Positions 1 through 64,000 of a DNA stretch of 64,000 nt are shown here, in pieces; within the stretch, counting starts at the first letter, position 1, and the number at the start of each line of letters is the position of its first letter. The stretch spans positions 186,001 to 250,000 of the forward strand of contig NZ_CP030127.1 in the NCBI RefSeq assembly GCF_003568845.1, given 5' to 3'. The notes below the pieces were generated by a model. It was not told the origin of the DNA, made no database searches, and saw only the letters and a list, made by a program, of their open reading frames with translations. The stretch is from Indioceanicola profundi (GTDB lineage Bacteria; Pseudomonadota; Alphaproteobacteria; Azospirillales; Azospirillaceae). The position numbers were made by a program, and so were the translations under genes.

Positions 1-40
1 CCGCGGCGCGGTGCGACCTGGAACCGGTTTCCTTCGCCGC

Positions 41-697
41 CTAACGCTTCACCATCATGGCGACGTCCTTTGTCGGTATGCTGCACGTCCAGCCGCGCTG
101 TTCGGCAATCAGCCGCAATGTGGAATCGCGGTAGAAGACCACATGGGTGGGGTCCCGCCGGTAATGCCAGTTGGCGAAGCGCGCATCGTCGGTCTGAAAG
201 CAGGTCATCAGGCCCAGCCATCCCCCCGGCTTCAGCATCCGGTCCAACCGGTCGAACTCGTCAGCCGGCGCATGGAAATGCTCGATCACCTCTGTACAGG
301 TAATGAAATCGTACATCCGGCTCAAGGGCTCCGGGTCCGGGTAGAAGAGGGGGTCGTACAGTGCCATCCGGTGGCCCGCCTGCTCAAGCATGGCCGCCAG
401 CGCCGGCCCCGGCCCGCAACCGTAATCCAGCCCGCTGCGAGACGCTCCTAAGGTGGCGAGCAGGGGCTCGGCCAGTCTGGACAGGAAGGCGCGGTAGCGC
501 GGATCGTCCGGATCATTCTCATGGCGGCGGTAATAGGCGTGCTCGTCAGGCAGGGACGGATGTTGACGCGGATCAAGGAACCGCGCCTCGCAGGTGCCGC
601 AGCGCCAATATGCCGATCCGCCGACCTGCATGAAGAATGCTGGCGCTGGCGCGCGGCACACCGGGCAGTCATCGGGACTGATCCTGTCAACGCCCAT
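41..697 (-). CDS. class I SAM-dependent methyltransferase with N-terminal zinc ribbon
   Basis: A 218-residue protein. Residues 11-36 hold two CxxC pairs (C11/C14 and C33/C36) that look like a small zinc ribbon. Residues 91-99 are DYGCGPGPA, the glycine-rich SAM-binding motif I, and a TCTEVIEHF stretch near residue 133 is the usual post-motif of Methyltransf_23-type enzymes. The overall order (zinc ribbon, then Rossmann methyltransferase) resembles small stand-alone methyltransferases acting on sugars, lipids or quinones; the substrate cannot be told. The ATG at 697 has GAAGGG just upstream as ribosome binding site. It reads in the same direction as the phosphatase gene to its right, after a 158-bp gap with no recognisable gene. 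Confidence 0.85.
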   Translation of the reverse strand: MGVDRISPDDCPVCRAPAPAFFMQVGGSAYWRCGTCEARFLDPRQHPSLPDEHAYYRRHENDPDDPRYRAFLSRLAEPLLATLGASRSGLDYGCGPGPALAAMLEQAGHRMALYDPLFYPDPEPLSRMYDFITCTEVIEHFHAPADEFDRLDRMLKPGGWLGLMTCFQTDDARFANWHYRRDPTHVVFYRDSTLRLIAEQRGWTCSIPTKDVAMMVKR

Positions 698-855
698 GTC
701 GACCCTTCATCTGCAATGGAAGGGATATGTGCCGTCTCAGCGCGCCCAGGTCCATCCCTTGTGGGACGGATTGCAGATGAAAGTGGATTCCCGCGGCCCG
801 GGCAACGGCGTCGACCTGCCGCCGCCCGGGCCGCGAAGAACAAAAGCAGCGGCAG

Positions 856-2307
856 TCAGGCGTCCTGCCCCAGGCGGTGGAGCCGCTCCCAAGCGCCCGT
901 AACGGCCAGGGTCAGGCCGGGGCGCTGGATGTTGACGAACAGGGTCGATCCGTCGGGGGAGAAACAGGCGCCCGCGAATTCACCGTTCGCCGCATCCATA
1001 TTACGGGCAAAGGGGAACGGCACACCGCCGGGCGGCAGCACGACCAGATGGTTGCGGACATCCCGCCCGGACACGGGCCGGTCCTCACAGATGAAAAGAT
1101 CGCCCCAGGGGGAGACGACCAGGTTGTCGCAGCTTTCCAGCAGGGCCGTATCGCTGCTTTCATAGACCAGGGTCAGGCGTCCTGGTTCCTGCGACTCTCC
1201 CGGTCGCCCCTCGAAGCGGCTGGGCCGGTAACGCCAGACCTGACCGATCTGGGCAGCGCCGCCATCGGTGCAGGTGAAGAAGATTTCCGGACGCCCGTGA
1301 ACGTCGCGCCCGACCGCCAGCCCCTCCCCGCGGCTGAACAGGGCCGCACCGGCCGCGGCCCCCCGGCTGTGCAGGTCGGCATCGGGAGACTCCACATGGT
1401 CCAGGTCGATCCACTCGACCAGCATTTCAGCGCCGGGCCGGACCGTCCCAGCGCCCCAGCCGGGTTCGGCATCGACGGGCCAGTTGCGCAGGTCGGCCCC
1501 GCGATGACCGTGGACTGCCAGCGCTTGCAGGCGGCCGCCTTTGCGCAGCTCGCCGCGGCTGTCCGGCAGGAAGCGGTAGAACAGGCACCGCCCTTCATCC
1601 TGTGTCAGGTACAGCGCGCCGCTGTCCGGATCGACGGCGACGGCCTCATGCATGAAGCGGCCCATGGCGGTCAGCGGCACCGGTTCCGCCAAGCCGCGGT
1701 CGGTGGCCGGCACCTCGAAGACGAAGCCATGCCATTTGCTGCCCCCGTCGCCAGGCGCTTCCAACGCTTCCTCGCAGCTCAGCCACGATTCCCAGGGCGT
1801 CGGCCCGCCGCAGCAGTTCTTGGAGGTGCCGACCAGGCTCAGATGATCCTCCACGATGCGCCCCTCCCGTAGGTCGTAAAGGAAGGTGCTGGTACCGCCC
1901 AGCAGGGGCCGCCCGTCCAGGGCGAAGTCGTAAATGGCTCCCGCCGGCACCGCTTTCGCCAGGGCATGGTCCGGTCCGAAGGCGCCGCGGTCGGTGACCC
2001 GCGGGTTCAGCTCATGGTTCCGCACCACAAGGCAATGGCGCAGGTCGCCGGGAACGGCGAAGGTGGCCATACCATCCGGCGCACCCGGCGTGAAAAGACC
2101 GTCCGCCATCCGGTCGCCGGTCCGGCTGATCACGCGGTAGCTGAAGCCGTCCGGCAGGTCCAGCAGGCCGGCCGGGTCCGGCACCAGGGCGGGCAGCGGC
2201 CTTGCCGCGGGAGAGCCCAGGGCGGACGACCGGGCGAGGGCGGCAAAGGCGAGCGATGCGGCGGCCGTCCGGGTCAGGAGCGAACGGCGGGACAGGATCG
2301 GGGACAT
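856..2307 (-). CDS. PhoX-family (DUF839) secreted phosphatase-like protein
   Basis: 483 residues with a twin-arginine signal (RRSLLTR at residues 7-13, then a hydrophobic alanine-rich segment), so it should be exported folded. The body matches the PhoX/DUF839 family: LPDGFSYRVIS near the start, a VVRNHELN segment, CCGGPTPW, SCEEALE, and a late CDNLVVSPWGDLFICED. Family members are calcium- and iron-dependent periplasmic alkaline phosphatases, but many DUF839 proteins are untested. GGAGAC precedes the ATG. It lies 77 bp downstream of the TonB-dependent receptor in the same direction and is probably co-transcribed with it, suggesting that the receptor takes up a phosphorylated ligand or a product released by this enzyme (inference). 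Confidence 0.85.
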   Translation of the reverse strand: MSPILSRRSLLTRTAAASLAFAALARSSALGSPAARPLPALVPDPAGLLDLPDGFSYRVISRTGDRMADGLFTPGAPDGMATFAVPGDLRHCLVVRNHELNPRVTDRGAFGPDHALAKAVPAGAIYDFALDGRPLLGGTSTFLYDLREGRIVEDHLSLVGTSKNCCGGPTPWESWLSCEEALEAPGDGGSKWHGFVFEVPATDRGLAEPVPLTAMGRFMHEAVAVDPDSGALYLTQDEGRCLFYRFLPDSRGELRKGGRLQALAVHGHRGADLRNWPVDAEPGWGAGTVRPGAEMLVEWIDLDHVESPDADLHSRGAAAGAALFSRGEGLAVGRDVHGRPEIFFTCTDGGAAQIGQVWRYRPSRFEGRPGESQEPGRLTLVYESSDTALLESCDNLVVSPWGDLFICEDRPVSGRDVRNHLVVLPPGGVPFPFARNMDAANGEFAGACFSPDGSTLFVNIQRPGLTLAVTGAWERLHRLGQDA

Positions 2308-2344
2308 GGGGAAGTCTCCTCAATCATCGTAATGCGAAGGCGGA

Positions 2345-2376
2345 GCGGCGGGCGCCCGGTCGTGGATGCCCGCCGC
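2345..2376 (-). terminator. hairpin between TonB receptor and phosphatase genes
   Basis: A perfect 9-bp inverted repeat, GCGGCGGGC at 2345-2353 and GCCCGCCGC at 2368-2376, sits in the 77-bp gap between the two leftward genes. No run of T follows it in the leftward direction, so it is more likely an mRNA-stabilising or attenuating stem than a full terminator. Confidence 0.4.
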
Positions 2377-2384
2377 CTCCCGGA

Positions 2385-5372
2385 TCAAAATTTGGCGCGC
2401 AAGCCCACCTGATAGGTGCGGCCGTAGTGGGTGTAGTTGGTGAAGCGGCCGTCACGGACGTACTGCCACTGCGCCTCGTTGGTGAGGTTCATGGCTTCGG
2501 CGATCACCGAAATCTCGTCCGTGATCTGGTAGCTGGCGCTGGCGTCCAGGGTCCCGAAGGATTTGTCGTTGGAGGAGGCGAGGCCGTTGGTCCCGACCTC
2601 CTGCAGCACGTCGCCGCGCCAGCTATACCCGACCCGCAGGCCGATGGGCCCCTTCTCGTAGAAGGCGGTCAGGTTGAAGCTGTGCTTGGCGACATTCTCC
2701 AGGTCGTCCTTGATGGTGACAGTGCCGTCGTAATAGGTCGCGTCGGTGCTGGTGTAGGTGTAGTTGGCCAGACCACCCAGCCCGTCGAACGGCGGCGGCA
2801 GGAAGTCGAAGGTCTGCTGCCAGGCCAGCTCGACACCGAAGATGCTGGCCTCCCCGCCATTGACCTTGGATTGCAGTTCATAGGTCACCCCGTCCACTAC
2901 CAGATCGGAGGTGCGGGTGGTCAGGAAGGTGCCGATGTCCTTGTAGAACACGCCGGCCACCAGGGCTCCGGCCTCGCCGAAGTACCATTCCAGTGTGGCG
3001 TCGTACTGCCAGGCCTCGAACGGCTTCAGTTCGGGATTGCCGCCCACGGCGGTCAGGATGGTGCCGGAGGAGTTGAGGGTGAGGCGCGGGGCCAGATCGG
3101 CCAGCGAAGGACGGGTGATCACCTTGGCAACGGCCATGCGGAGCAGCAGGTCGTCCTGCAACTCCACCACCCCGTTGGCGGAGGGCAGCACGTCGGTATA
3201 GGTCTTCTCGAAGCTGACGGGCACCGCCATGGTGCCAAGTTCGGCATGGCCAGAGGAGGTCTGCTCGGTATAGGCGACGCGGACGCCCAGATTGCCGCGG
3301 GCCGGCAGGCCGAAGACCATGCCGTCCAGGTCGCCCATGACATAGCCGGCGGTGATGTCCTCATCGATGCGGTAGGAATTGCGGAGGTCGCCGCGGGTCG
3401 GCTCCCCCGCGAACGCCGCGGGGTCGGCCAGCTCGAAGAAGCGGTCCGCCAGCGGGGCCAGCCATTCGCGCGGCAGGGTACCGCCCACATCGCCGAGGAA
3501 GCCATCGACCAGGAAGGGCTCGAAATACTCCGATCCGAAGAAATTGCCTGCGATGCCGGTGGTGACGTTCACGTCCCGCCGATCATAATCGCGCGACCGT
3601 TCCCGGTACTTCACGCCCGCCCGCACCGCGCTCAGAAACCCGGCATCCAGCATACGGGTCACGTCGAACTGCGCCGCCTTCTCCAGGTCCAGGCTGTCAT
3701 TGACCCGCCACTCCAACCGCCGGCCCGGCAAGGTGTCGGGCTGGTTCAGGTCGGCATCCAGAAAGGTCAGGTCGGGAACCGCATCCCCGGCCTTGGCATA
3801 GTTGAACTCCACATTGCCGACGGGACCCAGGAGGCGGGACCGGCGGATCGGGTTGGGCGTGTCGCTGTAGGCGCGGGCATAGGCCAGATCCACGCCGAAC
3901 AGCCAGTCATCCACCTCATAGGACGCCGCAAGGCCCAGCGAGAGATTTTCGTGGAACAGGTCGGAGCTTTCCCGCCCGATCTGGGTCCTAGTGACTGCCG
4001 TACCGCCCACCAGTACGCCATTCTCAAGCACCGCCGTGCCGGGAACCAGATCCAGCACCGAGGTACCGTTGCCGCCGTCCGGTTGGCTGGGGTCCGCTAT
4101 CGTCCGCGACTGGAAGTCAGCGGAGTAAGTCAGCTCGTCATACGCGATATCAAGCTCGGTATAGGCGACATCCAGATTGAGGTCGAAGCCGGTGCCGGAA
4201 TTCCACTGGGCCGCGGCGGTGACTCCTTTGCGCTGCCGATCCTCCAGCTCCAGGGTGGGGCGCAGGCCGGGGGACAGCAGGACATCCTCGGCATCGGCAG
4301 CGCCATCTCCGTCCACATCCAGGTCCTGGGTGCGCCAGCCGGAATTCAGGATGCGATCCTGGCGGGTGCTGCGCTCGTCATAGACGGCCGACACCAGCAG
4401 GCCCAGGCGCTTGTCCTCGTCCACCCAGCTCACCAGGCCCGAGACCCGCGGATTGTACTTGTCCGCCAGCTCGGCGTAGCTGGCCGTGGCCGACCCGGCA
4501 AAGGTCGTGCGGCCCAGATCCAGCGGGCGGAAGGTACGGACATCCACGATGCCGCCGATCGCACCCTCGTCCAGAGCGGCGGTGGGGCTCTTGATTACGT
4601 CGACGCGGGCGACCAGCTCGGCAGGGAGCGTATCGAAGCGGAACTGGCGCCCGCTCTGGCCGCTGTCCCGCACATTCTCGTTCACTGCGGCGCTGCGGCC
4701 GTTCAGGGTCGTGGTCTGAAAGTTCGGGCCCAGCCCCCGGACGCGCACGAACAGCCCTTCGCCCCGGTCCCTGACGATGGAGACGCCGGGAACGCGCTGA
4801 AGCGCCTCGGCGATGTTCTGGCTGGGGAATTTGCCGATATCCTCGGCGGAGATGGCGTCCACCACGCTGTCGGCCTCGCGCTTGATGGACAAGGCGCGGT
4901 CCAGGCTGCCGCGGAAGCCGGTCACGATGATTTCCTCCAGCACCGGGACATCCGGCTTCAGGGCCGTGTCGCCGGGACGCGTCGGAAGGCCGGGGCGGGC
5001 GGCGGTCGTAGCGGCCGGGGCGGCGGCCAGCCGCGGCTGCACCAGGATGCTGTCGTCCGACAGGGTGAAATCCAGCCCGGTGCCGGTGAACAGGCGCGAC
5101 AGCGCCTCGCCCAGCTTCATCGTCCCCGTCACGCCGCCGCTCCGCTTGCCGGCGAGCATGCTCGGGTCCGCGATCACCTGATACCCGGTGGCCCGCGAGA
5201 AGGCGGACAGCGCCTGCCCCAGCTCGGAGGCCGGGATGGAGACGGTGACCACAGCATCGACGCTGCGTTCCACCGCGGCCGCCGGCGCGGCGGTGGCCGG
5301 GGACAGGATGATCATGGTGGACAAAGCGACCAAGGCCGCCGAGGCGTGCAGGATGGAACGGGTACGCGACAC
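2385..5372 (-). CDS. TonB-dependent receptor with N-terminal STN signalling domain
   Basis: An outer-membrane receptor of about 995 residues. After a signal peptide comes an STN (secretin/TonB N-terminal) domain at roughly residues 45-105, which contacts a FecR-type anti-sigma factor. Next is a TonB-box-like EEIIVTG, then a plug with SIKREADSVVDAIS and IAEALQRVPGVSI, typical of the TonB-Xanth-Caul class, and a long beta-barrel ending YQVGLRAKF with a terminal aromatic. I chose the GTG at 5372 because GGGGAG lies 7 bases before it; an in-frame GTG at 5387 has no good ribosome binding site. The sigma and FecR genes lie just upstream in the same direction, so ligand binding probably induces this gene through them. 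The ligand is unknown; proximity to PhoX hints at a phospho-compound. Confidence 0.92.
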   Translation of the reverse strand: MSRTRSILHASAALVALSTMIILSPATAAPAAAVERSVDAVVTVSIPASELGQALSAFSRATGYQVIADPSMLAGKRSGGVTGTMKLGEALSRLFTGTGLDFTLSDDSILVQPRLAAAPAATTAARPGLPTRPGDTALKPDVPVLEEIIVTGFRGSLDRALSIKREADSVVDAISAEDIGKFPSQNIAEALQRVPGVSIVRDRGEGLFVRVRGLGPNFQTTTLNGRSAAVNENVRDSGQSGRQFRFDTLPAELVARVDVIKSPTAALDEGAIGGIVDVRTFRPLDLGRTTFAGSATASYAELADKYNPRVSGLVSWVDEDKRLGLLVSAVYDERSTRQDRILNSGWRTQDLDVDGDGAADAEDVLLSPGLRPTLELEDRQRKGVTAAAQWNSGTGFDLNLDVAYTELDIAYDELTYSADFQSRTIADPSQPDGGNGTSVLDLVPGTAVLENGVLVGGTAVTRTQIGRESSDLFHENLSLGLAASYEVDDWLFGVDLAYARAYSDTPNPIRRSRLLGPVGNVEFNYAKAGDAVPDLTFLDADLNQPDTLPGRRLEWRVNDSLDLEKAAQFDVTRMLDAGFLSAVRAGVKYRERSRDYDRRDVNVTTGIAGNFFGSEYFEPFLVDGFLGDVGGTLPREWLAPLADRFFELADPAAFAGEPTRGDLRNSYRIDEDITAGYVMGDLDGMVFGLPARGNLGVRVAYTEQTSSGHAELGTMAVPVSFEKTYTDVLPSANGVVELQDDLLLRMAVAKVITRPSLADLAPRLTLNSSGTILTAVGGNPELKPFEAWQYDATLEWYFGEAGALVAGVFYKDIGTFLTTRTSDLVVDGVTYELQSKVNGGEASIFGVELAWQQTFDFLPPPFDGLGGLANYTYTSTDATYYDGTVTIKDDLENVAKHSFNLTAFYEKGPIGLRVGYSWRGDVLQEVGTNGLASSNDKSFGTLDASASYQITDEISVIAEAMNLTNEAQWQYVRDGRFTNYTHYGRTYQVGLRAKF

Positions 5373-5492
5373 GGATTTGCTCCCCACGATTGGTTAAGCC
5401 GTTTGCCGGCCTTCGTGTGGGGTAAGACGGAGTCCGGCGGCGAACCCGGACAGAGATTTTTATGAAGCTTTTGTGGTGCTTACGGAGCCCGG

Positions 5493-6485
5493 TCAGATTC
5501 CGGGATTCAGCGGTTCCAGGATCAGCGCGCCATAATCGCGACGCACCCGGAACCCATGGATTCGGGCCAGGCGAACCAACAGCCGCTCGGGATCGTCGAT
5601 GCGGAAGCGGCCCGCGACGCTCTTGCGGGCCAGCCGATCGTCGCGGACGCGGATCGGGATACGGGAGTGCCGGCTCAGCCGCTCCGCCAATGCGGCGAGC
5701 GAGATTTCCCGGACATCCAGCCACCCGGTGCGCCAGTCCCCCTCGCCTGGGCTGAAGCTCTCTTCCCGCTGCAAGGTGCCGCGCAGGAAATAGGCGCGCT
5801 GCCCGGCCAGGACCGTTCCGCTGTCCGGCGCCGACCGGTCCACGGCGATGGCGCCGTGATAGACGGACAGCTCGACCGTATCGCCGGAGCCCAGGCCGAG
5901 ATTGAATTTCGATTCCGCGATCGACAGTCGGGTGTGCCCGGCCTGGACATCGAAGGGCGCGCGCGGATCGTTCCTCACGTCGAAGAACGCTTCCCCGCGC
6001 AGGATTTCAGCGGTGCGGACCTCGGGACCCAGCCGCAGGCGCAGGGTCGTGTCGCCATTCGCCTCCACCATCGACCCGTCGGTGAGATCGATCCGCCGGC
6101 GTTCGCCTCCAACCGTCCGGATCAGGGTTTCTTCGACCCCCAGCCCCCCGACGAAGCGCACCAGATGGGGCGCGACGACAATCCCGGCCACGCCGGCCGC
6201 AGCCGCGAAGCCCAGGAGCTGTCGGCGGGACGGGGCGGGAGCGGCCGGCCGCACCGAAACCTTTCGTGATGCGGCGGCCAGCGCTGCGGTCAGGGCTGGA
6301 TCGTCCCATACCGCCTGTCTGGCCGAAACGGCGTCTGCCCCGGCGGTTCCGCGCCGGCGCAGCCAGTCGGCGTAGGCGGCCTGTTCATTCGGCGTCAGCG
6401 GTCCCGATGCGCGCCGGACGGCCCATTTGGCCGCTTCCGGGTCCGTTTCGGCGGGGGCGGCCGCATGCGGATCGAAACTGCTCAT
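5493..6485 (-). CDS. FecR-family anti-sigma / sigma regulator
   Basis: 330 residues. The N-terminal DUF4880-like segment (EAAKWAVRRASGPLT and a following WLRR) is the cytoplasmic sigma-binding part. A single hydrophobic segment near residues 90-112 would span the inner membrane. The FecR domain follows (VGGERRRIDLTDGS, then DVRNDPRAPFDVQAG), and an STN-like C-terminal end is seen (RIDDPERLLVRLARIHGFRV). The ATG at 6485 overlaps the sigma-factor stop in an ATGA, with a strong AAGGAAGG before it, so the two are translationally coupled. The open frame continues upstream to about 7001, but that stretch only shadows the sigma gene. It should pass the state of the neighbouring receptor to the sigma factor. 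Confidence 0.92.
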   Translation of the reverse strand: MSSFDPHAAAPAETDPEAAKWAVRRASGPLTPNEQAAYADWLRRRGTAGADAVSARQAVWDDPALTAALAAASRKVSVRPAAPAPSRRQLLGFAAAAGVAGIVVAPHLVRFVGGLGVEETLIRTVGGERRRIDLTDGSMVEANGDTTLRLRLGPEVRTAEILRGEAFFDVRNDPRAPFDVQAGHTRLSIAESKFNLGLGSGDTVELSVYHGAIAVDRSAPDSGTVLAGQRAYFLRGTLQREESFSPGEGDWRTGWLDVREISLAALAERLSRHSRIPIRVRDDRLARKSVAGRFRIDDPERLLVRLARIHGFRVRRDYGALILEPLNPGI

Positions 6486-6988
6486 CGTCCTTCCTTGTCC
6501 GGGCCGACGTCCTGCGGCCCGACACGCAGATGCAGCCATTCCAGTGCACGCACCACATGTTTTTCCACCGCCGCTTCGCTCATGTCCAGGGCTGCGGCGA
6601 TCTCGCGATAGGATTCGCCGTGCAGTCGCCGCCGGACGAACACCTCCCGCCGCAAGGGCGGCATGTCTTCCAGGGCGCGGCTGAAGGCCTCCATCCGCCG
6701 CCGGTCGATCAGCACCTGGTCCGCGGTCGGGTTCTGGCAGGGCACGACATCGCTCAGCTCTTCCGTCGGCGCCGCAGCGTGGGCGCGATAATGGTCGCGC
6801 ACCAGATTGTCGGCAATGCGGTAGCCCAGGGCGGGAACATTCTGCACAGTCCCGCCCCGCAGATAGCCGAGCAGCCGGGCCAGGGTTTCCTGCAGAATAT
6901 CCTCGCTCAGGATCGGGTCCCGCACCCGTCGCCGGATGAAGCGGTACAGTCCCTCCCGATCGGTCAGCAGCTTCGCGATCGCGTCCAC
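6482..6988 (-). CDS. FecI-like ECF RNA polymerase sigma factor
   Basis: 168 residues, the usual size for an ECF sigma factor. Region 2 covers about residues 10-75 (DPILSEDILQETLARLL, NLVRDHYRAH). Region 4 covers about 115-160 (LPPLRREVFVRRRLHG, then the helix-turn-helix YREIAAALDMSEAAVEKHV). The start is GTG at 6988, preceded by a GGGTGGG stretch; other starts are possible. It forms a 4-base overlap with the FecR gene and is followed by the STN-type TonB receptor, the classical FecI/FecR/FecA arrangement. It likely directs transcription of the receptor. Confidence 0.92.
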   Translation of the reverse strand: MDAIAKLLTDREGLYRFIRRRVRDPILSEDILQETLARLLGYLRGGTVQNVPALGYRIADNLVRDHYRAHAAAPTEELSDVVPCQNPTADQVLIDRRRMEAFSRALEDMPPLRREVFVRRRLHGESYREIAAALDMSEAAVEKHVVRALEWLHLRVGPQDVGPDKEGR

Positions 6989-7186
6989 GTCCCACCCGCA
7001 TGTTAGCTGGGGAGCGGCACGCTACCGGCCCAATGTTACAGGTTCAGCCTTCTTGCTGCACATGCGAAGGAAACCTCGGCATGAACCTATTGACGGGTTG
7101 AGGCCGGACGCACGTACTCGCTGCGATGTCAGGACGCCGTATGAAACGGCGGGCGCTACACCTGCCGCCATGGGCTCAGCGACCTA

Positions 7187-7444
7187 TTAAAGGGATGCAG
7201 GCAGTCTCCTGAGCTTTTCGAGGATGGTTTCGGCGGGCTTGGTCCAGACGAAGGGTTTGGCCTTGTCGTTATGCTCCCTGATGAAGCGGCGGATGTCCTC
7301 CTCCAATTGGGGGACGGAGGTGAAGACGCCGTGCTGCAGGCGCTTTCGGGTCAGGATCGAGAAGAAGTCCTCGACGGCGTTGAACCAGGACGCCGCGGTG
7401 GGGGTGAACTGGAAGATCCATTGCGGGTAGTCAGCGAGCCAGTT
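7187..7444 (-). pseudogene. IS630-family transposase, C-terminal remnant
   Basis: About 85 codons at the end of a longer open frame match only the C-terminal part of IS630-type DDE transposases: NWLADYPQW, FTPTAASWFNAVEDFF (holding the third catalytic acidic residue, E), LTRKRLQHGVF, and IRRFIREHNDKAKPFVWT. The N-terminal helix-turn-helix and the first two catalytic aspartates are absent, and the frame upstream of about 7445 has no transposase similarity because it overlaps a LuxR-type HTH on the other strand. This is a dead insertion-sequence tail. I could not identify the ends of the original element. Confidence 0.8.
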
Positions 7445-7678
7445 AGTTATACAAATCAGATCCATGTCCGCACTCGCACCGGAACAGGGCGCTTTCCGTC
7501 GGCTCTCGCCGATCTTTCCCCGTTTCTTGTCGCGGACCGACCCCTCTGTCAGCTCATATCCATTCGCACCGTTCCGGCGGAAGACGGCGCGGCCACGGTT
7601 CCCGCTTTCGCCATTGATGATGAATTGACCTCCCCGGATCGTCCGAAGAACCCGGGGCACCCCTCTCCGGCGCCGGAC

Positions 7679-7900
7679 ATGTCTGACGAGACGGGAAGCC
7701 TTGCGAAACTCACGCGGCGCGAGGCGGAGATACTGGCGTTGTTGCCGGCCGGCATCTCCAACCAAGCCATTGCGGACCAGCTCGGGGTGGCCGAAGTGAC
7801 CGTGAAGCTGCATCTGCGCAGCATCTATCGCAAGATCGGCGTTACCGGCCGGCCGGGCGCCATCCGCATCTGGCGCCTTGCGCAAGGGCGCGGACGATAG
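7679..7900 (+). pseudogene. LuxR-type helix-turn-helix domain, C-terminal fragment
   Basis: The last 73 codons encode a complete GerE/LuxR DNA-binding domain: LTRREAEILALLPAGISNQAIADQLGVAEVTVKLHLRSIYRKIGV, shown here in pieces as LTRREAEILALL, SNQAIADQLGV and VTVKLHLRSIYRKI. An ATG at 7679 is in frame, but no clear ribosome binding site precedes it. The open frame reaches back to 7271, yet its upstream half is antisense to the IS630 transposase remnant and matches nothing. I infer that a longer LuxR-type regulator was cut by an insertion and only its DNA-binding end remains. It lies next to and convergent with the DUF1329 gene; a LuxR-type regulator beside DUF1329/DUF1302 genes is also known in Pseudomonas. 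Confidence 0.7.
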
Positions 7901-8005
7901 GCTGAGCTGGCTCTGTCCGCCGTCCCAGCCATACCTGCGAATGCGGGGTCTTTGATACGATGCCGGCCCGGTTCGCTCCGGGCCGGCTTGTTCCTGCCTG
8001 TCCGT

Positions 8006-9361
8006 TCAGCGGATGCCGGCGCGGCGGAGGGCGTCGGGCGAGAAATCGGTCTTGGTCAGGCCGGGGTTGAAGTTCCAGCTCGCATCCTCATTGTCCAGGC
8101 CGAAGGCCCAGTAGCGGCCGCTTTGCAGGTCGTAGCTGGTGACCAGGGTCTGCCAGAAGGTGGGCACGTCGTAGTAATTGACCCCGTGTAGATCGGCCAC
8201 CCGCCACAGCTGGCCACGGTTGTCATAATGATCCGCGACCATGATCTGCCAGCTATCCTCGTCGATATAGAAGCGGCGCTTGGCATAGATATGGCTGGTG
8301 CCGGGCTTCAGGGTGCCCTCCACCACCCAGACGCGGTGCAGCTCGAACCGGGTCAGGTCAGGATTGATGTGCTTCGGCTGGATGATGTCGCTGTACTTCG
8401 CGTCCGAGCTGTTCAGCTTGTAGGAATTGTACGGGATGTACATCTCCTTCTTACCGATCAGCGTCCAGTCGTACCGGTCCGGCGCGCCGTTGAACATGTC
8501 GAGCTGGTCGGAGGTGCGCAGACCATCCGATGCCGTGCCGGGATTGTCGTAGGCGACGTTGGGCGCGCGGCGGACACGGCGCTGGCCAGGATTATAGGTC
8601 CAGGCCGTGCGCGGCTCCCGAACCTGATTTATGGTCTCATGCACCAGCAGCATCTCACCGGCCAAACGCGCGGGGCTCAGCACCTCCTCCAGGAAGTAGA
8701 TGGAGGTGTTGCCGTCCGGTCCCTCCGGTGTCGCATAAAGGAACTTCACAGCTTGGTTGATCTGGATCAGCGTATAGCTGCCATCGGGCTGCGGCACGGC
8801 CTGCCCGATGGTGCCGCGCCCCTCCATCCCGCGCCAGCGCAGCAGGTGGTTCCAGATCATCTTGACCGCGCCGTTCTCCGGGTCGTCGCCGGCCAGCGGG
8901 AAGGGCACGCCGATCTTGGCGTCCTGGACCCCGTAGCCGTTTTCGCCTAGCACCGCCCGGCTGGCATTGGCCTTGGTCTCGTCATAGACGAATTGCGGGG
9001 CGGAGGCGGTGCGCCGGGTCTGGTAGACCGGCATCCTGAAGCTGTCCGGATAGCGCTTGAACATGGCGACATAGCCGTCCGGCAGCTTGTCGGCATATTG
9101 CTCGTAATTCTGTGCCGTGATGGTGAACTGGACTTGGTCGTCCGGGAACGGGTCCGGGTGGCGCATGCCCGGCTTGAAGTTGGACGGCACTTCGGTGATG
9201 CCGCCGGTCCATTCCGGGATCGTGCCGTCGGCATTGCCGGCTTTTTCCGCTCCCATCGGCGTCAGGGTCTTTCCCAGTTCGTCGGGCGAGGCGGCCAGGG
9301 CCGGGGCGGCGATAGCCAGGGCCAGTGCGGTGCCCAAGGCCAAGCCTTTGAAGCTCAACAT
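8006..9361 (-). CDS. DUF1329 family envelope protein
   Basis: 451 residues with a clear signal peptide (hydrophobic core to about residue 20, ALAA cleavage region). DUF1329 features: an early SPDELGKTLTPMGAEKAGNADGTIPEW and a GGITEVPSNFKPG segment, followed by a long beta-rich body. The family is related to LolA/LolB-type lipoprotein-binding folds and is nearly always beside DUF1302 proteins; its exact role is undetermined. GGAGG lies 6-7 bases before the ATG. It is downstream of the DUF1302 gene in the same direction, 43 bp apart, and surely in one transcript. A periplasmic carrier of a hydrophobic substrate is the simplest reading (inference). Confidence 0.9.
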   Translation of the reverse strand: MLSFKGLALGTALALAIAAPALAASPDELGKTLTPMGAEKAGNADGTIPEWTGGITEVPSNFKPGMRHPDPFPDDQVQFTITAQNYEQYADKLPDGYVAMFKRYPDSFRMPVYQTRRTASAPQFVYDETKANASRAVLGENGYGVQDAKIGVPFPLAGDDPENGAVKMIWNHLLRWRGMEGRGTIGQAVPQPDGSYTLIQINQAVKFLYATPEGPDGNTSIYFLEEVLSPARLAGEMLLVHETINQVREPRTAWTYNPGQRRVRRAPNVAYDNPGTASDGLRTSDQLDMFNGAPDRYDWTLIGKKEMYIPYNSYKLNSSDAKYSDIIQPKHINPDLTRFELHRVWVVEGTLKPGTSHIYAKRRFYIDEDSWQIMVADHYDNRGQLWRVADLHGVNYYDVPTFWQTLVTSYDLQSGRYWAFGLDNEDASWNFNPGLTKTDFSPDALRRAGIR

Positions 9362-9404
9362 GCGAATCCTCCGATGTTCAGGTGCGGTCTTGCTGCCGCT
9401 CTGG

Positions 9405-11453
9405 TCAGAACGAGTACTTCACGCTGGCGGCGACGAAGTCCCGGTCGCGCACCAGATTCTGCTTCCCGGCCCCGAAGAAGCTCGAGTAGCTGAGGTCGAA
9501 GGTCCACCTCTCCGCCATCACCGCGCGCACGCCGGCGCTCAGCGCCATGCGCTCCTCCACGAAGTTGCCGAGCGGGCTGGGCGTCACGCCCTGCACGTCG
9601 TGGGCGAAGCTGACGGACGGGAACAGGTTCACGTTGGAGAAGGCGTTCAGATAGTCGAACCGGGCGACCAGCCTGTATCCCCAGGAGAATTCGGTGGCAA
9701 AGCCATCATCCAGGAACAGGCCGGCCGGCGCCCCGCCCTGGCCGGCGATGGCGGGAACATAGGTGAGGTCGGTGCCTGGCCCGTCCAGCTTCAGCCCGTC
9801 CGGCAGGTTGTGCACCCAGTTCGCCCCAATCTCGCCCACCAGGACCCACTGATTGGCCCCGGCCATCGGGCCGAAGGCCTTGGTGAAGGTGGCCTGGGCC
9901 TGCGAGACATCGAATTTCTTGTAGCCCCGCACCGTGCTGCCGAACAGAGCGGCGGTGGAGCCGAGCGGATCGTTGACGTCGATGCCGAGGTCCCGCACCA
10001 GCGGATAGGCGTCGTACAGGTCCACATTGGCCCTGGCCGCCTCCAGCCCGGCGGCGGCGGCCAGGGCCTGCGCCTGCTCCAGCGGCAGGCCCGCGCCGAG
10101 AAGCTGCTGCAGCGCGATCAGCCGGGTCAAATTGCCGGTGAGCTGCGTGCCCAGGATGGCGCTGGCCACGGTCTGGGCGACTTCCGTGTCGTCGATGGCC
10201 AAGGGCTGGTCCAGACGCAACGAATACTCCGCCCCCATTGAAATGCCGAAGGGCAGGGAGGTGTTGATGCTGGCGCCGAAAAGCTGGATGTCCTCCGGAT
10301 AGGCCAGCCGGTAATTGGTGGAGTCATTGATAGACCGATAGCCGGGCTGCTGCTGGGCCACCACCGCGGCAGCCGGATCTGTCACGGCCTGGATGGCAGT
10401 GGGCAGGGCCGCCTGGAACTCGGCCTGGGTCGGCAGGGTGTATTCCAGGACCGGAAGGCGGGAGTGGTAATTGACAAAATAGGCCCCCAGCTCCGACCCG
10501 CCGAGCGCCTCCGCGAAGTAGCGGACGGCGACGCCGAACTGCCCGCTGTCCCTGGGCTCGTTATCGTCGGTGCGAAGGATGCGGGCGCCCAGCGGATTGA
10601 CCGGCGTGACCTGCGGCACAGCCAGGCTGTCGGTGAAGCCGGGAATGTCCGCATTGGGATTGCCGAAGCTCAGCAACAGGCCGCGGGCGCCGGGCGAGCC
10701 GGCATCGGTGGTGCTGAACAGGCTGCCATAGGCCTCCGGCTCCGTTTTGTCCCAGGCGAACTGATAGAAGGCCTCCACCGACAGGTCGAAGGTGATCGGC
10801 ACGCTGACATCCACCAGCGGCACCGGCACGAACGCCTCCTTCAGCTCGGAGCCGGGGATGCGCAGGGCCGAGACATTGACCGGGTTCACCGTATTGATGC
10901 CGTTCGGGATGAAGGTGCTCTCGCCCCAGCTCAGCACCTGGTTGCCCAGCCGTATGTCCGCCGTGTCGAACAGCCGGCCATAGATGAAGGCGTCCAGCAG
11001 CTCGATGTCGCGGCCGACCCGCTCCACGGATTCGCCCGGCAGGCGGGCATAGCCGGTGCGGGCGAAGTTGTCGCTGCTGTTCTGGGCATTGACGACGTCG
11101 TAGAAATAGGTGCCGCGGATGAAGGCGCCCCAACCGCACCAGTCCAGCTTCAGATCATGCGTGACACGGCCGGCCAGTGAAGCCAGGTCTTTGTTGTAGT
11201 TCAGGTTTCCGTCGTCGCCATTGAAGGTGTAGAGGCTTCCGCCATTGGTCCAACCGACCAGATCATTCGCCTGGTCCTGAACGCGGAACAGGGCGCCCAC
11301 GGTGATCGTGGTATCGAAGCTGCCGCGCAACTCCCTCCGGTTGAACTGGATCGCGTGGGCCGGGCCCGATGTGAGTCCTGCCGCCAACGCCATGGCGCTG
11401 ACGCCCGTCAACGCCAGGCGGTGCATCCGCCGGCGCATGTTGTGCGCTTCCAT
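9405..11453 (-). CDS. DUF1302 family outer-membrane protein
   Basis: About 682 residues: signal peptide (LALTGVSAMALAAGL, cleavage after AHA), then IQFNRRELRGSFDTTITVGALFRVQ and a long run of amphipathic strands ending VAASVKYSF, a C-terminal phenylalanine typical of outer-membrane beta-barrels. This is the DUF1302 family, large porin-like proteins partnered with DUF1329. I chose the ATG at 11453 because GGAGG stands 8 bases upstream; ATGs at 11459 and 11474 are alternatives, and the open frame reaches back to 11597. With DUF1329 and the RND transporter on the other side it could form an envelope path for a hydrophobic compound (inference). Confidence 0.88.
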   Translation of the reverse strand: MEAHNMRRRMHRLALTGVSAMALAAGLTSGPAHAIQFNRRELRGSFDTTITVGALFRVQDQANDLVGWTNGGSLYTFNGDDGNLNYNKDLASLAGRVTHDLKLDWCGWGAFIRGTYFYDVVNAQNSSDNFARTGYARLPGESVERVGRDIELLDAFIYGRLFDTADIRLGNQVLSWGESTFIPNGINTVNPVNVSALRIPGSELKEAFVPVPLVDVSVPITFDLSVEAFYQFAWDKTEPEAYGSLFSTTDAGSPGARGLLLSFGNPNADIPGFTDSLAVPQVTPVNPLGARILRTDDNEPRDSGQFGVAVRYFAEALGGSELGAYFVNYHSRLPVLEYTLPTQAEFQAALPTAIQAVTDPAAAVVAQQQPGYRSINDSTNYRLAYPEDIQLFGASINTSLPFGISMGAEYSLRLDQPLAIDDTEVAQTVASAILGTQLTGNLTRLIALQQLLGAGLPLEQAQALAAAAGLEAARANVDLYDAYPLVRDLGIDVNDPLGSTAALFGSTVRGYKKFDVSQAQATFTKAFGPMAGANQWVLVGEIGANWVHNLPDGLKLDGPGTDLTYVPAIAGQGGAPAGLFLDDGFATEFSWGYRLVARFDYLNAFSNVNLFPSVSFAHDVQGVTPSPLGNFVEERMALSAGVRAVMAERWTFDLSYSSFFGAGKQNLVRDRDFVAASVKYSF

Positions 11454-12037
11454 CACCATTTCCTCCCCATTCATTTTTATTGGTCGGGCCCTTTGGGCTT
11501 CCGCCGGTTCTGGTGCGACATGTTCTGATGTGTCTTCGGCTCCCGTCCCTTTCCGTTTCGGCTCTTCCCAAGCATGCCCGGGGAAAAGGCCGGGCATGCA
11601 TCTGCCTGTAACTGTCCACCCAGGATCGCCGCCCGTCCCGGCTGCCCCCGGAAACGGGCGATCCCTCGGCTGGCTGGAATGCAGGCCATCGGGCGGCAGG
11701 CCGAAGTTTCACGGCCGCTACATACCATGTATTCTATTTTCGGCAGGGTCCAGAGGAATTGTGATGGCGATCACAGTGGCGGCGGACACGGATGTGCATG
11801 GCGCTGGCCTATGACTTGCGGCCATGGGGCGGAGTGTGAGGATGGGTGGCCCGGGCCGGCTTTGCCGCACTGCGGTATTTCCGAAAGGGGTAAGGCTGGC
11901 AGTGGAAACATACCGTAACATCTAATTTCTGCTGGCGCGCCGGCCAGTATGCTGTTGGAATATGCAGGAAAGCGGCCACTAGAGCCGCAGCGGGCCGCGC
12001 AGCCCTGGGCGGCGCGAGGCAGGAACGGGAGGATCGG
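11454..12037. other. 584-bp divergent intergenic region
   Basis: No credible gene is present; the short open frames here are overlapping and lack family features. The region separates the leftward DUF1302/DUF1329 pair from the rightward hydrolase operon, so it should hold both promoters. Its middle (about 11715-11760 and 11880-11960) is noticeably more AT-rich than its surroundings. It contains a perfect CRP-type palindrome at 11760-11775. Confidence 0.6.
11760..11775. promoter_or_regulatory. CRP-like binding site
   Basis: TGTGA at 11760-11764, six bases, then TCACA at 11771-11775 matches the CRP consensus half-sites exactly. It lies between the divergent DUF1302 and hydrolase genes, 306 bp before one start and 262 bp before the other. 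Binding by a CRP-family protein is inferred from the sequence match alone. Confidence 0.5.
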
Positions 12038-12985
12038 ATGCAAGTGAAGCAGGATACGGCTGCGGTATTGGCGGCGCTGAAGGCGATGAACGGGCCGAAA
12101 ATCCGGGATCTGCCGCCGCCAGAGGGGCGGAAGGCCTATCGCGACATGATCCGCGCGGTTGACCGACCGGTGCCGGCATCGGTTGCCACAGCCGACCTGA
12201 CGGCGCCGGGGCCCGCTGGTCCCCTGCCGGTGCGCCTTTACACCCCGACCCGGCTTGTCGGCGGTGCCGTCGTGGTGTTCTTCCATGGCGGCGGTTGGGT
12301 GATCGGCGATCTGGAATCGCACGACGGCTTCTGCGGGGAGATGGCGGAAATCCTTGGCCTCCGGGTGGTCGCGGTGGACTACCGGCTTGCCCCGGAACAC
12401 CCGTTTCCCGCTGCGCATGAGGACTGCCTTGCCGCCGCCCGCTGGGTTGCCGGATCGCCCAAGGCGCTGGGCGGCGCGGTGGAGGGGATCGCGCTGGCTG
12501 GTGACAGCGCCGGCGGCAATCTGGCGGCGGCCACCGCGCTTCAGCTCCGCGGCGACGCCGGCGTCCGGGTGCTGGCGCAATTCCTGATCTATCCCGCGAC
12601 CGACATGATGGAGGCGTCGGAATCCCACCGGCTGTTCGGGGAGGGCTATCTGCTGGAACGCGGCGACATGGAGTTCTTCGGCAATGCCTATTATCCGCGG
12701 CCGGAGGACCGGGCCGATCCGCGCGCCTCGTTGATCCGCGCTCCGGACCTGTCCGGGCTGCCGCCCGCGGTGGTGCTGACCTGCGGGCTCGATCCGCTGC
12801 GCGACGAAGGCCGCGCCTTCGCCGCCCGGCTCATCGTCTCCGGCGTGGAAGTCCACTTTCATGAAGCGCCGAGCCAGATCCATGGCGTGATCACCATGCG
12901 GCAGGCGATTCCATCCTCGGCCGGCCCGATCTCCGCCTGCTTGGCCGATTTCGGGGCGATGATCGGCCGCGCGGCCCGGGGCTGA
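12038..12985 (+). CDS. alpha/beta hydrolase, hormone-sensitive lipase family
   Basis: 315 residues. HGGGW at 83-87 forms the oxyanion hole, GDSAGG at 155-160 places the nucleophile at Ser157, Asp252 (GLDPLRDEG) and His282 (IHGV) complete the triad. The YRLAPEHPFPAA segment is characteristic of the HSL/esterase IV family, which cleaves short to medium acyl esters and related substrates. GGGAGGA lies upstream of the ATG. The stop is only two bases before the monooxygenase start, so the two are one operon. Esterase following a Baeyer-Villiger monooxygenase is a familiar pairing: the monooxygenase turns a ketone into an ester or lactone, which the hydrolase opens (inference for this pair). Confidence 0.92.
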   Translation: MQVKQDTAAVLAALKAMNGPKIRDLPPPEGRKAYRDMIRAVDRPVPASVATADLTAPGPAGPLPVRLYTPTRLVGGAVVVFFHGGGWVIGDLESHDGFCGEMAEILGLRVVAVDYRLAPEHPFPAAHEDCLAAARWVAGSPKALGGAVEGIALAGDSAGGNLAAATALQLRGDAGVRVLAQFLIYPATDMMEASESHRLFGEGYLLERGDMEFFGNAYYPRPEDRADPRASLIRAPDLSGLPPAVVLTCGLDPLRDEGRAFAARLIVSGVEVHFHEAPSQIHGVITMRQAIPSSAGPISACLADFGAMIGRAARG

Positions 12986-12987
12986 CC

Positions 12988-14457
12988 ATGGGGGCGGTAG
13001 TCACGGCCGTCATCATCGGGGCGGGCATGTCCGGCCTGCTGGCCGGCATCCGCCTGCGCCGGGCCGGCATCACCGACTTCACCATCCTGGAAAAGTCGCA
13101 GGATGTCGGCGGCACCTGGCTGGATAACAGCTATCCCGGTGCTGGCTGCGACGTGCCGAGCCATCTTTACAGCTATTCCTTCGCCCCGAATGCCGACTGG
13201 AGCCGGACCTATGCCCGCCAGCCGGAAATCCATGCCTATTTCCGCCGCGTGGCGGAGGATCATGGGCTGCTGCCCCGTATCCGGCTCCAGACGGAGGCGA
13301 CGGGGGCGGAGTTCGATGAGGCGGACGGGACCTGGACGGTTCAGACAGCCGCGGGCGAGACTCTGGCCTGCCGGCTGCTGATCGTGGGCGTGGGGCAGTT
13401 GAACCGGCCCCTGATCCCGGACATTCCGGGGCGGGAGAGCTTCCGGGGCATTCAATTCCACTCTGCCCGCTGGAACCATGAGGTGGATTTGCGGGGCAAG
13501 CGCGTGGCCAGCATCGGCAACGGCGCCAGCGCAGTGCAATACATTCCGGAAATCGCGCCGCTCGCGAACCGCCTGACTGTATTCCAGCGCAGCCCCAACT
13601 GGATTGTTCCGCGCGTGGACCGGGAGATCGGGCCGGGGCGGCGGGCCCTGTTCCGGGCCGTTCCAGCGCTGGCGAAGCTGCTGCGGCTTTCCATTTATCT
13701 GGCGTCGGATGCCCGCTGGGGCGCGTTCCGGCATGCCGACGGGTTCGTCTCCCGCCGCATGCGGCAGTTGGCGTTGAACCATCTGGAAGCGCAGGTGCCA
13801 GACCCGGACCTGCGGGCCAGGCTGACCCCGGATTATCCGGTCGGCTGTAAGCGGGTGCTGGTCTCCAGCGACTACTATCCGGCTCTGATGCGGGACAATG
13901 TGGAGCTGATGACCGATCCCATCGCCCGCATCCGTCCCGAGGGAGTGGAACTGGGGAACGGCCGCGTCGTGCCGCTGGATGCGATCATCTGGGGCACGGG
14001 GTTCGAGGCCAGCGGCTTCCTGGCTCCCCTGACCATTCGCGGCCTAGGCGGTCGAGCCCTGAGAGACGCCTGGGCCAAGGGGGCGGAGGCGCATCGCGGC
14101 GTCGCCGTCGCCGGATTCCCGAACATGATCCTGCTCTACGGTCCGAATACCAATCTTGGCCACAGCTCGATCATCTTCATGGTGGAGCGGTAGATGGACT
14201 ACGCCATGAACCTGATTCAGTTCCTGCTGGACCGGAGCCTTGCCTGGTTCGACGTCCGGGCGGAGGCGCAGGCGGACTACAATCGCCGTATTCAGGCCGA
14301 GCTGGCGCAGACCGTCTGGGTGGCCGGCTGCCGGAACTGGTACAGGCGGGATGGCAAGGTGATCAACAACTGGTCCGGCTCCACCGGGGCCTTCCGGCGG
14401 CTGATGCGCCGGCTGGATCTGGACAGCTACCGGTTCCAGCCGATGAAGAGCCATTGA
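12988..14457 (+). pseudogene. Baeyer-Villiger-type flavin monooxygenase interrupted by an in-frame TAG
   Basis: The frame from 12988 encodes a flavin monooxygenase: FAD-binding GAGMSG at residues 11-16, GGTWLDNSYPGAGCD, the Baeyer-Villiger signature FRGIQFHSARW at 152-162, NADPH-binding GNGASA at 177-182, and WGTGFEASGF near residue 332. At 14191-14193 a TAG stops translation after residue 401 (IIFMVER). The next codon is ATG and the same frame continues for 87 codons (MDYAMNL, TVWVAGCRNWY) with the C-terminal end expected for this family. Together the parts give about 489 residues, the normal length. A CAG to TAG change would explain it. The first part alone lacks the conserved tail and is probably inactive, unless the stop is suppressed or is a sequencing error. 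Confidence 0.88.
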
Positions 14458-14512
14458 GCGACAGCAACGATAACCGCGCCCCAGAATGGCGCAAATTGCG
14501 AGGAGACGCCCG

Positions 14513-16174
14513 ATGTTCGACCGACACCTGAAGGTCTGGCCGCGCAACGTGCCGCACCACATCACGATTCCGCAGACCAACGTGGCCTATAATCTGGAGG
14601 TCACGGCGACGCGGTTCCCGGACCATCCGGCGATCATCTTCTACGGCCGCACCCTGACCTATGCGGAACTCCGGGACCGGGTGGAGCGGCTGGCCGGCTA
14701 CCTCCAGCGCCGGCTGGGTGTCGCGAAGGGCGACCGGGTGCTGCTCTACATGCAGAACAGCCCGCATTTCGTCATCGCCTTCCAGGCCATCCTGCGGGCC
14801 GATGCCGTGGTCGTGCCGGTCAACCCCATGAACCGCACGGCGGAGCTGGAGCATTATGTCAAGGACACCGGCGCCAAGGTCGCCATCTGCGGGCAGGAAC
14901 TGCTGAGCCAGATGGCGCCGCTGGCGGGCACGGCATCGCTGGAGCGGGTGATCTCCGCCGCCTATGCCGATCTGGCCGACAGCGCCTACGACCTGCCGGT
15001 GCCCGAGGCGGTGCAGATGCCCCCCATCGAGCGGTTCGACACGCCGGCGGTGATCCCGTGGGCCGAGACCATGCAGGCCGGCGAAGCGCCGGCCTCCTAC
15101 CGGGCCGGGCCGGACGACTGGGCGGTGCTGCCCTACAGTTCCGGCACCACGGCAGCACCCAAGGGCTGCCTGCACACCCACCGTAGTGTCATGGCCACCC
15201 TGGTGGGTTCCGTGCTGTGGCGGCCGGGGCAGGCCAATGGCGCGGCCCTGATCACCCTGCCGATGTTCCATGTCACCGGCATGCAGGGCGGCATGAACGC
15301 CTGCATCTACAGCGGAACCACCATGGTGATCATGACGCGCTGGGACCGGCGCACCGCGGCGGAGCTGATCCAGCGCCACCGTGTCACCGGCTGGACCAGC
15401 ATCACCACCATGGCCATCGATCTGGTCAGCGACCCGGAAATCCGCAAATACGACCTCTCCAGCCTGGAGATGATCGGCGGCGGCGGCGCCGCCATGCCGG
15501 AGCCCGTGGCGGCCAAGCTGAAGGAGCTGACCGGCCTGGATTATATCGAGGGCTACGGCCTGTCGGAGACCATGGCGGCCACGCACATCAACCCGACGGA
15601 GGCGCCGAAGCGCCAGTGCCTCGGCATTCCCGTCTTCGACGTGGACGCCCGCGTGGTGGATGTGGAGACCAAGCAGCCGCTCGGCTCCGGCCAGGTGGGG
15701 GAGATCGTGATGCGCGGGCCGCAGATTTTCCAGGGCTACTGGAACAATCCGGCGGCGACGGAGGCGGCGTTCCTCACCCTGGACGGCGAACGCTTCTTCC
15801 GCACCGGCGACCTCGGCTATTACGACGAGGACGGGTATTTCTTCATCGTCGACCGGGTGAAGCGGATGATCAACGCCTCCGGCTTCAAGGTCTGGCCGAC
15901 GGAGGTGGAGGCGCTGATGCATCGCCACCCCGCCGTGTCGGAGGTCTGCGTCGTCTCCGCCCCCGATGCAAGGCGCGGCGAAACGGTGAAGGCCTATATC
16001 GTTCCGACACAGGAAGCGCGGGGCAAGGTGACGGAGGAGGAGATCGCGGCCTGGTGCGCCGAGACCATGGCAGCCTACAAATGTCCGCGCATCGTGACCT
16101 TCGTGGAAAGCCTGCCGCGCTCCGGCACCGGCAAGCTGAACTGGCGGGCCTTGCAGGAGCGGGAGTGGGCCTGA
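14513..16174 (+). CDS. AMP-forming acyl-CoA synthetase / ligase
   Basis: 553 residues from the ATG at 14513, chosen because GAGGAG lies 7 bases upstream; an ATG at 14486 is in frame but without a site. The adenylate-forming signatures are complete: YSSGTTAAPKG (phosphate loop), GYGLSETMAATH, RTGDLGYYDEDGYFFIVDR with the hinge, and the C-terminal catalytic lysine in SGTGKLNW. Such enzymes activate a carboxylic acid to its CoA thioester through an acyl-adenylate. It follows the monooxygenase fragment by 55 bp, so it may activate the acid released by oxidation and hydrolysis of a shared substrate (inference). In Pseudomonas an acyl-CoA ligase also stands next to DUF1302/DUF1329 genes. Confidence 0.93.
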   Translation: MFDRHLKVWPRNVPHHITIPQTNVAYNLEVTATRFPDHPAIIFYGRTLTYAELRDRVERLAGYLQRRLGVAKGDRVLLYMQNSPHFVIAFQAILRADAVVVPVNPMNRTAELEHYVKDTGAKVAICGQELLSQMAPLAGTASLERVISAAYADLADSAYDLPVPEAVQMPPIERFDTPAVIPWAETMQAGEAPASYRAGPDDWAVLPYSSGTTAAPKGCLHTHRSVMATLVGSVLWRPGQANGAALITLPMFHVTGMQGGMNACIYSGTTMVIMTRWDRRTAAELIQRHRVTGWTSITTMAIDLVSDPEIRKYDLSSLEMIGGGGAAMPEPVAAKLKELTGLDYIEGYGLSETMAATHINPTEAPKRQCLGIPVFDVDARVVDVETKQPLGSGQVGEIVMRGPQIFQGYWNNPAATEAAFLTLDGERFFRTGDLGYYDEDGYFFIVDRVKRMINASGFKVWPTEVEALMHRHPAVSEVCVVSAPDARRGETVKAYIVPTQEARGKVTEEEIAAWCAETMAAYKCPRIVTFVESLPRSGTGKLNWRALQEREWA

Positions 16175-16327
16175 CCAGGGTGGAAGGACGGGCCAGCCTC
16201 GGTTGAACAGCCGTTCATGTGGCGCTTGCATGGGTGCATGGACGCCAGCTAAAGTCGGCCCAAACAAGTGCGAAATTTAATTCCGCATACAGCCGCGCGC
16301 GTAGCGGCGAGGGAGGAGTTGGTGGGC

Positions 16328-17422
16328 GTGGGAGGCGTGTTCTTCAGCCGCAACGGCCGTGAATCGGCGATGGGCCGGCGGCTCCGCCGGCGCATGTGGC
16401 CGGTGGCCGCGGTTCTGGCCGGTCTGGCCTTTGGAAGCCCGGCCGCAGCACAGGAAACCGGCGGCGGCATGACCCCGATCGGCCCGGCGGTGATCCAGCC
16501 GCTCGCCAGCAAATCCCTGATCCTGGACGCGACCCGCGCCGGTGACCGGCTGGTGGCAGTGGGCGAGCGCGGGCACATCCTGCTGTCCGACGATGGCGGG
16601 CAGAGCTGGCGGCAGGTACCAGTCCCTGCGGACAGTACCCTGACCGGAGTGCATTTCGCCGACGCACAGCATGGCTGGGCCGTCGGACATGACAGCGTCA
16701 TCCTCGCCACCAGCGACGGCGGGGAGAGCTGGACCCTCCAGCATGCCATGCCGGAGTGGGAGCAGCCCCTGATGGACGTGCTGTTCACCGATCCCCAGAC
16801 CGGCGTCGCGGTCGGCGCTTATGGGCTCTATATGGAGACCAGGGACGGCGGCCAGACCTGGGAGGATCGCCGGGTGCTGGAGAGCGAGGACGGCATGGAT
16901 TTCCACTACAACGCCATCCTCGCCCCCGGGCCGGACCTGCGCCTGATTGCAGGGGAGGCGGGCCTGCTGCTGGTCTCCGCCGACCGCGGCGCCAGCTGGA
17001 CCCAGCTTGAGAGCCCCTATGACGGCAGCTTCTTCGATGCTCTGGCGCTCGATGAGCGGATCTGGCTGGCTTACGGTCTGCAAGGCCACATCTCCCGCAC
17101 CGAGGATGGCGGGCAGAGCTGGACCGACGTGCCCAGCCACACCACCGCCGGGCTGATGGGCGGCGCGCGGCTGGAAGATGGCCGTGTCGTCCTGGTCGGG
17201 CTCCAGGGCGTCGTGCTGACCAGTGAGGATGGGGGCAGGAGCTTCACCCTGTCCCAGCGTGGCGACCGCGTCGCCCTGGCCGATGCCGCCGTGGCCGCCA
17301 ACGGGGACCTGATCCTGCTGGGTGAGCAGGGCGCCCTGCCGCCGATCCCGGCCGCTTCCCATAAGACTGGCGCCATGCTGGGCGCCGCCCCGGCCGGCAC
17401 CGCCGCCCCGTCCCGCCTCTGA
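16328..17422 (+). CDS. YCF48/BNR-repeat envelope protein
   Basis: About 364 residues with a hydrophobic signal segment (WPVAAVLAGLAFG, AAAQ cleavage) and a beta-propeller built of repeats containing DGGQSW, DGGESW, DGGQTW, DRGASW and DGGQSW (BNR/YCF48 type). YCF48 itself is a photosystem II assembly factor, but bacterial homologues are found outside photosynthetic organisms next to RND transporters. The start is uncertain: GTG at 16328 has GGAGGAG nine bases upstream, while GTG 16268 and ATG 16370 are alternatives. It ends 10 bp before the RND transporter gene, so it probably works with that transporter in the periplasm. Confidence 0.85.
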   Translation: MGGVFFSRNGRESAMGRRLRRRMWPVAAVLAGLAFGSPAAAQETGGGMTPIGPAVIQPLASKSLILDATRAGDRLVAVGERGHILLSDDGGQSWRQVPVPADSTLTGVHFADAQHGWAVGHDSVILATSDGGESWTLQHAMPEWEQPLMDVLFTDPQTGVAVGAYGLYMETRDGGQTWEDRRVLESEDGMDFHYNAILAPGPDLRLIAGEAGLLLVSADRGASWTQLESPYDGSFFDALALDERIWLAYGLQGHISRTEDGGQSWTDVPSHTTAGLMGGARLEDGRVVLVGLQGVVLTSEDGGRSFTLSQRGDRVALADAAVAANGDLILLGEQGALPPIPAASHKTGAMLGAAPAGTAAPSRL

Positions 17423-17432
17423 GTATCCCGGA

Positions 17433-19799
17433 ATGCCGCAACCATTTCTGACTCGCGTCGAGAACCGGATTTTCAAGCACCGGACGGTCGTGCTCGCCCT
17501 CTTCGCCATCGCCACCTTGTTCATGGGCTGGCAGGCGTCCCAGCTGCGCGTCGATGCGGGGTTCGAAAAAGGGCTTCCGCTGGACCACCGCTATATGGAG
17601 ACCTTCCTCCAGTATCAGGCGGAGTTCGGCGGGGCCAACCGCATCATCGTCGCCCTCTCGGTAGATGAAGGGGATATCTACACCCCCGAATTCATGACCC
17701 GGCTGAAGAAGGTGACCGACGAGGTCTTCTTCATTCCCGGCGTAAACCGCGCCACCGTGACCAGCCTTTTCACCCCCAACGTCCGCTTCGTGGAGATCAC
17801 GCCGGAAGGGTTCGCTGGCGGCAACGTGGTGCCGGCGGAGTTCCAGCCCGACGAGAAATGGCTCCCCGTCGTCCGTGAAAACGTTTTGAAATCCGGGCAG
17901 GTCGGGCGTCTCGTGGCGGAGGATTTCACCGCCGCCATCGTAAGCGCCCAGCTTGTCGAAACCGATCCGCGCACCGGCCAGAAGCTGGACTATATGGAGG
18001 TGGCCGACAAGCTGGAGGCCATCCGCACAAAGTTCGCGGACGAGCAGATCGACATCCACATCATCGGCTTCGCCAAGGCCATCGGCGATATCGCCGATGG
18101 CGCGGCCAGCGTGGTGATGTTCTTCGCGCTCGCCTTCGTCATCACGGCCGTGCTGGTCTATGCCTATGGCAAGTCCTTCCGGATGATGGCGGCCCTGCTG
18201 CTGGTCTCGCTCAGCACCGTGGTCTGGCAGTTCGGCATGCTGGTCCTGATGGGCTTCGGCATCGACCCGCTATCGATCCTGGTGCCGTTCCTGGTCTTCG
18301 CCATCGCCATCAGCCACGGCGTGCAGAATGTCGGCACGATGGCGCAGGAGATCGGCAAGGGCGCCAGCGCCTACACGGCCGCGCGCACCAGCTTCAGCCG
18401 TCTGATGGTTCCCGGCAGCTCCGCCCTGATCACCGACGCCATCGGCTTCCTCACCATCGCCATCATCCAGATCAAGATGATCCAGGAGTTGGCCATCGCC
18501 GCCTCGCTGGGCATGGCCATCATCATCCTGACCCATCTGATCATCCTGCCGGTGGTGTTCAGCTATCTGCCGCTGGGCGACAACTACCGCCGGCGGGTTG
18601 AAGGGTCGGTGGGCCGCTTCGACAAGGTCTGGAGCTGGTTCTCCATCTTCGCCCGGCCCAAAGGCGCCATCGCGATGCTGGCCATCGCGGCCGTGGTCTT
18701 CGCCTGGTCCTGGGATACGCAGAAGAACATGACCATCGGCGACACCGAGGCCGGCGTGCCGGAGCTGTGGCCGGACAGCCGCTACAACCAGGATGCCGCC
18801 CTGGTGGTCGACCGCTTCTCCATCGGCACCGATGTGATCCAGGTGATCGCGGAAGGGCCGGCGAACGGCTGCATCGACCATGGCGTGGTGAACCATATCG
18901 ACAACTTCACCTGGGCCATGAACAACGTGCCCGGCGTGCAGAGCGCCATGTCGATGCCCACCGTCATGAAGACGGTGAATTCCGGCTGGAACGAGGGGAA
19001 CCTGAACTGGCGGGTTCTGCCGCGCAACAGTCAGGTGCTGGTCCGCACGGCGTCTCCCATCGAGACGTCGACAGGCCTCCTGAACGCCGATTGCTCGGTG
19101 ATGCCGGTGATGATCTTCACCGAGGACCACAGGGCGGAAACCATCGACCGGGTGGTCCAGGCGGTAGAGCGCTTCGCCGCGGAAAATCCGTCGGATCAGG
19201 TCACCTTCCGTCTCGCCACCGGCAATGTCGGCGTTATGGCCGCCACCAACCAGGCGGTCACGGCGGCAGAAAAGCCGATGCTGCTGCTGGTCTATGTAAC
19301 CGTGATCGTCTTCTGCCTGATCACCTTCCGCTCCATCGTCGGCTCCATCGCCACGGTGCTGCCACTGGTGGTGGTGTCGATCCTGACCAACGCGCTGATG
19401 ACCAAGCTCGGCATCGGGCTGAAGATCTCCACCTTGCCGGCGGCGGCGCTGGGCGTCGGCATCGGCGTGGATTACGGCCTCTATATCTTCAACCGGCTGC
19501 AGTCCTACGTGAAGCACGGGCTGACCTTCCCGGAAGCCTATTACCGCACGCTCCAGGAAACCGGCAGCTCCGTGCTCTTCACCGGCCTGACGCTGGCCAT
19601 CGGCACGGCCACCTGGATGTTCTCCTCCCTGAAGTTCCAGGCGGACATGGGTGTGCTTCTGACCTTCATCTTCTTCGCGAACATGGTGGGGGCGGTGGTG
19701 CTGCTGCCGGCCGTGGCCGGCCTGCTCTACAGGCTCTTCCCCCGGCTCTACGAGGCGGAGGTACGTCGGGCCAGCAAGATGGAGTTCTCCGAACATTGA
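17433..19799 (+). CDS. RND superfamily / MMPL-type transporter
   Basis: 788 residues from the ATG at 17433, 10 bp after the YCF48-like gene. The architecture is that of a two-halved RND protein: a transmembrane helix at residues 20-40, a large periplasmic loop, a bundle of five or six helices around residues 225-400 (VMFFALAFVITAVLVYAYG; FGIDPLSILVPFLVFAIAISHGVQNVGT), a second loop, and a second bundle from about residue 615 (LLLVYVTVIVFCLITF; GVGIGVDYGLYIFNR). The family (COG1033, MMPL, HpnN-like) moves lipids and other hydrophobic molecules using the proton gradient. With DUF1302, DUF1329 and the YCF48-like protein it makes up a conserved-looking envelope set. Direction and cargo are unknown. 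Confidence 0.92.
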   Translation: MPQPFLTRVENRIFKHRTVVLALFAIATLFMGWQASQLRVDAGFEKGLPLDHRYMETFLQYQAEFGGANRIIVALSVDEGDIYTPEFMTRLKKVTDEVFFIPGVNRATVTSLFTPNVRFVEITPEGFAGGNVVPAEFQPDEKWLPVVRENVLKSGQVGRLVAEDFTAAIVSAQLVETDPRTGQKLDYMEVADKLEAIRTKFADEQIDIHIIGFAKAIGDIADGAASVVMFFALAFVITAVLVYAYGKSFRMMAALLLVSLSTVVWQFGMLVLMGFGIDPLSILVPFLVFAIAISHGVQNVGTMAQEIGKGASAYTAARTSFSRLMVPGSSALITDAIGFLTIAIIQIKMIQELAIAASLGMAIIILTHLIILPVVFSYLPLGDNYRRRVEGSVGRFDKVWSWFSIFARPKGAIAMLAIAAVVFAWSWDTQKNMTIGDTEAGVPELWPDSRYNQDAALVVDRFSIGTDVIQVIAEGPANGCIDHGVVNHIDNFTWAMNNVPGVQSAMSMPTVMKTVNSGWNEGNLNWRVLPRNSQVLVRTASPIETSTGLLNADCSVMPVMIFTEDHRAETIDRVVQAVERFAAENPSDQVTFRLATGNVGVMAATNQAVTAAEKPMLLLVYVTVIVFCLITFRSIVGSIATVLPLVVVSILTNALMTKLGIGLKISTLPAAALGVGIGVDYGLYIFNRLQSYVKHGLTFPEAYYRTLQETGSSVLFTGLTLAIGTATWMFSSLKFQADMGVLLTFIFFANMVGAVVLLPAVAGLLYRLFPRLYEAEVRRASKMEFSEH

Positions 19800-19864
19800 A
19801 GGCAGACGCGGGCGGCCCTGGCGGTCGTCCGCGATCCACTAGAACTGGTCCAGGGAGGACACGC

Positions 19865-20485
19865 ATGAGCGATACCGTCGAAAATCGGCCCGCCACCGCT
19901 GATATCCCTGGGCACGAGGCGGAAGCCCGCGCCCGCTTCACCGCCATGACGGACGGCACGGCGGAAGATTGGGGCATTATCTCCAGCCACTTCATGCCCT
20001 ATGCCGCCAAGCTGCCGGAGCGGGTGATGACCCATCTGCGGCTACTGGACGGCGATTACGGCGGCTTCCCCGTGGACCGGCTCGCCCACTCCACCCAGAC
20101 CGCCACGCGGGCGCTGCGCGACGGCCGGGATGAGGAGTATGTGGTTTGCGCCCTGCTGCACGACATCGGCGACACGCTGGGCAGCTTCAATCACCCGGAC
20201 ATCGCAGCCGCCATCCTCCGCCCCTTCGTGTCGGAGCGGAACCTGTGGATGGTGGAGCAGCACGGCATCTTCCAGGGCTACTATTTCTTCCACCATCTCG
20301 GCCTGGACCGCGACCTGCGCGAACGCTTCCGCGGCCATCCGCATTTCGAATACACGGCCGAGTTCTGCGAGAAATACGATCAGGCCGCCTTCGACCCCAA
20401 TTACGAAGGCCTGCCGCTGGAAACCTTCGAACCGATGGTGCGGCGGGTCATGGCGAAGCCGGTGCGGAGCATTTACGCGAAGTAG
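19865..20485 (+). CDS. HD-domain protein
   Basis: 206 residues with the HD-domain order H-HD-D: HSTQTATRA near residue 78, LLHDIGD near 100, and later HH in YYFFHHLG. Several small HD proteins of this type are mixed-valent di-iron oxygenases (PhnZ-like) or uncharacterised phosphohydrolases; which applies here cannot be decided from sequence. The ATG has GGGAGG upstream. It follows the RND gene by 65 bp in the same direction and may be the last gene of that operon. Confidence 0.75.
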   Translation: MSDTVENRPATADIPGHEAEARARFTAMTDGTAEDWGIISSHFMPYAAKLPERVMTHLRLLDGDYGGFPVDRLAHSTQTATRALRDGRDEEYVVCALLHDIGDTLGSFNHPDIAAAILRPFVSERNLWMVEQHGIFQGYYFFHHLGLDRDLRERFRGHPHFEYTAEFCEKYDQAAFDPNYEGLPLETFEPMVRRVMAKPVRSIYAK

Positions 20486-20767
20486 AGACCTTTTCCCGCC
20501 GCCAGCCTGAGGCGCGGCGAACCGGTTTCGAGCATGGGGCCTCCGTCCCTTCGGCAGCGTGTCACAGGCTGTGGCTTACCGGTCGCCTTCATGGTGAGCG
20601 GAAGGCGCTGGTGAGCTTCATCGCCTCTTGTACCTTCATGATCTGCTGGCCTACACTGAGCAGCCCGCCATCCTCGATAAACACGCCGCGGCCGCCAACC
20701 GATCTAGGCAGACCGGGCTGCTTCGTGCTCTGCTGACCGGGCGGCAGCGGATGCGGGAGGTCGGAGC

Positions 20768-21619
20768 ATGACCGTGTTGACTGTGCCTGGGGCAACCGGC
20801 AGCCGGCCCGCCTTGCTGCGTCGATTCCTGCTGCGCTGGACCGTGCGTACTCTGGTAGCGGTCACGTGGGGCAGCGCGGCGATTTTTGCAGTCTACATCC
20901 TGGCCCATTACGGCGGTGCGGCCCTGACTGGCACGCTGGGCGACTGGAACCGGACCCTGCCGCGGCTCTATGAGCCGGGGTCGCTCGCGGCGACGCTCGG
21001 AGTCGGGCTGCACTTCGCGGCCGGGGCCATTCTGCTGCTGCTGGGACCGGTTCAACTGCTGGGCGGCGTGCGCCGGCGCTTCCCCGCCTTCCACCGGTGG
21101 TCGGGCCGGGTCTATGCCGCCGCTGCGGTCACTGCCGGGGCGGGCGGGCTGGGCTATATCGCCCTCAAGCGCACCGTGGGCGGTCTCGTCATGAATCTGG
21201 GCTTCGGCCTCTATGGCGCGCTGACCGTGTTGGCAGCGGTGCAGGCAGTCCGGCATGCCAGGGCAGGCCGGTTCGAGCGGCACCGGGCCTGGGCCGTCCG
21301 CCTGTTCGCGCTGGCAATCGGGTCCTGGCTGTACCGGATGTATTACGGGTTCTGGTCGGTCCTCGCCGGCGGGGCAGGCCATACGTCAGGCTTTGACGGA
21401 CCGTTCGACATGGTCATGGCCTTCTTCTTCTATGTGCCGAACCTGCTGGCGGCGGAATTGTTCATCCGGGCGCATGCAGGCCGGAAAGCCTCTCCCGCCA
21501 TGCAGGCGGCCGCCGTTCTGGTGCTGGCCCCCGCTGCTGGCTTTCTGCTCATCGGCACCTACTACTTCACCCGGCTCTACTGGGGACCCGGAATCCTGGC
21601 GAAGCTTCCAGCTCTTTGA
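20768..21619 (+). CDS. DUF2306 integral membrane protein
   Basis: 283 residues with about seven hydrophobic segments. The diagnostic DUF2306 part is FHRWSGRVYAAAAV followed by GFGLYGALTVLAAV and RHRAWAVRLFALA with WLYRMYYG. Conserved histidine and arginine residues near membrane edges suggest a heme- or quinone-type membrane protein, but no member has a settled function. CGGGAGG precedes the ATG. It stands alone between two gaps of about 280-300 bp. Confidence 0.8.
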   Translation: MTVLTVPGATGSRPALLRRFLLRWTVRTLVAVTWGSAAIFAVYILAHYGGAALTGTLGDWNRTLPRLYEPGSLAATLGVGLHFAAGAILLLLGPVQLLGGVRRRFPAFHRWSGRVYAAAAVTAGAGGLGYIALKRTVGGLVMNLGFGLYGALTVLAAVQAVRHARAGRFERHRAWAVRLFALAIGSWLYRMYYGFWSVLAGGAGHTSGFDGPFDMVMAFFFYVPNLLAAELFIRAHAGRKASPAMQAAAVLVLAPAAGFLLIGTYYFTRLYWGPGILAKLPAL

Positions 21620-21918
21620 ACTCAGCGCCTGGGACATGCCGCCGCACCGACGAGGTATGTCGTCGGGCGTAGTATTGTAACAAGCAGCGTTGCCGCCACA
21701 TGCGGGCGCGGGCGGGGAAATTCGGCAGATTGGCACTGCAAGGTCGCGGGATTCGGCTGAAATTGCATCCGCAGGTCTGGTGATTCCCGTCACACCACCA
21801 CGCAGAATAATCTGGTTGCGTTGCACAAGATGCATGTTGCGATGCAACATGTCACAGGGGCAAAGCCGGCCGAATGGTCTATATAGGGGTCATGTTCACC
21901 CCTCACTCGGAGGCTTCC
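21620..21918. other. 299-bp intergenic region with promoter of a small secreted protein
   Basis: No gene is seen. The right half carries several GTTGC/GCAAC words, a perfect 8-bp-arm palindrome at 21833-21851, and a TATATA at 21880-21885 that could be a -10 element for the small gene starting at 21919. No good -35 box stands at the usual spacing, so an activator may be needed. Confidence 0.45.
21833..21851. promoter_or_regulatory. palindromic operator candidate
   Basis: CATGTTGC at 21833-21840, GAT, then GCAACATG at 21844-21851: perfect 8-bp arms with a 3-bp centre, located 29 bp before the TATATA sequence and 68 bp before the start of the small secreted protein gene. Such symmetry suits a dimeric regulator. 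No regulator gene lies next to it. Confidence 0.45.
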
Positions 21919-22272
21919 ATGCTGACCCGTACCCGTTCCGCCCTTGGGATCGCCGCTCTGGTGTGCGCCGGTCTTCTGGGCTCCTCCATCGCCAATGCCG
22001 CCCCGGCCGCGGAACTCCGCCAGGGCCAGGCCTACACGGTAAGCGCCAATGGGCGCAGCGCCGTCGTCTACTTCACCGCCACGAATGACGGCTTCACCGT
22101 CGTCGCCACGGCGGCCGACAATCTGGATGGCGCCGCCAATCTGCGCACCGTCTACAGCCTCGCTGAGGGCCAGAGCGTTCTGCTCCAGGTCGATGGCCAG
22201 ACCGACCGCGTCATGCTGACCCGCGTCGGCGACCGTCTGCAGGTCAATCCGGCCGGCGTGATCGGGAGCTGA
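21919..22272 (+). CDS. small secreted protein of unknown function
   Basis: 117 residues: a signal peptide (LGIAALVCAGLLGSSIANA) followed by a mature domain of about 90 residues rich in beta-strand patterns and in A, V, D and T (AELRQGQAYTVSANG; RTVYSLAEGQSVLLQVDG). I do not recognise a family. CGGAGG lies 6 bases before the ATG at 21919, which makes this start more likely than the in-frame codon at 21874. A strong terminator follows. The short length, export signal and possible operator suggest a regulated envelope or periplasmic protein. Confidence 0.75.
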   Translation: MLTRTRSALGIAALVCAGLLGSSIANAAPAAELRQGQAYTVSANGRSAVVYFTATNDGFTVVATAADNLDGAANLRTVYSLAEGQSVLLQVDGQTDRVMLTRVGDRLQVNPAGVIGS

Positions 22273-22326
22273 TAAGGCGCAACGCAGCGACGTCTCCGTC
22301 CGTTGCGCGGTGTAGCGACCCACAAG

Positions 22327-22358
22327 AAGGGCCGCCGGTTCATGCCGGCGGCCCTTTT
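22327..22358 (+). terminator. intrinsic terminator between convergent genes
   Basis: Perfect 12-bp stem AAGGGCCGCCGG (22327-22338) and CCGGCGGCCCTT (22345-22356), loop of six, followed by TT. It terminates the small secreted protein gene and lies 10 bp from the end of the convergent sugar dehydrogenase gene, for which it may also serve. Confidence 0.85.
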
Positions 22359-22367
22359 CGTTGCGGA

Positions 22368-23561
22368 TCAGTCGCCGGAGGCGGTCTGCCCGCCTTCCAT
22401 GGGGCTGATGCGCCAGACGCCGCCGTCCTGCTGGTCGGTGACGACATAGATGGCGCCGTCTGGCCCCTCCGTCACATCGCGGATGCGGGCCGCCAACGGC
22501 AGGCGTTCGACTTCCTGCGCGCTGTTCTGCCCGTCGATGCTGACGCGTACCAGGGCGGTGGCGCTCAGCCCGCCGATCAGGGCCGTGCCCTGCCATTCGG
22601 GGAAGAGGTCTCCGCCATAGAAGATCATGCCGGAGGGGGAGATCACCGGCGTCCAGTGCATCACCGCATCGGCGAACTCGGGCCGTCCGGTCGGGTCCGG
22701 GATGTCCTTGCCGTCATAGTGGCTGCCCCAGCTCACATCCGGCCAGCCATAGTTCTTGCCGGCTTCCGGCCGGTTCAACTCATCCCCGCCCAGCGGCCCC
22801 ATCTCCGCAACCCAGAGGGCGCCGGTATCGGGATGAATGGCCGCCGCCTCGATGTTGCGGTGACCATAGGACCAGATGGCATCGTCCTTGCCGTCCTCGC
22901 CCACGAACGGATTGTCCTGCGGGATGCTGCCGTCCTTGTTCAGGCGCACGATGGTGCCCAGCGTGTTGGACGGGTCCTGGGCGGGGTCGAACTGGAACCG
23001 CTCCGCCAAGGCCAGGAAGATGTGTCCGTCCGGCGTGAACGCGATACGGTTGCCGAAATGCTTTGATCCGTCGATCTTCGGCTCCTGTCGGAAGATCACC
23101 TCGAAATTCTCGATCCCGCCGTCGGTCAGGGTGCCGCGGCCCAGGGCCGTGCCGGCCTTGCCGCTCTCATCCTGTTCGGCGAAGGACAGATAGATGGTGC
23201 GGTTGCTCGCGAACTCCGGATCGATGCCGATATCCATCAGCCCGCCCTGGTCCTTCGCGAACACCTCGGGCGTGCCGTCCAGCGGTTCGGACAGGCTGCC
23301 ATCGGTGTTCAGGATGCGCAGCCGTCCCGGCTTTTCCGTCACCAGGGCGCGGCCGTCGGGCAGGAAGGCGATGGCCCAGGGTTTCTCCAGCCCGCCCACG
23401 ACCTCCTCCACCTTGACCGGGCCGGCAGAGGTCATCAGGCTGTCCGTGCCGCTGGGCAGGTTCTGCTCGTCGCCAGGCAGCGTCTGGGTGGTCTGGGCTG
23501 CGGCGGGAAGGGCCAGGGCGGCCAGGATGGCGATGGCGGATGCTGTGGAAGCATAGCCCAT
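22368..23561 (-). CDS. PQQ-dependent sugar (glucose/sorbosone) dehydrogenase family protein
   Basis: 397 residues from the ATG at 23561, chosen for GGAGGA upstream and an immediate signal peptide (IAILAALALPAAAQ). The six-bladed propeller of the GSDH family is clear: GLEKPWAIAFLPDGRALVTEKPGRL, DQGGLMDIGIDPEF, then GNRIAFTPDGHIFLALAERF, YGHRNIEAAAIHPDTG with LWVAEMGPLGGDELN, and YGWPDVSWG. These residues resemble the soluble PQQ aldose dehydrogenases of the periplasm, though many relatives act on unknown sugars. No PQQ biosynthesis gene is in the window. It is a single-gene unit. Confidence 0.9.
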   Translation of the reverse strand: MGYASTASAIAILAALALPAAAQTTQTLPGDEQNLPSGTDSLMTSAGPVKVEEVVGGLEKPWAIAFLPDGRALVTEKPGRLRILNTDGSLSEPLDGTPEVFAKDQGGLMDIGIDPEFASNRTIYLSFAEQDESGKAGTALGRGTLTDGGIENFEVIFRQEPKIDGSKHFGNRIAFTPDGHIFLALAERFQFDPAQDPSNTLGTIVRLNKDGSIPQDNPFVGEDGKDDAIWSYGHRNIEAAAIHPDTGALWVAEMGPLGGDELNRPEAGKNYGWPDVSWGSHYDGKDIPDPTGRPEFADAVMHWTPVISPSGMIFYGGDLFPEWQGTALIGGLSATALVRVSIDGQNSAQEVERLPLAARIRDVTEGPDGAIYVVTDQQDGGVWRISPMEGGQTASGD

Positions 23562-23681
23562 TGAAGTCCTCCAGGGTCCGGCTGAATCAGCGCCGGGCAT
23601 GTGGCAGGGCGCACCGCAGGCCGGTGCGGCTACGGCGGTTTTGGCCCCCACAACAGGGCGATGCGGCATGTGTTCCTGTCT

Positions 23682-24212
23682 TCAGGCATTCGCCAGGACG
23701 GCGAGCGCACGGACGCTGTGCAGGGTGCGGGCCGCCACGGGCGTGCCCAGCAGCCGCTCCAGCGGCAGGTTCGTGAAGGGGGAGCGGGCGACATCCTCCC
23801 CATAAAGAACGTAAACCTCACGCCCCGACACGCATACAGGCTCCGGCCCGCGATAGGTCTCCAACGTCCGCACCCCGGCCGGATCGGGATCGCCGGCCAG
23901 GAAGGTGATCGACACCCGGCTGGGGCTGGCATCGGGCGGGAAGGGGACACGGGCCAGGATGTTGCGCAGCTCCTCGCCCCGGCGCAGGATCACCGCCGGG
24001 CGCACGCCCCAGCCCGCCAGCGCCGTATCGGCGACCAGCGCCGCAACCTCCCTCTCCGGGCGCTCGCCAGGATCGAGCAGGAGGTTGTTGCCCTGATAGG
24101 CGCGCGCAGCGGCTAGCCCCAGTGCGTCCAGCCGTGCCGCCAAGCCGGCCGCCGGCACCGGAATACGGCCGCTCCGGTCGGGGAAGGGCAGCAGGACGGC
24201 AAGCCGCGCCAT
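23682..24212 (-). CDS. DUF1697 family protein
   Basis: 176 residues. The pattern of DUF1697 is recognisable: an N-terminal strand with conserved proline and a G-R-IPV segment, LDALGL then AYQGNNLLL, ITFLAGDPDPAG, and a C-terminal VYVLYGEDVARSPF with LERLLGTPVAARTLHSVRALA. The usual N-terminal LLRGINVGG is degenerate here (LLPFPDRSGRIPV). Function of the family is not established. Its ATG follows the stop of the upstream gene with no gap (TAG then ATG), so it is translationally coupled to it. Confidence 0.8.
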   Translation of the reverse strand: MARLAVLLPFPDRSGRIPVPAAGLAARLDALGLAAARAYQGNNLLLDPGERPEREVAALVADTALAGWGVRPAVILRRGEELRNILARVPFPPDASPSRVSITFLAGDPDPAGVRTLETYRGPEPVCVSGREVYVLYGEDVARSPFTNLPLERLLGTPVAARTLHSVRALAVLANA

Positions 24213-25079
24213 CTATTGTGCAGGAGCAGGTGAGGTCGCGGCCAACTCGGATTCCGCCCGGCGCAGCAGATCCCGGTCGTCATGGTCCCAGGGATGGAAG
24301 CCGGGGCGGTAGAAGGACAGGTAAGGCTTCAGGATGGCAGGAACCAGACCGGGCCGGGCGAACAGGAATTTCAATGTGCGCCACCAGGTTCCGGCGTTGC
24401 GGATGCCGTCCTGCTGGTAGAAATCGGCCATGTCGGTCTTGCGGTATTTGATGAAGTTCCAGGTGACCAGCAGCATGACGCGCACCCGGATGCTCCATCG
24501 TCTGAAGGCGGAGAGATTGCGGGTGACGTGGAGATAGGTGTCGTAGGCCACGGCCTTGTGCTCCACCTCCTCCAGCGCATGCCAGAGCCAAAGGCGGCGG
24601 ACCTCGTCGGGCGCGCCTTTCAGATGCCGTGGGTCGGCCAGGATGGCGTGGGCGATGATGGCGGTGAAATGCTCCAGCGCGATCGTCACCGCCAACTGCG
24701 CCACCGGGTGCCGGGCGCGGGAGAGATCCAGCCGCGCCTTGGTTCCGGCCTCCATCCGGCTGATGTCGTAGCCATGGTCGGTGACCTGCCGGTTGAAGGC
24801 GACATGCTCACGGGTGTGCAGCGCCTCCTGCTTGATGAAGGCGGCGATCTGCTCCTTCAACTCCGGCGGAACCTCATCCTTGAAGTGGCGCACGGATTCG
24901 ATGAAGAAGCCCTCGCCCTGCGGGAAGGTTACGGACAGGGCGTTGTAGAAGGTGGTCGCCACCGGGTCCCCGCCCAGCCACCAACGCGGGTTCGCAGCTC
25001 CGCGGCCGAAGGCGATATTGCGCGGCGTGATGGTCAGGTCGGCAGGGGTCGCGACGCTGGGCGATGCTGCGGGGCTCAT
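24213..25079 (-). CDS. PF10118-type predicted metal-dependent hydrolase
   Basis: 288 residues from the ATG at 25079, preceded by GGAGGAGG. Family features: NPRWWLGGDPVATTFYNALS, FPQGEGFFIESVR, QEALHTREHVAFN and WHALEEVEHKAVAYD. The E, H and E-x-x-H residues spread over several helices form a ferritin-like di-metal site, so an oxygen-dependent activity is as likely as hydrolysis. Hydrophobic stretches (MLLVTWNFIKY) near the C-terminus suggest membrane association. It forms a two-gene operon with the DUF1697 gene. Confidence 0.88.
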   Translation of the reverse strand: MSPAASPSVATPADLTITPRNIAFGRGAANPRWWLGGDPVATTFYNALSVTFPQGEGFFIESVRHFKDEVPPELKEQIAAFIKQEALHTREHVAFNRQVTDHGYDISRMEAGTKARLDLSRARHPVAQLAVTIALEHFTAIIAHAILADPRHLKGAPDEVRRLWLWHALEEVEHKAVAYDTYLHVTRNLSAFRRWSIRVRVMLLVTWNFIKYRKTDMADFYQQDGIRNAGTWWRTLKFLFARPGLVPAILKPYLSFYRPGFHPWDHDDRDLLRRAESELAATSPAPAQ

Positions 25080-25186
25080 GGGCACCTCCTCCAGTCTCAA
25101 ACTAGCGATCATTGCGGCAACGGGAAACGGCCCGGGCGGATGAACCCCGCCCGGGCCGTCTCAGCACCGGGCCGGCGCGCGAGGGG

Positions 25187-26572
25187 TCAGCTCGTCATCT
25201 CAGCGCGGAGATGCGGGCGGGCGCTGAAGAACAGCGCCGCCGACAGCACAGCGACGCCGCCGGTGACGATCAGGGCCCAGCGCAGCCCGTCGGCAGCGCC
25301 CATGCTGCCGGCGAAAGCGTCACTGACCAGACCGACGGAGAGTGGGCCCAGGCCTAGCCCGATCATGTTCACCAGGAACAGCAGCACGGCCACTGCCGTC
25401 GCCCGGCTGCGCGGCCGGACCAGCCCCTGCACCGCGGCATAGATCGGCCCATACCAGAGCGAGTTCATCATCACCGGGATGCCCAGCACCAGGATGGAGA
25501 GCAGGGTGCTGTCCACCAGCATGGCCTTCAGGAAGAAAGGCACGCCGATAAAAGCGCCGTAGGCCGGGATCGACAGGTAGCCGGCCACGTCTGTGCGCGC
25601 GGCACGATCAGCCAGATGCCCGCCCAGATAGGTGCCGGCGGCCCCGAATATGCCGATCATCAGACCGAGCGCCGTGCCCAGGAAGCCGGCAGCTCCCATG
25701 GAAAGGCCTGTCGCCGCATCGACCATCGCCGCCAGTTCCGTCAGGCCCTGGCCATGGTTGCGGAAATAGAAGGAGCCGAGGAAGGCCACATGGCCGTAGG
25801 CGACGAAGCTGACCAGGGATGCCCCGATGGCGATGCGCCAGAAGGCCTTCTTACCCCGCAACTCCGTGAAGGCGTCGCGTAGATCCGGCGTTTCCACCGG
25901 TGCCGAGGCCCGCGCCTGGGTGCGCGGCTCCCTGAGGGTGGCCCAGGCGATGATAGCCAGCAGCAGGCCCGGCAGGCCAGCCACCAGGAAGGCCGTGCGC
26001 CAGCCGAACTCGTCGGCGATCAGCCCGCCGAGCGCCATGCCCGCTAACGTGCCCAGCGGGATGCCCAGTGAATAGAAGGCCAGGGCCGAAGCCCGCTTCT
26101 CCTTGGGCGTATAGTCTGTGATCAGGGAATGGGCGGGCGGGGTCAGCCCGGCCTCGCCCACCCCGACGCCGATGCGGGCGGCCAGAAGCTGGGCGAAGCT
26201 GGCGGCATATCCGCAGGCCACGGTGAACAGGCTCCATACCGCGACCGAGACCGAGATGATGCGGACCCGGTTCTTCCGTTCCGCCAGGCGGGCGATGGGA
26301 ATGCCCAACACGCTGTAGAACAGGGCGAAGGACAGGCCGGTCAGCATGCCGAGCTGCCAGTCGGCAAGGCCCAGGTCACGCTTGATCGGCTCCGCCAGGA
26401 TATTGACCACCTGACGGTCCAGGAAATTCAGCGTGTAGAGCCCCAGCAGCAGCCAGGCGGCATAGATGCGGTAGGGCTTGGACACCGGTTCGGCCGTAAA
26501 AGGCCGGATATCGGCTTTGGTGAAAACGGTATGTGGCGTCGCACCATCGGCGGCCGCCTGGGTCGAGGTCAT
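25187..26572 (-). CDS. MFS transporter, spinster-like
   Basis: 461 residues with twelve predicted transmembrane helices. NFLDRQVVNILAEPIKRDLGLADWQLG and the loop motif GIPIARLAERKNRVR mark it as a major facilitator of the spinster-like group, and GVGEAGLTPPAHSLITDY is typical of that group. Such carriers in proteobacteria are often next to lipid, sterol or aromatic catabolism genes. It is divergent from the SDR gene at 26843, with a 270-bp shared regulatory region that holds the 18-bp motif described at 26758. The substrate is unknown. Confidence 0.9.
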   Translation of the reverse strand: MTSTQAAADGATPHTVFTKADIRPFTAEPVSKPYRIYAAWLLLGLYTLNFLDRQVVNILAEPIKRDLGLADWQLGMLTGLSFALFYSVLGIPIARLAERKNRVRIISVSVAVWSLFTVACGYAASFAQLLAARIGVGVGEAGLTPPAHSLITDYTPKEKRASALAFYSLGIPLGTLAGMALGGLIADEFGWRTAFLVAGLPGLLLAIIAWATLREPRTQARASAPVETPDLRDAFTELRGKKAFWRIAIGASLVSFVAYGHVAFLGSFYFRNHGQGLTELAAMVDAATGLSMGAAGFLGTALGLMIGIFGAAGTYLGGHLADRAARTDVAGYLSIPAYGAFIGVPFFLKAMLVDSTLLSILVLGIPVMMNSLWYGPIYAAVQGLVRPRSRATAVAVLLFLVNMIGLGLGPLSVGLVSDAFAGSMGAADGLRWALIVTGGVAVLSAALFFSARPHLRAEMTS

Positions 26573-26757
26573 GCGCTATCCTCCCTGGTCGCGCCGGCCG
26601 CCGGTTATCCGGTCGGCCCATTTTCCCTGAGGCGCCACTGCGGGGCGGATTGTTCCGCTTCTCCGGCCATGACACCCGATCCAGCTGATAGGGTACGTGT
26701 AGAGGGTGGTTTGGAAACCCGCTTTGCGAGCTCTCCCCTAAATAGTCGCTTCCCGGC

Positions 26758-26775
26758 TTTCGAAAATGCGGTTTG
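26758..26775. promoter_or_regulatory. 18-bp shared motif, copy A, before the SDR gene
   Basis: TTTCGAAAATGCGGTTTG. It matches copy B at 33392-33409 in 16 of 18 positions and copy C at 33295-33312 in 15 of 18. It ends 67 bp before the SDR start and its TTTG overlaps a possible -35 region. A weaker relative, with a one-base gap, may lie at 26710-26726. Binding by the tandem TetR protein is inferred from the location of the other copies. Confidence 0.5.
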
Positions 26776-26842
26776 TCCTTCAGCGTAGCCCGTGGTTAGG
26801 ATGACGGCAAGCTTCGATGAAACGGAAGGGAGGAAATCCGCA

Positions 26843-27613
26843 ATGTCCTTGTTCGATCTCGGCGGTAAGACCGCGATCATCACCGGCTCGTCCCGCGGCA
26901 TCGGCCGCGCGATTGCGGAGCGAATGGCGGAGCAGGGGGCTAGGGTCGTCATCTCGTCCCGCAAGGAGGGGCCGTGCCAGGAGGTGGCGGACGCCATCAA
27001 TGCCCGCCATGGCGAAAGCCGGGCCATTGCCGTGCCCGCGAACATCTCCGCCAAGGCCGATTTGCAGGCGCTGGTGGGCCGGACCATGGAGGCGTTCGGG
27101 CGCGTGGACGTGCTGGTCTGCAACGCCGCCAGCAATCCCTATTACGGTCCCATGTCCGGGATCGAGGACGACCAGTTCCGCAAAATCCTGGAGAATAACG
27201 TCATCGCCAACCACTGGCTGATCGGCATGGTGGCGCCGCAGATGATCGAACGGAAGGACGGGGCAATCATCATCGTCAGCTCCATCGGCGGAATGCTGGG
27301 CTCGCCCGTCATCGGCGCCTACAACATCTCCAAGGCCGCGGACTTCCAACTGGCCCGCAATCTCGCCGTCGAGTACGGGCCGCACAATGTCCGGGTCAAC
27401 TGCATCGCCCCCGGCCTGATCAAGACCGACTTCGCCCGCGCTCTGTGGGAAGACCCGAACACGCTGAAGCGGGTCACCGCTACCACGCCTCTGCGCCGCA
27501 TCGGAATTCCGGACGAGATTGCCGGGGCTGCCGTGTTCCTGGCCAGTGCCGCCGGAACCTACATGACCGGGCAATCCATTGTGGTGGATGGCGGAGTCAC
27601 GATTGGCCATTGA
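26843..27613 (+). CDS. SDR family oxidoreductase
   Basis: 256 residues from the ATG at 26843, with GGGAGGA upstream. Classical short-chain dehydrogenase: TGSSRGIG cofactor motif near residue 14, NAAS for NAG, the catalytic Ser in VSSIGG, and YNISK for YxxxK, ending MTGQSIVVDGGVTIGH. The enzyme is NAD(P)H-dependent and could act on a 3-hydroxyacyl-CoA or a secondary alcohol. It shares an upstream motif with the acyl-CoA dehydrogenase at 33489, which supports a role in acyl-CoA or related ketone metabolism (inference). Confidence 0.92.
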   Translation: MSLFDLGGKTAIITGSSRGIGRAIAERMAEQGARVVISSRKEGPCQEVADAINARHGESRAIAVPANISAKADLQALVGRTMEAFGRVDVLVCNAASNPYYGPMSGIEDDQFRKILENNVIANHWLIGMVAPQMIERKDGAIIIVSSIGGMLGSPVIGAYNISKAADFQLARNLAVEYGPHNVRVNCIAPGLIKTDFARALWEDPNTLKRVTATTPLRRIGIPDEIAGAAVFLASAAGTYMTGQSIVVDGGVTIGH

Positions 27614-27734
27614 TGAGCGGACCGGCCTTTCCGTCAGGACACCTGTACCGACGGAATAGTCACAGTTTGATATTGGTGCAGTCCGCCGATCTGGAGTAAC
27701 GAACAAGAGGGAGAAGCGTCCAAAAGGTAAAAAA

Positions 27735-28067
27735 ATGAACGCGAAGGCACTGCCCGCACTTTTGGTTGTGTGTATAATGCTGGTTTCAGGGTGCGGGACT
27801 TCAGATGATGAAGTCGCGTACAGATATGAAGGCTCGACCGAGGCCGCTTTGAGCGACAACATCATCGGCCGGCCGCTTGCAGAAGCACGGCAAGCCGCGG
27901 GCGGCGCGCCGTCCGTGCAGGAGCAGCTGCCGGACGGAAGCCAGGTGCTGATCTGGACCCGCGCCAACGTGCATCGCGGCCTCGGCGAGGCGGTGTCCTG
28001 CCAGGAAAGGATCACGGCGCTGGGCGGCGTGGTCCAAAGCTACAGCCGGATTGGCGACGGCTGCTGA
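27735..28067 (+). CDS. small lipoprotein, unknown function
   Basis: 110 residues: signal peptide with lipobox LVSGC (cysteine at residue 20), then a short domain with DNIIGRPLAEARQAAGGAPS and QVLIWTRANV that resembles the small SmpA/OmlA-like fold in pattern only. Two further cysteines (SCQERI and the final DGC) could form a disulfide. GGGAGAAG lies upstream, a little far from the ATG. A hairpin follows the stop. No partner gene is obvious. Confidence 0.75.
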   Translation: MNAKALPALLVVCIMLVSGCGTSDDEVAYRYEGSTEAALSDNIIGRPLAEARQAAGGAPSVQEQLPDGSQVLIWTRANVHRGLGEAVSCQERITALGGVVQSYSRIGDGC

Positions 28068-28095
28068 TCCCCGAGCGGCGAGACGATAGGGAAGA

Positions 28096-28134
28096 AATGC
28101 CCCGGCGGCCGGCTGTGCTGGCTGCCGGGGCATT
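28096..28134 (+). terminator. hairpin after the small lipoprotein gene
   Basis: AATGCCCCGGC at 28096-28106 pairs with GCCGGGGCATT at 28124-28134, an 11-bp perfect stem with a 17-base loop. Only short T tracts flank it, so termination strength is uncertain. Confidence 0.5.
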
Positions 28135-28241
28135 CCTCAGACCTTGAATATACCCCGTTTTAGGTACTTGCCCCGGTGTGAACTCGCCGCGATTGTGCGC
28201 GCCTTTGGAATTGGGCGATTGCCCGCTCCCGGAGCCGCTCT

Positions 28242-28634
28242 GTGTTGCATGTTCTTATCGCCGAAGACGAACCGTTGGTACGCGAGATGTTCGCGCAGTA
28301 CCTGACCCGGGCGGGATACCGCGTCACTCAGGCCGATGATGGCGCCCATGGGTTGGCGCTTATCGAAGACGATCCGGCCGACATCATCATCACCGATTTC
28401 AAGATGCCGCGCATGAACGGGGCGGACTTTCTCCGCGCTGCGCGCGCGAGACGCCCCGGCACGCCAGCCGTCGTCATCAGCGCCTTCGGGCATGAGGTCG
28501 GGCGGCTGGAAAGCCTCGGCGACGGGGAGACGCGCTTCTGTGGCAAGCCCGTCAGCCCAAAGGTCTTGTGCCATACGGTGGAGGAGCTCCTCAGTCGCCG
28601 CTTCGGCCCGGCCGCCGTCCCGGACTGCCGCTGA
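28242..28634 (+). CDS. single-domain response regulator (CheY-like receiver)
   Basis: 130 residues, receiver domain only. Acidic pocket EDE near residues 8-10, phospho-acceptor aspartate in IIITDFKMPRMNG (about residue 51), a Ser at VISAFG and the conserved lysine in CGKPV. The start is GTG at 28242 with GGAG seven bases upstream. No output domain, so it probably relays phosphate. Its stop touches the stop of the convergent LOV hybrid kinase with no space between, and the two may be partners. Confidence 0.87.
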   Translation: MLHVLIAEDEPLVREMFAQYLTRAGYRVTQADDGAHGLALIEDDPADIIITDFKMPRMNGADFLRAARARRPGTPAVVISAFGHEVGRLESLGDGETRFCGKPVSPKVLCHTVEELLSRRFGPAAVPDCR

Positions 28635-30392
28635 TCACCCCTCATGCCAGAAGCCGGGTGTCCTCCGCGGCTCCCGCCGGTCGGTCCGGCGGTTGAGCGC
28701 GGCACGAACCCGGTCGGCCAGTTCGGTGCGGCGGTAGGGCTTGCTCAGCACGTCCATGTACGCTGTCCGCGGCTTGTCTTCCATCGGCTCGTCCGCGTAG
28801 CCGGTCGTCAGAAGCACGCGGATATCGGGAAGCCGCTCACGCACCTGCTCCGCCAGCACCAGCCCGTTCATGCCGCCCGGCATGACGAGATCGCTGAACA
28901 GCAGGTCAATGCCAAGTTCCCGCTCTACGATCTGCAGCGCCTCTTCCCCACTGCGGGCGGATAGAACGCGGTAGCCCAGCTTGCGGAGATAGGATTCCGC
29001 CAGCTGTCTCGTGTCATCATTATCCTCAACCACCAGCACGGTTTCCGCGCCCGCAAGGGGCGGCTGCACGGGCCCCTGCTCCTCCTCCCGCGATGCCTCC
29101 GCAGCGCGCTCTGGCGGGGCTACGGGGAAGATCATGCGAACGGATGTGCCGCGGTCCCGTTGACTGGTGATGTCCAGCCGCCCGTGCGACTGCTGCGTGA
29201 AGCCATGGACCATGGCAAGGCCCAGGCCGGTGCCCAGGTTCTTGGTTGTGAAGAACGGCTCCGTCGCGCGCTGCAGCACCTCCGGCGGCATGCCTTGGCC
29301 TTCATCATGGACGCACAGCACGACATATTCGCCGGGCGGCAGATGGTGGGCCGGCGCATTGCCGTTGAGGTGCAGCCGCGCCGTCGCCACGGTCACCCTG
29401 CCGCCGTTCGGCATCGCGTCACGGGCGTTGATGAGCACATTCAGCAGTGCCATCTCCAAATGGACCGGGTCCAGTGTGCAGGAGGGCAGCCCCGGCTTGA
29501 GGTCCAGCCGAAGGTCCACCCGGTCGCCAAGCGTCCGGGTCAGCATCTCGCTGAACTCGACGATCAGCGCGTTGAGGTTGACGCGCTTCGGCTCCAGCCG
29601 CTGCTTGCGGGCGAAGGTCAGCAATTGCTGCGTCAGCTTGGCGCCCTGCTGGGCGGCGCGATCGGCATTCTCCAGCGCGCGCCGGGCCCGGACGGGGTCG
29701 ACCGCCAACTCCTCCCCGATGATCTCCAGATTGCCTGTGATGACCTGGAGCAGGTTGTTGAAGTCATGGGCCAGACCGGCGGTTAGCTGGCCGATGGCCT
29801 CCATCTTCTGCGCCTGTCGGAAGCTCTGCTCCGAGGTGCGCCGCCGCGTCACATCCATCTGGGAGGAGAAGAAGTAGAGGAGCTTGCCCTGCTGGTCGAA
29901 GATCGGGCCGATGAACAGCGCATTCCAGAAGGGTGTACCGTCACGCTTGTAGTTCAGCACGTCGACAGCGATGGCCCGTTGCTCCTGCACGGCTGAGCGG
30001 ACTTCAGCAATGGTCTGCCGATCCGTCTGCGCGCCCTGCAGGAACCGGCAGTTCCGGCCTAGCACCTCCTCCTCCTCATAGCCGGTCAGGTCCAGAAATG
30101 CGCGGTTGACGAAGACGATAGGATCATCGGGAAGATTCGGGTCGGTGACGACCATCGGCATGCGGGTCATCTCGACCGCCGCGAAGAAGACGGTTCCGCG
30201 GTCATCCAGCCCGGGACGGCTGATCTGGCTTTTCTGCCAGTGCCGCAGCCCCGGCGCACCCAGGGGAGAATAGCTCTGGCCTTCATGCGCGCCGCCCGCG
30301 GGCGTGCCGATGCTCTGGCCCTCACCCTGTACGTCCTTGGATGGCACCTCGACGGGCTTGTCCGCAGGGTTGTGCCTCTTCTGATCCGTCAT
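28635..30392 (-). CDS. LOV-domain hybrid histidine kinase with C-terminal receiver (blue-light sensor)
   Basis: 585 residues. A PAS domain at about residues 65-185 carries the LOV signature GRNCRFLQG at 112-120, with photoactive Cys115, and further flavin-contact segments LNYKRDGTPFWN and FFSSQMD. Then comes a HisKA domain with His209 in GLAHDFNN, an ATPase domain (NVLINARDAM; HDEGQGMP; GTGLGLAMVHGF), and a receiver at about 455-575 with phospho-acceptor aspartate in FSDLVMPG and lysine in LSKPY. LOV domains bind flavin and form a cysteinyl adduct in blue light, so this should be a light-controlled kinase. The start at 30392 was chosen as the first ATG of the conserved part; an in-frame start at 30431 exists. 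It lies 84 bp downstream of selO in the same direction. Confidence 0.93.
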   Translation of the reverse strand: MTDQKRHNPADKPVEVPSKDVQGEGQSIGTPAGGAHEGQSYSPLGAPGLRHWQKSQISRPGLDDRGTVFFAAVEMTRMPMVVTDPNLPDDPIVFVNRAFLDLTGYEEEEVLGRNCRFLQGAQTDRQTIAEVRSAVQEQRAIAVDVLNYKRDGTPFWNALFIGPIFDQQGKLLYFFSSQMDVTRRRTSEQSFRQAQKMEAIGQLTAGLAHDFNNLLQVITGNLEIIGEELAVDPVRARRALENADRAAQQGAKLTQQLLTFARKQRLEPKRVNLNALIVEFSEMLTRTLGDRVDLRLDLKPGLPSCTLDPVHLEMALLNVLINARDAMPNGGRVTVATARLHLNGNAPAHHLPPGEYVVLCVHDEGQGMPPEVLQRATEPFFTTKNLGTGLGLAMVHGFTQQSHGRLDITSQRDRGTSVRMIFPVAPPERAAEASREEEQGPVQPPLAGAETVLVVEDNDDTRQLAESYLRKLGYRVLSARSGEEALQIVERELGIDLLFSDLVMPGGMNGLVLAEQVRERLPDIRVLLTTGYADEPMEDKPRTAYMDVLSKPYRRTELADRVRAALNRRTDRREPRRTPGFWHEG

Positions 30393-30476
30393 CCGCGGTT
30401 TTCGCCTTTCGCTTCGTTGCCGGAGCGTCAACGCGAAATCAGCCCAGGTGTGCCACTGCGGCTGTCGGCGCTGGCT

Positions 30477-31955
30477 CTATGTGCCGCAGAAGGTACGGTA
30501 AATACCCCCGCCGGGGGGCGGCGGGTCGGCGTAGTGGGCGAAGTCCGCCTGGTCGTCGTAGGGGGCGGAGAGAACGGTGAGCAGCTCCTCGAAGGGGCCG
30601 AAATCCTCCCGCTGAACCGCCGCTTCGATCACGGCCTCGACGCGGTGGTTGCGGGGAATGAAGGCGGGGTTGGCGCGCCGCATCGCGGCGCGTCGGCTGG
30701 CGGCGTCCTGCGGCTCCTCGGCCAGCCGCTGCCGCCAGCGCCCGGCCCAGCCGTCATAGGCGGCCCCGTCCTCGAACAGGCTGCGCACGGCGGCATCGGC
30801 CGCGGAATCAGCGGCGGCATCGCCGAGGCGGCGGAAGGTCAAGGTGAAGTCCGCCTTGTTGGCGGCCATGCGCTCCAGCAGGTCCTGCGCCAGGGCGCGG
30901 TCCTCCTCACGCTCCTCCGCCAGCCCCAGCTTGCGACGGAGCCCGCCGAGATAGGCGGTGTTGAAGCGGTCGGCGAAGCTGGTCAGCGCCTCGTTCGCCT
31001 GCGCGATGGCCTCATCCTCATCATCGCTGAACAGACCCAGCAGGCACTCTGCCAGCCGCGCCAGGTTCCATTGGGCGATGCCGGGCTGATTGCCATAGGC
31101 GTAGCGGCCGTGCCGGTCGATGGAGCTGAAGACCTGGGTGGGATTGTAGGTGTCGATGAATGCGCAGGGGCCGTAATCGATGGTCTCGCCCGAGATCGAC
31201 ATGTTGTCGGTGTTCATGACCCCGTGGATGAAGCCGACCTGGAGCCACTGCGCCACCAACTGCGCCTGCCGGGCGACGACGCCCTCCAGAAAGGCGCGAT
31301 AGGGCTGCGAAGCCGCGGCCGCATCCGGATAATGGCGGGCGATGGCGTAGTCGGCTAGCCGGCGCACCGCCTCCACATCGCCGCGGGCAGCGAAATACTG
31401 GAAGCTGCCGATCCGGATATGACTGGCGGCGATACGGGTCAGCACAGCGCCCGGCAGGCTGGTCTCCCGCTCCACGACCTCCCCCGTGGTCGCGGCGGCG
31501 AGCGCGCGGGTGGTCGGGATGCCGAGCGCCGCCATGGCCTCGCTGACCAGATACTCGCGCAGCACCGGCCCCAGCGCCGCCCTCCCGTCGCCGCCGCGGG
31601 AGAAGGGCGTGCGGCCGGAGCCCTTGAGCTGGATATCGCGCCGCTGCCCGTCCGGGGCCACCACCTCTCCCAGCAGGATCGCCCGCCCGTCGCCGAGCTG
31701 GGGCACGAACCCGCCGAACTGATGGCCGGCATAGGCCAGGGCAATCGGCTCGGCGCCTTCGGGGATGCGGTTGCCGGCGAAGATTTCCGCCGCTTCCGGC
31801 CCCGACAGCGCCTCGGGGTCGAGCCCCAACTGCCGGGCCAGATCGTGGTTCAACTTGATCAGCCGGGGGGCGGAGACGCGCGTGGGCTGGACGCGGGCGA
31901 AGAATTGGTCCGGCAGCCGGGCATAGCTGTTGTCGAACGGGATATGAACCGTCAT
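30477..31955 (-). CDS. selO: SelO (YdiU) pseudokinase protein adenylyltransferase
   Basis: 492 residues, the normal length for bacterial SelO. Family motifs are continuous: [85 protein letters not shown]. SelO has an inverted kinase fold and transfers AMP from ATP to hydroxyl groups of proteins, and in other organisms it protects against oxidative stress. The ATG at 31955 is preceded by AAGGGGA; the open frame continues upstream but shadows the TetR gene. It follows the tandem TetR gene by 91 bp in the same direction. Confidence 0.95.
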
Positions 31956-32046
31956 CACTGTCCCCTTATTGGGCAAGACCTTGTCAACAGCCGTCGGGCC
32001 GCGATGATGCGGTCTTGGGGAACAGGATGTGCCGGAACGGGTCCGG

Positions 32047-33273
32047 TCAGCGCAACACCCCCATGAACAACGGCTTCGCCAACAGGTCGGGGGCCGTGTC
32101 GCAGGTGGCGTCGGGGGCCCAGCGTTCAAGGTTGGCGGCAAGGTTGACCATGCCGTTGACCAGCCGGCCGGCAATGAACGGGTCCACCGGGCGCACGCTG
32201 CCGTCTTTCAGCCCATCCACCACCCAGGTGGCATAACGCTCCGCCAGCCGGCCCATCGTATCCTCAAGGTCGGGGCGGATCGCCTCCGGCACGGCATTCA
32301 GGGCGGTGTAGCGCAGCAGCGGACCGCGGCTGGAAAGCTGGTGCCGCACCAGCGTGTCGGCGGCGGTGCAGAGCCGGGTCCAGGCGCTGCCCTCCGCCTT
32401 CGCGGCGGCCCGCTGGACCCGGCGGATCACGTCGAAGCTGCGCTGGAAACAGGCGGCGACCAGATCGTCCTTTGTGTCGTTGTGGTGGTAGAAAGCGCCC
32501 TTGGTCACGCTGAGGCGTGAGGAAATCTTCTCCACCGACGCCCCGTGATAGCCCTGCTCATTGATGAGCTGGGTGGCGGCGCGCAGGAAGGCGTCGCGCG
32601 TATCCTCCGCCGGCGGCTCCAGCTCCGCCAATGCGCCGGGCGCCCAGGAAGCTCCGGCCGCCCCCATGCCGCCGATCAGGATGTCGGCCATGCGCGCCGC
32701 CGCCGGGGCGTAATCCTCCACCTCGTAGCGACGGACCCATTGGCGCGCCTCCAGCACCAGGGAGAAGACCAGATGCGTTCGGGAATTCTGCTCCGTCCGC
32801 GACAGCCCGCTCTGGCCCCAGAGCAAGGCGCGGGTGCGCCGGAACAGGGCGTTGAAGGCGGCGAATACCTCCTCCGCCATCGGCCCGGTCAGGGCGCGGA
32901 TGTCGTAGAAGCTGATCGGTTCCGGCATCTCGCCGGTATCGACCGCCGCGGCGGCGGAGAAATAGAGCTGCAGCATACGCTCCAGCCGCGCCTCCGCGCC
33001 GGCCTCCCGCTCCGCCTCCTCCAGCATGGCATTGATCTGGGCCATGGCGCGCAGATAGCAGGCGGCCGCCAGCTCCTCCTTGCGCTTGTAATAGTAGGTG
33101 ACGCTGGTGGTGCTCAGCCCCACGCTCTCCGCCACGTCGGACAGGGTGGCGCCCTTCAGGCCCTTGCGGTTGAACAGGCGCGCCGCGGCATTCAGGATCA
33201 GTTCCTGCTTCTTCTGGAACCGGCGGGTCTGGACCGGCGGGGCCGGTACGGCGGGGGGTGGGGCGATTGTCAC
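32047..33273 (-). CDS. tandem TetR-family transcriptional regulator (two TetR units in one protein)
   Basis: 408 residues, twice the normal size of a TetR protein. The first N-terminal HTH is at about residues 20-70 ([39 protein letters not shown], cited in part). A second full HTH starts near residue 225 ([15 protein letters not shown], then [18 protein letters not shown]), each followed by its own helical ligand domain. A single chain with both units could bind DNA as an internal pseudo-dimer. It is divergent from an acyl-CoA dehydrogenase gene, and two copies of an 18-bp motif lie in the gap, so it probably represses both. Its ligand may be an acyl-CoA. Confidence 0.9.
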
Positions 33274-33294
33274 GTCTGCCGTTCTGGTTTCTTA

Positions 33295-33312
33295 TTTTGA
33301 AGAGGCGGTTTG
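33295..33312. promoter_or_regulatory. 18-bp shared motif, copy C, at the TetR promoter
   Basis: TTTTGAAGAGGCGGTTTG, 22 bp upstream of the TetR gene start. It matches copies A and B in 15 of 18 positions each. A repressor bound here would block its own gene. Confidence 0.5.
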
Positions 33313-33391
33313 CGGTTCTCTGCTGCTCAAGCTACCCGCACTTCGGGCAGACCGCAAGGTTCCAGGACTACATCGGTCAGGCATACTGGAT

Positions 33392-33409
33392 TTTCGAAGA
33401 TACGGTTTG
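33392..33409. promoter_or_regulatory. 18-bp shared motif, copy B, before the acyl-CoA dehydrogenase gene
   Basis: TTTCGAAGATACGGTTTG, ending 79 bp before the start of the acyl-CoA dehydrogenase gene. Start-to-start distance from copy C is 97 bp, and the TTTG end sits where a -35 element would be expected. Confidence 0.5.
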
Positions 33410-33488
33410 AACAGGCGCAAAGCGGTGCTAGGCTGTGGGCAGACAGACATCTTCCCGGCGCTCAGCCGTTCGAACCAGCAGGACCGCC

Positions 33489-34727
33489 ATGGACTTCTCC
33501 CTCTCCGACCGTCAGCGTGAATACCGCGACCGGGTGCGCGCCTTCATGGATGCGCATATCTACCCGAATGTCGAGACCTACAACAGGCAGCTCGACGGAT
33601 TCGGCCAGGACCGCTGGCAGGTCATCCCGATCATCGAGGAGCTGAAGCCCAGGGCGCGCGAGGCTGGCCTGTGGAACCTGTTCCTGCCCCCGTCGGAGCA
33701 CGATACCGATGCCTATCACGGGGCCGGGCTGACCAATCTGGAATATGCGCTCTGCGCCGAGGAGATGGGCCGGGTCGGCTGGGCGTCGGAAGTGTTCAAC
33801 TGCTCCGCTCCCGATACCGGCAACATGGAGGTGCTGCACCGCTACGGCACCCCGGCGCAGAAGGAGCAGTGGCTGCGCCCGCTGCTGCGGGGGGAAATCC
33901 GCTCCGCCTTCCTGATGACCGAACCGCAGGTGGCGTCCTCCGACGCCACCAACATCGAGACGTCGATCCGGCGGGACGGCGACTCCTATGTCGTCAACGG
34001 CCGGAAATGGTGGTCGTCGGGAGCCGGGGACCCGCGCTGCAAGGTCGCCATTGTCATGGGCAAGACCGATCCCACTGCCGCCCGGCACGCCCAGCAGTCC
34101 CAGATCCTGGTGCCGCTGGACGCCCCTGGCGTGACCATCAAGCGCATGCTGCCCGTCTTCGGTTATGACGACGCCCCGCACGGCCATGCCGAGATCGTGC
34201 TGGAGGATGTGCGGGTACCGGCGGAGAACCTGATCCTGGGCGAGGGGCGCGGTTTCGAGATCGCGCAGGGCCGCCTCGGCCCCGGCCGCATCCACCACTG
34301 CATGCGCACCCTGGGCGCCGCGGAATCGGCGCTGGAAGCCATGGTGAAGCGGCTGCTGACCCGTGAGGCCTTCGGCAAGCGCGTCGCCGAGCATTCGGTG
34401 TGGGAGCAGCGGGTGGCCGAGGCCCGCATCGACATCGAAATGGCGCGCCTGCTCTGCCTCAAGGCCGCAGACATGATGGACAAGGTCGGCAATAAGGTGG
34501 CCCGGCTGGAGATCGCCATGATCAAGGTGGCGAGCCCGCGCATCGCGCTTAAGGTGATCGACGACGCCATCCAGGCCCATGGCGGCGCCGGTGTCTCCGA
34601 CGATTTCAACCTTGCCAAGGCCTATGCCCATGTCCGCACGCTGCGCCTGGCCGATGGCCCGGACGAGGTGCACAACCGCAGCATTGCCCGGCTTGAATAC
34701 GCCAAATACACGAACCGGGCGCACTGA
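33489..34727 (+). CDS. acyl-CoA dehydrogenase
   Basis: 412 residues from the ATG at 33489 ([16 protein letters not shown]). Flavin-dependent dehydrogenase features: [90 protein letters not shown] (in parts), and the C-terminal [11 protein letters not shown] with [18 protein letters not shown]. The second-last Arg/Glu layout fits the family that includes long-chain and branched-chain substrates; the precise acyl group is unknown. It is divergent from the tandem TetR gene and shares its operator motif with the SDR gene at 26843. Confidence 0.93.
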
Positions 34728-34737
34728 CCGGCGTTGC

Positions 34738-34764
34738 GCCGGGGCGGGTTGATCCCACCCCGGC
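34738..34764 (+). terminator. hairpin between convergent genes
   Basis: GCCGGGGCGGG (34738-34748) pairs with CCCACCCCGGC (34754-34764), 11 bp with one mismatch and a 5-base loop, between the stops of the acyl-CoA dehydrogenase and a convergent secreted protein gene. No T run follows on either strand. Confidence 0.5.
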
Positions 34765-34788
34765 CCGCCCCGGCCTGCGTGCAGGGTT

Positions 34789-35592
34789 CTACTGGCGGGT
34801 TCCCTGCAGCAGCGCGGTGACGAATGCCGTTTTGGACGGTGCATGCACTGCCAGAAGCTTTTCCAGCCGGGCGCGGATCGCCTCCGCCTCCGCTCCGCTG
34901 CGGCGCTCCAGCGCATGCAGCGTGTCGAACTTCTCCGCAGCGGCCAGCCCGGCCGCTTCCGCCTTGAACCGCTTGCCGACAGCTGCGTAATCCTGGGCGG
35001 CTTCGGCGATGGCGGACCTGATCGCCCCCTCGTCGAAGCTCGTCCGGATGTCCGGCAGGTCGAAGCGGTAGCGGCCATCCTGCGGGACCATGTTTTCGTA
35101 TGTCATGCGGAACATCTCATAGTCGGGAACGGCCTTTTCCCAGTTGGCTGTCAAGGCCGGAAGCTCGTAGCGCCAGCCATGTCCCCAGACGGCATATTCC
35201 TCCGCCGGCAGCCCCTGGCCCACCAGCCTGGTCAGCAGTAGATCGTAGGCGAGCTGCGCCTCGAACAGGCGGCGCAACGCCGGTTCGTACTGTGCGCGGT
35301 TGAAAGCAAGGTCCTCCTCGGTGACCGGGGCGAATTCCGGCTCCGGCGGTGCGGCCGCCTGCTCGGCCTGCGCCTGCTCCAGCCCGGTCACCATCATGGC
35401 GATCTGCGCCTCGTTCAGCATGCCGAGCTGCTGCTCAAGCTGGGGACGCGCCAGCGGCCGGAGATCCGGCTCCATGGCGGCCAGCATGCGCTCCAATGCC
35501 GCTTGCTGATAGGGCTTCAGGGCCGCCTGCGCCGCACCGGGCAGCAGCAGGGAAAGGCAGAGGGCGGCGGCGGAAAGGTGAAGGCGGCGCAT
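34789..35592 (-). CDS. secreted protein of unknown function
   Basis: 267 residues with a signal peptide (LSAAALCLSLLLPGAAQA). The mature part is mostly helical, rich in Ala, Glu and Leu, with KPYQQAALERMLAAMEPDLRP, an acidic linker (AAAPPEPEFAPVTEEDL) and YENMVPQDGRYRFDLP. I recognise no family. It stands 74 bp downstream of the DUF1611 gene in the same direction and could share its transcript, though no functional link is evident. Confidence 0.7.
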   Translation of the reverse strand: MRRLHLSAAALCLSLLLPGAAQAALKPYQQAALERMLAAMEPDLRPLARPQLEQQLGMLNEAQIAMMVTGLEQAQAEQAAAPPEPEFAPVTEEDLAFNRAQYEPALRRLFEAQLAYDLLLTRLVGQGLPAEEYAVWGHGWRYELPALTANWEKAVPDYEMFRMTYENMVPQDGRYRFDLPDIRTSFDEGAIRSAIAEAAQDYAAVGKRFKAEAAGLAAAEKFDTLHALERRSGAEAEAIRARLEKLLAVHAPSKTAFVTALLQGTRQ

Positions 35593-35666
35593 GGCATCCT
35601 AGTCCTGGAACGATGGGGCGGGCCTGTTGTGCCCGCATGCCATGTCCGTCGGATTGCGCCTCTGTT

Positions 35667-36701
35667 TCAGGCCGATGTCATCGGTCCGTCCTGCGCCAGT
35701 ACGGCATCTGCCAGGATGGCGGGGCCGAAGCGCACCGGGTCGGTGGCCGGCAGGTCGGTCTCTGCCGTGGCCCGGGCGATTTCGGCCCGCGCCGCCGCCT
35801 CGTCCAAATGGTGGGTGTTCAGGCTGACGGCCACGATGCGCGCGGTCCTGTTGGTGACCCGCGCCGCCACCTCATGCGCCGCGATGGTCTCGGCCAGACC
35901 CGGCACAGCGAAATGGGGCAGGCCGCGCATATGGGGGCGGCGCGGCTCGTGGCAGAGGATCATGGCATCCGGCTGGCTGCCATGGACCAAAGCGGTTGTG
36001 ACCCCGGCATAGCTGGGGTGGAGCACGCTGGCCTGCCCCTCCACCACGTCCCAATGGTCGGGATCGTTGGCGGGACACAGCGCCTCCACGGCGCCGGCCA
36101 CGAAGTCGCTGACCACCGCGTCCACCGACACGCCGCTGCCGGCGATCAGGATGCCGGTCTGGCCGGTGGCGCGGAAATCTACGTTGCAGCCGCGCCGCTT
36201 CATCTCCGCAGCCACGGACAGGGCGGTGAACATCTTGCCGACCGAGCAGTCGGTGCCCACCGTCAGCAGCCGCTTGCCTGGCCGCCTGAGGCCGGTGGCG
36301 ATGGCGAACTCGCTCCGCGGATGCCGGACGTCGTGAATGGTCCGTCCGTTCGCTTCCGCTGCCCGTGCCAGCTCAGGGATCGCGGCCAGCCGTTCATGCA
36401 GGCCGCTGGCCAGATCGTAGCCAAGCTCCAGCGCCTCCTGCATCAGCGCCATCCAGGCCGGGTCGGTCCGTCCGCCGCGGTTGGCCACGCCCACCAGCAG
36501 GGTGCGGGCGCCGCGCTCCAGGCCCTGGCGCAGATCCAGGTCCGGCAGGTCCAGATCCACGGTGCAGCCCGGCAGCCGCATCTGACCCACGCAGGCCTCC
36601 GGCCGCCAGTGCCGCACCCCGATGGCCGTTTTGGCGGTCAATGGATCGGATGCGCTGCCGATGAACAGCAGATAGGGCAAGGCGATGGTGGGGATCGCCA
36701 T
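35667..36701 (-). CDS. dgcN: DUF1611 protein, DgcN-like N-acetyltransferase
   Basis: 344 residues. DUF1611 features: PYLLFIGSASDPLTAKTAIG at the start, HDVRHP, a P-loop-like VGTDCSVGKMFTALSVAAEM, GQTGILIAGSGVSVDAVVSDFVAGAVE, and VVEGQASVLHPSYAGVTTALVHGSQPDA (in parts). The DgcN protein is an N-acetyltransferase that acts with the epimerase-like DgcA in D-amino acid and dipeptide breakdown. No dgcA gene is present in the window, so the partner must be elsewhere or absent. The symbol is tentative. Confidence 0.82.
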   Translation of the reverse strand: MAIPTIALPYLLFIGSASDPLTAKTAIGVRHWRPEACVGQMRLPGCTVDLDLPDLDLRQGLERGARTLLVGVANRGGRTDPAWMALMQEALELGYDLASGLHERLAAIPELARAAEANGRTIHDVRHPRSEFAIATGLRRPGKRLLTVGTDCSVGKMFTALSVAAEMKRRGCNVDFRATGQTGILIAGSGVSVDAVVSDFVAGAVEALCPANDPDHWDVVEGQASVLHPSYAGVTTALVHGSQPDAMILCHEPRRPHMRGLPHFAVPGLAETIAAHEVAARVTNRTARIVAVSLNTHHLDEAAARAEIARATAETDLPATDPVRFGPAILADAVLAQDGPMTSA

Positions 36702-36788
36702 GGAGGTAACTCCTTGCGATTCAGCCCTTCATCAAGCCGCAATGCGGGCAGCCTGCCAACCCTGCCGGAGGTGGCAGCCCGCGTGCGT

Positions 36789-37037
36789 TTATTCCGGCTT
36801 CTCCGACCGGGGCTTGCGGGCGCTCGACAGGCCGCCGATGCTGGATTCCAGGCGCGCCCGCTCCTCCGGCGACAGGTCGGCGGGGGAAATGCTGCGCATG
36901 GGCTGCGGGTCCGCGGGGTGCCAGTTCCATTCCCATGGGCCGACCTTCTGGGTGGACCGCCTCTTCGGCTTCTGCTCGGCGGTCTGTTCGGCCTTCTGCT
37001 CGGGATTGGGATCTTGCTTCGGACCGTCCTGTTCCAC
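36789..37037 (-). CDS. small charged protein, hypothetical
   Basis: 82 residues from a GTG at 37037 preceded by AGGAG eight bases away; the open frame reaches 37097. The N-terminal third is polar and low in complexity (QKAEQTAEQKPKRR), then VGPWEWNWHPADPQP and a helical SPADLSPEERARLESSIGG. No family recognised. The good ribosome binding site and a GC-rich inverted repeat after the stop (about 36744-36782) favour a real gene, but composition bias could produce such a frame. Confidence 0.45.
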   Translation of the reverse strand: MEQDGPKQDPNPEQKAEQTAEQKPKRRSTQKVGPWEWNWHPADPQPMRSISPADLSPEERARLESSIGGLSSARKPRSEKPE

Positions 37038-37128
37038 GCTGACTGCTCCTGACACTACGGAACGCTGCCCCAGATCGCGGGCGGCACCCAGGTTCAACCG
37101 TCAGGACGTGGAAGGATTGCGGCGGCGG

Positions 37129-39021
37129 TCAGACCGTCAGCGTATTGCGGCCGAGCTGTTTGGAGCGGTAGAGCTTGGAATCGGCCAGCCGGATCATCTC
37201 CCGCGGGTCGGCCATGCCGGGCGAGAAACCGGTCAGCCCGCCGCTCACCGTCACCACCTGATGGGCGCTGCCTTCATGGCGCAGGCCAAGATCCTGGGCG
37301 GCCTTGACGATGCGATGGGCGACAGGGCGGGCGGCGCGCTCATCCACGTCGTTCAGGATCACCGCGATCTCCTCCCCGCCGACTCGGTAGACGCGGTCCC
37401 CGCCTCGGACCAGCGCGATGAAGCACTGGACGACCCCGCGCAGCACATTGTCGCCGGCATCGTGCCCATAGATATCGTTGTAGCGCTTGAAATGGTCCAC
37501 GTCGCACAGCAGCAGCGAGAAGTGGCCCCCGCCTTCCTTCGCCCGCTCGAACGCCAGTGCTAGATCCTGGTCGAAGGCGCGGCGGTTGAAGGCGCCGGTC
37601 AGCCCGTCCTTCAGGCTCAACTCCGACAGGCGGGCATTCGCCGCCTCCAGCGCCTGCGTGCGGGCGGAGACGAGCGATTCAAGCTTCTGGCTGCCGTCGC
37701 GCACCCGCACCGTCATCTCCCGGAAGGACCGGGCCAGGAGCCCGATCTCCGACGGGTCGCCGACAGGCAGGGGGAAGCGGCCATCGGCAATGCTGTCATA
37801 GTCGCCCGCCGCCATACGCTCGCACGCCGTCTCCAGCGCGGCGATCGGATGGGCAACGCGACCGCGCAGCACGAGAAAGACGATGGCGATCAGCAGGGCG
37901 AACAGGGCAAGGGAGATCACCACGATGGCGCTGGCCGCCTGATGCGCCGTGGCTGCCACCAGATGCTTCGGGTAAATGGCGGCATAGGTCCAATCCGGCC
38001 CGTCGATCCGGGTGATGGCGACCCAGGCCTCCCGGTCCTTGTCGCTGACCACGCGCACGGCCCCGTTTCCCTGCGGCGGCTCGGCGGTGACCTGCTCGTA
38101 GATCCAGCTCACCCCCGGATTGCCCAGCTTGGCGACCGGCACGGTGCCCAGGGCCTGCTTGTCGCTGCTCAGCAGGTCGGGGCCGGCGACAAGGTGTCCA
38201 TCGCCGGTGATGACCAGATTGACCGCCCCGTCCAGGCGGCTGCGGATCAGCTGCTCCACCAGATCGGTCAGTGTGATGTCGAAGCTGGTATTGGCCAGAT
38301 GCCGCCCATCCGCATCAATGGGAAGCTGGTAGGTGACAGTCCAGCTTCCGGCAGTCTCATCGTAATAGAGCGGGGTCCAGACCGGCCTGCGGTCGGGATT
38401 ATGAGCCACCAGCGTCGCCATCAGCGTGGTGAAATCGGTCATCCGAAGATCGGCCCGCGCCTTGAGCCCCCATGGCTCCGCCGGCCAGTGGATGATCAGC
38501 GCATTCTCCGGCAGGGAGACATGGAAATTGGTGAAGCGGGGCAGCCAGCCCGGCCCGTACTGGCTTACCAGCTTGGTGATCAGCACCAGCCGCCGCCGCA
38601 ACTCCGCATCGAACGTGACGACATTGTTGCCGACGAAGCCGCTGGTGCCGGCCTGGGGCAGGCCATCCTCCCCGGCACGGCCGGTGAAGAAGTCTTCCCG
38701 CAACCGGGTGGCGCCCTCGCTGTCGCGGGCGAACCAGTCATCGAATGGCGGATCGGGCAGGACGGTCGGATCGGCGTAGAGGGTGAGGAAGCGGTCGCGC
38801 CATGCGGCGGCATTCTCCTCCGCCAGCCGGAAAATTTCCGCTTCCCGCTCCGCCTGCTCCACAAGCTGTGCCGTCAGAAGGCTCAGCGCCTCAGCTTCCT
38901 CCCGGCGGTAGACATACTCATAGCCAAGCGCCGTAATGCCCAGCACCACCGGCACCGCCCAGAGCGTCAGCCGCCAAGCCACCTCGGCAAGAAGGGAACG
39001 GCTGGGGGATGGGGAAGGCAT
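37129..39021 (-). CDS. membrane-bound diguanylate cyclase with periplasmic Cache sensor and HAMP
   Basis: 630 residues. A transmembrane helix at about 12-32, a large periplasmic double-Cache-like sensor to about residue 355, a second helix (AIVVISLALFALLIAIVFLVL), a HAMP linker (HPIAALETACERMAAGDYD), a short coiled coil (LEAANARLSELSLKDGLTGAFNRRAFD) and the GGDEF domain. The active-site motif reads GGEEI instead of GGDEF or GGEEF. The family makes cyclic di-GMP from two GTP in response to a periplasmic ligand. The F to I change at the end of the motif may reduce activity, but the metal-binding residues (D in LLCDVDHFK, E in GGEEI) remain. Confidence 0.92.
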   Translation of the reverse strand: MPSPSPSRSLLAEVAWRLTLWAVPVVLGITALGYEYVYRREEAEALSLLTAQLVEQAEREAEIFRLAEENAAAWRDRFLTLYADPTVLPDPPFDDWFARDSEGATRLREDFFTGRAGEDGLPQAGTSGFVGNNVVTFDAELRRRLVLITKLVSQYGPGWLPRFTNFHVSLPENALIIHWPAEPWGLKARADLRMTDFTTLMATLVAHNPDRRPVWTPLYYDETAGSWTVTYQLPIDADGRHLANTSFDITLTDLVEQLIRSRLDGAVNLVITGDGHLVAGPDLLSSDKQALGTVPVAKLGNPGVSWIYEQVTAEPPQGNGAVRVVSDKDREAWVAITRIDGPDWTYAAIYPKHLVAATAHQAASAIVVISLALFALLIAIVFLVLRGRVAHPIAALETACERMAAGDYDSIADGRFPLPVGDPSEIGLLARSFREMTVRVRDGSQKLESLVSARTQALEAANARLSELSLKDGLTGAFNRRAFDQDLALAFERAKEGGGHFSLLLCDVDHFKRYNDIYGHDAGDNVLRGVVQCFIALVRGGDRVYRVGGEEIAVILNDVDERAARPVAHRIVKAAQDLGLRHEGSAHQVVTVSGGLTGFSPGMADPREMIRLADSKLYRSKQLGRNTLTV

Positions 39022-39230
39022 GGTGGCATACGACCGTAAGCAGTAGCCAGACCTGCATAGCCCTGGATCGCTTCGTAATCAACGTTTCCGCGTCATGACC
39101 GTGCAGCTGCTGCGAAGGTCACAGCCTGTCCACAGCGCATCTTGGGGAAAACGGGGAAGGAACATACTAGACCTTGATCGGGTTACGCCACTTTGCCACG
39201 GTGGGGCAGCACCGCGCCGGAGAGTTTCGC

Positions 39231-40478
39231 ATGCGCTTCATCCATTCTGCCGACATCCATCTGGACAGCCCGCTCTCAGGGCTGCGCGCCAAGGCGGGTG
39301 CGCGGGGGGATGAGCTGGCGGGGGCCACCCGCACCGCCTTCACCCGGATGGTGGACTATGCGGTGGAGCAGCGGGTCGATCTGGTACTGATCGCGGGCGA
39401 CCTCTATGACGGCGACTGGCGGGACTTCACCACCGGCCTGTTCTTCGTGGACGCCATGGCGCGATTGTGCCGGGCCGGGATCCGGGTGGGGCTCATCAAG
39501 GGCAACCACGATGCCGAAAACCTGATGACCCGGAACCTCCGCCTACCGGAGAACGTGCATCTCTTCTCCTCCCGCAAGGCGGAAAGCTGGGTGCTGGAGA
39601 ATCTGGGCGTGGCGGTGCATGGACGCAGCTTTCCCAGCCGGGCGGTGACGGAGAACTATGCGGCCTCATATCCCGCGCCGCAGGCCGGGCTGCTGAACAT
39701 CGGAATGCTGCACACCGCCGCCGACGGCCAGTACGGCCACGCGCCCTATGCCCCCTGCACGATCGCCGACATGGCGGTGAAGGGCTATGACTACTGGGCG
39801 CTGGGCCACATCCACAAGCGCATGGTGCTGAGCCAGGACCCCTGGATCGTCTTCCCGGGAAATCTTCAGGGCCGCCATGCCAATGAGACCGGCGCCAAGG
39901 GCTTCAGCCTGGTTACAGCGGAGGGCGGGCGCATCCGGTCGGTGGAGCATGTGCCCATGGATGCGGTGCGCTGGGAACAGGCAGCCTGCGACCTCACCGG
40001 TGTTGCCGACCAGGACGCCGCTTGGGACCGGGTGCGCGCCACGTTGGACCGGGCCGTGGAAGCGGCGGAGGGCCGGACCCTGGCCCTGCGGCTGCGCCTG
40101 ACCGGAACCACGGCGGCTCACCGGGCGCTGGCCGGAAATCCCGACCGCACGGCGGCGGAGTGCGAGGCTCTGGCCGCCCAGGCCGGCGGCGATATCTGGA
40201 TCGAGCAGGTGCGGGTGGAAACCAGTGACGCCGTCAGCCCGGCCGCCCTGGACGGGGACGCGCTGGGCAGCCTGTTGCGCACGATCGAGGATATCGGCAG
40301 CGACCCCGCCGAGCGGGAGGAAATCCGCGCCATGCTGGAAAAGGGTCTCGCCAAGATGCCGCCGGCCGTGCGGGAAGAGGCGGAGCTTGATGCCCTGGAC
40401 GGCGATCTGCTGGACAGGGTCCTGGCCGATGCGCAGGCCATGCTGATGGACCGGCTGCTGGGGGAGGATGGCCGATGA
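39231..40478 (+). CDS. SbcD/YhaO-like DNA repair metallophosphoesterase
   Basis: 415 residues from the ATG at 39231 (MRFIHSADIHLDSPL). The Mre11/SbcD catalytic motifs are all present: SADIHLD, IAGDLYD, IKGNHDAE, GMLHT and GHIHKR. The shape (an exonuclease with a C-terminal capping domain of about 150 residues) matches the YhaO subfamily. It overlaps the following ATPase gene by four bases (ATGA), so the two proteins are made together and probably form a nuclease-ATPase complex acting on DNA ends. Confidence 0.93.
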   Translation: MRFIHSADIHLDSPLSGLRAKAGARGDELAGATRTAFTRMVDYAVEQRVDLVLIAGDLYDGDWRDFTTGLFFVDAMARLCRAGIRVGLIKGNHDAENLMTRNLRLPENVHLFSSRKAESWVLENLGVAVHGRSFPSRAVTENYAASYPAPQAGLLNIGMLHTAADGQYGHAPYAPCTIADMAVKGYDYWALGHIHKRMVLSQDPWIVFPGNLQGRHANETGAKGFSLVTAEGGRIRSVEHVPMDAVRWEQAACDLTGVADQDAAWDRVRATLDRAVEAAEGRTLALRLRLTGTTAAHRALAGNPDRTAAECEALAAQAGGDIWIEQVRVETSDAVSPAALDGDALGSLLRTIEDIGSDPAEREEIRAMLEKGLAKMPPAVREEAELDALDGDLLDRVLADAQAMLMDRLLGEDGR

Positions 40479-43400
40479 AGTTCGACCGGCTGGAGCTGGA
40501 GCGGTTCGGCATCTTCGACGGCCATGCGCTGGACCTGTCGGATGGCGAGGTGCGGCTGCATGTGGTGCACGCGCCGAACGAGGGCGGCAAGTCAACGGCG
40601 CTGGCCGCCATCTGCGACCTGCTGTTCGGCATCCCCGCGCGCACCCCGTATAATTTCAAGCACAGCTACGACCGGCTGCGCCTGGGGGCCGCCATCACCA
40701 ATACGGCCGGGGAGAAGCTGAGCTTCAAGCGGCGTAAGGGAACCGCCAACACGCTGCTGACGCCGGACGAGGCGGCTCTTCCCGACAGTGTTCTTGCGCG
40801 GTTCCTGGGCGGCATCGACCGGGAGGGGTTCGAGCGCATGTTCGCGCTGGACCATCTGCGCCTGCGCAAGGGCGGGGACGCCATGCTGGCGGCCGGCGGC
40901 GACCTCGCCCGCTCCCTGTTCGAGGCCGGCAGCGGACTGGCCGGCTTGGCCGGCATCGTGGCGGGGCTGGAGAAGGAGGCGGATGCTATCGGTGCGCTGG
41001 ACCAGCGTCGCTCCGCCGCCAAGCCCTATTGGGCGGCAGAGGGAGCCTGGACGGAGGCACAGGAGCGTATCCGCAAGCAGGCGCTGAAGGCGGAGGAATG
41101 GGCGGCTGCCAGCGGCGCCGTCCAGGCGGCGGAGGAGCGCCGGCAGGCACTGAATGGTGAATTGGCCGCCCTCAACCGCCGGCGCAGCAAGCTGGAGCGC
41201 ATTCGCCGCATCCAGCCCATTCTGCGCCGGCTGGACGATGCGGCGACGGCGCTGGCCGCCTTGGCCGCCGCCCCCGATTTGCCCGACGGGTTCGAGGAGC
41301 GCTGGCGCGACGCCCTCCAGCTCCGCCATGTGGCGGCAGAGGAGGTGCGTCGGGCTTCCGAGATGCTGACGGTGCTGGAGCAGGCCGGGGCCGACCTCGG
41401 CGATCCCGGTCCCTGGCCGCTCCTGGCTGGGGAGATCGAGGCGCTGGTCACCGACCTTGGCGATTTCCGCACCAAGCTGGCGGACCATCCCAAGCTGGGC
41501 CGCGACATCGCTTTGGCGGAGGAACGCATTGCCGATCAGCTCCGCGAGCTGGGGCTGGAGGTGCGATCCGGCAGCGTGGAACCGATGCTGCCCGCCCGCC
41601 CCGTCATCGCCCGCATCCGCGAACATATCCAACTCCGCGCCCGCATCGACGCCCAAAGGGAAAGCGCGGAGAAGGAGTTGGCCGAGGCCGAGGAGGCCCT
41701 GCGGAGCAAGGAACAGGCGCTCCAGGCGTTGAGCAATCCGGCGGACCCAGCCATATCACGGGCAGCACTGGACCAGGCCGGCGATGCACGCGACCTGATC
41801 GTGCGGCTGAAGCAGGGCGAGCTGCGGCTGGAGGAGGCGCAACGCGACCTCGCCCTGGCACTGGACCAGCTGGGCCGCTGGGCCGGCACGGCGCAGGAGC
41901 TTGCGCGCGTGCCGGTGCCCAGCGCTGCCTTGGTGGCGGAGCATGAGCGGCAGGCGGAGGCGCGCGCCGCCGAACGCGCCCGCTGGATCGAGGAGACCGA
42001 CAAGCTGGCAGCCGAGCTGCGCCGGGTAGAATCGGAGTTGGCCGGGCTGCAGGCAGCCGGCACGGTGCCGACGCCCGATGCCGTGCGTGCCGCCCGCGCC
42101 CGCCGGGACGAGGCCTGGGCGGGGCTGCGCCGCCTGCATGCGGAAGGGCTGCTGCCCAACCCTGCGCAGGATGCGGAGTTCGAGGCAGCCCTGCGCGAGG
42201 CGGACGAGCTGGCCGACCGCGTGGCGGTGGAAGCCAAGCGCATCGCGGACTTCGCCAAGCTCACCGCGGCCAGGGTGCAGGCGCAGGCGGATGCAGCCGA
42301 AGTGGCGCGGCGGCTCACCGATCTGGATCGGCAGTCGGCCGAGGCCAAGGCCGATTGGCAGGCGCTGTGGAGCGCCAGCGGCGTGCTGCCCGGCCGGCCG
42401 GGGGAAATGCGGGACTGGCTGGCCCGGCGCGACGAGGTGCTGCGCCGCCTGGATGTCGCCGGCCGTGCGGCTGCCTGGCTGGCGGAGGTGCGGGCGGAGG
42501 AGGAGGTCGTGCGCGGCCACCTGCTGCGCGCGGCGGAAGCGCTGGGGCTGGATTGGGCGGATGGGTTGGATACGGCCAGCTTGCGCGACCGGGTGCGCAC
42601 CGCCTTCCAGGCCGCCGAACAGGTCTGGACGGACTTCCGCACCCTGCGGTCGGGGGCGGAGGAATGCCGCGCCGTTGTGGCCGCACGCAGGCGTGAGCTG
42701 GAGACGGTGCGCGCCAAGGTCGCCGCCTGGATGCGGGACTGGGCCGTGGACATGCCGCTGATCGGCCTGACCCAACAGGCCGGCCCCGGTGCGGCGGAAG
42801 CGGCGCTGGGCGTGTGGGAGCAGATCGGCAAGACGCTGGGCGATGTCGCCCAGCGGCGGCACCGGCGCGACGGCATCGCCAAGGACCTGGAAAGCTATCG
42901 TACCCGGCTGGCGCAGTTGCTGGACCGGCTGGGACCGGCGGCCGATGGCCTGGATCGTGCCGCCGACCCGTTGGAGCTGGTGCCGGCCCTGGCCCGGCGC
43001 AGGGCGGAGGCGCATACCGCCGCGACCCGGATTGAGGAGCATGCGCGCCAGCTTGCCCGCGCCCGCCAGACCCGGGAGGCCGCGCAGGACAAGCTCGCAG
43101 CGGAGGAGGCCGTCTTGGCCGCACTCCGCTCCGCCCACGATCTGGACTCCGATGCCGACGTCCCCGCTCTGGCCCGGCTGGCGCTGGAGCGCGCGCGGCT
43201 GGCAGCCCAGGCGGAAGAGGCGCGGCAGGACCTGATCGGCCATGGCGACGGTCTGGACGACCAGGAACTGCGGGCGGAGGTGCAGGAGATCGATCCGGAC
43301 GATCTCGCCGCCGAAATGATGACGCTGGAGGAGGATTCTGCCCGGCTGCACGCCGCGCTTCAGGAGGCCGCAAGCGCGGTTACGGCTGCGCAGACGGAGC

Positions 43401-44005
43401 TGAAGGCGCTGGAGGCGCGGGACGGCATCCGCGGGGCAGCCCAGGATGCCGCCAACGCCGCCCGCACCATGGGGCAGCATGCGGCCACCTGGATACGGAT
43501 GAAAGCCGCCTGCCACATCCTGTCCCGTGCCGTGGAGCGGTACCGCGCCGCCAACGAGCATCCCATGATCCGCCGCGCCAGCGCCCTGTTCGGCCTGATG
43601 GCGGGGACCGGCGATAATCCTGTGGTGCGGCTGTCAGTGGACTATGCCGATGCCGACCATCCGGTGGTGGTGGGCATCCGCCGGGATGAGAGCCATTGCC
43701 CCGTGGAGGGGATGAGCGAGGGAACCCGCGACCAGCTCTATCTCGCGCTCCGCATCGCGGCGGTGGAGCGGGCGATCGAAGCCGGGGAGCCGCTACCCTT
43801 CATCGCGGACGACCTCTTCATCACCTCGGACGAGCGGCGGACGGAGGCCGGCCTGCGGGCGCTGGCCGATCTGGGGCGGTCGACACAGGTGCTGCTGTTC
43901 ACCCACCACGAATATGTGGCGGAGGCGGCGCGGCGCATCCTGCCGGCGGGTGCGGTCCGAATCCATAATCTGGCACAGGCGGAAGCGGAGCCGGTGCCGG
44001 CCTGA
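40475..44005 (+). CDS. SbcC/YhaN-like AAA family ATPase with long coiled coil
   Basis: 1176 residues. An N-terminal Walker A (APNEGGKSTAL near residue 35) and a C-terminal ABC signature (GMSEGTRDQLYLALR) with Walker B (LPFIADDLF) bracket about 800 residues of Ala/Glu/Leu/Arg-rich heptads, the SMC-like coiled coil of SbcC/Rad50/YhaN. No CxxC zinc hook is visible at the centre, which fits the YhaN type. It is translationally coupled to the metallophosphoesterase and would power it. No recombinase or anti-phage genes adjoin the pair. Confidence 0.93.
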   Translation: MKFDRLELERFGIFDGHALDLSDGEVRLHVVHAPNEGGKSTALAAICDLLFGIPARTPYNFKHSYDRLRLGAAITNTAGEKLSFKRRKGTANTLLTPDEAALPDSVLARFLGGIDREGFERMFALDHLRLRKGGDAMLAAGGDLARSLFEAGSGLAGLAGIVAGLEKEADAIGALDQRRSAAKPYWAAEGAWTEAQERIRKQALKAEEWAAASGAVQAAEERRQALNGELAALNRRRSKLERIRRIQPILRRLDDAATALAALAAAPDLPDGFEERWRDALQLRHVAAEEVRRASEMLTVLEQAGADLGDPGPWPLLAGEIEALVTDLGDFRTKLADHPKLGRDIALAEERIADQLRELGLEVRSGSVEPMLPARPVIARIREHIQLRARIDAQRESAEKELAEAEEALRSKEQALQALSNPADPAISRAALDQAGDARDLIVRLKQGELRLEEAQRDLALALDQLGRWAGTAQELARVPVPSAALVAEHERQAEARAAERARWIEETDKLAAELRRVESELAGLQAAGTVPTPDAVRAARARRDEAWAGLRRLHAEGLLPNPAQDAEFEAALREADELADRVAVEAKRIADFAKLTAARVQAQADAAEVARRLTDLDRQSAEAKADWQALWSASGVLPGRPGEMRDWLARRDEVLRRLDVAGRAAAWLAEVRAEEEVVRGHLLRAAEALGLDWADGLDTASLRDRVRTAFQAAEQVWTDFRTLRSGAEECRAVVAARRRELETVRAKVAAWMRDWAVDMPLIGLTQQAGPGAAEAALGVWEQIGKTLGDVAQRRHRRDGIAKDLESYRTRLAQLLDRLGPAADGLDRAADPLELVPALARRRAEAHTAATRIEEHARQLARARQTREAAQDKLAAEEAVLAALRSAHDLDSDADVPALARLALERARLAAQAEEARQDLIGHGDGLDDQELRAEVQEIDPDDLAAEMMTLEEDSARLHAALQEAASAVTAAQTELKALEARDGIRGAAQDAANAARTMGQHAATWIRMKAACHILSRAVERYRAANEHPMIRRASALFGLMAGTGDNPVVRLSVDYADADHPVVVGIRRDESHCPVEGMSEGTRDQLYLALRIAAVERAIEAGEPLPFIADDLFITSDERRTEAGLRALADLGRSTQVLLFTHHEYVAEAARRILPAGAVRIHNLAQAEAEPVPA

Positions 44006-44033
44006 GCCGGCGCCGCTCCATTCCGGCGCGGGA

Positions 44034-44360
44034 TCACTGGGGCGGGGCGCCCGGCGGCACGGCCCCGGTCTGGCCGTAGCGGCTTTCCGCGTCCGCCATC
44101 ATCCGGCGGCCATCGCGGATCAGCTCCTCGCCCTCATCCACATTCTCGCGGCCATCTTCGAGTTGCTCCCGGCCCTTGGCGACCAGCTTCTCGCCCTCAC
44201 GGACCTTCTCCGCACCTTGGGACCAGGTCTGGCCGATCTCCTCCAGCCCGGCGCCCTGGTTCTGGAGCCGCTCGCCAAAGGTGGGCGGATCGTCGCTGGC
44301 ACAGGCGGACAGGGCCAGTCCCGCTGCAAGGATAGTGGATGCGGTGAACAGGCTCTTCAT
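44034..44360 (-). CDS. small lipoprotein with helical C-terminal part
   Basis: 108 residues: signal with lipobox LSAC (cysteine at residue 20) followed by ASDDPPTFGERLQNQGAGLEEIG and a long charged helix with heptad-like repeats (EGEKLVAKGREQLEDGREN, EGEELIRDGRRMM), ending in a Pro/Gly-rich tail. Likely anchored in a membrane and coiled-coil forming. No family recognised. GAGG lies upstream of the ATG at 44360. Its neighbours on both sides are unrelated. Confidence 0.75.
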   Translation of the reverse strand: MKSLFTASTILAAGLALSACASDDPPTFGERLQNQGAGLEEIGQTWSQGAEKVREGEKLVAKGREQLEDGRENVDEGEELIRDGRRMMADAESRYGQTGAVPPGAPPQ

Positions 44361-44492
44361 GCCTCAAGGTCCTCTTGTCTGGTCCAGATCATGTAATTCG
44401 CCGCCGGCTAGGAATATTCGCACTTTCTTATCTGCGAACAGGCCGGCCCGACTACGTAAGTGGTGCCAACAAGAAAGCCGTTGTTTTGCTCC

Positions 44493-44532
44493 AAAAAAAA
44501 GTCGCCGCGGCGGTTTTCACCCCGCCGCGGCG
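44493..44532 (-). terminator. strong intrinsic terminator of the iorAB operon
   Basis: On the minus strand, the perfect 11-bp stem CGCCGCGGCGG / CCGCCGCGGCG (44522-44532 and 44503-44513, with an 8-base loop) is followed after two bases by eight T (44493-44500). It lies 27 bp after the end of the IorB-like gene. Confidence 0.93.
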
Positions 44533-44558
44533 CATCGTTGGGGCAAGTTCCTCCCGGT

Positions 44559-46763
44559 TTAGACCGACAGGCCCTTGGACAGGGGCAGCACGGTCACGGT
44601 CTGCCCGTTCAGGGCGCGCATCGCATTTGCGACGGCGGGGCCGACAGGCGGAACGCCGGGCTCGCCGATGCCGCTGGGGTGGTTGTCGGAGGGGACGATA
44701 TGCACTTCCACCACCGGCATGTCCTCGATCCGGAGCGGCGTGTAGCTGTCATAGTTGGTCTGGACCGGACGACCATCCTCCAAGGTGAGCTCCTCCCGCA
44801 GGATGGCGCCGAGGCCGAAGCCGACGCCGCCTTCCATCTGGGCGCGGATGATGTCGGGGTTGATGGCGATGCCGCAATCCACTGCCGCGACCACCTTGTG
44901 GACCTTGGGCAGACCGCCTTCCATGGAGATTTCGGCCACCTGGGCGACCACGCTGCCGAAGCTCTCATGCAGGGCAATGCCGCGGGCACGGCCCTCCGGC
45001 AGCTTGCCACCCCAGCCGGCCTTCTCCGCCGCCAGGTTCAGCACGGTCAGATGACGCGGATGGTCCTTCAGCAGACTACGGCGCAGCTCCACCGGGTCCT
45101 TTCCGGTCTCCGCCGCTACCATGTCCAGCATGGTTTCCATCACATAGGCGGTATGGGTGTGCCCGACGGAACGCCACCATAGCACCGGCACGCCGACCTC
45201 GGTTGCCGTGGCCTCGACCTTCATGGCCGGAATGGCGTAGCGGGTGTCGGACACTCCCTCCACCATGGTCTGGTCCACGCCGGGACCGGCGAAGGGCGTG
45301 CCGGCCATGATGGACTGGCCGACCACATGGTGGGTCCAGCCGGCGATGCCGCCATCCTTGTCCAGCCCGACCTTGACGGCATGCACCGTCAACGGACGGT
45401 AGCGCCCGCCGGTCATGTCGTCCTCGCGGGTCCACTGCACCTTGACCGGGGCCTTCCAGCCGATGGCCTTGGCCGTCTCCACCGCCTCGACGATGATGTC
45501 GGCGTCGAACACCGCGCGCCGGCCGAAACCGCCGCCGGTCTTCATGACATGCATCCGCACCTTGTCGGGGGAAAGACCCGCGACCTTGGCCGCGGCCTGC
45601 TGATAGACATCCGGGGCCTGATGCCCGCCCCAGACCTCCAGCACCCCGTCCTGCATGCGGGCGACGGCGTCCAGCGGCTCGATTGCGGCGTGGGCCAGAT
45701 ATGGGAACTCGAAGGTCGCGGTCAGGGTTTTGGCGGCCCCCTTCATTGCGGCGGCGGCATCGCCGCGCTCCACCGCCACCTGGGCGCCGGGCTTGGCCGC
45801 GATCTCCTTGTATCGCGCCATCAGCTCGGCGCTGCCGCGCTTCTCCGCCGCGGACAGGTCCCATTCCACCTTCAGTGCCTCGCGGCCCTGGATGGCGGCC
45901 CAGGTGTTCTTCGCCACGACGGCGACGCCGCGGGAGATCGGCACCACATCGACCACGCCGGCCACCTGCCGGGCGGCCTTGTCGTCGATGCTCTTCACCT
46001 TGCCGCCGAACAGCGGCGGGTGGGCCACCACGGCGGTGAGCTGGCCGGGCAGGCGCACATCGATGGTGAAATCCTGCTTGCCGGTGGATTTGGCGCGGCT
46101 GTCGAAGCGGCGAACCTGCTCGCTGCCGATCTGGGTCCACTGGTCGCGGGTCTTCAGCACCACGTCGGCCGGCATGGGCTGGCTGGCCGCCTCATCTGCG
46201 AAGTCGCCCAGCGTGACGCTCTTGCCCGAGGCGTGGACCAAGCGGCCCTTCTCCACGGTGATCTCGGAGGCCGGAACCTTCCAGGCCTCGGCGGCGGCGT
46301 TCACCAGCATGGTGCGCGCGATGGCGCCGGCCTGACGATAGCGGTCCCAGGACGACATCATGGCGGTCGAACCGCCGGTGAGCTGGAGGGCGCCGCCCAT
46401 GGCCAGATTGCCATAGGTCTTCGGATCGCCTGCCGCACCTTCGATCTTCAACTGGGACCAGTCGGCGCCCAGCTCCTCCACCACCAGCGTGGCGACGCCG
46501 TGGAACACGCCCTGTCCCATATCCATGTGCGCGACCTTGACGGTCACGGTATTGTCCGGGGCGATGTTGATGTAGGAGCCGAACGGGTTGACCGGGGCGG
46601 GGGCCGGGGCAGCGCCCTCGGCCGCCAGTGAGGGCAGGGCATTCAGGCCGATGGTAAGGCCGGCGCCGGCTGCGGCGGCGCCCAGCAGGAAACCGCGGCG
46701 GCTGGGGCGGGCATCGGCGAGCGGGGCGGAGAGGTGACGGGCGTAGCGCATCATCGGGTGCAT
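44559..46763 (-). CDS. iorB: molybdopterin-binding oxidoreductase large subunit, IorB-like
   Basis: 734 residues with a twin-arginine signal ([15 protein letters not shown]). It is of the xanthine dehydrogenase/isoquinoline 1-oxidoreductase beta type: an early [41 protein letters not shown] (in parts), [47 protein letters not shown], the catalytic-region [19 protein letters not shown], and [19 protein letters not shown]. The family binds the molybdenum cytosine dinucleotide cofactor and hydroxylates or oxidises N-heterocycles or aldehydes in the periplasm. It follows the 2Fe-2S subunit by 13 bp. No cytochrome subunit or cofactor-insertion gene is alongside. Confidence 0.9.
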
Positions 46764-46776
46764 GGTCGTTCTCCCC

Positions 46777-47229
46777 TCAGGCCAGCTTGGTCGCGGCGGA
46801 CTTGATGCCGGCGCGGATGCGCTGATAGGTGGCGCACCGGCACAGATTGCCGGACATCGCGGCGTCGATATCCTCGTCCGTGGGCTTCTTGTTTTCGGTC
46901 AGCAGCGCCACGGCGGACATCACCTGGCCGGACTGGCAGTAGCCGCACTGGGGCACATCCAGCTCCGTCCAGGCGGCCTGAACCGCCTCCGCCACCGGGC
47001 CGGCGACGCCCTCGATGGTGGTGACGGCGACACCCTCGGCGGCGGAAACCGGGGTGACGCAGGAGCGGGTCGGCACACCGTCCAGATGCACGGTGCAGGC
47101 GCCGCACTGGGCAGCGCCGCAGCCGAACTTCGTACCGGTCATCCCCAGCTCGTCGCGGATCGCCCAGAGCAGCGGCATCTCCGGATCGATGTCCAGGGTC
47201 CGCTCCTCACCGTTGATGGTCAGTTTCAT
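46777..47229 (-). CDS. iorA: 2Fe-2S subunit of molybdenum hydroxylase, IorA-like
   Basis: 150 residues from the ATG at 47229, with GGAGG upstream. First cluster: [15 protein letters not shown] and CVTPV; second: [12 protein letters not shown] and [12 protein letters not shown]. This is the standard two-cluster small subunit that passes electrons away from the molybdenum site in the large subunit encoded next. The open frame extends further upstream but lacks family similarity. Together the two genes form a single operon with a terminator at 44493. Confidence 0.92.
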
Positions 47230-47420
47230 GTCGCGCCTCCGCCAGAATGCAGGATCGAAAACGGCCGTCTGGAGCGGCCCCGATGCAGGAATAGAAGGTT
47301 CGGGCGGCAAAGCAAAGCACGCCCGTGCCGGGCCGGAATGGCCTGACCATGAATGTACAGCATGGCGCGTATGTGGCTGTGAGCGCCGTCACGGGCCGGG
47401 GCGGCGGAAGCTGGGCAGGA

Positions 47421-48809
47421 TCAGCCCAGCTTCAGCACATTGCCGGCATTCGGGTCCAGCCACAGCCGGCCGGGACCGGGATTGCTGGTCGGGACGCCGA
47501 AGAACTCCACCCCGTTGCGGACGATGAGGCCGCTATCCGCAGCCACCCGCGGCGAGTGGCGGGAGGACTGCTCCTGCGCTTCATGGAAGCGGATGGTGTT
47601 CAGCTTGCCGCCATCGATGGCTGCGCCCAGCTCCGTCCGCGTTTTCCGGCTACCGCCCCACATGGCATAGCGGTCTACATGCAGGCAGCTTTCGATCAGG
47701 TTGTTCTCCACCTGCCCGCCGTCGGCGATGCGGAAGGCGGCGCACTCCTCCGACCGGTTCTTCTTGTCCTCGAACGCCTTGTCCACCGAGCCGACCCCGT
47801 TCGCAAGGCAACCGATGATCTGGTTCATGCGGGCATGTCCGCTGCCTACCCGGCGCCCACGGGTACGGGGATTCCAGATGCGGAACCCATCGCCCCAGGT
47901 ATCCTGCACCTCGCATCCCAGGATGATGTTGCAGGTACCACCGATGCTCATCCCGTGGCCCAGCCGCTCCCCGGAATCGAAGCTCCATTCGCCGGTGAAA
48001 TACGCCTTGCAGCCGATCAGCATCGTGTTCGACTGGCTCAGCAGGAAGCCCTCCCGCCCGGTGGCCGCGGCGATGCAGTTCATGACCCGGTTATCGAACC
48101 CCTCCACCAGGGCGAAGCCTTCGTACCGGGTATTGCTGACCATCGTGTTGATGATCCAGTTGTCGCCATATCCGCGCAGATGAACTCCCCGCCCGCGCAC
48201 GGACTGGACAACCACATCGTCGATGACGCAACGGGGCACCAGATGCCCGTCGATGGAGGCGCTGGCGTACTCCTTCTCCTTACGTGAGTTGTGCCAGCGG
48301 ATTCCGGCCACCTCGTCCGACCCGTCGGTCTGTCCGAAGATGTCGCCGTCCAGGGTCATGGACTGCACCCGGCAGTCGGCGAAGGCACCCTGCCTGTCGG
48401 CGTCCGCCCAGATGATGGAGCAGTTCTGGCGCGGTTGCAGCTTCAGCCGCGTCGCCTCCCGGCTTGCCCCGACCAGATGCACGCCGGTCTTCTGGTTCAG
48501 TCCGGGGGCGGAGAGCATGTAGGTGCCGGGCGGCAGGAACACGACGCCGCCCCGCTCATTCTCCGCCATCGCGTCGATGGCCATCTGGATGGCCGGGCGG
48601 TCGTCGCCGGTGCCGTCGCCGCGGGCCCCGTAGGGCGGTCGGGTGACGTCCACCCATTGGGCGCCGGCGCGGCCGGGGGAGGTACGGGCGGGCGCCTCCT
48701 GCTCCAGTGCGGCAGCGGCGCCTGCCGCGCCGAATGCCCCCAGTGCGCCCAGCCCTGCAAGCCCGGCCAGGTGACGCCGGGTCAGTCCTTCGGGTCCGCC
48801 GGAACTCAT
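47421..48809 (-). CDS. secreted right-handed beta-helix protein, pectate-lyase-like
   Basis: 462 residues with a twin-arginine signal (TRRHLAGLAGLGALG). The first part matches the PF12708 pectate_lyase_3 fold: VDVTRPPYGARGDGTGDDRPAIQMAID, VVFLPPGTYMLSAPGL, and then parallel-helix turns with HLRGYGDNWIINT and VMNCIAAATGREGFLL. The family includes polysaccharide lyases, hydrolases and tailspike-like proteins. Catalytic residues cannot be assigned. It is followed, in the same direction, by nothing closer than 100 bp, and is preceded by the GT39-like gene, so a role in surface polysaccharide processing is possible (inference). Confidence 0.82.
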   Translation of the reverse strand: MSSGGPEGLTRRHLAGLAGLGALGAFGAAGAAAALEQEAPARTSPGRAGAQWVDVTRPPYGARGDGTGDDRPAIQMAIDAMAENERGGVVFLPPGTYMLSAPGLNQKTGVHLVGASREATRLKLQPRQNCSIIWADADRQGAFADCRVQSMTLDGDIFGQTDGSDEVAGIRWHNSRKEKEYASASIDGHLVPRCVIDDVVVQSVRGRGVHLRGYGDNWIINTMVSNTRYEGFALVEGFDNRVMNCIAAATGREGFLLSQSNTMLIGCKAYFTGEWSFDSGERLGHGMSIGGTCNIILGCEVQDTWGDGFRIWNPRTRGRRVGSGHARMNQIIGCLANGVGSVDKAFEDKKNRSEECAAFRIADGGQVENNLIESCLHVDRYAMWGGSRKTRTELGAAIDGGKLNTIRFHEAQEQSSRHSPRVAADSGLIVRNGVEFFGVPTSNPGPGRLWLDPNAGNVLKLG

Positions 48810-48891
48810 GCCATGCGGCTCCGCTCATGTGTCGACATGGGAACGGGCGGCCGGTCGCCCAGCCGCCCGGAACAGGGAAAACAGACCATCA

Positions 48892-50604
48892 TCACTGCTC
48901 GTACGTCTCCAACTGCAACGGGCCGCCATCTGCGGGAACGCGCACCCGCTTGCCGGCCAGGGGGACGTCCAGGGTAAGGTCCTGCGCGGCTGTTTCGACA
49001 GGCGCAACAAAGGCGTAAATATTCAGGTGGGTGCTGGGCAGTTCGTGCATCGACGACTGGATGGGGATCGTCCGCAGCAGCTTGAAGTGATCCGTCTTCA
49101 GATATTCCAGGAAGTCCTTATGGATCGGAAGCCCGGTCCAGTCGTGGGATTCCGCCACGACCATCGAGACCTTGTTGCGGCTCAGCATCTCGCGGATATC
49201 CTCCCGCGACTGCGCGTGGACCTTGAGCCAGGTCGTCGCCTCAATGGCGGAAGAGGTAATCAGCTTGTCGCCACGCAGCACCACGGTCCGCCGCCGCGGA
49301 TCGAACTGGCGGACGAAGTAGGTAAAATAGCCGTTGTTGTGGGCCTGGATCAGGACGGCGCGGCCGGGGTTGTTCTGCACCACATAGGCGGCCGCCTCGT
49401 CATAGCCGGAGCGGTAGGCCGGCACGGTCTGCAGGGTGCCGACGATATTCACGACCACGGCGACGCTCATCACCGCCACGCCGGCCGCGACCGCCCGCCG
49501 GTCACGCATGTAATGCAGCGGCAGGGCAGCCAGGACACAGAAGGCCGGCACCCAGAAGATGGCGTAGCGGGGCAGCTTCGGATCGTTGAGGGCGGTGAAG
49601 AAAAGATAGGTGGCCAGGATCAGCAGCCCGAAGAAGACCACCCGCCGGTCGCGCCGGATCACTGCCCAAGCCGCGCCCACGGCGCTCAGCAGCAGTACCG
49701 GCCAGGTGAGCTGATCCTGCACCAGGAAGCGCAGATAGACTTCCAGATTGTCGATGTGCCAGCGGGGAAGCTGCTCTCCGCGCGGATTGTCGCCCACCGA
49801 CTGGGCGATGTTCAGGTCGCCGAGCCAGATCGTCATCACCGCCAGGGGGATGACCAGAACCGTGCAGAGCGCGGCGGCGGCCCAGACCGTGCGGTTGGCC
49901 AGAACCTGCCGCGGCCCCCAGGCCCACAGGATATACGGCACGAACCACAGCACGGCGAAGGCGGCCGTCTGCTTGGTCCACATGGCAATGGCGAACAGAA
50001 CTGCCGCAAGATAGGCGTCGCGCGGGCGCCGGCTGTCCACATAGCCGTGGAACGCCCATGCCGTCAGCAGCAGCATGGACATGGTCGGCACTTCGCCCAT
50101 CGTGTACCAGGACCACTGGGCGATGAAGGGAAGCGACACCAGCATGGCCGCCGCGGCGCTGGCCGTCAGCGGGTCGAAGATGCGGGACACCATTCGGGTC
50201 CACGCCGCCACCCCCAGCATAGCCAGAGCAACGACGGCCAGCCGGGCGGTCACCATGCTGACGCCGCCGAACGCGAAGAACAGCGCCTCCACCGCCGGGA
50301 AGAAGGGCGGCCGATAGCCGATGCTGAGGGCCGGATACTGGGCGTAGTAGCCCAGCGCCCACTCCAGTAGGTTCGACAGCGGCAGGGTGCGGACCAGATC
50401 GTAGATGAAGACCCCGTCCATCAGGATGCGGTCGGCATCCGGGAAGCCGAGGCTGGGATCATCGATCCGGCGCGTGAACAGGACGGCCAAAAGCACCAGC
50501 GGCAGGATCAGAAGGATCGTCGATCCCGACCGGGCCCATCCGCGGCGACCGGCAACCTGCGATCCCGGTGCTGCAATGACGCTGGCATCGGCGGAGGGCG
50601 GCAT
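48892..50604 (-). CDS. GT39-type integral membrane glycosyltransferase
   Basis: 570 residues from the ATG at 50604, with AAAGGA upstream. About eleven hydrophobic segments; an early luminal loop contains PSLGFPDADRILMDGVFIYD (in parts) as in ArnT/PMT proteins, and GYRPPFFPAVEALFFAFG matches the GT39/PF13231 family, which transfers sugars from polyprenyl-phosphate donors. The C-terminal 150 residues form a soluble periplasmic domain (AAYVVQNNPGRAVLIQAHNNGYF). The acceptor is unknown. It precedes the beta-helix protein by 82 bp and could modify the same surface polymer. Confidence 0.85.
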   Translation of the reverse strand: MPPSADASVIAAPGSQVAGRRGWARSGSTILLILPLVLLAVLFTRRIDDPSLGFPDADRILMDGVFIYDLVRTLPLSNLLEWALGYYAQYPALSIGYRPPFFPAVEALFFAFGGVSMVTARLAVVALAMLGVAAWTRMVSRIFDPLTASAAAAMLVSLPFIAQWSWYTMGEVPTMSMLLLTAWAFHGYVDSRRPRDAYLAAVLFAIAMWTKQTAAFAVLWFVPYILWAWGPRQVLANRTVWAAAALCTVLVIPLAVMTIWLGDLNIAQSVGDNPRGEQLPRWHIDNLEVYLRFLVQDQLTWPVLLLSAVGAAWAVIRRDRRVVFFGLLILATYLFFTALNDPKLPRYAIFWVPAFCVLAALPLHYMRDRRAVAAGVAVMSVAVVVNIVGTLQTVPAYRSGYDEAAAYVVQNNPGRAVLIQAHNNGYFTYFVRQFDPRRRTVVLRGDKLITSSAIEATTWLKVHAQSREDIREMLSRNKVSMVVAESHDWTGLPIHKDFLEYLKTDHFKLLRTIPIQSSMHELPSTHLNIYAFVAPVETAAQDLTLDVPLAGKRVRVPADGGPLQLETYEQ

Positions 50605-51024
50605 GCGTCGTCCTTTCCTTGGCTTTTGAAGGCATGGACTGGGGGGACACGCGCATTCCCGGCGCATGGCCAGCGCCGCCGGCCCTGTGGGTTCCTCACC
50701 GGATGAAATCGGAATGCGGTCCCGGCGGCATCCTTGCCCCGGTCCGGCAGCTTCCGCGACTACGCAGGGGTGGACCGGCCGCACTCAGCAGGGCTAGTCA
50801 AGCGACACGCTTGCGGAGCATGAGAGCAGGAGAAGCGGAGATTTTGCACCGCAGCATTAAGCCGCGCGGAGGATGTATGCGCCATTTTCGCAAACATCCA
50901 ACGTGTATGCATGTACTATTGAACCCGCTTAGTCATGTCGGGTTCCCGGTTATGTACACAGGAACCCGCATTCTGTGACAATACCGTTCCAACTTATTTA
51001 CAGGGTGGAAGGTCCGCTAAATGC
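50605..51024. other. 420-bp intergenic region
   Basis: No gene seen. The right part (about 50860-51020) is AT-rich relative to the rest and carries an inverted repeat, CGGGTTCC at 50939-50946 and GGAACCCG at 50961-50968, with TATGTACACA in the loop. It lies between the ends of two leftward genes, so it holds the promoter of the glycosyltransferase gene and perhaps a terminator of the gene to the right. Confidence 0.45.
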
Positions 51025-52023
51025 TTAACGGCGCAGCCGTTCCACGTTGGTGACGGAGATGGTCGTGCCTTGCATACAGGTGCTGGCCTGCGCCTCCCGG
51101 CCATACACCCGGACACGATCGCCCGGCCCGATAGGCCCCAGATCGGCCCCCGTCAGGGTATAGAGCCGGCCATCGTCGCCACGCATGGCCGGGCACTCCA
51201 CTCCCTCGCGGGTCAAGGTGCCGACGATCCCGGCGGAATCCGACATTCCGCCGCCCTGGGCCACCTCCACAGGGCTCGACGTCGCCACTATGCCCTGCTC
51301 CGGCACCTGGATGGCGAAAAGGAAATCCGGATAGTCGCCCGAGATGCGCGGCATCTGCACCTCCGCCCGCACGCGCCCGGCCTCGTCGGTGCGGGCCGGC
51401 AGAAGGGGAAGATAGTCGGATTGCGGCGGCCCAGCGGCGATCATCACGTCCGCACCGGCCGGAAATCCCTCGCCATTGATGGTGACCACCTCGCCCGGCG
51501 CGGCGCGGCGCGGGGAAACATCCACCAGCGGCCCCATCGCCACTTCCAGCCGCTGGCAGCAGCCAGCCACCGGTTCCGCCCCGGCTCCGATCAGAAGCAG
51601 GTCATAGGTGTCGTCGCTGTCCGACATGCCGTCGCCGCACCTGCCCTCCTGCACCACCGCATAGGCGTCCGCCGCACCGGTGCGGTCCTCCAGCGGCACC
51701 ACCCAATGGCCACTGCGGTTGGCTACGTTCTGCGGAGTGGCGGTTTGCAAGATTCGGTCATCCTGGCCGGGGCCGGACAGCCGGGCATCTTCCGCGGTCA
51801 ACTCCATGGACCAGAAGGGCTCCGTCCCGGTGCACTGAAGGGGCGGCAGCCCCTCCGGTTCCGACCAGCTCCGCTGTGGGCCTGACTGGCGCGGGTCGCC
51901 CTGGCCCGGCGGGGGCTTCCATCCCTCCCAGGAGATTGGCGGCCCGCTCTGCGCCATGGCAGGAAAAGTCATCGCCAGGATGATCCAGGCGGCTGGCAGG
52001 ATTGTCAGGCGGAAGGAATTCAT
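51025..52023 (-). CDS. secreted multidomain protein with DUF5818-like end
   Basis: 332 residues from the ATG at 52023 (signal peptide TILPAAWIILAMTFPAMAQ). The N-terminal section has PLQCTGTEPFWSMELTAEDARL, as in the COG3650/lysozyme-inhibitor-like family, with two cysteine pairs. The middle (VSPRRAAPGEVVTINGEGFPAG; VRAEVQMPRIS) looks like an immunoglobulin-like IPT domain. The end (GTLTREGVECPAMRGDDGRLYTLTG, GPGDRVRVYG) matches DUF5818. The function is not known; a periplasmic binding or stress role is plausible. No partner gene is evident. Confidence 0.75.
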   Translation of the reverse strand: MNSFRLTILPAAWIILAMTFPAMAQSGPPISWEGWKPPPGQGDPRQSGPQRSWSEPEGLPPLQCTGTEPFWSMELTAEDARLSGPGQDDRILQTATPQNVANRSGHWVVPLEDRTGAADAYAVVQEGRCGDGMSDSDDTYDLLLIGAGAEPVAGCCQRLEVAMGPLVDVSPRRAAPGEVVTINGEGFPAGADVMIAAGPPQSDYLPLLPARTDEAGRVRAEVQMPRISGDYPDFLFAIQVPEQGIVATSSPVEVAQGGGMSDSAGIVGTLTREGVECPAMRGDDGRLYTLTGADLGPIGPGDRVRVYGREAQASTCMQGTTISVTNVERLRR

Positions 52024-52227
52024 GGCGGACCTCCAGTACCGGTATGAGCCGATATGGTCCAAACCAGCAATGCCGGCCGGGCGTTCCTCCTTTGCGCGGC
52101 GGCAAAGGGCGTGGCGGACGGCACGGAAACCGCCGGTCACCTCTTCATACCGGGGTACTCCCGCCGCGATGAACGGGCCTTATCCGGGTGGTGCTATATC
52201 AGGTACTTCGAACATAGCTGGACCGAG

Positions 52228-53457
52228 ATGGCCATGCCTCAGACGTCTTCCGGACATGACCCGGACGGAGCTGCCGAGCTGACGCCGGAGCGGGACAGGC
52301 TCGACGCGCTGGACCGGCTTCGGGTTCTGGATACGCCGCCGGAAGAGGCCTTCGACCGCGTCACCCGGCTTGCCGCCCGGCTTCTGGACGCGCCGATTTC
52401 GCTGGTCAGCCTGGTGGATGAGCAGCGCCAGTGGTTCAAGTCGAATTACGGATTGTCGGTCTGCCAGACCGACCGGGATATCGCCTTCTGCGCCTATACG
52501 ATCCGCAGATCCGAACCGTTCGTGGTCGAGGACACCTGGGCCGATCCGCGTTTCCGCTCAAACCCGCTGGTGACCGGCGATACCAATATCCGCTTCTATG
52601 CCGGAGCGCCGCTGCTGACCGCAGGCGGGCACGCGGTCGGCACGCTCTGCATTCTGGACCATGTCCCCCATCCGGACTTCGGAGATGAGCAGAAGCGGCT
52701 TTTGATCGACTTGGCGGAAATGGTGGTGGAACGGCTGGAGGTCCGGTGCGTCGTCCAGGCGCTGCATGAGGAGGTGGAGGCGCACCGGCGGACGGAGGAG
52801 GCGCTCCGCGGCAGCCTTGCCGACCGGGACGCGCTGCTCCGTGAAATCCACCACCGAGTCAAGAACAACCTCCAGGCCATCGCCAGCATCATCCAGGTCG
52901 AGGCGGTGCGAATGGGGCAAGGGACGCCGGCCCGCGCCGTGATGGACAGGATCGGGGAGCGGATTGCCGTCATGTTCCGCATCCACCAGACCCTCTACAC
53001 GACGGAGGAGCTGGACCGCGTCGATGTCGGCGAGCAGATCTGCGAAGTCGCGGCGCGTCAGCTCGGCCTGCACGGGCTGGAGCAGGCGGTGGAAGTGGAT
53101 GCGCGGTGCGCGCGGGTCTGGCTGGACAGCGACACCGCGCTGCGCGTCGGGCTCATCGCCAACGAGCTGATCGACAACAGCCTGCGCCACGGCTTCGCGC
53201 CGGACCGCCGGGGCGTTCTGTATATCGGGTTGGAGAATACCGGCCAGAGCGGCTTCCGGCTGGTGATCCAGGACAATGGCGATGCGGCGCAGGGCGGGGA
53301 GGATGGCGTCGGGCTGATGCTGGTCCGCGCCTTGGCCAACCAGATCGAGGCTACGTTCGAGAGCGGGCCGGTCCAGGGCGGCTGGCGGTCGATGCTGGAT
53401 GCGCCGAAGCCGCCTGGAACATCTTGCCGGCCCGATGTGCCCGTCCCTCAGGCGTAG
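52228..53457 (+). CDS. GAF-domain sensor histidine kinase, HisKA_2/HWE type
   Basis: About 409 residues from the ATG at 52228; the true start is uncertain because no strong ribosome binding site is visible and the frame is open back to 52054. A GAF domain at residues 35-180 (FDRVTRLAARLLDAPISLVSLVDEQRQWFKSNYG, in parts; FYAGAPLLTAGGHAVGTLCILD) precedes the HisKA_2 phospho-acceptor in REIHHRVKNNLQAIASI and an ATPase domain (GLIANELIDNSLRHGF; RLVIQDNGD; GVGLMLVRALANQIEATF). This class of kinase is abundant in alphaproteobacteria. Its target regulator is not adjacent. The end overlaps the convergent NUDIX gene by 10 bp. Confidence 0.87.
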   Translation: MAMPQTSSGHDPDGAAELTPERDRLDALDRLRVLDTPPEEAFDRVTRLAARLLDAPISLVSLVDEQRQWFKSNYGLSVCQTDRDIAFCAYTIRRSEPFVVEDTWADPRFRSNPLVTGDTNIRFYAGAPLLTAGGHAVGTLCILDHVPHPDFGDEQKRLLIDLAEMVVERLEVRCVVQALHEEVEAHRRTEEALRGSLADRDALLREIHHRVKNNLQAIASIIQVEAVRMGQGTPARAVMDRIGERIAVMFRIHQTLYTTEELDRVDVGEQICEVAARQLGLHGLEQAVEVDARCARVWLDSDTALRVGLIANELIDNSLRHGFAPDRRGVLYIGLENTGQSGFRLVIQDNGDAAQGGEDGVGLMLVRALANQIEATFESGPVQGGWRSMLDAPKPPGTSCRPDVPVPQA

Positions 53458-53888
53458 ACTGCGCCGAACCCCAGCAGAAGCCGCACCAACCCGCCCTCAT
53501 CCACCACCATGGCGGCCTGGCCGGGGGTGAACCAACGGGTTTCGCGCTGGCTTTTCTCCGGCCAGTCCTCAAGCTGCCGCTCCACCTGCATGACGAAGAC
53601 GGAAACCTGACAGGGTACGAAGGTCTTCTCGTCCAGCCACTTGTTGTAATGGTAGCTGCCGATGCTCTTCTGCTCGATCCGGCCGATCAAACCGGCCTCC
53701 TCATAGGCCTCGCGCGCGGCGAGCTGCCAAGGCTTGTGGTCCTTTTCCGGCCAGCCTTTGGGCAGCACCCAGCGCCGCGTCTCGCGGGAGGTTACCAGCA
53801 TCACCTGGGGAAAACCGTCCACGATGCGAAACGGAAGTGCGGCGTACTGTGTGCGCGGCTCGTCGCTGCTGATCTTGTTCTTCTTCAT
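53448..53888 (-). CDS. NUDIX hydrolase
   Basis: 146 residues from the ATG at 53888 (MKKNKISSDEPRTQYAALPF); an in-frame start at 53942 is possible. The NUDIX box is complete but starts GWPEKDHKPWQLAAREAYEEAGLIG (in parts), with the E-x-x-E-E catalytic core at REAYEEAG. The family hydrolyses nucleoside or inositol diphosphates linked to another moiety; WVLPKGWPE resembles the inositol polyphosphate subgroup. It ends 10 bp inside the convergent kinase gene. Confidence 0.9.
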   Translation of the reverse strand: MKKNKISSDEPRTQYAALPFRIVDGFPQVMLVTSRETRRWVLPKGWPEKDHKPWQLAAREAYEEAGLIGRIEQKSIGSYHYNKWLDEKTFVPCQVSVFVMQVERQLEDWPEKSQRETRWFTPGQAAMVVDEGGLVRLLLGFGAVYA

Positions 53889-54173
53889 CGATTCCCGATG
53901 CTGCCCGGCGGCCTTGTGTTCGATGGGCTCAAAGGACAGCATTACATCATTTGCTTATGAAACAGCTAAATCCAACCAACCCAAAGCCGGGCCAATTGGG
54001 GCTTGGCTGTGACATATAGGTGCCCGAGCTGCCTGTTTTCAGGGCAACCTTGGTCCAGGCTACGGCAACCTACGGCCTAGGTCGCCTATCCCGAAAGGGC
54101 TTATCGATGAGAATGATCAAGCAGCTCGGTGAGGAAAGCGGGGTGTCTGCCCGCAATGCTCCGGAAAGGGCGT
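53889..54173. other. intergenic region
   Basis: About 285 bp between the NUDIX gene start and the end of the DMT transporter gene. Only short open frames (for example one beginning MRMIKQLGEESG at 54107) lie here and none has a family match or credible ribosome binding site; the start of the NUDIX gene could be a little further left. Confidence 0.4.
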
Positions 54174-55217
54174 TCACGATTGCACTTCTCTGCCGGCTGA
54201 GCTGCGCCGGGCCGGGATGGCGACCAGGGCCACGCCGGCCGCGATGGCGAGGGAGCTGACGATGAGGCCCGGGGTAAGCGGTTCGCCGAGCATGGTGACG
54301 GAGATGGCGATCCCGGTGACCGGCACGCCAAGCATCACGGTCGATATGGCCGTCGCCGGCAGCCGGGTGCTGGCCGCGTTCACGGCGCAGAAGCAGAAGG
54401 CGGTGGCGACCGGCCCGATGAAGAGGAGCGTGGCCCAGAAGCCGGCGCTGCCGTCGCCCGTGAACGGTCCCTCCATCACGACCGCGGCGACCAGCAGCAA
54501 GGCGGTCGCGAACAGCATCTGCCAGGGCGCCAGCGCATAGGCGGACGACAAGCCCCTGGCATGGCGCAGATGCAGGATGCAGACGGCCCAGCAGAAAGAC
54601 GCGCCCAGCAGCATCGCATGGGCCTGGATAACCTCTTCCCGGCTCCAGTCGATGGTCAGCGGATTGACCAGGACCGCCACCCCGATAATGGCCAGGAGCA
54701 CGCCGCCGATCCGCGCCGCCGATACCTGTTCACGGAACAGGAGGATGGAGGCCGGTGCGACCCACAGGGGCGTCGTGTAGCTCAGAATGGCGGAGCGTCC
54801 GGCCGGCAGCTGGGTCAGGGCGATCACCACCAGCGCCGTGAACAGCGTCATCTGCAATCCGCCGACGGAGGCGACAAGCGGCCAGTCCTCCGCACGCGGC
54901 AGGCGCAGCGTCCCCTGGACCGCCTGCACCAGGAACAGACAGCCCGCGCCAGTGGCGAAGCGAAGGGCGGACATCCAGATCGGGGAGACATGCTCCAGCC
55001 CGATCTTCATGACCGGCCAGTTGGCGCCCCAGAGCAGGATGGCCGCCGCGAGCGTCAGGGCCGCAGCGAACCGATCCCGACGATCTTGCGGCTCTACCCG
55101 TCCTACCTCCCGCTCCGGGCACAGGCCTGAGGGCGGGCGTGCGGGCAGAGGGGAGGGGGGCTGCGTGCCAGCCGCGAGACACGGAGGACACGGCGCCTGG
55201 AAGCTGGTGCCGGGCAT
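54174..55217 (-). CDS. EamA/DMT-family transporter
   Basis: About 347 residues with ten predicted transmembrane helices in two EamA repeats. Typical features: LLWGANWPVMKIGLEHVSPIWMSALRFATGA (in parts), LSYTTPLWVAPASILLFREQ, and TAISTVMLGVPVTGIAISVTMLGEPLTPGLI (in parts). The family exports metabolites, amino acids or drugs. The start is uncertain: an ATG at 55217 and a TTG at 55223 open the frame, but the first 45 residues are Pro-rich and not membrane-like, so a later start could be used. The gene reads in the same direction as its neighbour at 55262, but no functional link is known. Confidence 0.85.
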   Translation of the reverse strand: MPGTSFQAPCPPCLAAGTQPPSPLPARPPSGLCPEREVGRVEPQDRRDRFAAALTLAAAILLWGANWPVMKIGLEHVSPIWMSALRFATGAGCLFLVQAVQGTLRLPRAEDWPLVASVGGLQMTLFTALVVIALTQLPAGRSAILSYTTPLWVAPASILLFREQVSAARIGGVLLAIIGVAVLVNPLTIDWSREEVIQAHAMLLGASFCWAVCILHLRHARGLSSAYALAPWQMLFATALLLVAAVVMEGPFTGDGSAGFWATLLFIGPVATAFCFCAVNAASTRLPATAISTVMLGVPVTGIAISVTMLGEPLTPGLIVSSLAIAAGVALVAIPARRSSAGREVQS

Positions 55218-55261
55218 GGTCAACCCCGATGCTGGAGAACCGGAAGAGCCGGAAGAGCGGA

Positions 55262-56245
55262 TCAGGCGATGTCGACAACCACCTTGCCGCGCGCCGCCCC
55301 GCTCTCCAGATGGCGGTACCCATCGGCAGCCTGCGCCAGGTCGAAGCGGCGGGCATCGATCAGCGGCTTGACCTTGCCCGCGTCGGCAAGGACGGCGAGG
55401 TCCTGAAGTATCTGGCCGTGCCGCTCCCGGCCGATATCGTGCAGCATGGGGATCAGCATGAAGACCACATGCAGCGACAGACCCTTCTGGTGCAGCGGGG
55501 TCAGGTCGTGCGTGCTGCGCGCGGCGGTGGCGGATATCCGGCCTTTGAGCGCGGCCGCCTGGAAGGACTTGTCCAGGTTCGCTCCGCCCACCGTGTCGAT
55601 CACGACCGGAAAGCCCTGCCCGGCGGTGAGGCGGCTGACATAGTCCGCAACCGTTTCCTCGCGATAAAGGATGGCGTCGTCGGCACCCAGATCGTGCGCG
55701 GTGGCGGCGGCCTCCTGGGAGGAAACGGTAACGGCGACCCGGGCTCCCTTGGCCTTGGCAAGCTGAACGGCGATGTGCCCGACGCCGCCGGTGCCGCCAT
55801 GCGCCAGGACATGGTCGGCGGCCTTTACCGCTGCCCGCTCAATAGCTTCCCATGCCGTGATGGAGACCAGCGGCAGGGCCGCCGCCTCACGCATCGACAG
55901 GGTGGTCGGTTTGCGGGCTAGCAGCCGCGCATCCGCCACGATGTACTCTGCCAGCGTACCGCCCTGGCCCTTAACGCCGCCCACACAGCCATAGACTTCA
56001 TCGCCGGGTTGGAAGCCCGTCACGTCCGGCGCGACCGCCTCGAGCGTCCCGGCCATGTCGGCGCCCAGGATCGCCGGGAGGTCCGGACCGATCGGCAGGC
56101 CGGTTCGAATGCGGGCATCGACCGGGTTCAAAGCTGCGGCGGCAATGCGGACCAGCACGGTTCCGGGACGCAGGTCTGGGCGCGCCACCTCGGTGAGCTC
56201 GAAATTCTCGGGCCCGCCATGGGCCTTCAACAGAAGTGCCAGCAT
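55262..56245 (-). CDS. zinc-type alcohol dehydrogenase / quinone oxidoreductase family protein
   Basis: 327 residues from the ATG at 56245, with AAGGACGG upstream. MDR fold: ALNPVDARIRTGLPIGP, GADMAGTLEAVAPDVTGFQPGDEVYG, then the NADPH-binding HGGTGGVGHIAVQLAKAKGARV (in parts). The catalytic zinc ligands of true alcohol dehydrogenases are missing, so it belongs to the quinone reductase-like, zinc-free branch. An 8-bp inverted repeat lies 57 bp upstream. It is the first of three oxidoreductases between 55 and 60 kb and may reduce reactive quinones or enones. Confidence 0.9.
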   Translation of the reverse strand: MLALLLKAHGGPENFELTEVARPDLRPGTVLVRIAAAALNPVDARIRTGLPIGPDLPAILGADMAGTLEAVAPDVTGFQPGDEVYGCVGGVKGQGGTLAEYIVADARLLARKPTTLSMREAAALPLVSITAWEAIERAAVKAADHVLAHGGTGGVGHIAVQLAKAKGARVAVTVSSQEAAATAHDLGADDAILYREETVADYVSRLTAGQGFPVVIDTVGGANLDKSFQAAALKGRISATAARSTHDLTPLHQKGLSLHVVFMLIPMLHDIGRERHGQILQDLAVLADAGKVKPLIDARRFDLAQAADGYRHLESGAARGKVVVDIA

Positions 56246-56578
56246 TTTCTGCCGTCCTTTGTAAGCAGAGGGGGAGACGAGGAAAGGATGCGGGGCATCG
56301 CGCAATCAGCAAAACGCATAATTCTGATTGCTTTTAGAAGCCGCTCGACTTGATAAGCATGCCGTTGCCCATTGACGACTTCCGCCATTGCTGGCTGGCT
56401 CCCGGTCCGAACTTCGGCAACCAAGCTGTTGATGTCATCGGATCGGGCGAACGATGCCTATCGCCCGCGGCAAGCCGGGGCCGTTTCCCGACCGGATGGG
56501 ACGGGAGCGGCAACATTGCGGTCAATACTGTCCAGAGGGACTGCGGACACCTGACGGGGAAATCCGCAGCGTCGCGGC
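56246..56578. other. 333-bp intergenic region with candidate operator
   Basis: No credible gene: the small open frames at 56350-56694 shadow the next gene. The left end holds the inverted repeat at 56302-56331 and an AT-rich CGCATAATT stretch, probably the promoter of the quinone oxidoreductase-like gene. Confidence 0.45.
56302..56331. promoter_or_regulatory. inverted repeat before quinone oxidoreductase-like gene
   Basis: GCAATCAG at 56302-56309 pairs exactly with CTGATTGC at 56324-56331, 14 bases apart, and the spacer contains CGCATAATT, giving a plausible -10 element (AATTAT on the minus strand). A similar CGCATAAT word occurs before the alcohol dehydrogenase gene at 58748 (58829-58835). 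A MarR- or HxlR-type operator is suggested. Confidence 0.5.
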
Positions 56579-57706
56579 CTATTTCAGCAGCACAGGCCCG
56601 GCATCGATCTTCACCCGCAGCAGCTCATAGGGCTTCTGACGGAGATCGCGGCCCTCATGAAAGCCGGGCTGGCGATGGAGCTGGTTGGCTGTGAAGTAGA
56701 GATATCCATCCGTTCCGATTGACAGCGTGTCGGGCCAAAGCATGCGCGGGTGCTGCGCGATGGTGGTCCACTGTCCATCGGCCAGACGGCGGATGCTGTT
56801 GTTCTCATAATCGCTGGCATAGACCCGGCCCTTGTCATCGGCCTCGAGCCCGTCGGATGCCCCCTTCTCGCCAAGATCGGTCACGGCGGCGGCAAGCTCC
56901 GCCTCGGACACGGACGCATCGCGCAGCAGGGCCGTCGGCACGGCATAAAGATGCCGGCTGGACAGCGCGCAGTAATAGAGGGTCTGGCCATCGGCGGACA
57001 AGGCAATGCCGTCGCTGGCGACCCGGAATGGCGCCGGCGCGCCATTGGGCGGGCGGGCCATCAGCTTTTCCCCCTCGACCACCGGCTGGAAATCCGGATC
57101 GGGCGAGGTGGAGGGATGGCCGCTCAGCCGGCGGAGCGCGGTCCCGGTCGCCAGGTCCACAACGATGATGCCGCCGGGACCGCTGAGGGACGAGTCGGTG
57201 ATATAGGCGACACCCTCCTTGCCTTGCCCCAGATCGAACCGGACGTCATTCACGTAGGTTGTCGGCAGCACCACGTCGGTCGGCAGCACGATGGTGCGGA
57301 CCACCTTGTCGGTCGCGAGATCCACGGCGACCAGCTTGGCCCCGCCTGCCACCGGCGGCTTGAAGCCGGGCGCTGCGGTGTCCAGGACCCAGAGGCGGTT
57401 CCGGGCATCGGCCACCACGCTCTGCACGCTGATCAGCGTCGTCGCCGGATCGGCGGCATCGCCCCGGTTTATCGCGGGGTCCGGATAAGCCACCGTCTTC
57501 CCGCCGCGCACTTCCGCAACAGTAAAGGGGACGTCGTCGCCCCAACGGGGAAAGTTCACGAAGATGCGCCCGTTCGGCGCCACGGTCACGCCTGTGGGCA
57601 TGGCGCCGGTGAAAGTCGCGACCTGCTCCACCTCGCCTACATTCTGGGCGATGGCCGGCAGCGCGACGAGCGCCGTGGACAGGAGCGCTGCCATGAATCT
57701 GCGCAT
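56579..57706 (-). CDS. major royal jelly / yellow-family secreted beta-propeller protein
   Basis: 375 residues from the ATG at 57706 (MRRFMAALLSTALVALPAIA, signal peptide). Family segments: GAMPTGVTVAPNGRIFVNFPRWGDDVPFTVAEV (in parts), SVQSVVADARNRLWVLDTA, YVNDVRFDLGQGKEGVAYITDSSLSGPGGIIVVDLATG (in parts), and DGIALSADGQTLYYCALSSRHLYAVPT. These are MRJP/yellow proteins, found in bacteria as secreted, mostly untested proteins; some act as lactonases or bind small aromatics. It stands 28 bp before the zinc-type dehydrogenase gene to its right in the transcript order and could share its promoter. Confidence 0.85.
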   Translation of the reverse strand: MRRFMAALLSTALVALPAIAQNVGEVEQVATFTGAMPTGVTVAPNGRIFVNFPRWGDDVPFTVAEVRGGKTVAYPDPAINRGDAADPATTLISVQSVVADARNRLWVLDTAAPGFKPPVAGGAKLVAVDLATDKVVRTIVLPTDVVLPTTYVNDVRFDLGQGKEGVAYITDSSLSGPGGIIVVDLATGTALRRLSGHPSTSPDPDFQPVVEGEKLMARPPNGAPAPFRVASDGIALSADGQTLYYCALSSRHLYAVPTALLRDASVSEAELAAAVTDLGEKGASDGLEADDKGRVYASDYENNSIRRLADGQWTTIAQHPRMLWPDTLSIGTDGYLYFTANQLHRQPGFHEGRDLRQKPYELLRVKIDAGPVLLK

Positions 57707-57734
57707 GATCTCAAACTCCGCTGTTTTCGACGCC

Positions 57735-58748
57735 TCAGAAGCCGGCCAGCACATTCTTGCCAATGGCGCGGCCGCTCTCGGCAAGAGCGTGGAGGCGCTT
57801 CAGGTTGGCTGCATTGATCGGCCCGTCCTGCGTGGTCATGGTGGTCCGAAGCACCCCGGCATCGACCAGGGCCGAAACCTCGTTCAGCAGCCGATGCTGT
57901 GCGATCATGTCCGCCGTCTGATAGAGCGGGCGCGTGAACATCAGCTCCCAGGCGACGGTGACGCTTTTGCGCTTCAGTTTGACGATGTCGAAGCTTTCCG
58001 GATCGTCGATCAGGGCCAGATGACCCTGCGGCGCGATCAGCTCGGCAATCGCCGGCAAGTGGCTGTCGCTGGCGGTCAGGCTGGCGACATACTCCACCGG
58101 GCCGATCCCGATCTCCTGCAATCCTTCGTTCAGCGGCCGGCGGTGATCGATCACATGGTGCGCGCCCATCTCCTTCACCCAAGCGATGGTATCCGGGCGG
58201 GACGCGGTGGCGACCACGGTAAGGCCGGTCAGGCGGCGCGCCAGTTGGATCAGGATGGAACCCACCCCGCCGGCGCCGTTGATGACCAGCAGGGTCCCGG
58301 TCTGCGTCTTGACCCCATAAGGCACCCGCAGCCGCTCGAACAGCAGCTCCCAAGCGGTGATGGCAGTGAGCGGCAGAGCCGCGGCTTCGGCGAAGCCGAG
58401 GGAGCGTGGCTTCACGCCGACAATCCTCTCATCCACCACGTGGAATTCGGCATTGGTGCCGGGCCGGTCCAGGGCGCCGGCATAGAAGACCTCGTCGCCG
58501 GGCGCGAACAGCGTCACGTCCGATCCCACGGCCTCCACCAGGCCGGCGGCATCCCAGCCCAGCACGCGCGCACTGCCGGTCGGCGGGGCCATGTTCTGAC
58601 GGACCTTGTAGTCCACCGGGTTGACCGACACGGCCTCGACCCGCACCAGCAGGTCGCGCGGGCCTGGCGTCGGCACCGGCAGCTCGATGTCCACGAGCGC
58701 CTCTGGGGCGGTAACGGGACCATTGCGGTAATATCCGACTGCCTTCAT
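57735..58748 (-). CDS. zinc-binding alcohol dehydrogenase family protein
   Basis: 337 residues from the ATG at 58748 (MKAVGYYRNGPVTAPEALVDIELPVPTPGPRDLLVRVEAVSVNPVDYKVR, in parts). It is the MDR subgroup with GWDAAGLVEAVGSDVTLFAPGDEV, then NGAGGVGSILIQLARRLTGL (nucleotide-binding), and DDPESFDIVKLKRKSVTVAWELMFTR. No structural zinc cysteines are seen. Such proteins reduce quinones or aldehydes with NADPH. A short palindrome lies in the upstream gap. It is followed by the MRJP-like gene in the same direction. Confidence 0.9.
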   Translation of the reverse strand: MKAVGYYRNGPVTAPEALVDIELPVPTPGPRDLLVRVEAVSVNPVDYKVRQNMAPPTGSARVLGWDAAGLVEAVGSDVTLFAPGDEVFYAGALDRPGTNAEFHVVDERIVGVKPRSLGFAEAAALPLTAITAWELLFERLRVPYGVKTQTGTLLVINGAGGVGSILIQLARRLTGLTVVATASRPDTIAWVKEMGAHHVIDHRRPLNEGLQEIGIGPVEYVASLTASDSHLPAIAELIAPQGHLALIDDPESFDIVKLKRKSVTVAWELMFTRPLYQTADMIAQHRLLNEVSALVDAGVLRTTMTTQDGPINAANLKRLHALAESGRAIGKNVLAGF

Positions 58749-59048
58749 GGCGATCTGATCCTTATGCGGATGATTGGGTGGTTCTGCCCTGGCCGGAAGA
58801 ATGGCACTGGCCTTGGTAGCTGATAAGCGCATAATCATTATTTGACCTATCAGGAAACCCGCTGGATCGCCGACCAGGGCGACAGGGCCGTCCTCGGACG
58901 CCAGCATCCCAACATCCAATCCCCGGAAAAGGGCTGGTCGCATGTCCCTTCGCGCCAGCAGGCTAAGGGGCGGAGCGGGAGATCGTCCTGGATCTCACCG
59001 CCTCCTGTTGGATGTTTCCGCCCCCCATCCCGATCCGGGGCATCCTCC
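58749..59048. other. 300-bp intergenic region with AT-rich palindrome
   Basis: No gene is seen. The left third has a TTATGCGCTTATCA-like AT-rich patch on the minus strand, with the palindrome ATAATCATTAT at 58831-58841, 83 bp before the dehydrogenase start. The remaining sequence is GC-rich and shows no signal. Confidence 0.45.
58831..58841. promoter_or_regulatory. short palindrome in the dehydrogenase promoter
   Basis: ATAAT, C, ATTAT, perfect 5-bp arms in an AT-rich patch preceded by GCGC, like the CGCATAAT word near the quinone oxidoreductase-like gene. Could be an operator or simply a -10 region. Confidence 0.35.
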
Positions 59049-59867
59049 TCAAGCCGCGATGCCTTGCCCGCGCAGGTAACGCGGCCCGGGCTTCGCATGG
59101 CGGAAATGCCCCGACATGGTGTGGCGGGCCGCCTCGTAGGCGGTCCATTCGCTGCCGTCCTGGAGCGGCGGAATGGTCACCACCTCGCCGGCATCGAAGC
59201 CGGCCAAGGCCGCATCAACCATGTCCTCGGCGGACATCACCATGTCGGCTGGAAGATTGCCGTGGCCGCCAACGCTGGCGACATCCCAGAACTCCGTCGC
59301 CGTCGCTCCCGGCAGCACCGCCTGCACCCGCACGCCCTTGTCGGACAGCTCATGCTGGAGCGATTGGGTCAGCGCCAGTACATAGGCTTTGGTCGCGCCA
59401 TAGACGCCGTTCAGGATTTCCGGCCCGATGGCGACGATGGAAGCGATGTTGATGATGGCTCCCTGACCGCGCGCGACGAAACCTGGGGCCGCCGCATAGG
59501 TCAGCCGCGTCAGCGCGGTCACGTTCACCCCGATCATCTCCTCCATCCTGTCCACGTCGGACTGGAGCAGCGGCGCCGCGGAGCCGAAGCCTGCATTGTT
59601 CACCAGAAGCGTCACGCTGGCAGTCCGGCGCAGCAGCTCCTCCACATGCAGAAGGTCGTCGGTCCTGTTCAGGTCGGTGCTGATGACGTTGACCGCCCGT
59701 CCGCTCGCATCGGTGACGCGCTTCGCGACCTCCTGCAGCCGCGCGGTGTTCCGTGCGACAAGGATCAGGTCATAGCCGCGCTTGGCCAGCCGGTCCGCAT
59801 AGATGGCGCCGATGCCGGTGGACGCGCCGGTAATCAGGGCGGTGCCCTTGGGTTCATAGGTGCTCAT
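59049..59867 (-). CDS. SDR family oxidoreductase
   Basis: 272 residues. Short-chain dehydrogenase: TGASTGIGAIYADRLAKRGYDLILVARN (in parts), NNAG at VNNAGFGS, the catalytic serine in NIASIVAIG and YGATKAY for YxxxK, with C-terminal RYLRGQGIAA. The subfamily is often linked to aldehyde or ketone handling. AAAGGAGAA precedes the ATG. It is divergent from the GlxA-type regulator across a 107-bp gap holding a long inverted repeat. Confidence 0.9.
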   Translation of the reverse strand: MSTYEPKGTALITGASTGIGAIYADRLAKRGYDLILVARNTARLQEVAKRVTDASGRAVNVISTDLNRTDDLLHVEELLRRTASVTLLVNNAGFGSAAPLLQSDVDRMEEMIGVNVTALTRLTYAAAPGFVARGQGAIINIASIVAIGPEILNGVYGATKAYVLALTQSLQHELSDKGVRVQAVLPGATATEFWDVASVGGHGNLPADMVMSAEDMVDAALAGFDAGEVVTIPPLQDGSEWTAYEAARHTMSGHFRHAKPGPRYLRGQGIAA

Positions 59868-59911
59868 GATCGTTCTCCTTTACGCCCCCAGCGGGCGTTG
59901 AAGAGAGATTA

Positions 59912-59973
59912 GCCTTGCTCCGGCATGGCGGAAATGTCATCGTTGCGTCGTTTTCTGCCATCCGGAGCAAGGC
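59912..59973. promoter_or_regulatory. long inverted repeat spanning the GlxA-type gene's ribosome binding site
   Basis: GCCTTGCTCCGG at 59912-59923 is exactly complementary to CCGGAGCAAGGC at 59962-59973. The arms extend inwards, with one or two interruptions, to about 59934 and 59952, giving nearly 22 paired bases around a 17-base loop. The right arm includes the GGAGCAAGG ribosome binding site of the gene starting at 59975. It could act as an operator for the divergent genes or as an RNA hairpin that hides the site. Confidence 0.6.
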
Positions 59974-59974
59974 G

Positions 59975-60934
59975 ATGCGCAAAGTCGGCTTCATCCTCTA
60001 TCCCGGCTATTCCCCGATGGGCTTCGCTGTCAGCACCGCGTTCGAGGTTGCGAACCTGCAGGCTGGGGAGCCGGTCTATGACGTGCGCATGCTGTCCGAG
60101 CATGGCGGTCTGGTGCGCACCTCGCTCGGCTTCGACGTGGCGACTGAGCCGTTCTCGGGCGACCACTACGATCTGCTGGTCGTGGGCGGCAGCATGCAGG
60201 AGGCATCGGCGGAAACGGTCGAGTTCATCCGCCGCGCTCCAGGGCATTGCCGCAGGATCGCGGCGACCTGCCTTGCGGCCTTTGTGCTGGCCGAAGCCGG
60301 GCTGCTGGACGGGCGGCGCGCGACAACCCATTGGATACGGGCGCGCGAGCTTCAGGCGCGCTATCCCAAAGTCCGGGTGGAAGAGGACCGTATCTTCATC
60401 GCCGACGGGCCGGTCTGGACATCGGCCGGAATGACGGCAGGCATCGACTTGGCGCTGGCCTTGATCGAGGAGGATCTCGGGCTGGAGGCGGCGCGCAACG
60501 TGGCGCGCAAGCTGGTGCTCTATCACCGCCGTGCCGGCGGCCAGTCGCAATTCTCCTCCCTGCTGGAGCTTGAGCCCAAATCGGACCGCATTCAGAGCGT
60601 TCTGACCTATGCCAAGGGCCACCTGTCCAATCGGCTGAGCGTGGAGGAACTGGCCGAGGTCGCGCACCTCTCGCCCCGCCAGTTCAGCCGCGCTTTCCAG
60701 ACCGAAACCGGCCAGACGCCGGCCAAGGCCATCGAGCATCTCCGGCTGGAGGCGGCGCGGGTCCTCATGGAAGATACCAGCCACACCATCGATGTCGTGG
60801 CACAGCAGACCGGCTTTGCCGACCGGAACAGGATGCGGCGCGCCTTTCTGCGCGCGTTCGGTCAGCCGCCCCAGGTGATCCGCCGCGCTGCGCGCGGCAT
60901 GGCGGCGGTTGCGGAGGATCTGGCCGAGGCCTGA
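59975..60934 (+). CDS. GlxA-family AraC-type transcriptional regulator
   Basis: 319 residues from the ATG at 59975. A DJ-1/PfpI-like amidase domain occupies residues 1-175 (FILYPGYSPMGFAVSTAFE; ATCLAAFVLAEAGLLDGRRATTHW, in parts, with the nucleophile-elbow cysteine). A double AraC helix-turn-helix follows at about 215-310 (LSVEELAEVAHLSPRQFSRAFQTETGQTPAKAIEHLRLEAARVLM, in parts). Such regulators commonly control aldehyde or small-molecule oxidoreductases next to them; here the SDR gene is divergent. The start is preceded by GGAGCAAGG, contained in the long inverted repeat. Confidence 0.93.
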   Translation: MRKVGFILYPGYSPMGFAVSTAFEVANLQAGEPVYDVRMLSEHGGLVRTSLGFDVATEPFSGDHYDLLVVGGSMQEASAETVEFIRRAPGHCRRIAATCLAAFVLAEAGLLDGRRATTHWIRARELQARYPKVRVEEDRIFIADGPVWTSAGMTAGIDLALALIEEDLGLEAARNVARKLVLYHRRAGGQSQFSSLLELEPKSDRIQSVLTYAKGHLSNRLSVEELAEVAHLSPRQFSRAFQTETGQTPAKAIEHLRLEAARVLMEDTSHTIDVVAQQTGFADRNRMRRAFLRAFGQPPQVIRRAARGMAAVAEDLAEA

Positions 60935-60989
60935 ACAATTCTGCACGCAGGGGCGGCCAGCCCGGCGCCGGACCGGCCGCCATACCCGC

Positions 60990-61532
60990 TCAGACCGCCA
61001 GGGCGGGCGCCTTGGGGAAGTCGATCTCGGTGCCGCTCAGATTGTTGGTGTAGTTGGTGAGGATGTTGGCGACCACGTTCGCCAATACCTCCAGCACCTC
61101 ACCATCGCTGAGGCCGGCGGCACGGGCCTTGTCCAGTTCCGCCGTGGCGACCCGGCCCCGCTCGGCCACGATGGCCTGGGCCAACTGGACGATGGCGGCG
61201 GCACGCGGGTCCGCCGAGCGGCCCTGGCGGGCGGCCAGGATTTCATCCTCCGGAAGGCCGGCGAACTTGCCGCTGTAGCTGTGGGCCGACAGGCAGTACT
61301 CACAGCCGTTCACCTCCGCCACGGCCAGGGCGATGCGCTCACGCTCCTTGGCCGACAATGTGCCAGCGGCGATCGCCTGGTTGACGGCGAGATAGGCGTT
61401 CAGCGCCGCCGGAGCCTGGGCCAGGGTCGCCAGCGCGTTCGGAACCTTGCCCAGTTTGGCGCGGATGGCGGAAAGCTGCTCGGCTACGGCGGCCGGGGGA
61501 TTGTTGCGGTCAACAGGAGCAATGCGAGCCAT
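60990..61532 (-). CDS. AhpD-like / carboxymuconolactone decarboxylase family protein
   Basis: 180 residues from the ATG at 61532, preceded by AAAAGGAG at ideal spacing. AhpD-like core with the redox pair CEYC in VNGCEYCLSAHSYSGKF; further ALAVAEVNGCEYC and VLEVLANVVANILTNYTNNLSGTEIDFP (in parts). The family gives peroxidase or isomerase activity through the CxxC. It is divergent from an AraC-type regulator and probably regulated by it. Confidence 0.92.
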   Translation of the reverse strand: MARIAPVDRNNPPAAVAEQLSAIRAKLGKVPNALATLAQAPAALNAYLAVNQAIAAGTLSAKERERIALAVAEVNGCEYCLSAHSYSGKFAGLPEDEILAARQGRSADPRAAAIVQLAQAIVAERGRVATAELDKARAAGLSDGEVLEVLANVVANILTNYTNNLSGTEIDFPKAPALAV

Positions 61533-61628
61533 GGTCTTTCTCCTTTTCATGTGCCGGCAGCGCTCTCGCCGCCGGTTCTGAAAGGAAATATGCGCTACGG
61601 TCTGCGACAGCGTGTCCGAGATGGTTTG

Positions 61629-61644
61629 CAGATCGTCCAGATCG
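61629..61644. promoter_or_regulatory. direct repeat between AhpD-like and AraC-type genes
   Basis: CAGATCG at 61629-61635 and again at 61638-61644, nine bases apart, 47 bp before the AraC-type gene start. Tandem direct half-sites are typical of AraC-family operators. Confidence 0.35.
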
Positions 61645-61690
61645 CGATAGCTTCGCGGCTCTTGAACCAATGATCGGGGAGACCGGAGCG

Positions 61691-62533
61691 ATGCCGGCCG
61701 ACCAGCACGCCGCCTCTCCCGCCCTTGACCGGCTGGCGGCCATGTTCGCCCGCGTCCATCTCACCGCCCGCGTGTTCCAGGCAGGTGCGTTCTGCGGAAT
61801 AGGTGAGATGAGCGGCAGCGGGTCGGCGGGCCATCTTCATCTGCTGCGGGCGGGTCGCGTGATGGTGGAGGGGCCTCATTCCCGGCAAATCCCGCTGGAG
61901 GGGCCGGCCGCCGTCCTTTTTCCGCGGCCGGCCGCGCACCGGATCGTCGCCGGGGATGGGACGGTCGATCTCGTCTGCGCCGAAATCTGGCTGGGCGGGC
62001 CGGGCAATCCGCTTGAGCGCGGCCTGCCGGACCTGCTGCATCTGCCACTGGAGCCCGGCGACCAACTGGGCGGCGCGCTTTCCCTTCTGTTCGGGGAGGC
62101 GGGCGGAAGCGGCTGCGGCAGGCAGGTCATCCTGGACCGGCTGGCGGAGGTGGCGCTGGTCTATCTGCTGCGCCACGCAATGGCCCGTGCAGGGCAGGAG
62201 CCCGGCCTGCTGGCGGGACTCGGCCATCCGGCGCTGGCGCGCGTGCTGACCCGGATGCATGAGGACCCTGCTGCCCCCTGGACCCTTGAGCGGATGGCGG
62301 AGGTGGCCGGCATGTCCCGGTCCGCCTTCGCAGAGACCTTCAGAACCGTGGTGGGGCAGACGCCCGGCACCTATCTGCAGGGCTGGCGCCTGCAACTGGC
62401 GCGCGCCGCTCTTTCCGCCGGCCGGACCCTTAAACAGGCCGCCCGCGAGGTCGGCTATGACAGCCATGCCGCGCTGTCGCGGGCATTGTCGCGTCGGAAG
62501 CCGGCTACGGTGACCGAAGCCATCTCCGGCTAG
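61691..62533 (+). CDS. AraC-family transcriptional regulator with cupin-like N-terminus
   Basis: 280 residues from the ATG at 61691 (GGGAGA upstream); an in-frame ATG at 61670 is less likely. The N-terminal 150 residues fit the AraC_binding/Cupin_6 sensor (GAFCGIGEMSGSGSAGHLHLLRAGRVMVEGP, in parts). Two helix-turn-helix units occupy residues 180-275 (WTLERMAEVAGMSRSAFAETFRTVVGQTPGTYLQGWRLQLARAAL, in parts, then AAREVGYDSHAALSRAL). It is divergent from the AhpD-like gene and likely activates it in response to an oxidant or aromatic compound. Confidence 0.92.
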   Translation: MPADQHAASPALDRLAAMFARVHLTARVFQAGAFCGIGEMSGSGSAGHLHLLRAGRVMVEGPHSRQIPLEGPAAVLFPRPAAHRIVAGDGTVDLVCAEIWLGGPGNPLERGLPDLLHLPLEPGDQLGGALSLLFGEAGGSGCGRQVILDRLAEVALVYLLRHAMARAGQEPGLLAGLGHPALARVLTRMHEDPAAPWTLERMAEVAGMSRSAFAETFRTVVGQTPGTYLQGWRLQLARAALSAGRTLKQAAREVGYDSHAALSRALSRRKPATVTEAISG

Positions 62534-62608
62534 GCCACGCCGTTCTGGAGGGGGACGGATGCCGCCAATCGGCGGAGCCGGACTGTTCGGGCGCAAGGCC
62601 GGAGGGCG

Positions 62609-62989
62609 TCAACTTTTCCCGCCATCCTCGGTCACCAGCCTGCGGATAGCCTGAACCAGTTCCGAGAGCTGATAGGGCTTGGTGAAAACATCGGTGAACT
62701 CGCCATCCAATTGCTTCGGAGGCATGGCGCTGGTCAGGACAATCGGCACCCCTGCCAGATCCTGGTCCTGCCGCAGTGTACGGGCAAGCTCCTGGCCGTT
62801 GATCCTGGGCATCATGTAGTCCGTGATGACAGCATCCGGCCGCTCCCGGCGTGCCAGGTCCAGCGCCTGCTGCCCGTCATGGGCCATGATGGCGACGAAC
62901 CCCTCATCCTCCAGGAACTGCGCCACCGTCAGTGCGATGATCACCTCATCGTCGACGACGAGGATTCTAGGCGCCCTCCGATCCCCCAT
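62609..62989 (-). CDS. single-domain response regulator
   Basis: 126 residues from the ATG at 62989, with GGAGGAAGG upstream. Receiver: VVDDE at residues 11-15, the phosphorylation aspartate in AVITDYMMPRING (Asp57), TSAMP and the lysine in FTKPYQL. No output domain. It reads in the same direction as the upstream sensor kinase gene, 286 bp further right, and is probably its partner. Confidence 0.88.
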   Translation of the reverse strand: MGDRRAPRILVVDDEVIIALTVAQFLEDEGFVAIMAHDGQQALDLARRERPDAVITDYMMPRINGQELARTLRQDQDLAGVPIVLTSAMPPKQLDGEFTDVFTKPYQLSELVQAIRRLVTEDGGKS

Positions 62990-63275
62990 CTTTAAGCGCC
63001 TTCCTCCATTCTCTTTCCAGGTCCGGCCAGCAGCCATATCGGCTGACAGCCCTGCCGGCCCGGGACTGTGGACCTTTTCCCCCTCGCTCATCCGCACCGC
63101 ACGGAACAGCGAACCGGACCGGTTGCCCTGGTTACGCCGGTAGGCGCACCCGGGGCCATTGATCAACAAGCGCTCAACTTTGTCGTCGCTGGCGCCTGCA
63201 TCCATGCGGAACCAGCGCAATTCGACGGGCCTGCCTGCGCATCGGGGAGCTTGGTTCCCAAAGGCGCCGACAGGC

Positions 63276-64000
63276 CTACGACACCACTGACCGGAATGTT
63301 TCCGGAGCACTGGCTCCGAAAGGAAAACGGGCGGTGAACGTCGTGCCTGGAGCCGCCCGCCCGACATGCAGCGTGCCGCGGAGCCGTGCGACCTGGGAGC
63401 GGATCATGGACATGCCGAAGCTGCGCGAGGCCGCCGGGTCGATATTGTCCGGGAGGCCGCGCCCCTGATCGGACACCACCAGCTCGCACCCATCCGCATG
63501 ACGCCGGAATCTGATTTTGATGCTGCCGGCCTGATCGGGCGCGTAGGCGTATTTGTAGGCGTTCAGGACGAGTTCGGCCACGATCATCCCAAGCACGACC
63601 GAGATGTCCGTGGGAACTTCCGCGCCAGCATCTGCGTCCAGAACCAAGGTACGAAGCTCATTCCTCGCAAAAAAGGCGGAGCGCAGTTCGCGGCACAGGC
63701 CTTCCAGGTAGGATGCCATGTCCTGGATCGCGGCCCCGCTCTGATAAAGCTGGCGATGGACCAGAGCCATGGACCGCACCCGCGCCATCATGGCGGCAAG
63801 ATCATTCTGAAGGTCCGGATCGGAGCTTTTACGCTGCTGCCGTTCCAGCAGATTGCACATGATCTGGAAGTTGTTGGTCACCCGGTGGTTCAGCTCCTGA
63901 AGCTGAAGCTTCTGCTGGTCCACCATGCGGATCAGGGCATTGCGGGCATGGCACCGTTCGGTGACATCCCATACCTGGATCAGCACGCCCGTTCCGCCAT
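63276..64000 (-). CDS. sensor histidine kinase, HisKA_2/HWE type, partial (runs off the window)
   Basis: The C-terminal 241 residues are in the window; the frame continues beyond 64000 with GGTGVLIQVWDVTER, the end of a PAS-like domain. The phospho-acceptor box is LNHRVTNNFQIMCNLL and the ATPase domain has IVAELVLNAYKYAY, VVSDQGRGLPDNID and SFGMSMIRSQVARLRG. The second of two kinases of this class in the window. It probably phosphorylates the receiver at 62609. The unseen N-terminus decides the stimulus. Confidence 0.9.
   Translation of the reverse strand, partial: GGTGVLIQVWDVTERCHARNALIRMVDQQKLQLQELNHRVTNNFQIMCNLLERQQRKSSDPDLQNDLAAMMARVRSMALVHRQLYQSGAAIQDMASYLEGLCRELRSAFFARNELRTLVLDADAGAEVPTDISVVLGMIVAELVLNAYKYAYAPDQAGSIKIRFRRHADGCELVVSDQGRGLPDNIDPAASRSFGMSMIRSQVARLRGTLHVGRAAPGTTFTARFPFGASAPETFRSVVS

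Follow-up and report, generated by a model that had tools for sequence, protein, structure and literature searches.

The DNA between two divergent genes of Indioceanicola profundi, one encoding a short-chain dehydrogenase (SDR) on the minus strand and the other a transcriptional regulator on the plus strand, carries a long inverted repeat that reaches into the ribosome binding site of the regulator gene. Such a repeat may act in RNA, as a hairpin that hides this site, or in DNA, as the operator of the regulator, and the original prediction had put forward both. We asked which of these roles the locus supports, within a stretch of 64,000 nucleotides that was analyzed as a whole (the window).

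The inverted repeat and its neighboring genes

The outermost parts of the repeat, GCCTTGCTCCGG (59912-59923) and CCGGAGCAAGGC (59962-59973), are 100% complementary over 12 bp and lie 38 nt apart. Inside these arms C59924 is unpaired, A59925 then faces T59961, and TGGCGGAAA pairs with TTTCTGCCA with one G-T, which continues the repeat by about 10 pairs beyond the 12 perfect ones. Folding of the RNA from 59890 to 59990 gave -48.9 kcal/mol (z -3.94), a value equaled by none of 200 shuffled sequences. The repeat is thus present as described, and its position between divergent SDR and regulator genes was also correctly given. The right arm does include the ribosome binding site, GGAG at 59964-59967, 7 nt upstream of the ATG at 59975. 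The window contains six cases of arms with at least 12 perfect pairs and a loop of 3 to 60 nt, against a mean of 0.5 in six Markov shuffles, and the outer arms by themselves are therefore not unique there. What distinguishes them is the conserved inner element that they flank. As for the prediction of a single 22-bp repeat, the pairing is real, but the repeat consists of two layers by comparison with homologous loci: an inner 35-bp candidate operator (59926-59960), and outer 12-bp arms that were unseen in relatives. An origin of the arms as the end of a mobile element is unlikely, as the arm 12-mer has only these two copies in its own genome.

The start of the regulator gene was set at ATG 59975 because homologues align from that residue; the program-made open reading frame begins upstream, at TTG 59915. 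The protein combines an N-terminal DJ-1/PfpI domain (PF01965, 56.1 bits for a cut-off of 26.6) with a C-terminal AraC helix-turn-helix domain (PF12833, 76.8 bits for a cut-off of 33.6), the architecture of DJ-1/PfpI-AraC regulators. It had been named "GlxA-type," and it is this domain architecture that our test covered. Its best NCBIfam match is FtrA (NF006902, 205.9 bits, residues 31 to 306), far under the curated equivalog cut-off of 425, and on this score the identification as FtrA was rejected. The genome (5.37 Mb in 4 contigs) also encodes a 66% identical paralogue of the regulator. Downstream, at 61670-62533, lies a gene for a second AraC-type regulator (Cupin_6 and HTH_18 domains), divergent from an AhpD/CMD-like gene at 60990-61670.

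Table 1. Coordinates of the observed and predicted features of the locus
Feature	Position	Strand	Remarks
Candidate 35-bp operator TGGCGGAAATGTCATCGTTGCGTCGTTTTCTGCCA, inner inverted repeat	59926-59960	+	Top matrix match in 64 kb
Outer left arm	59912-59923	+	Within the spacer of the predicted SDR promoter (59912-59928); carries the predicted -35 of the regulator promoter
Outer right arm	59962-59973	+	Contains GGAG (59964-59967); columns weakly conserved
SDR promoter, predicted -10, TAATCT	59906-59911	-	Exactly 14 nt from the candidate operator
SDR promoter, predicted -35, TTTCCG	59929-59934	-	Within the candidate operator; spacer of 17
Regulator promoter, predicted -35, TTGCTC	59915-59920	+	At each CTTG column (59914-59917), 18 of the 20 other loci share the base
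Regulator promoter, predicted -10 position	59938-59943	+	CATCGT here, a weak match, putative; CATATA in 12 of 20 other loci
Regulator, DJ-1/PfpI domain and AraC-type HTH	59975-60934	+	319 residues plus stop
SDR gene, proposed target	59049-59867	-	Open reading frame and domain match

Conservation of the inner element and its distance from the predicted promoters

The comparison covered the upstream regions of 81 homologue rows, of which 69 had an identity of at least 47%. A first set was obtained by four filters, an identity of 60%, a site score of 15, a length of 35 and a start between -60 and -40, which gave 21 rows; after removal of L057, the same record as L002, and addition of L108 by hand, it comprises 21 loci including the window, two of which (L051 and L053) are near twins. 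The remaining 48 rows form the second set, for which the site score threshold of 15 was chosen by the analyst. The thresholds that define both sets were fixed after the sequences had been viewed. Among 385 genomes of the class, drawn evenly, only one other had a match to the regulator at an E value of 1e-140 or better.

The site is found upstream of the regulator gene in several genera, including Sphingomonas, Acidisoma, Rhizobium, Ancylobacter and Caulobacter, with its 3' end 11 to 23 nt from the start codon across the 21 loci. It is kept in L002, L051 and L053, where the divergent gene, judged by eye, resembles a membrane transporter rather than an SDR gene. No site scoring at least 15 was found in 18 of the 48 homologues of the second set. 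A conservation matrix built from the 20 loci other than the window placed the site at 59926 first in the 64 kb by 26 bits, with a score of 26.9 against 0.8 at the next best place. The training loci themselves score 40.9 to 66.2 bits, and the window copy is thus a divergent member of the group. It departs from the others at its center, where 59941 is a C instead of the A of all 20 other loci, and carries TGGC/GCCA, whereas most other loci have TGTC/GACA. On the minus strand, TGNC half-sites spaced 21 bp apart can also be read. The 14-mer of the left half-site, GCATGGCGGAAATG, recurs at 59095-59108, within the 3'-terminal part of the SDR gene, and five exact copies of the 12-mer ATGGCGGAAATG were listed genome-wide, the one in the candidate operator among them.

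The base is identical in the window and all 20 other loci at columns 59929, 59933 to 59936, 59938, 59940, 59949, 59953, 59957 and 59959. Two pairs of symmetric conserved columns, 59929/59957 and 59933/59953, are complementary in 21 of 21 loci. At the conserved columns 59935, 59936, 59937 and 59940, by contrast, the mirror column is complementary in only 5, 2, 0 and 0 of the 21 loci. As several strongly conserved columns hardly pair, it is the sequence itself that is kept, and not pairing alone.

The search pattern has zero mismatches at the window site. Allowing up to three gives two places in the genome, and the reversed pattern used as a control also matched once, so that by count the second place is only suggestive. 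This second site (C2:1089705-1089739, L107) has two mismatches and scores 43.4 bits with the matrix. It has the orientation of the window site, precedes another SDR gene by 106 nt and carries TATGAA at offset 14; a gene with sigma-70 domains borders it on the other side. When the pattern was made stricter, no more than 4 of the 82 genomes in the order had a match, and none matched its controls.

Conservation extends to the distance between the site and a putative -10 box. On the SDR-facing side, TA occurs exactly 14 nt past the site in 20 of the 21 loci, the exception being L046 at 15, and all 21 have a hexamer that starts with TT within the site, 17 nt upstream of the -10 place. In the second set, 30 of 48 homologues have a site scoring at least 15, and TAnnnT is found at offset 14 in 26 of these; L031 (the own-genome paralogue), L085, L070 and L009 lack TA there. 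Of the other offsets counted (8 to 13 and 15 to 18), only 15 and 16 had TA in either set, with one case each. In the window the box faces the SDR gene. Nineteen of the 30 sites, by comparison, are turned round, and 18 of these have the box, then on the regulator side, so that the spacing follows the site and not the gene; 17 of the 19 come from one genus and are not independent. At L084, L087, L089, L099 and similar loci of one genus, this module faces the regulator gene and stops some 90 nt short of the start of that gene.

AraC-type class II activators bind a site that overlaps the -35 element, next to the polymerase. The site at 59926-59960 has this geometry, being placed over the -35 and at a fixed spacing from the -10 of the target, both of these promoter elements being predicted. 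The constant 14 nt is the spacing that an activator bound beside the polymerase would require. Twelve of these 14 nt are occupied in the window by the left outer arm. Toward the regulator gene, each base of TTG (59915-59917) recurs in 18 of 20 loci, and 12 of 20 have CATATA 17 nt further on; these elements likely form the regulator promoter, with a predicted start near 59950. A scan of 59800-60050 for sigma-70 consensus promoters and terminators found nothing.

Conservation of the site and its fixed distance from the -10 box support the proposal of a DNA operator between the divergent genes. Very probably it belongs to the adjacent regulator, which would activate the SDR gene and repress its own, with binding, activation, autorepression and transcription starts all deduced from sequence comparison. 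A dimer of the regulator would bind the 35-bp site. As the site overlaps the predicted -35 of the SDR promoter and sits 14 nt from its -10, the bound protein, presumably with a ligand, may recruit RNA polymerase to the SDR gene in the manner of class II activation. Within the predicted regulator promoter, the site likewise spans some of the spacer together with the -10 and the start, and binding would therefore also repress the regulator gene.

The outer arms and alternative readings

The outer arms behave differently from the inner element. All 12 of their positions pair in the window, compared with a mean of 3.6 of 12 (range 2 to 5) in the 20 other loci, against an average of 3.8 in 420 control combinations of arms from different loci (a single combination reaching 10 of 12). 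Perfect runs in the remainder of the 21-row first set reached 6 at most, whatever the register. The exact two-arm pattern was absent from 81 other genomes of the order and present in the own genome alone (1 of 82). As far as these searches reach, the outer stem appears to be particular to this genome.

These data bear directly on the proposal of a hairpin in RNA, according to which a regulator mRNA starting upstream of 59912 would fold, hide the ribosome binding site and limit translation. If the sequence is transcribed from the left arm on, its fold reaches -42.2 kcal/mol with the ribosome binding site fully paired, and that site is also largely paired in L002 (0.99), L050 (0.91), L061 (0.88) and L051 (0.83). 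However, a functional RNA stem should be kept in relatives through compensating changes, whereas the outer stem occurs in 1 of 21 loci, the window itself, and several of the most strongly conserved columns of the inner element seldom pair with their mirror columns. In addition, the left arm holds the predicted -35 of the regulator promoter. As the predicted start near 59950 is downstream of this arm, the regulator mRNA should be without it, and a transcript from that start leaves the ribosome binding site about half paired (0.53). Rfam gave no match up to an E value of 1 in 59700-60100. The hairpin is therefore a very improbable basis for regulation, and this half of the original prediction did not hold. 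Equally improbable is the notion that the arms now have a function of their own, with transcripts reading through from upstream folding into a very stable hairpin that hides the site, and only those that begin within the operator, where the regulator controls them, being translated. If true, a single palindrome would combine an operator with a block of translation.

How the arms arose is a separate matter, compatible with an operator at 59926-59960. They may be the functionless product of a template switch during replication that started at the pre-existing palindrome of the operator, an origin that we regard as an open contender, with doubt slightly outweighing belief. According to one study, template switching can generate perfect stems and can also repair mismatches in stems that are already there (PMC8794818). 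The restriction of the exact arms to 1 of 82 genomes of the order and to none of the 20 other loci fits such an event, as does the left arm, which retains the CTTG common to most relatives. On the other side, the unpaired C59924 breaks the repeat, and chance may also account for the arms, given the one cross-locus combination in 420 that reached 10 of 12. We regard the arms as an unusual but probably incidental extension outside the conserved element.

The conserved site itself might instead serve another regulator, such as the 66% identical paralogue or the Cupin-AraC protein encoded at 61670-62533. A paralogue does exist, and the second site in the genome lies about 6 kb from it. Against this, the site stands upstream of this regulator gene in several genera, also where the divergent gene differs, which makes control by another protein unlikely. 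An operator of the adjacent regulator is the reading that we retain.

Relation to known regulators

The predicted arrangement resembles that of CdhR and GbdR of Pseudomonas aeruginosa. CdhR, a GATase1-type AraC regulator, is described as protecting 34 bp with GGTCGC half-sites and a 15-bp spacer, its gene being divergent from the target (PMC5806209). The likeness lies in the divergent target, the 34-bp protected region, the 15-bp spacer and the regulation of the own gene (PMC5806209), and the TGNC half-sites on the minus strand of the window site, 21 bp apart, have the same period. The CdhR sites are described as direct repeats located upstream of the promoter (class I), whereas the window site has inverted-repeat symmetry as well and lies over the predicted -35.

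The best match to a solved structure for the DNA-binding part of the regulator was AdpA of Streptomyces (3w6v, E 1.2e-11). The window half-sites agree in part with the AdpA box, TGGCSNGWWY (PMC8653842, PMC5840217), at 9 of 10 and 7 of 10 positions; decamers drawn at random match it at 4.3 positions on average and at 8 or more in 1.3% of cases. AdpA is presented as a master regulator whose box is degenerate, whereas the pattern found here occurs, at up to three mismatches, at two places in the genome, both before SDR genes (one match for the reversed control). GliR was set aside as a parallel because its motifs differ (PMC8151288). Searches of the open literature turned up no study that links SDR genes to an operator of GlxA-type regulators.

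Judged from these comparisons, 59926-59960 is probably an operator of a known kind. Its alignment yields a testable operator/promoter rule, a 35-bp site followed after 14 nt by TAnnnT, which may apply to a group of DJ-1/PfpI-AraC regulators present in many proteobacteria. The whole module was found facing either the neighboring gene or the regulator gene. The locus also illustrates how a conserved operator may resemble an RNA switch once it carries its own extension.
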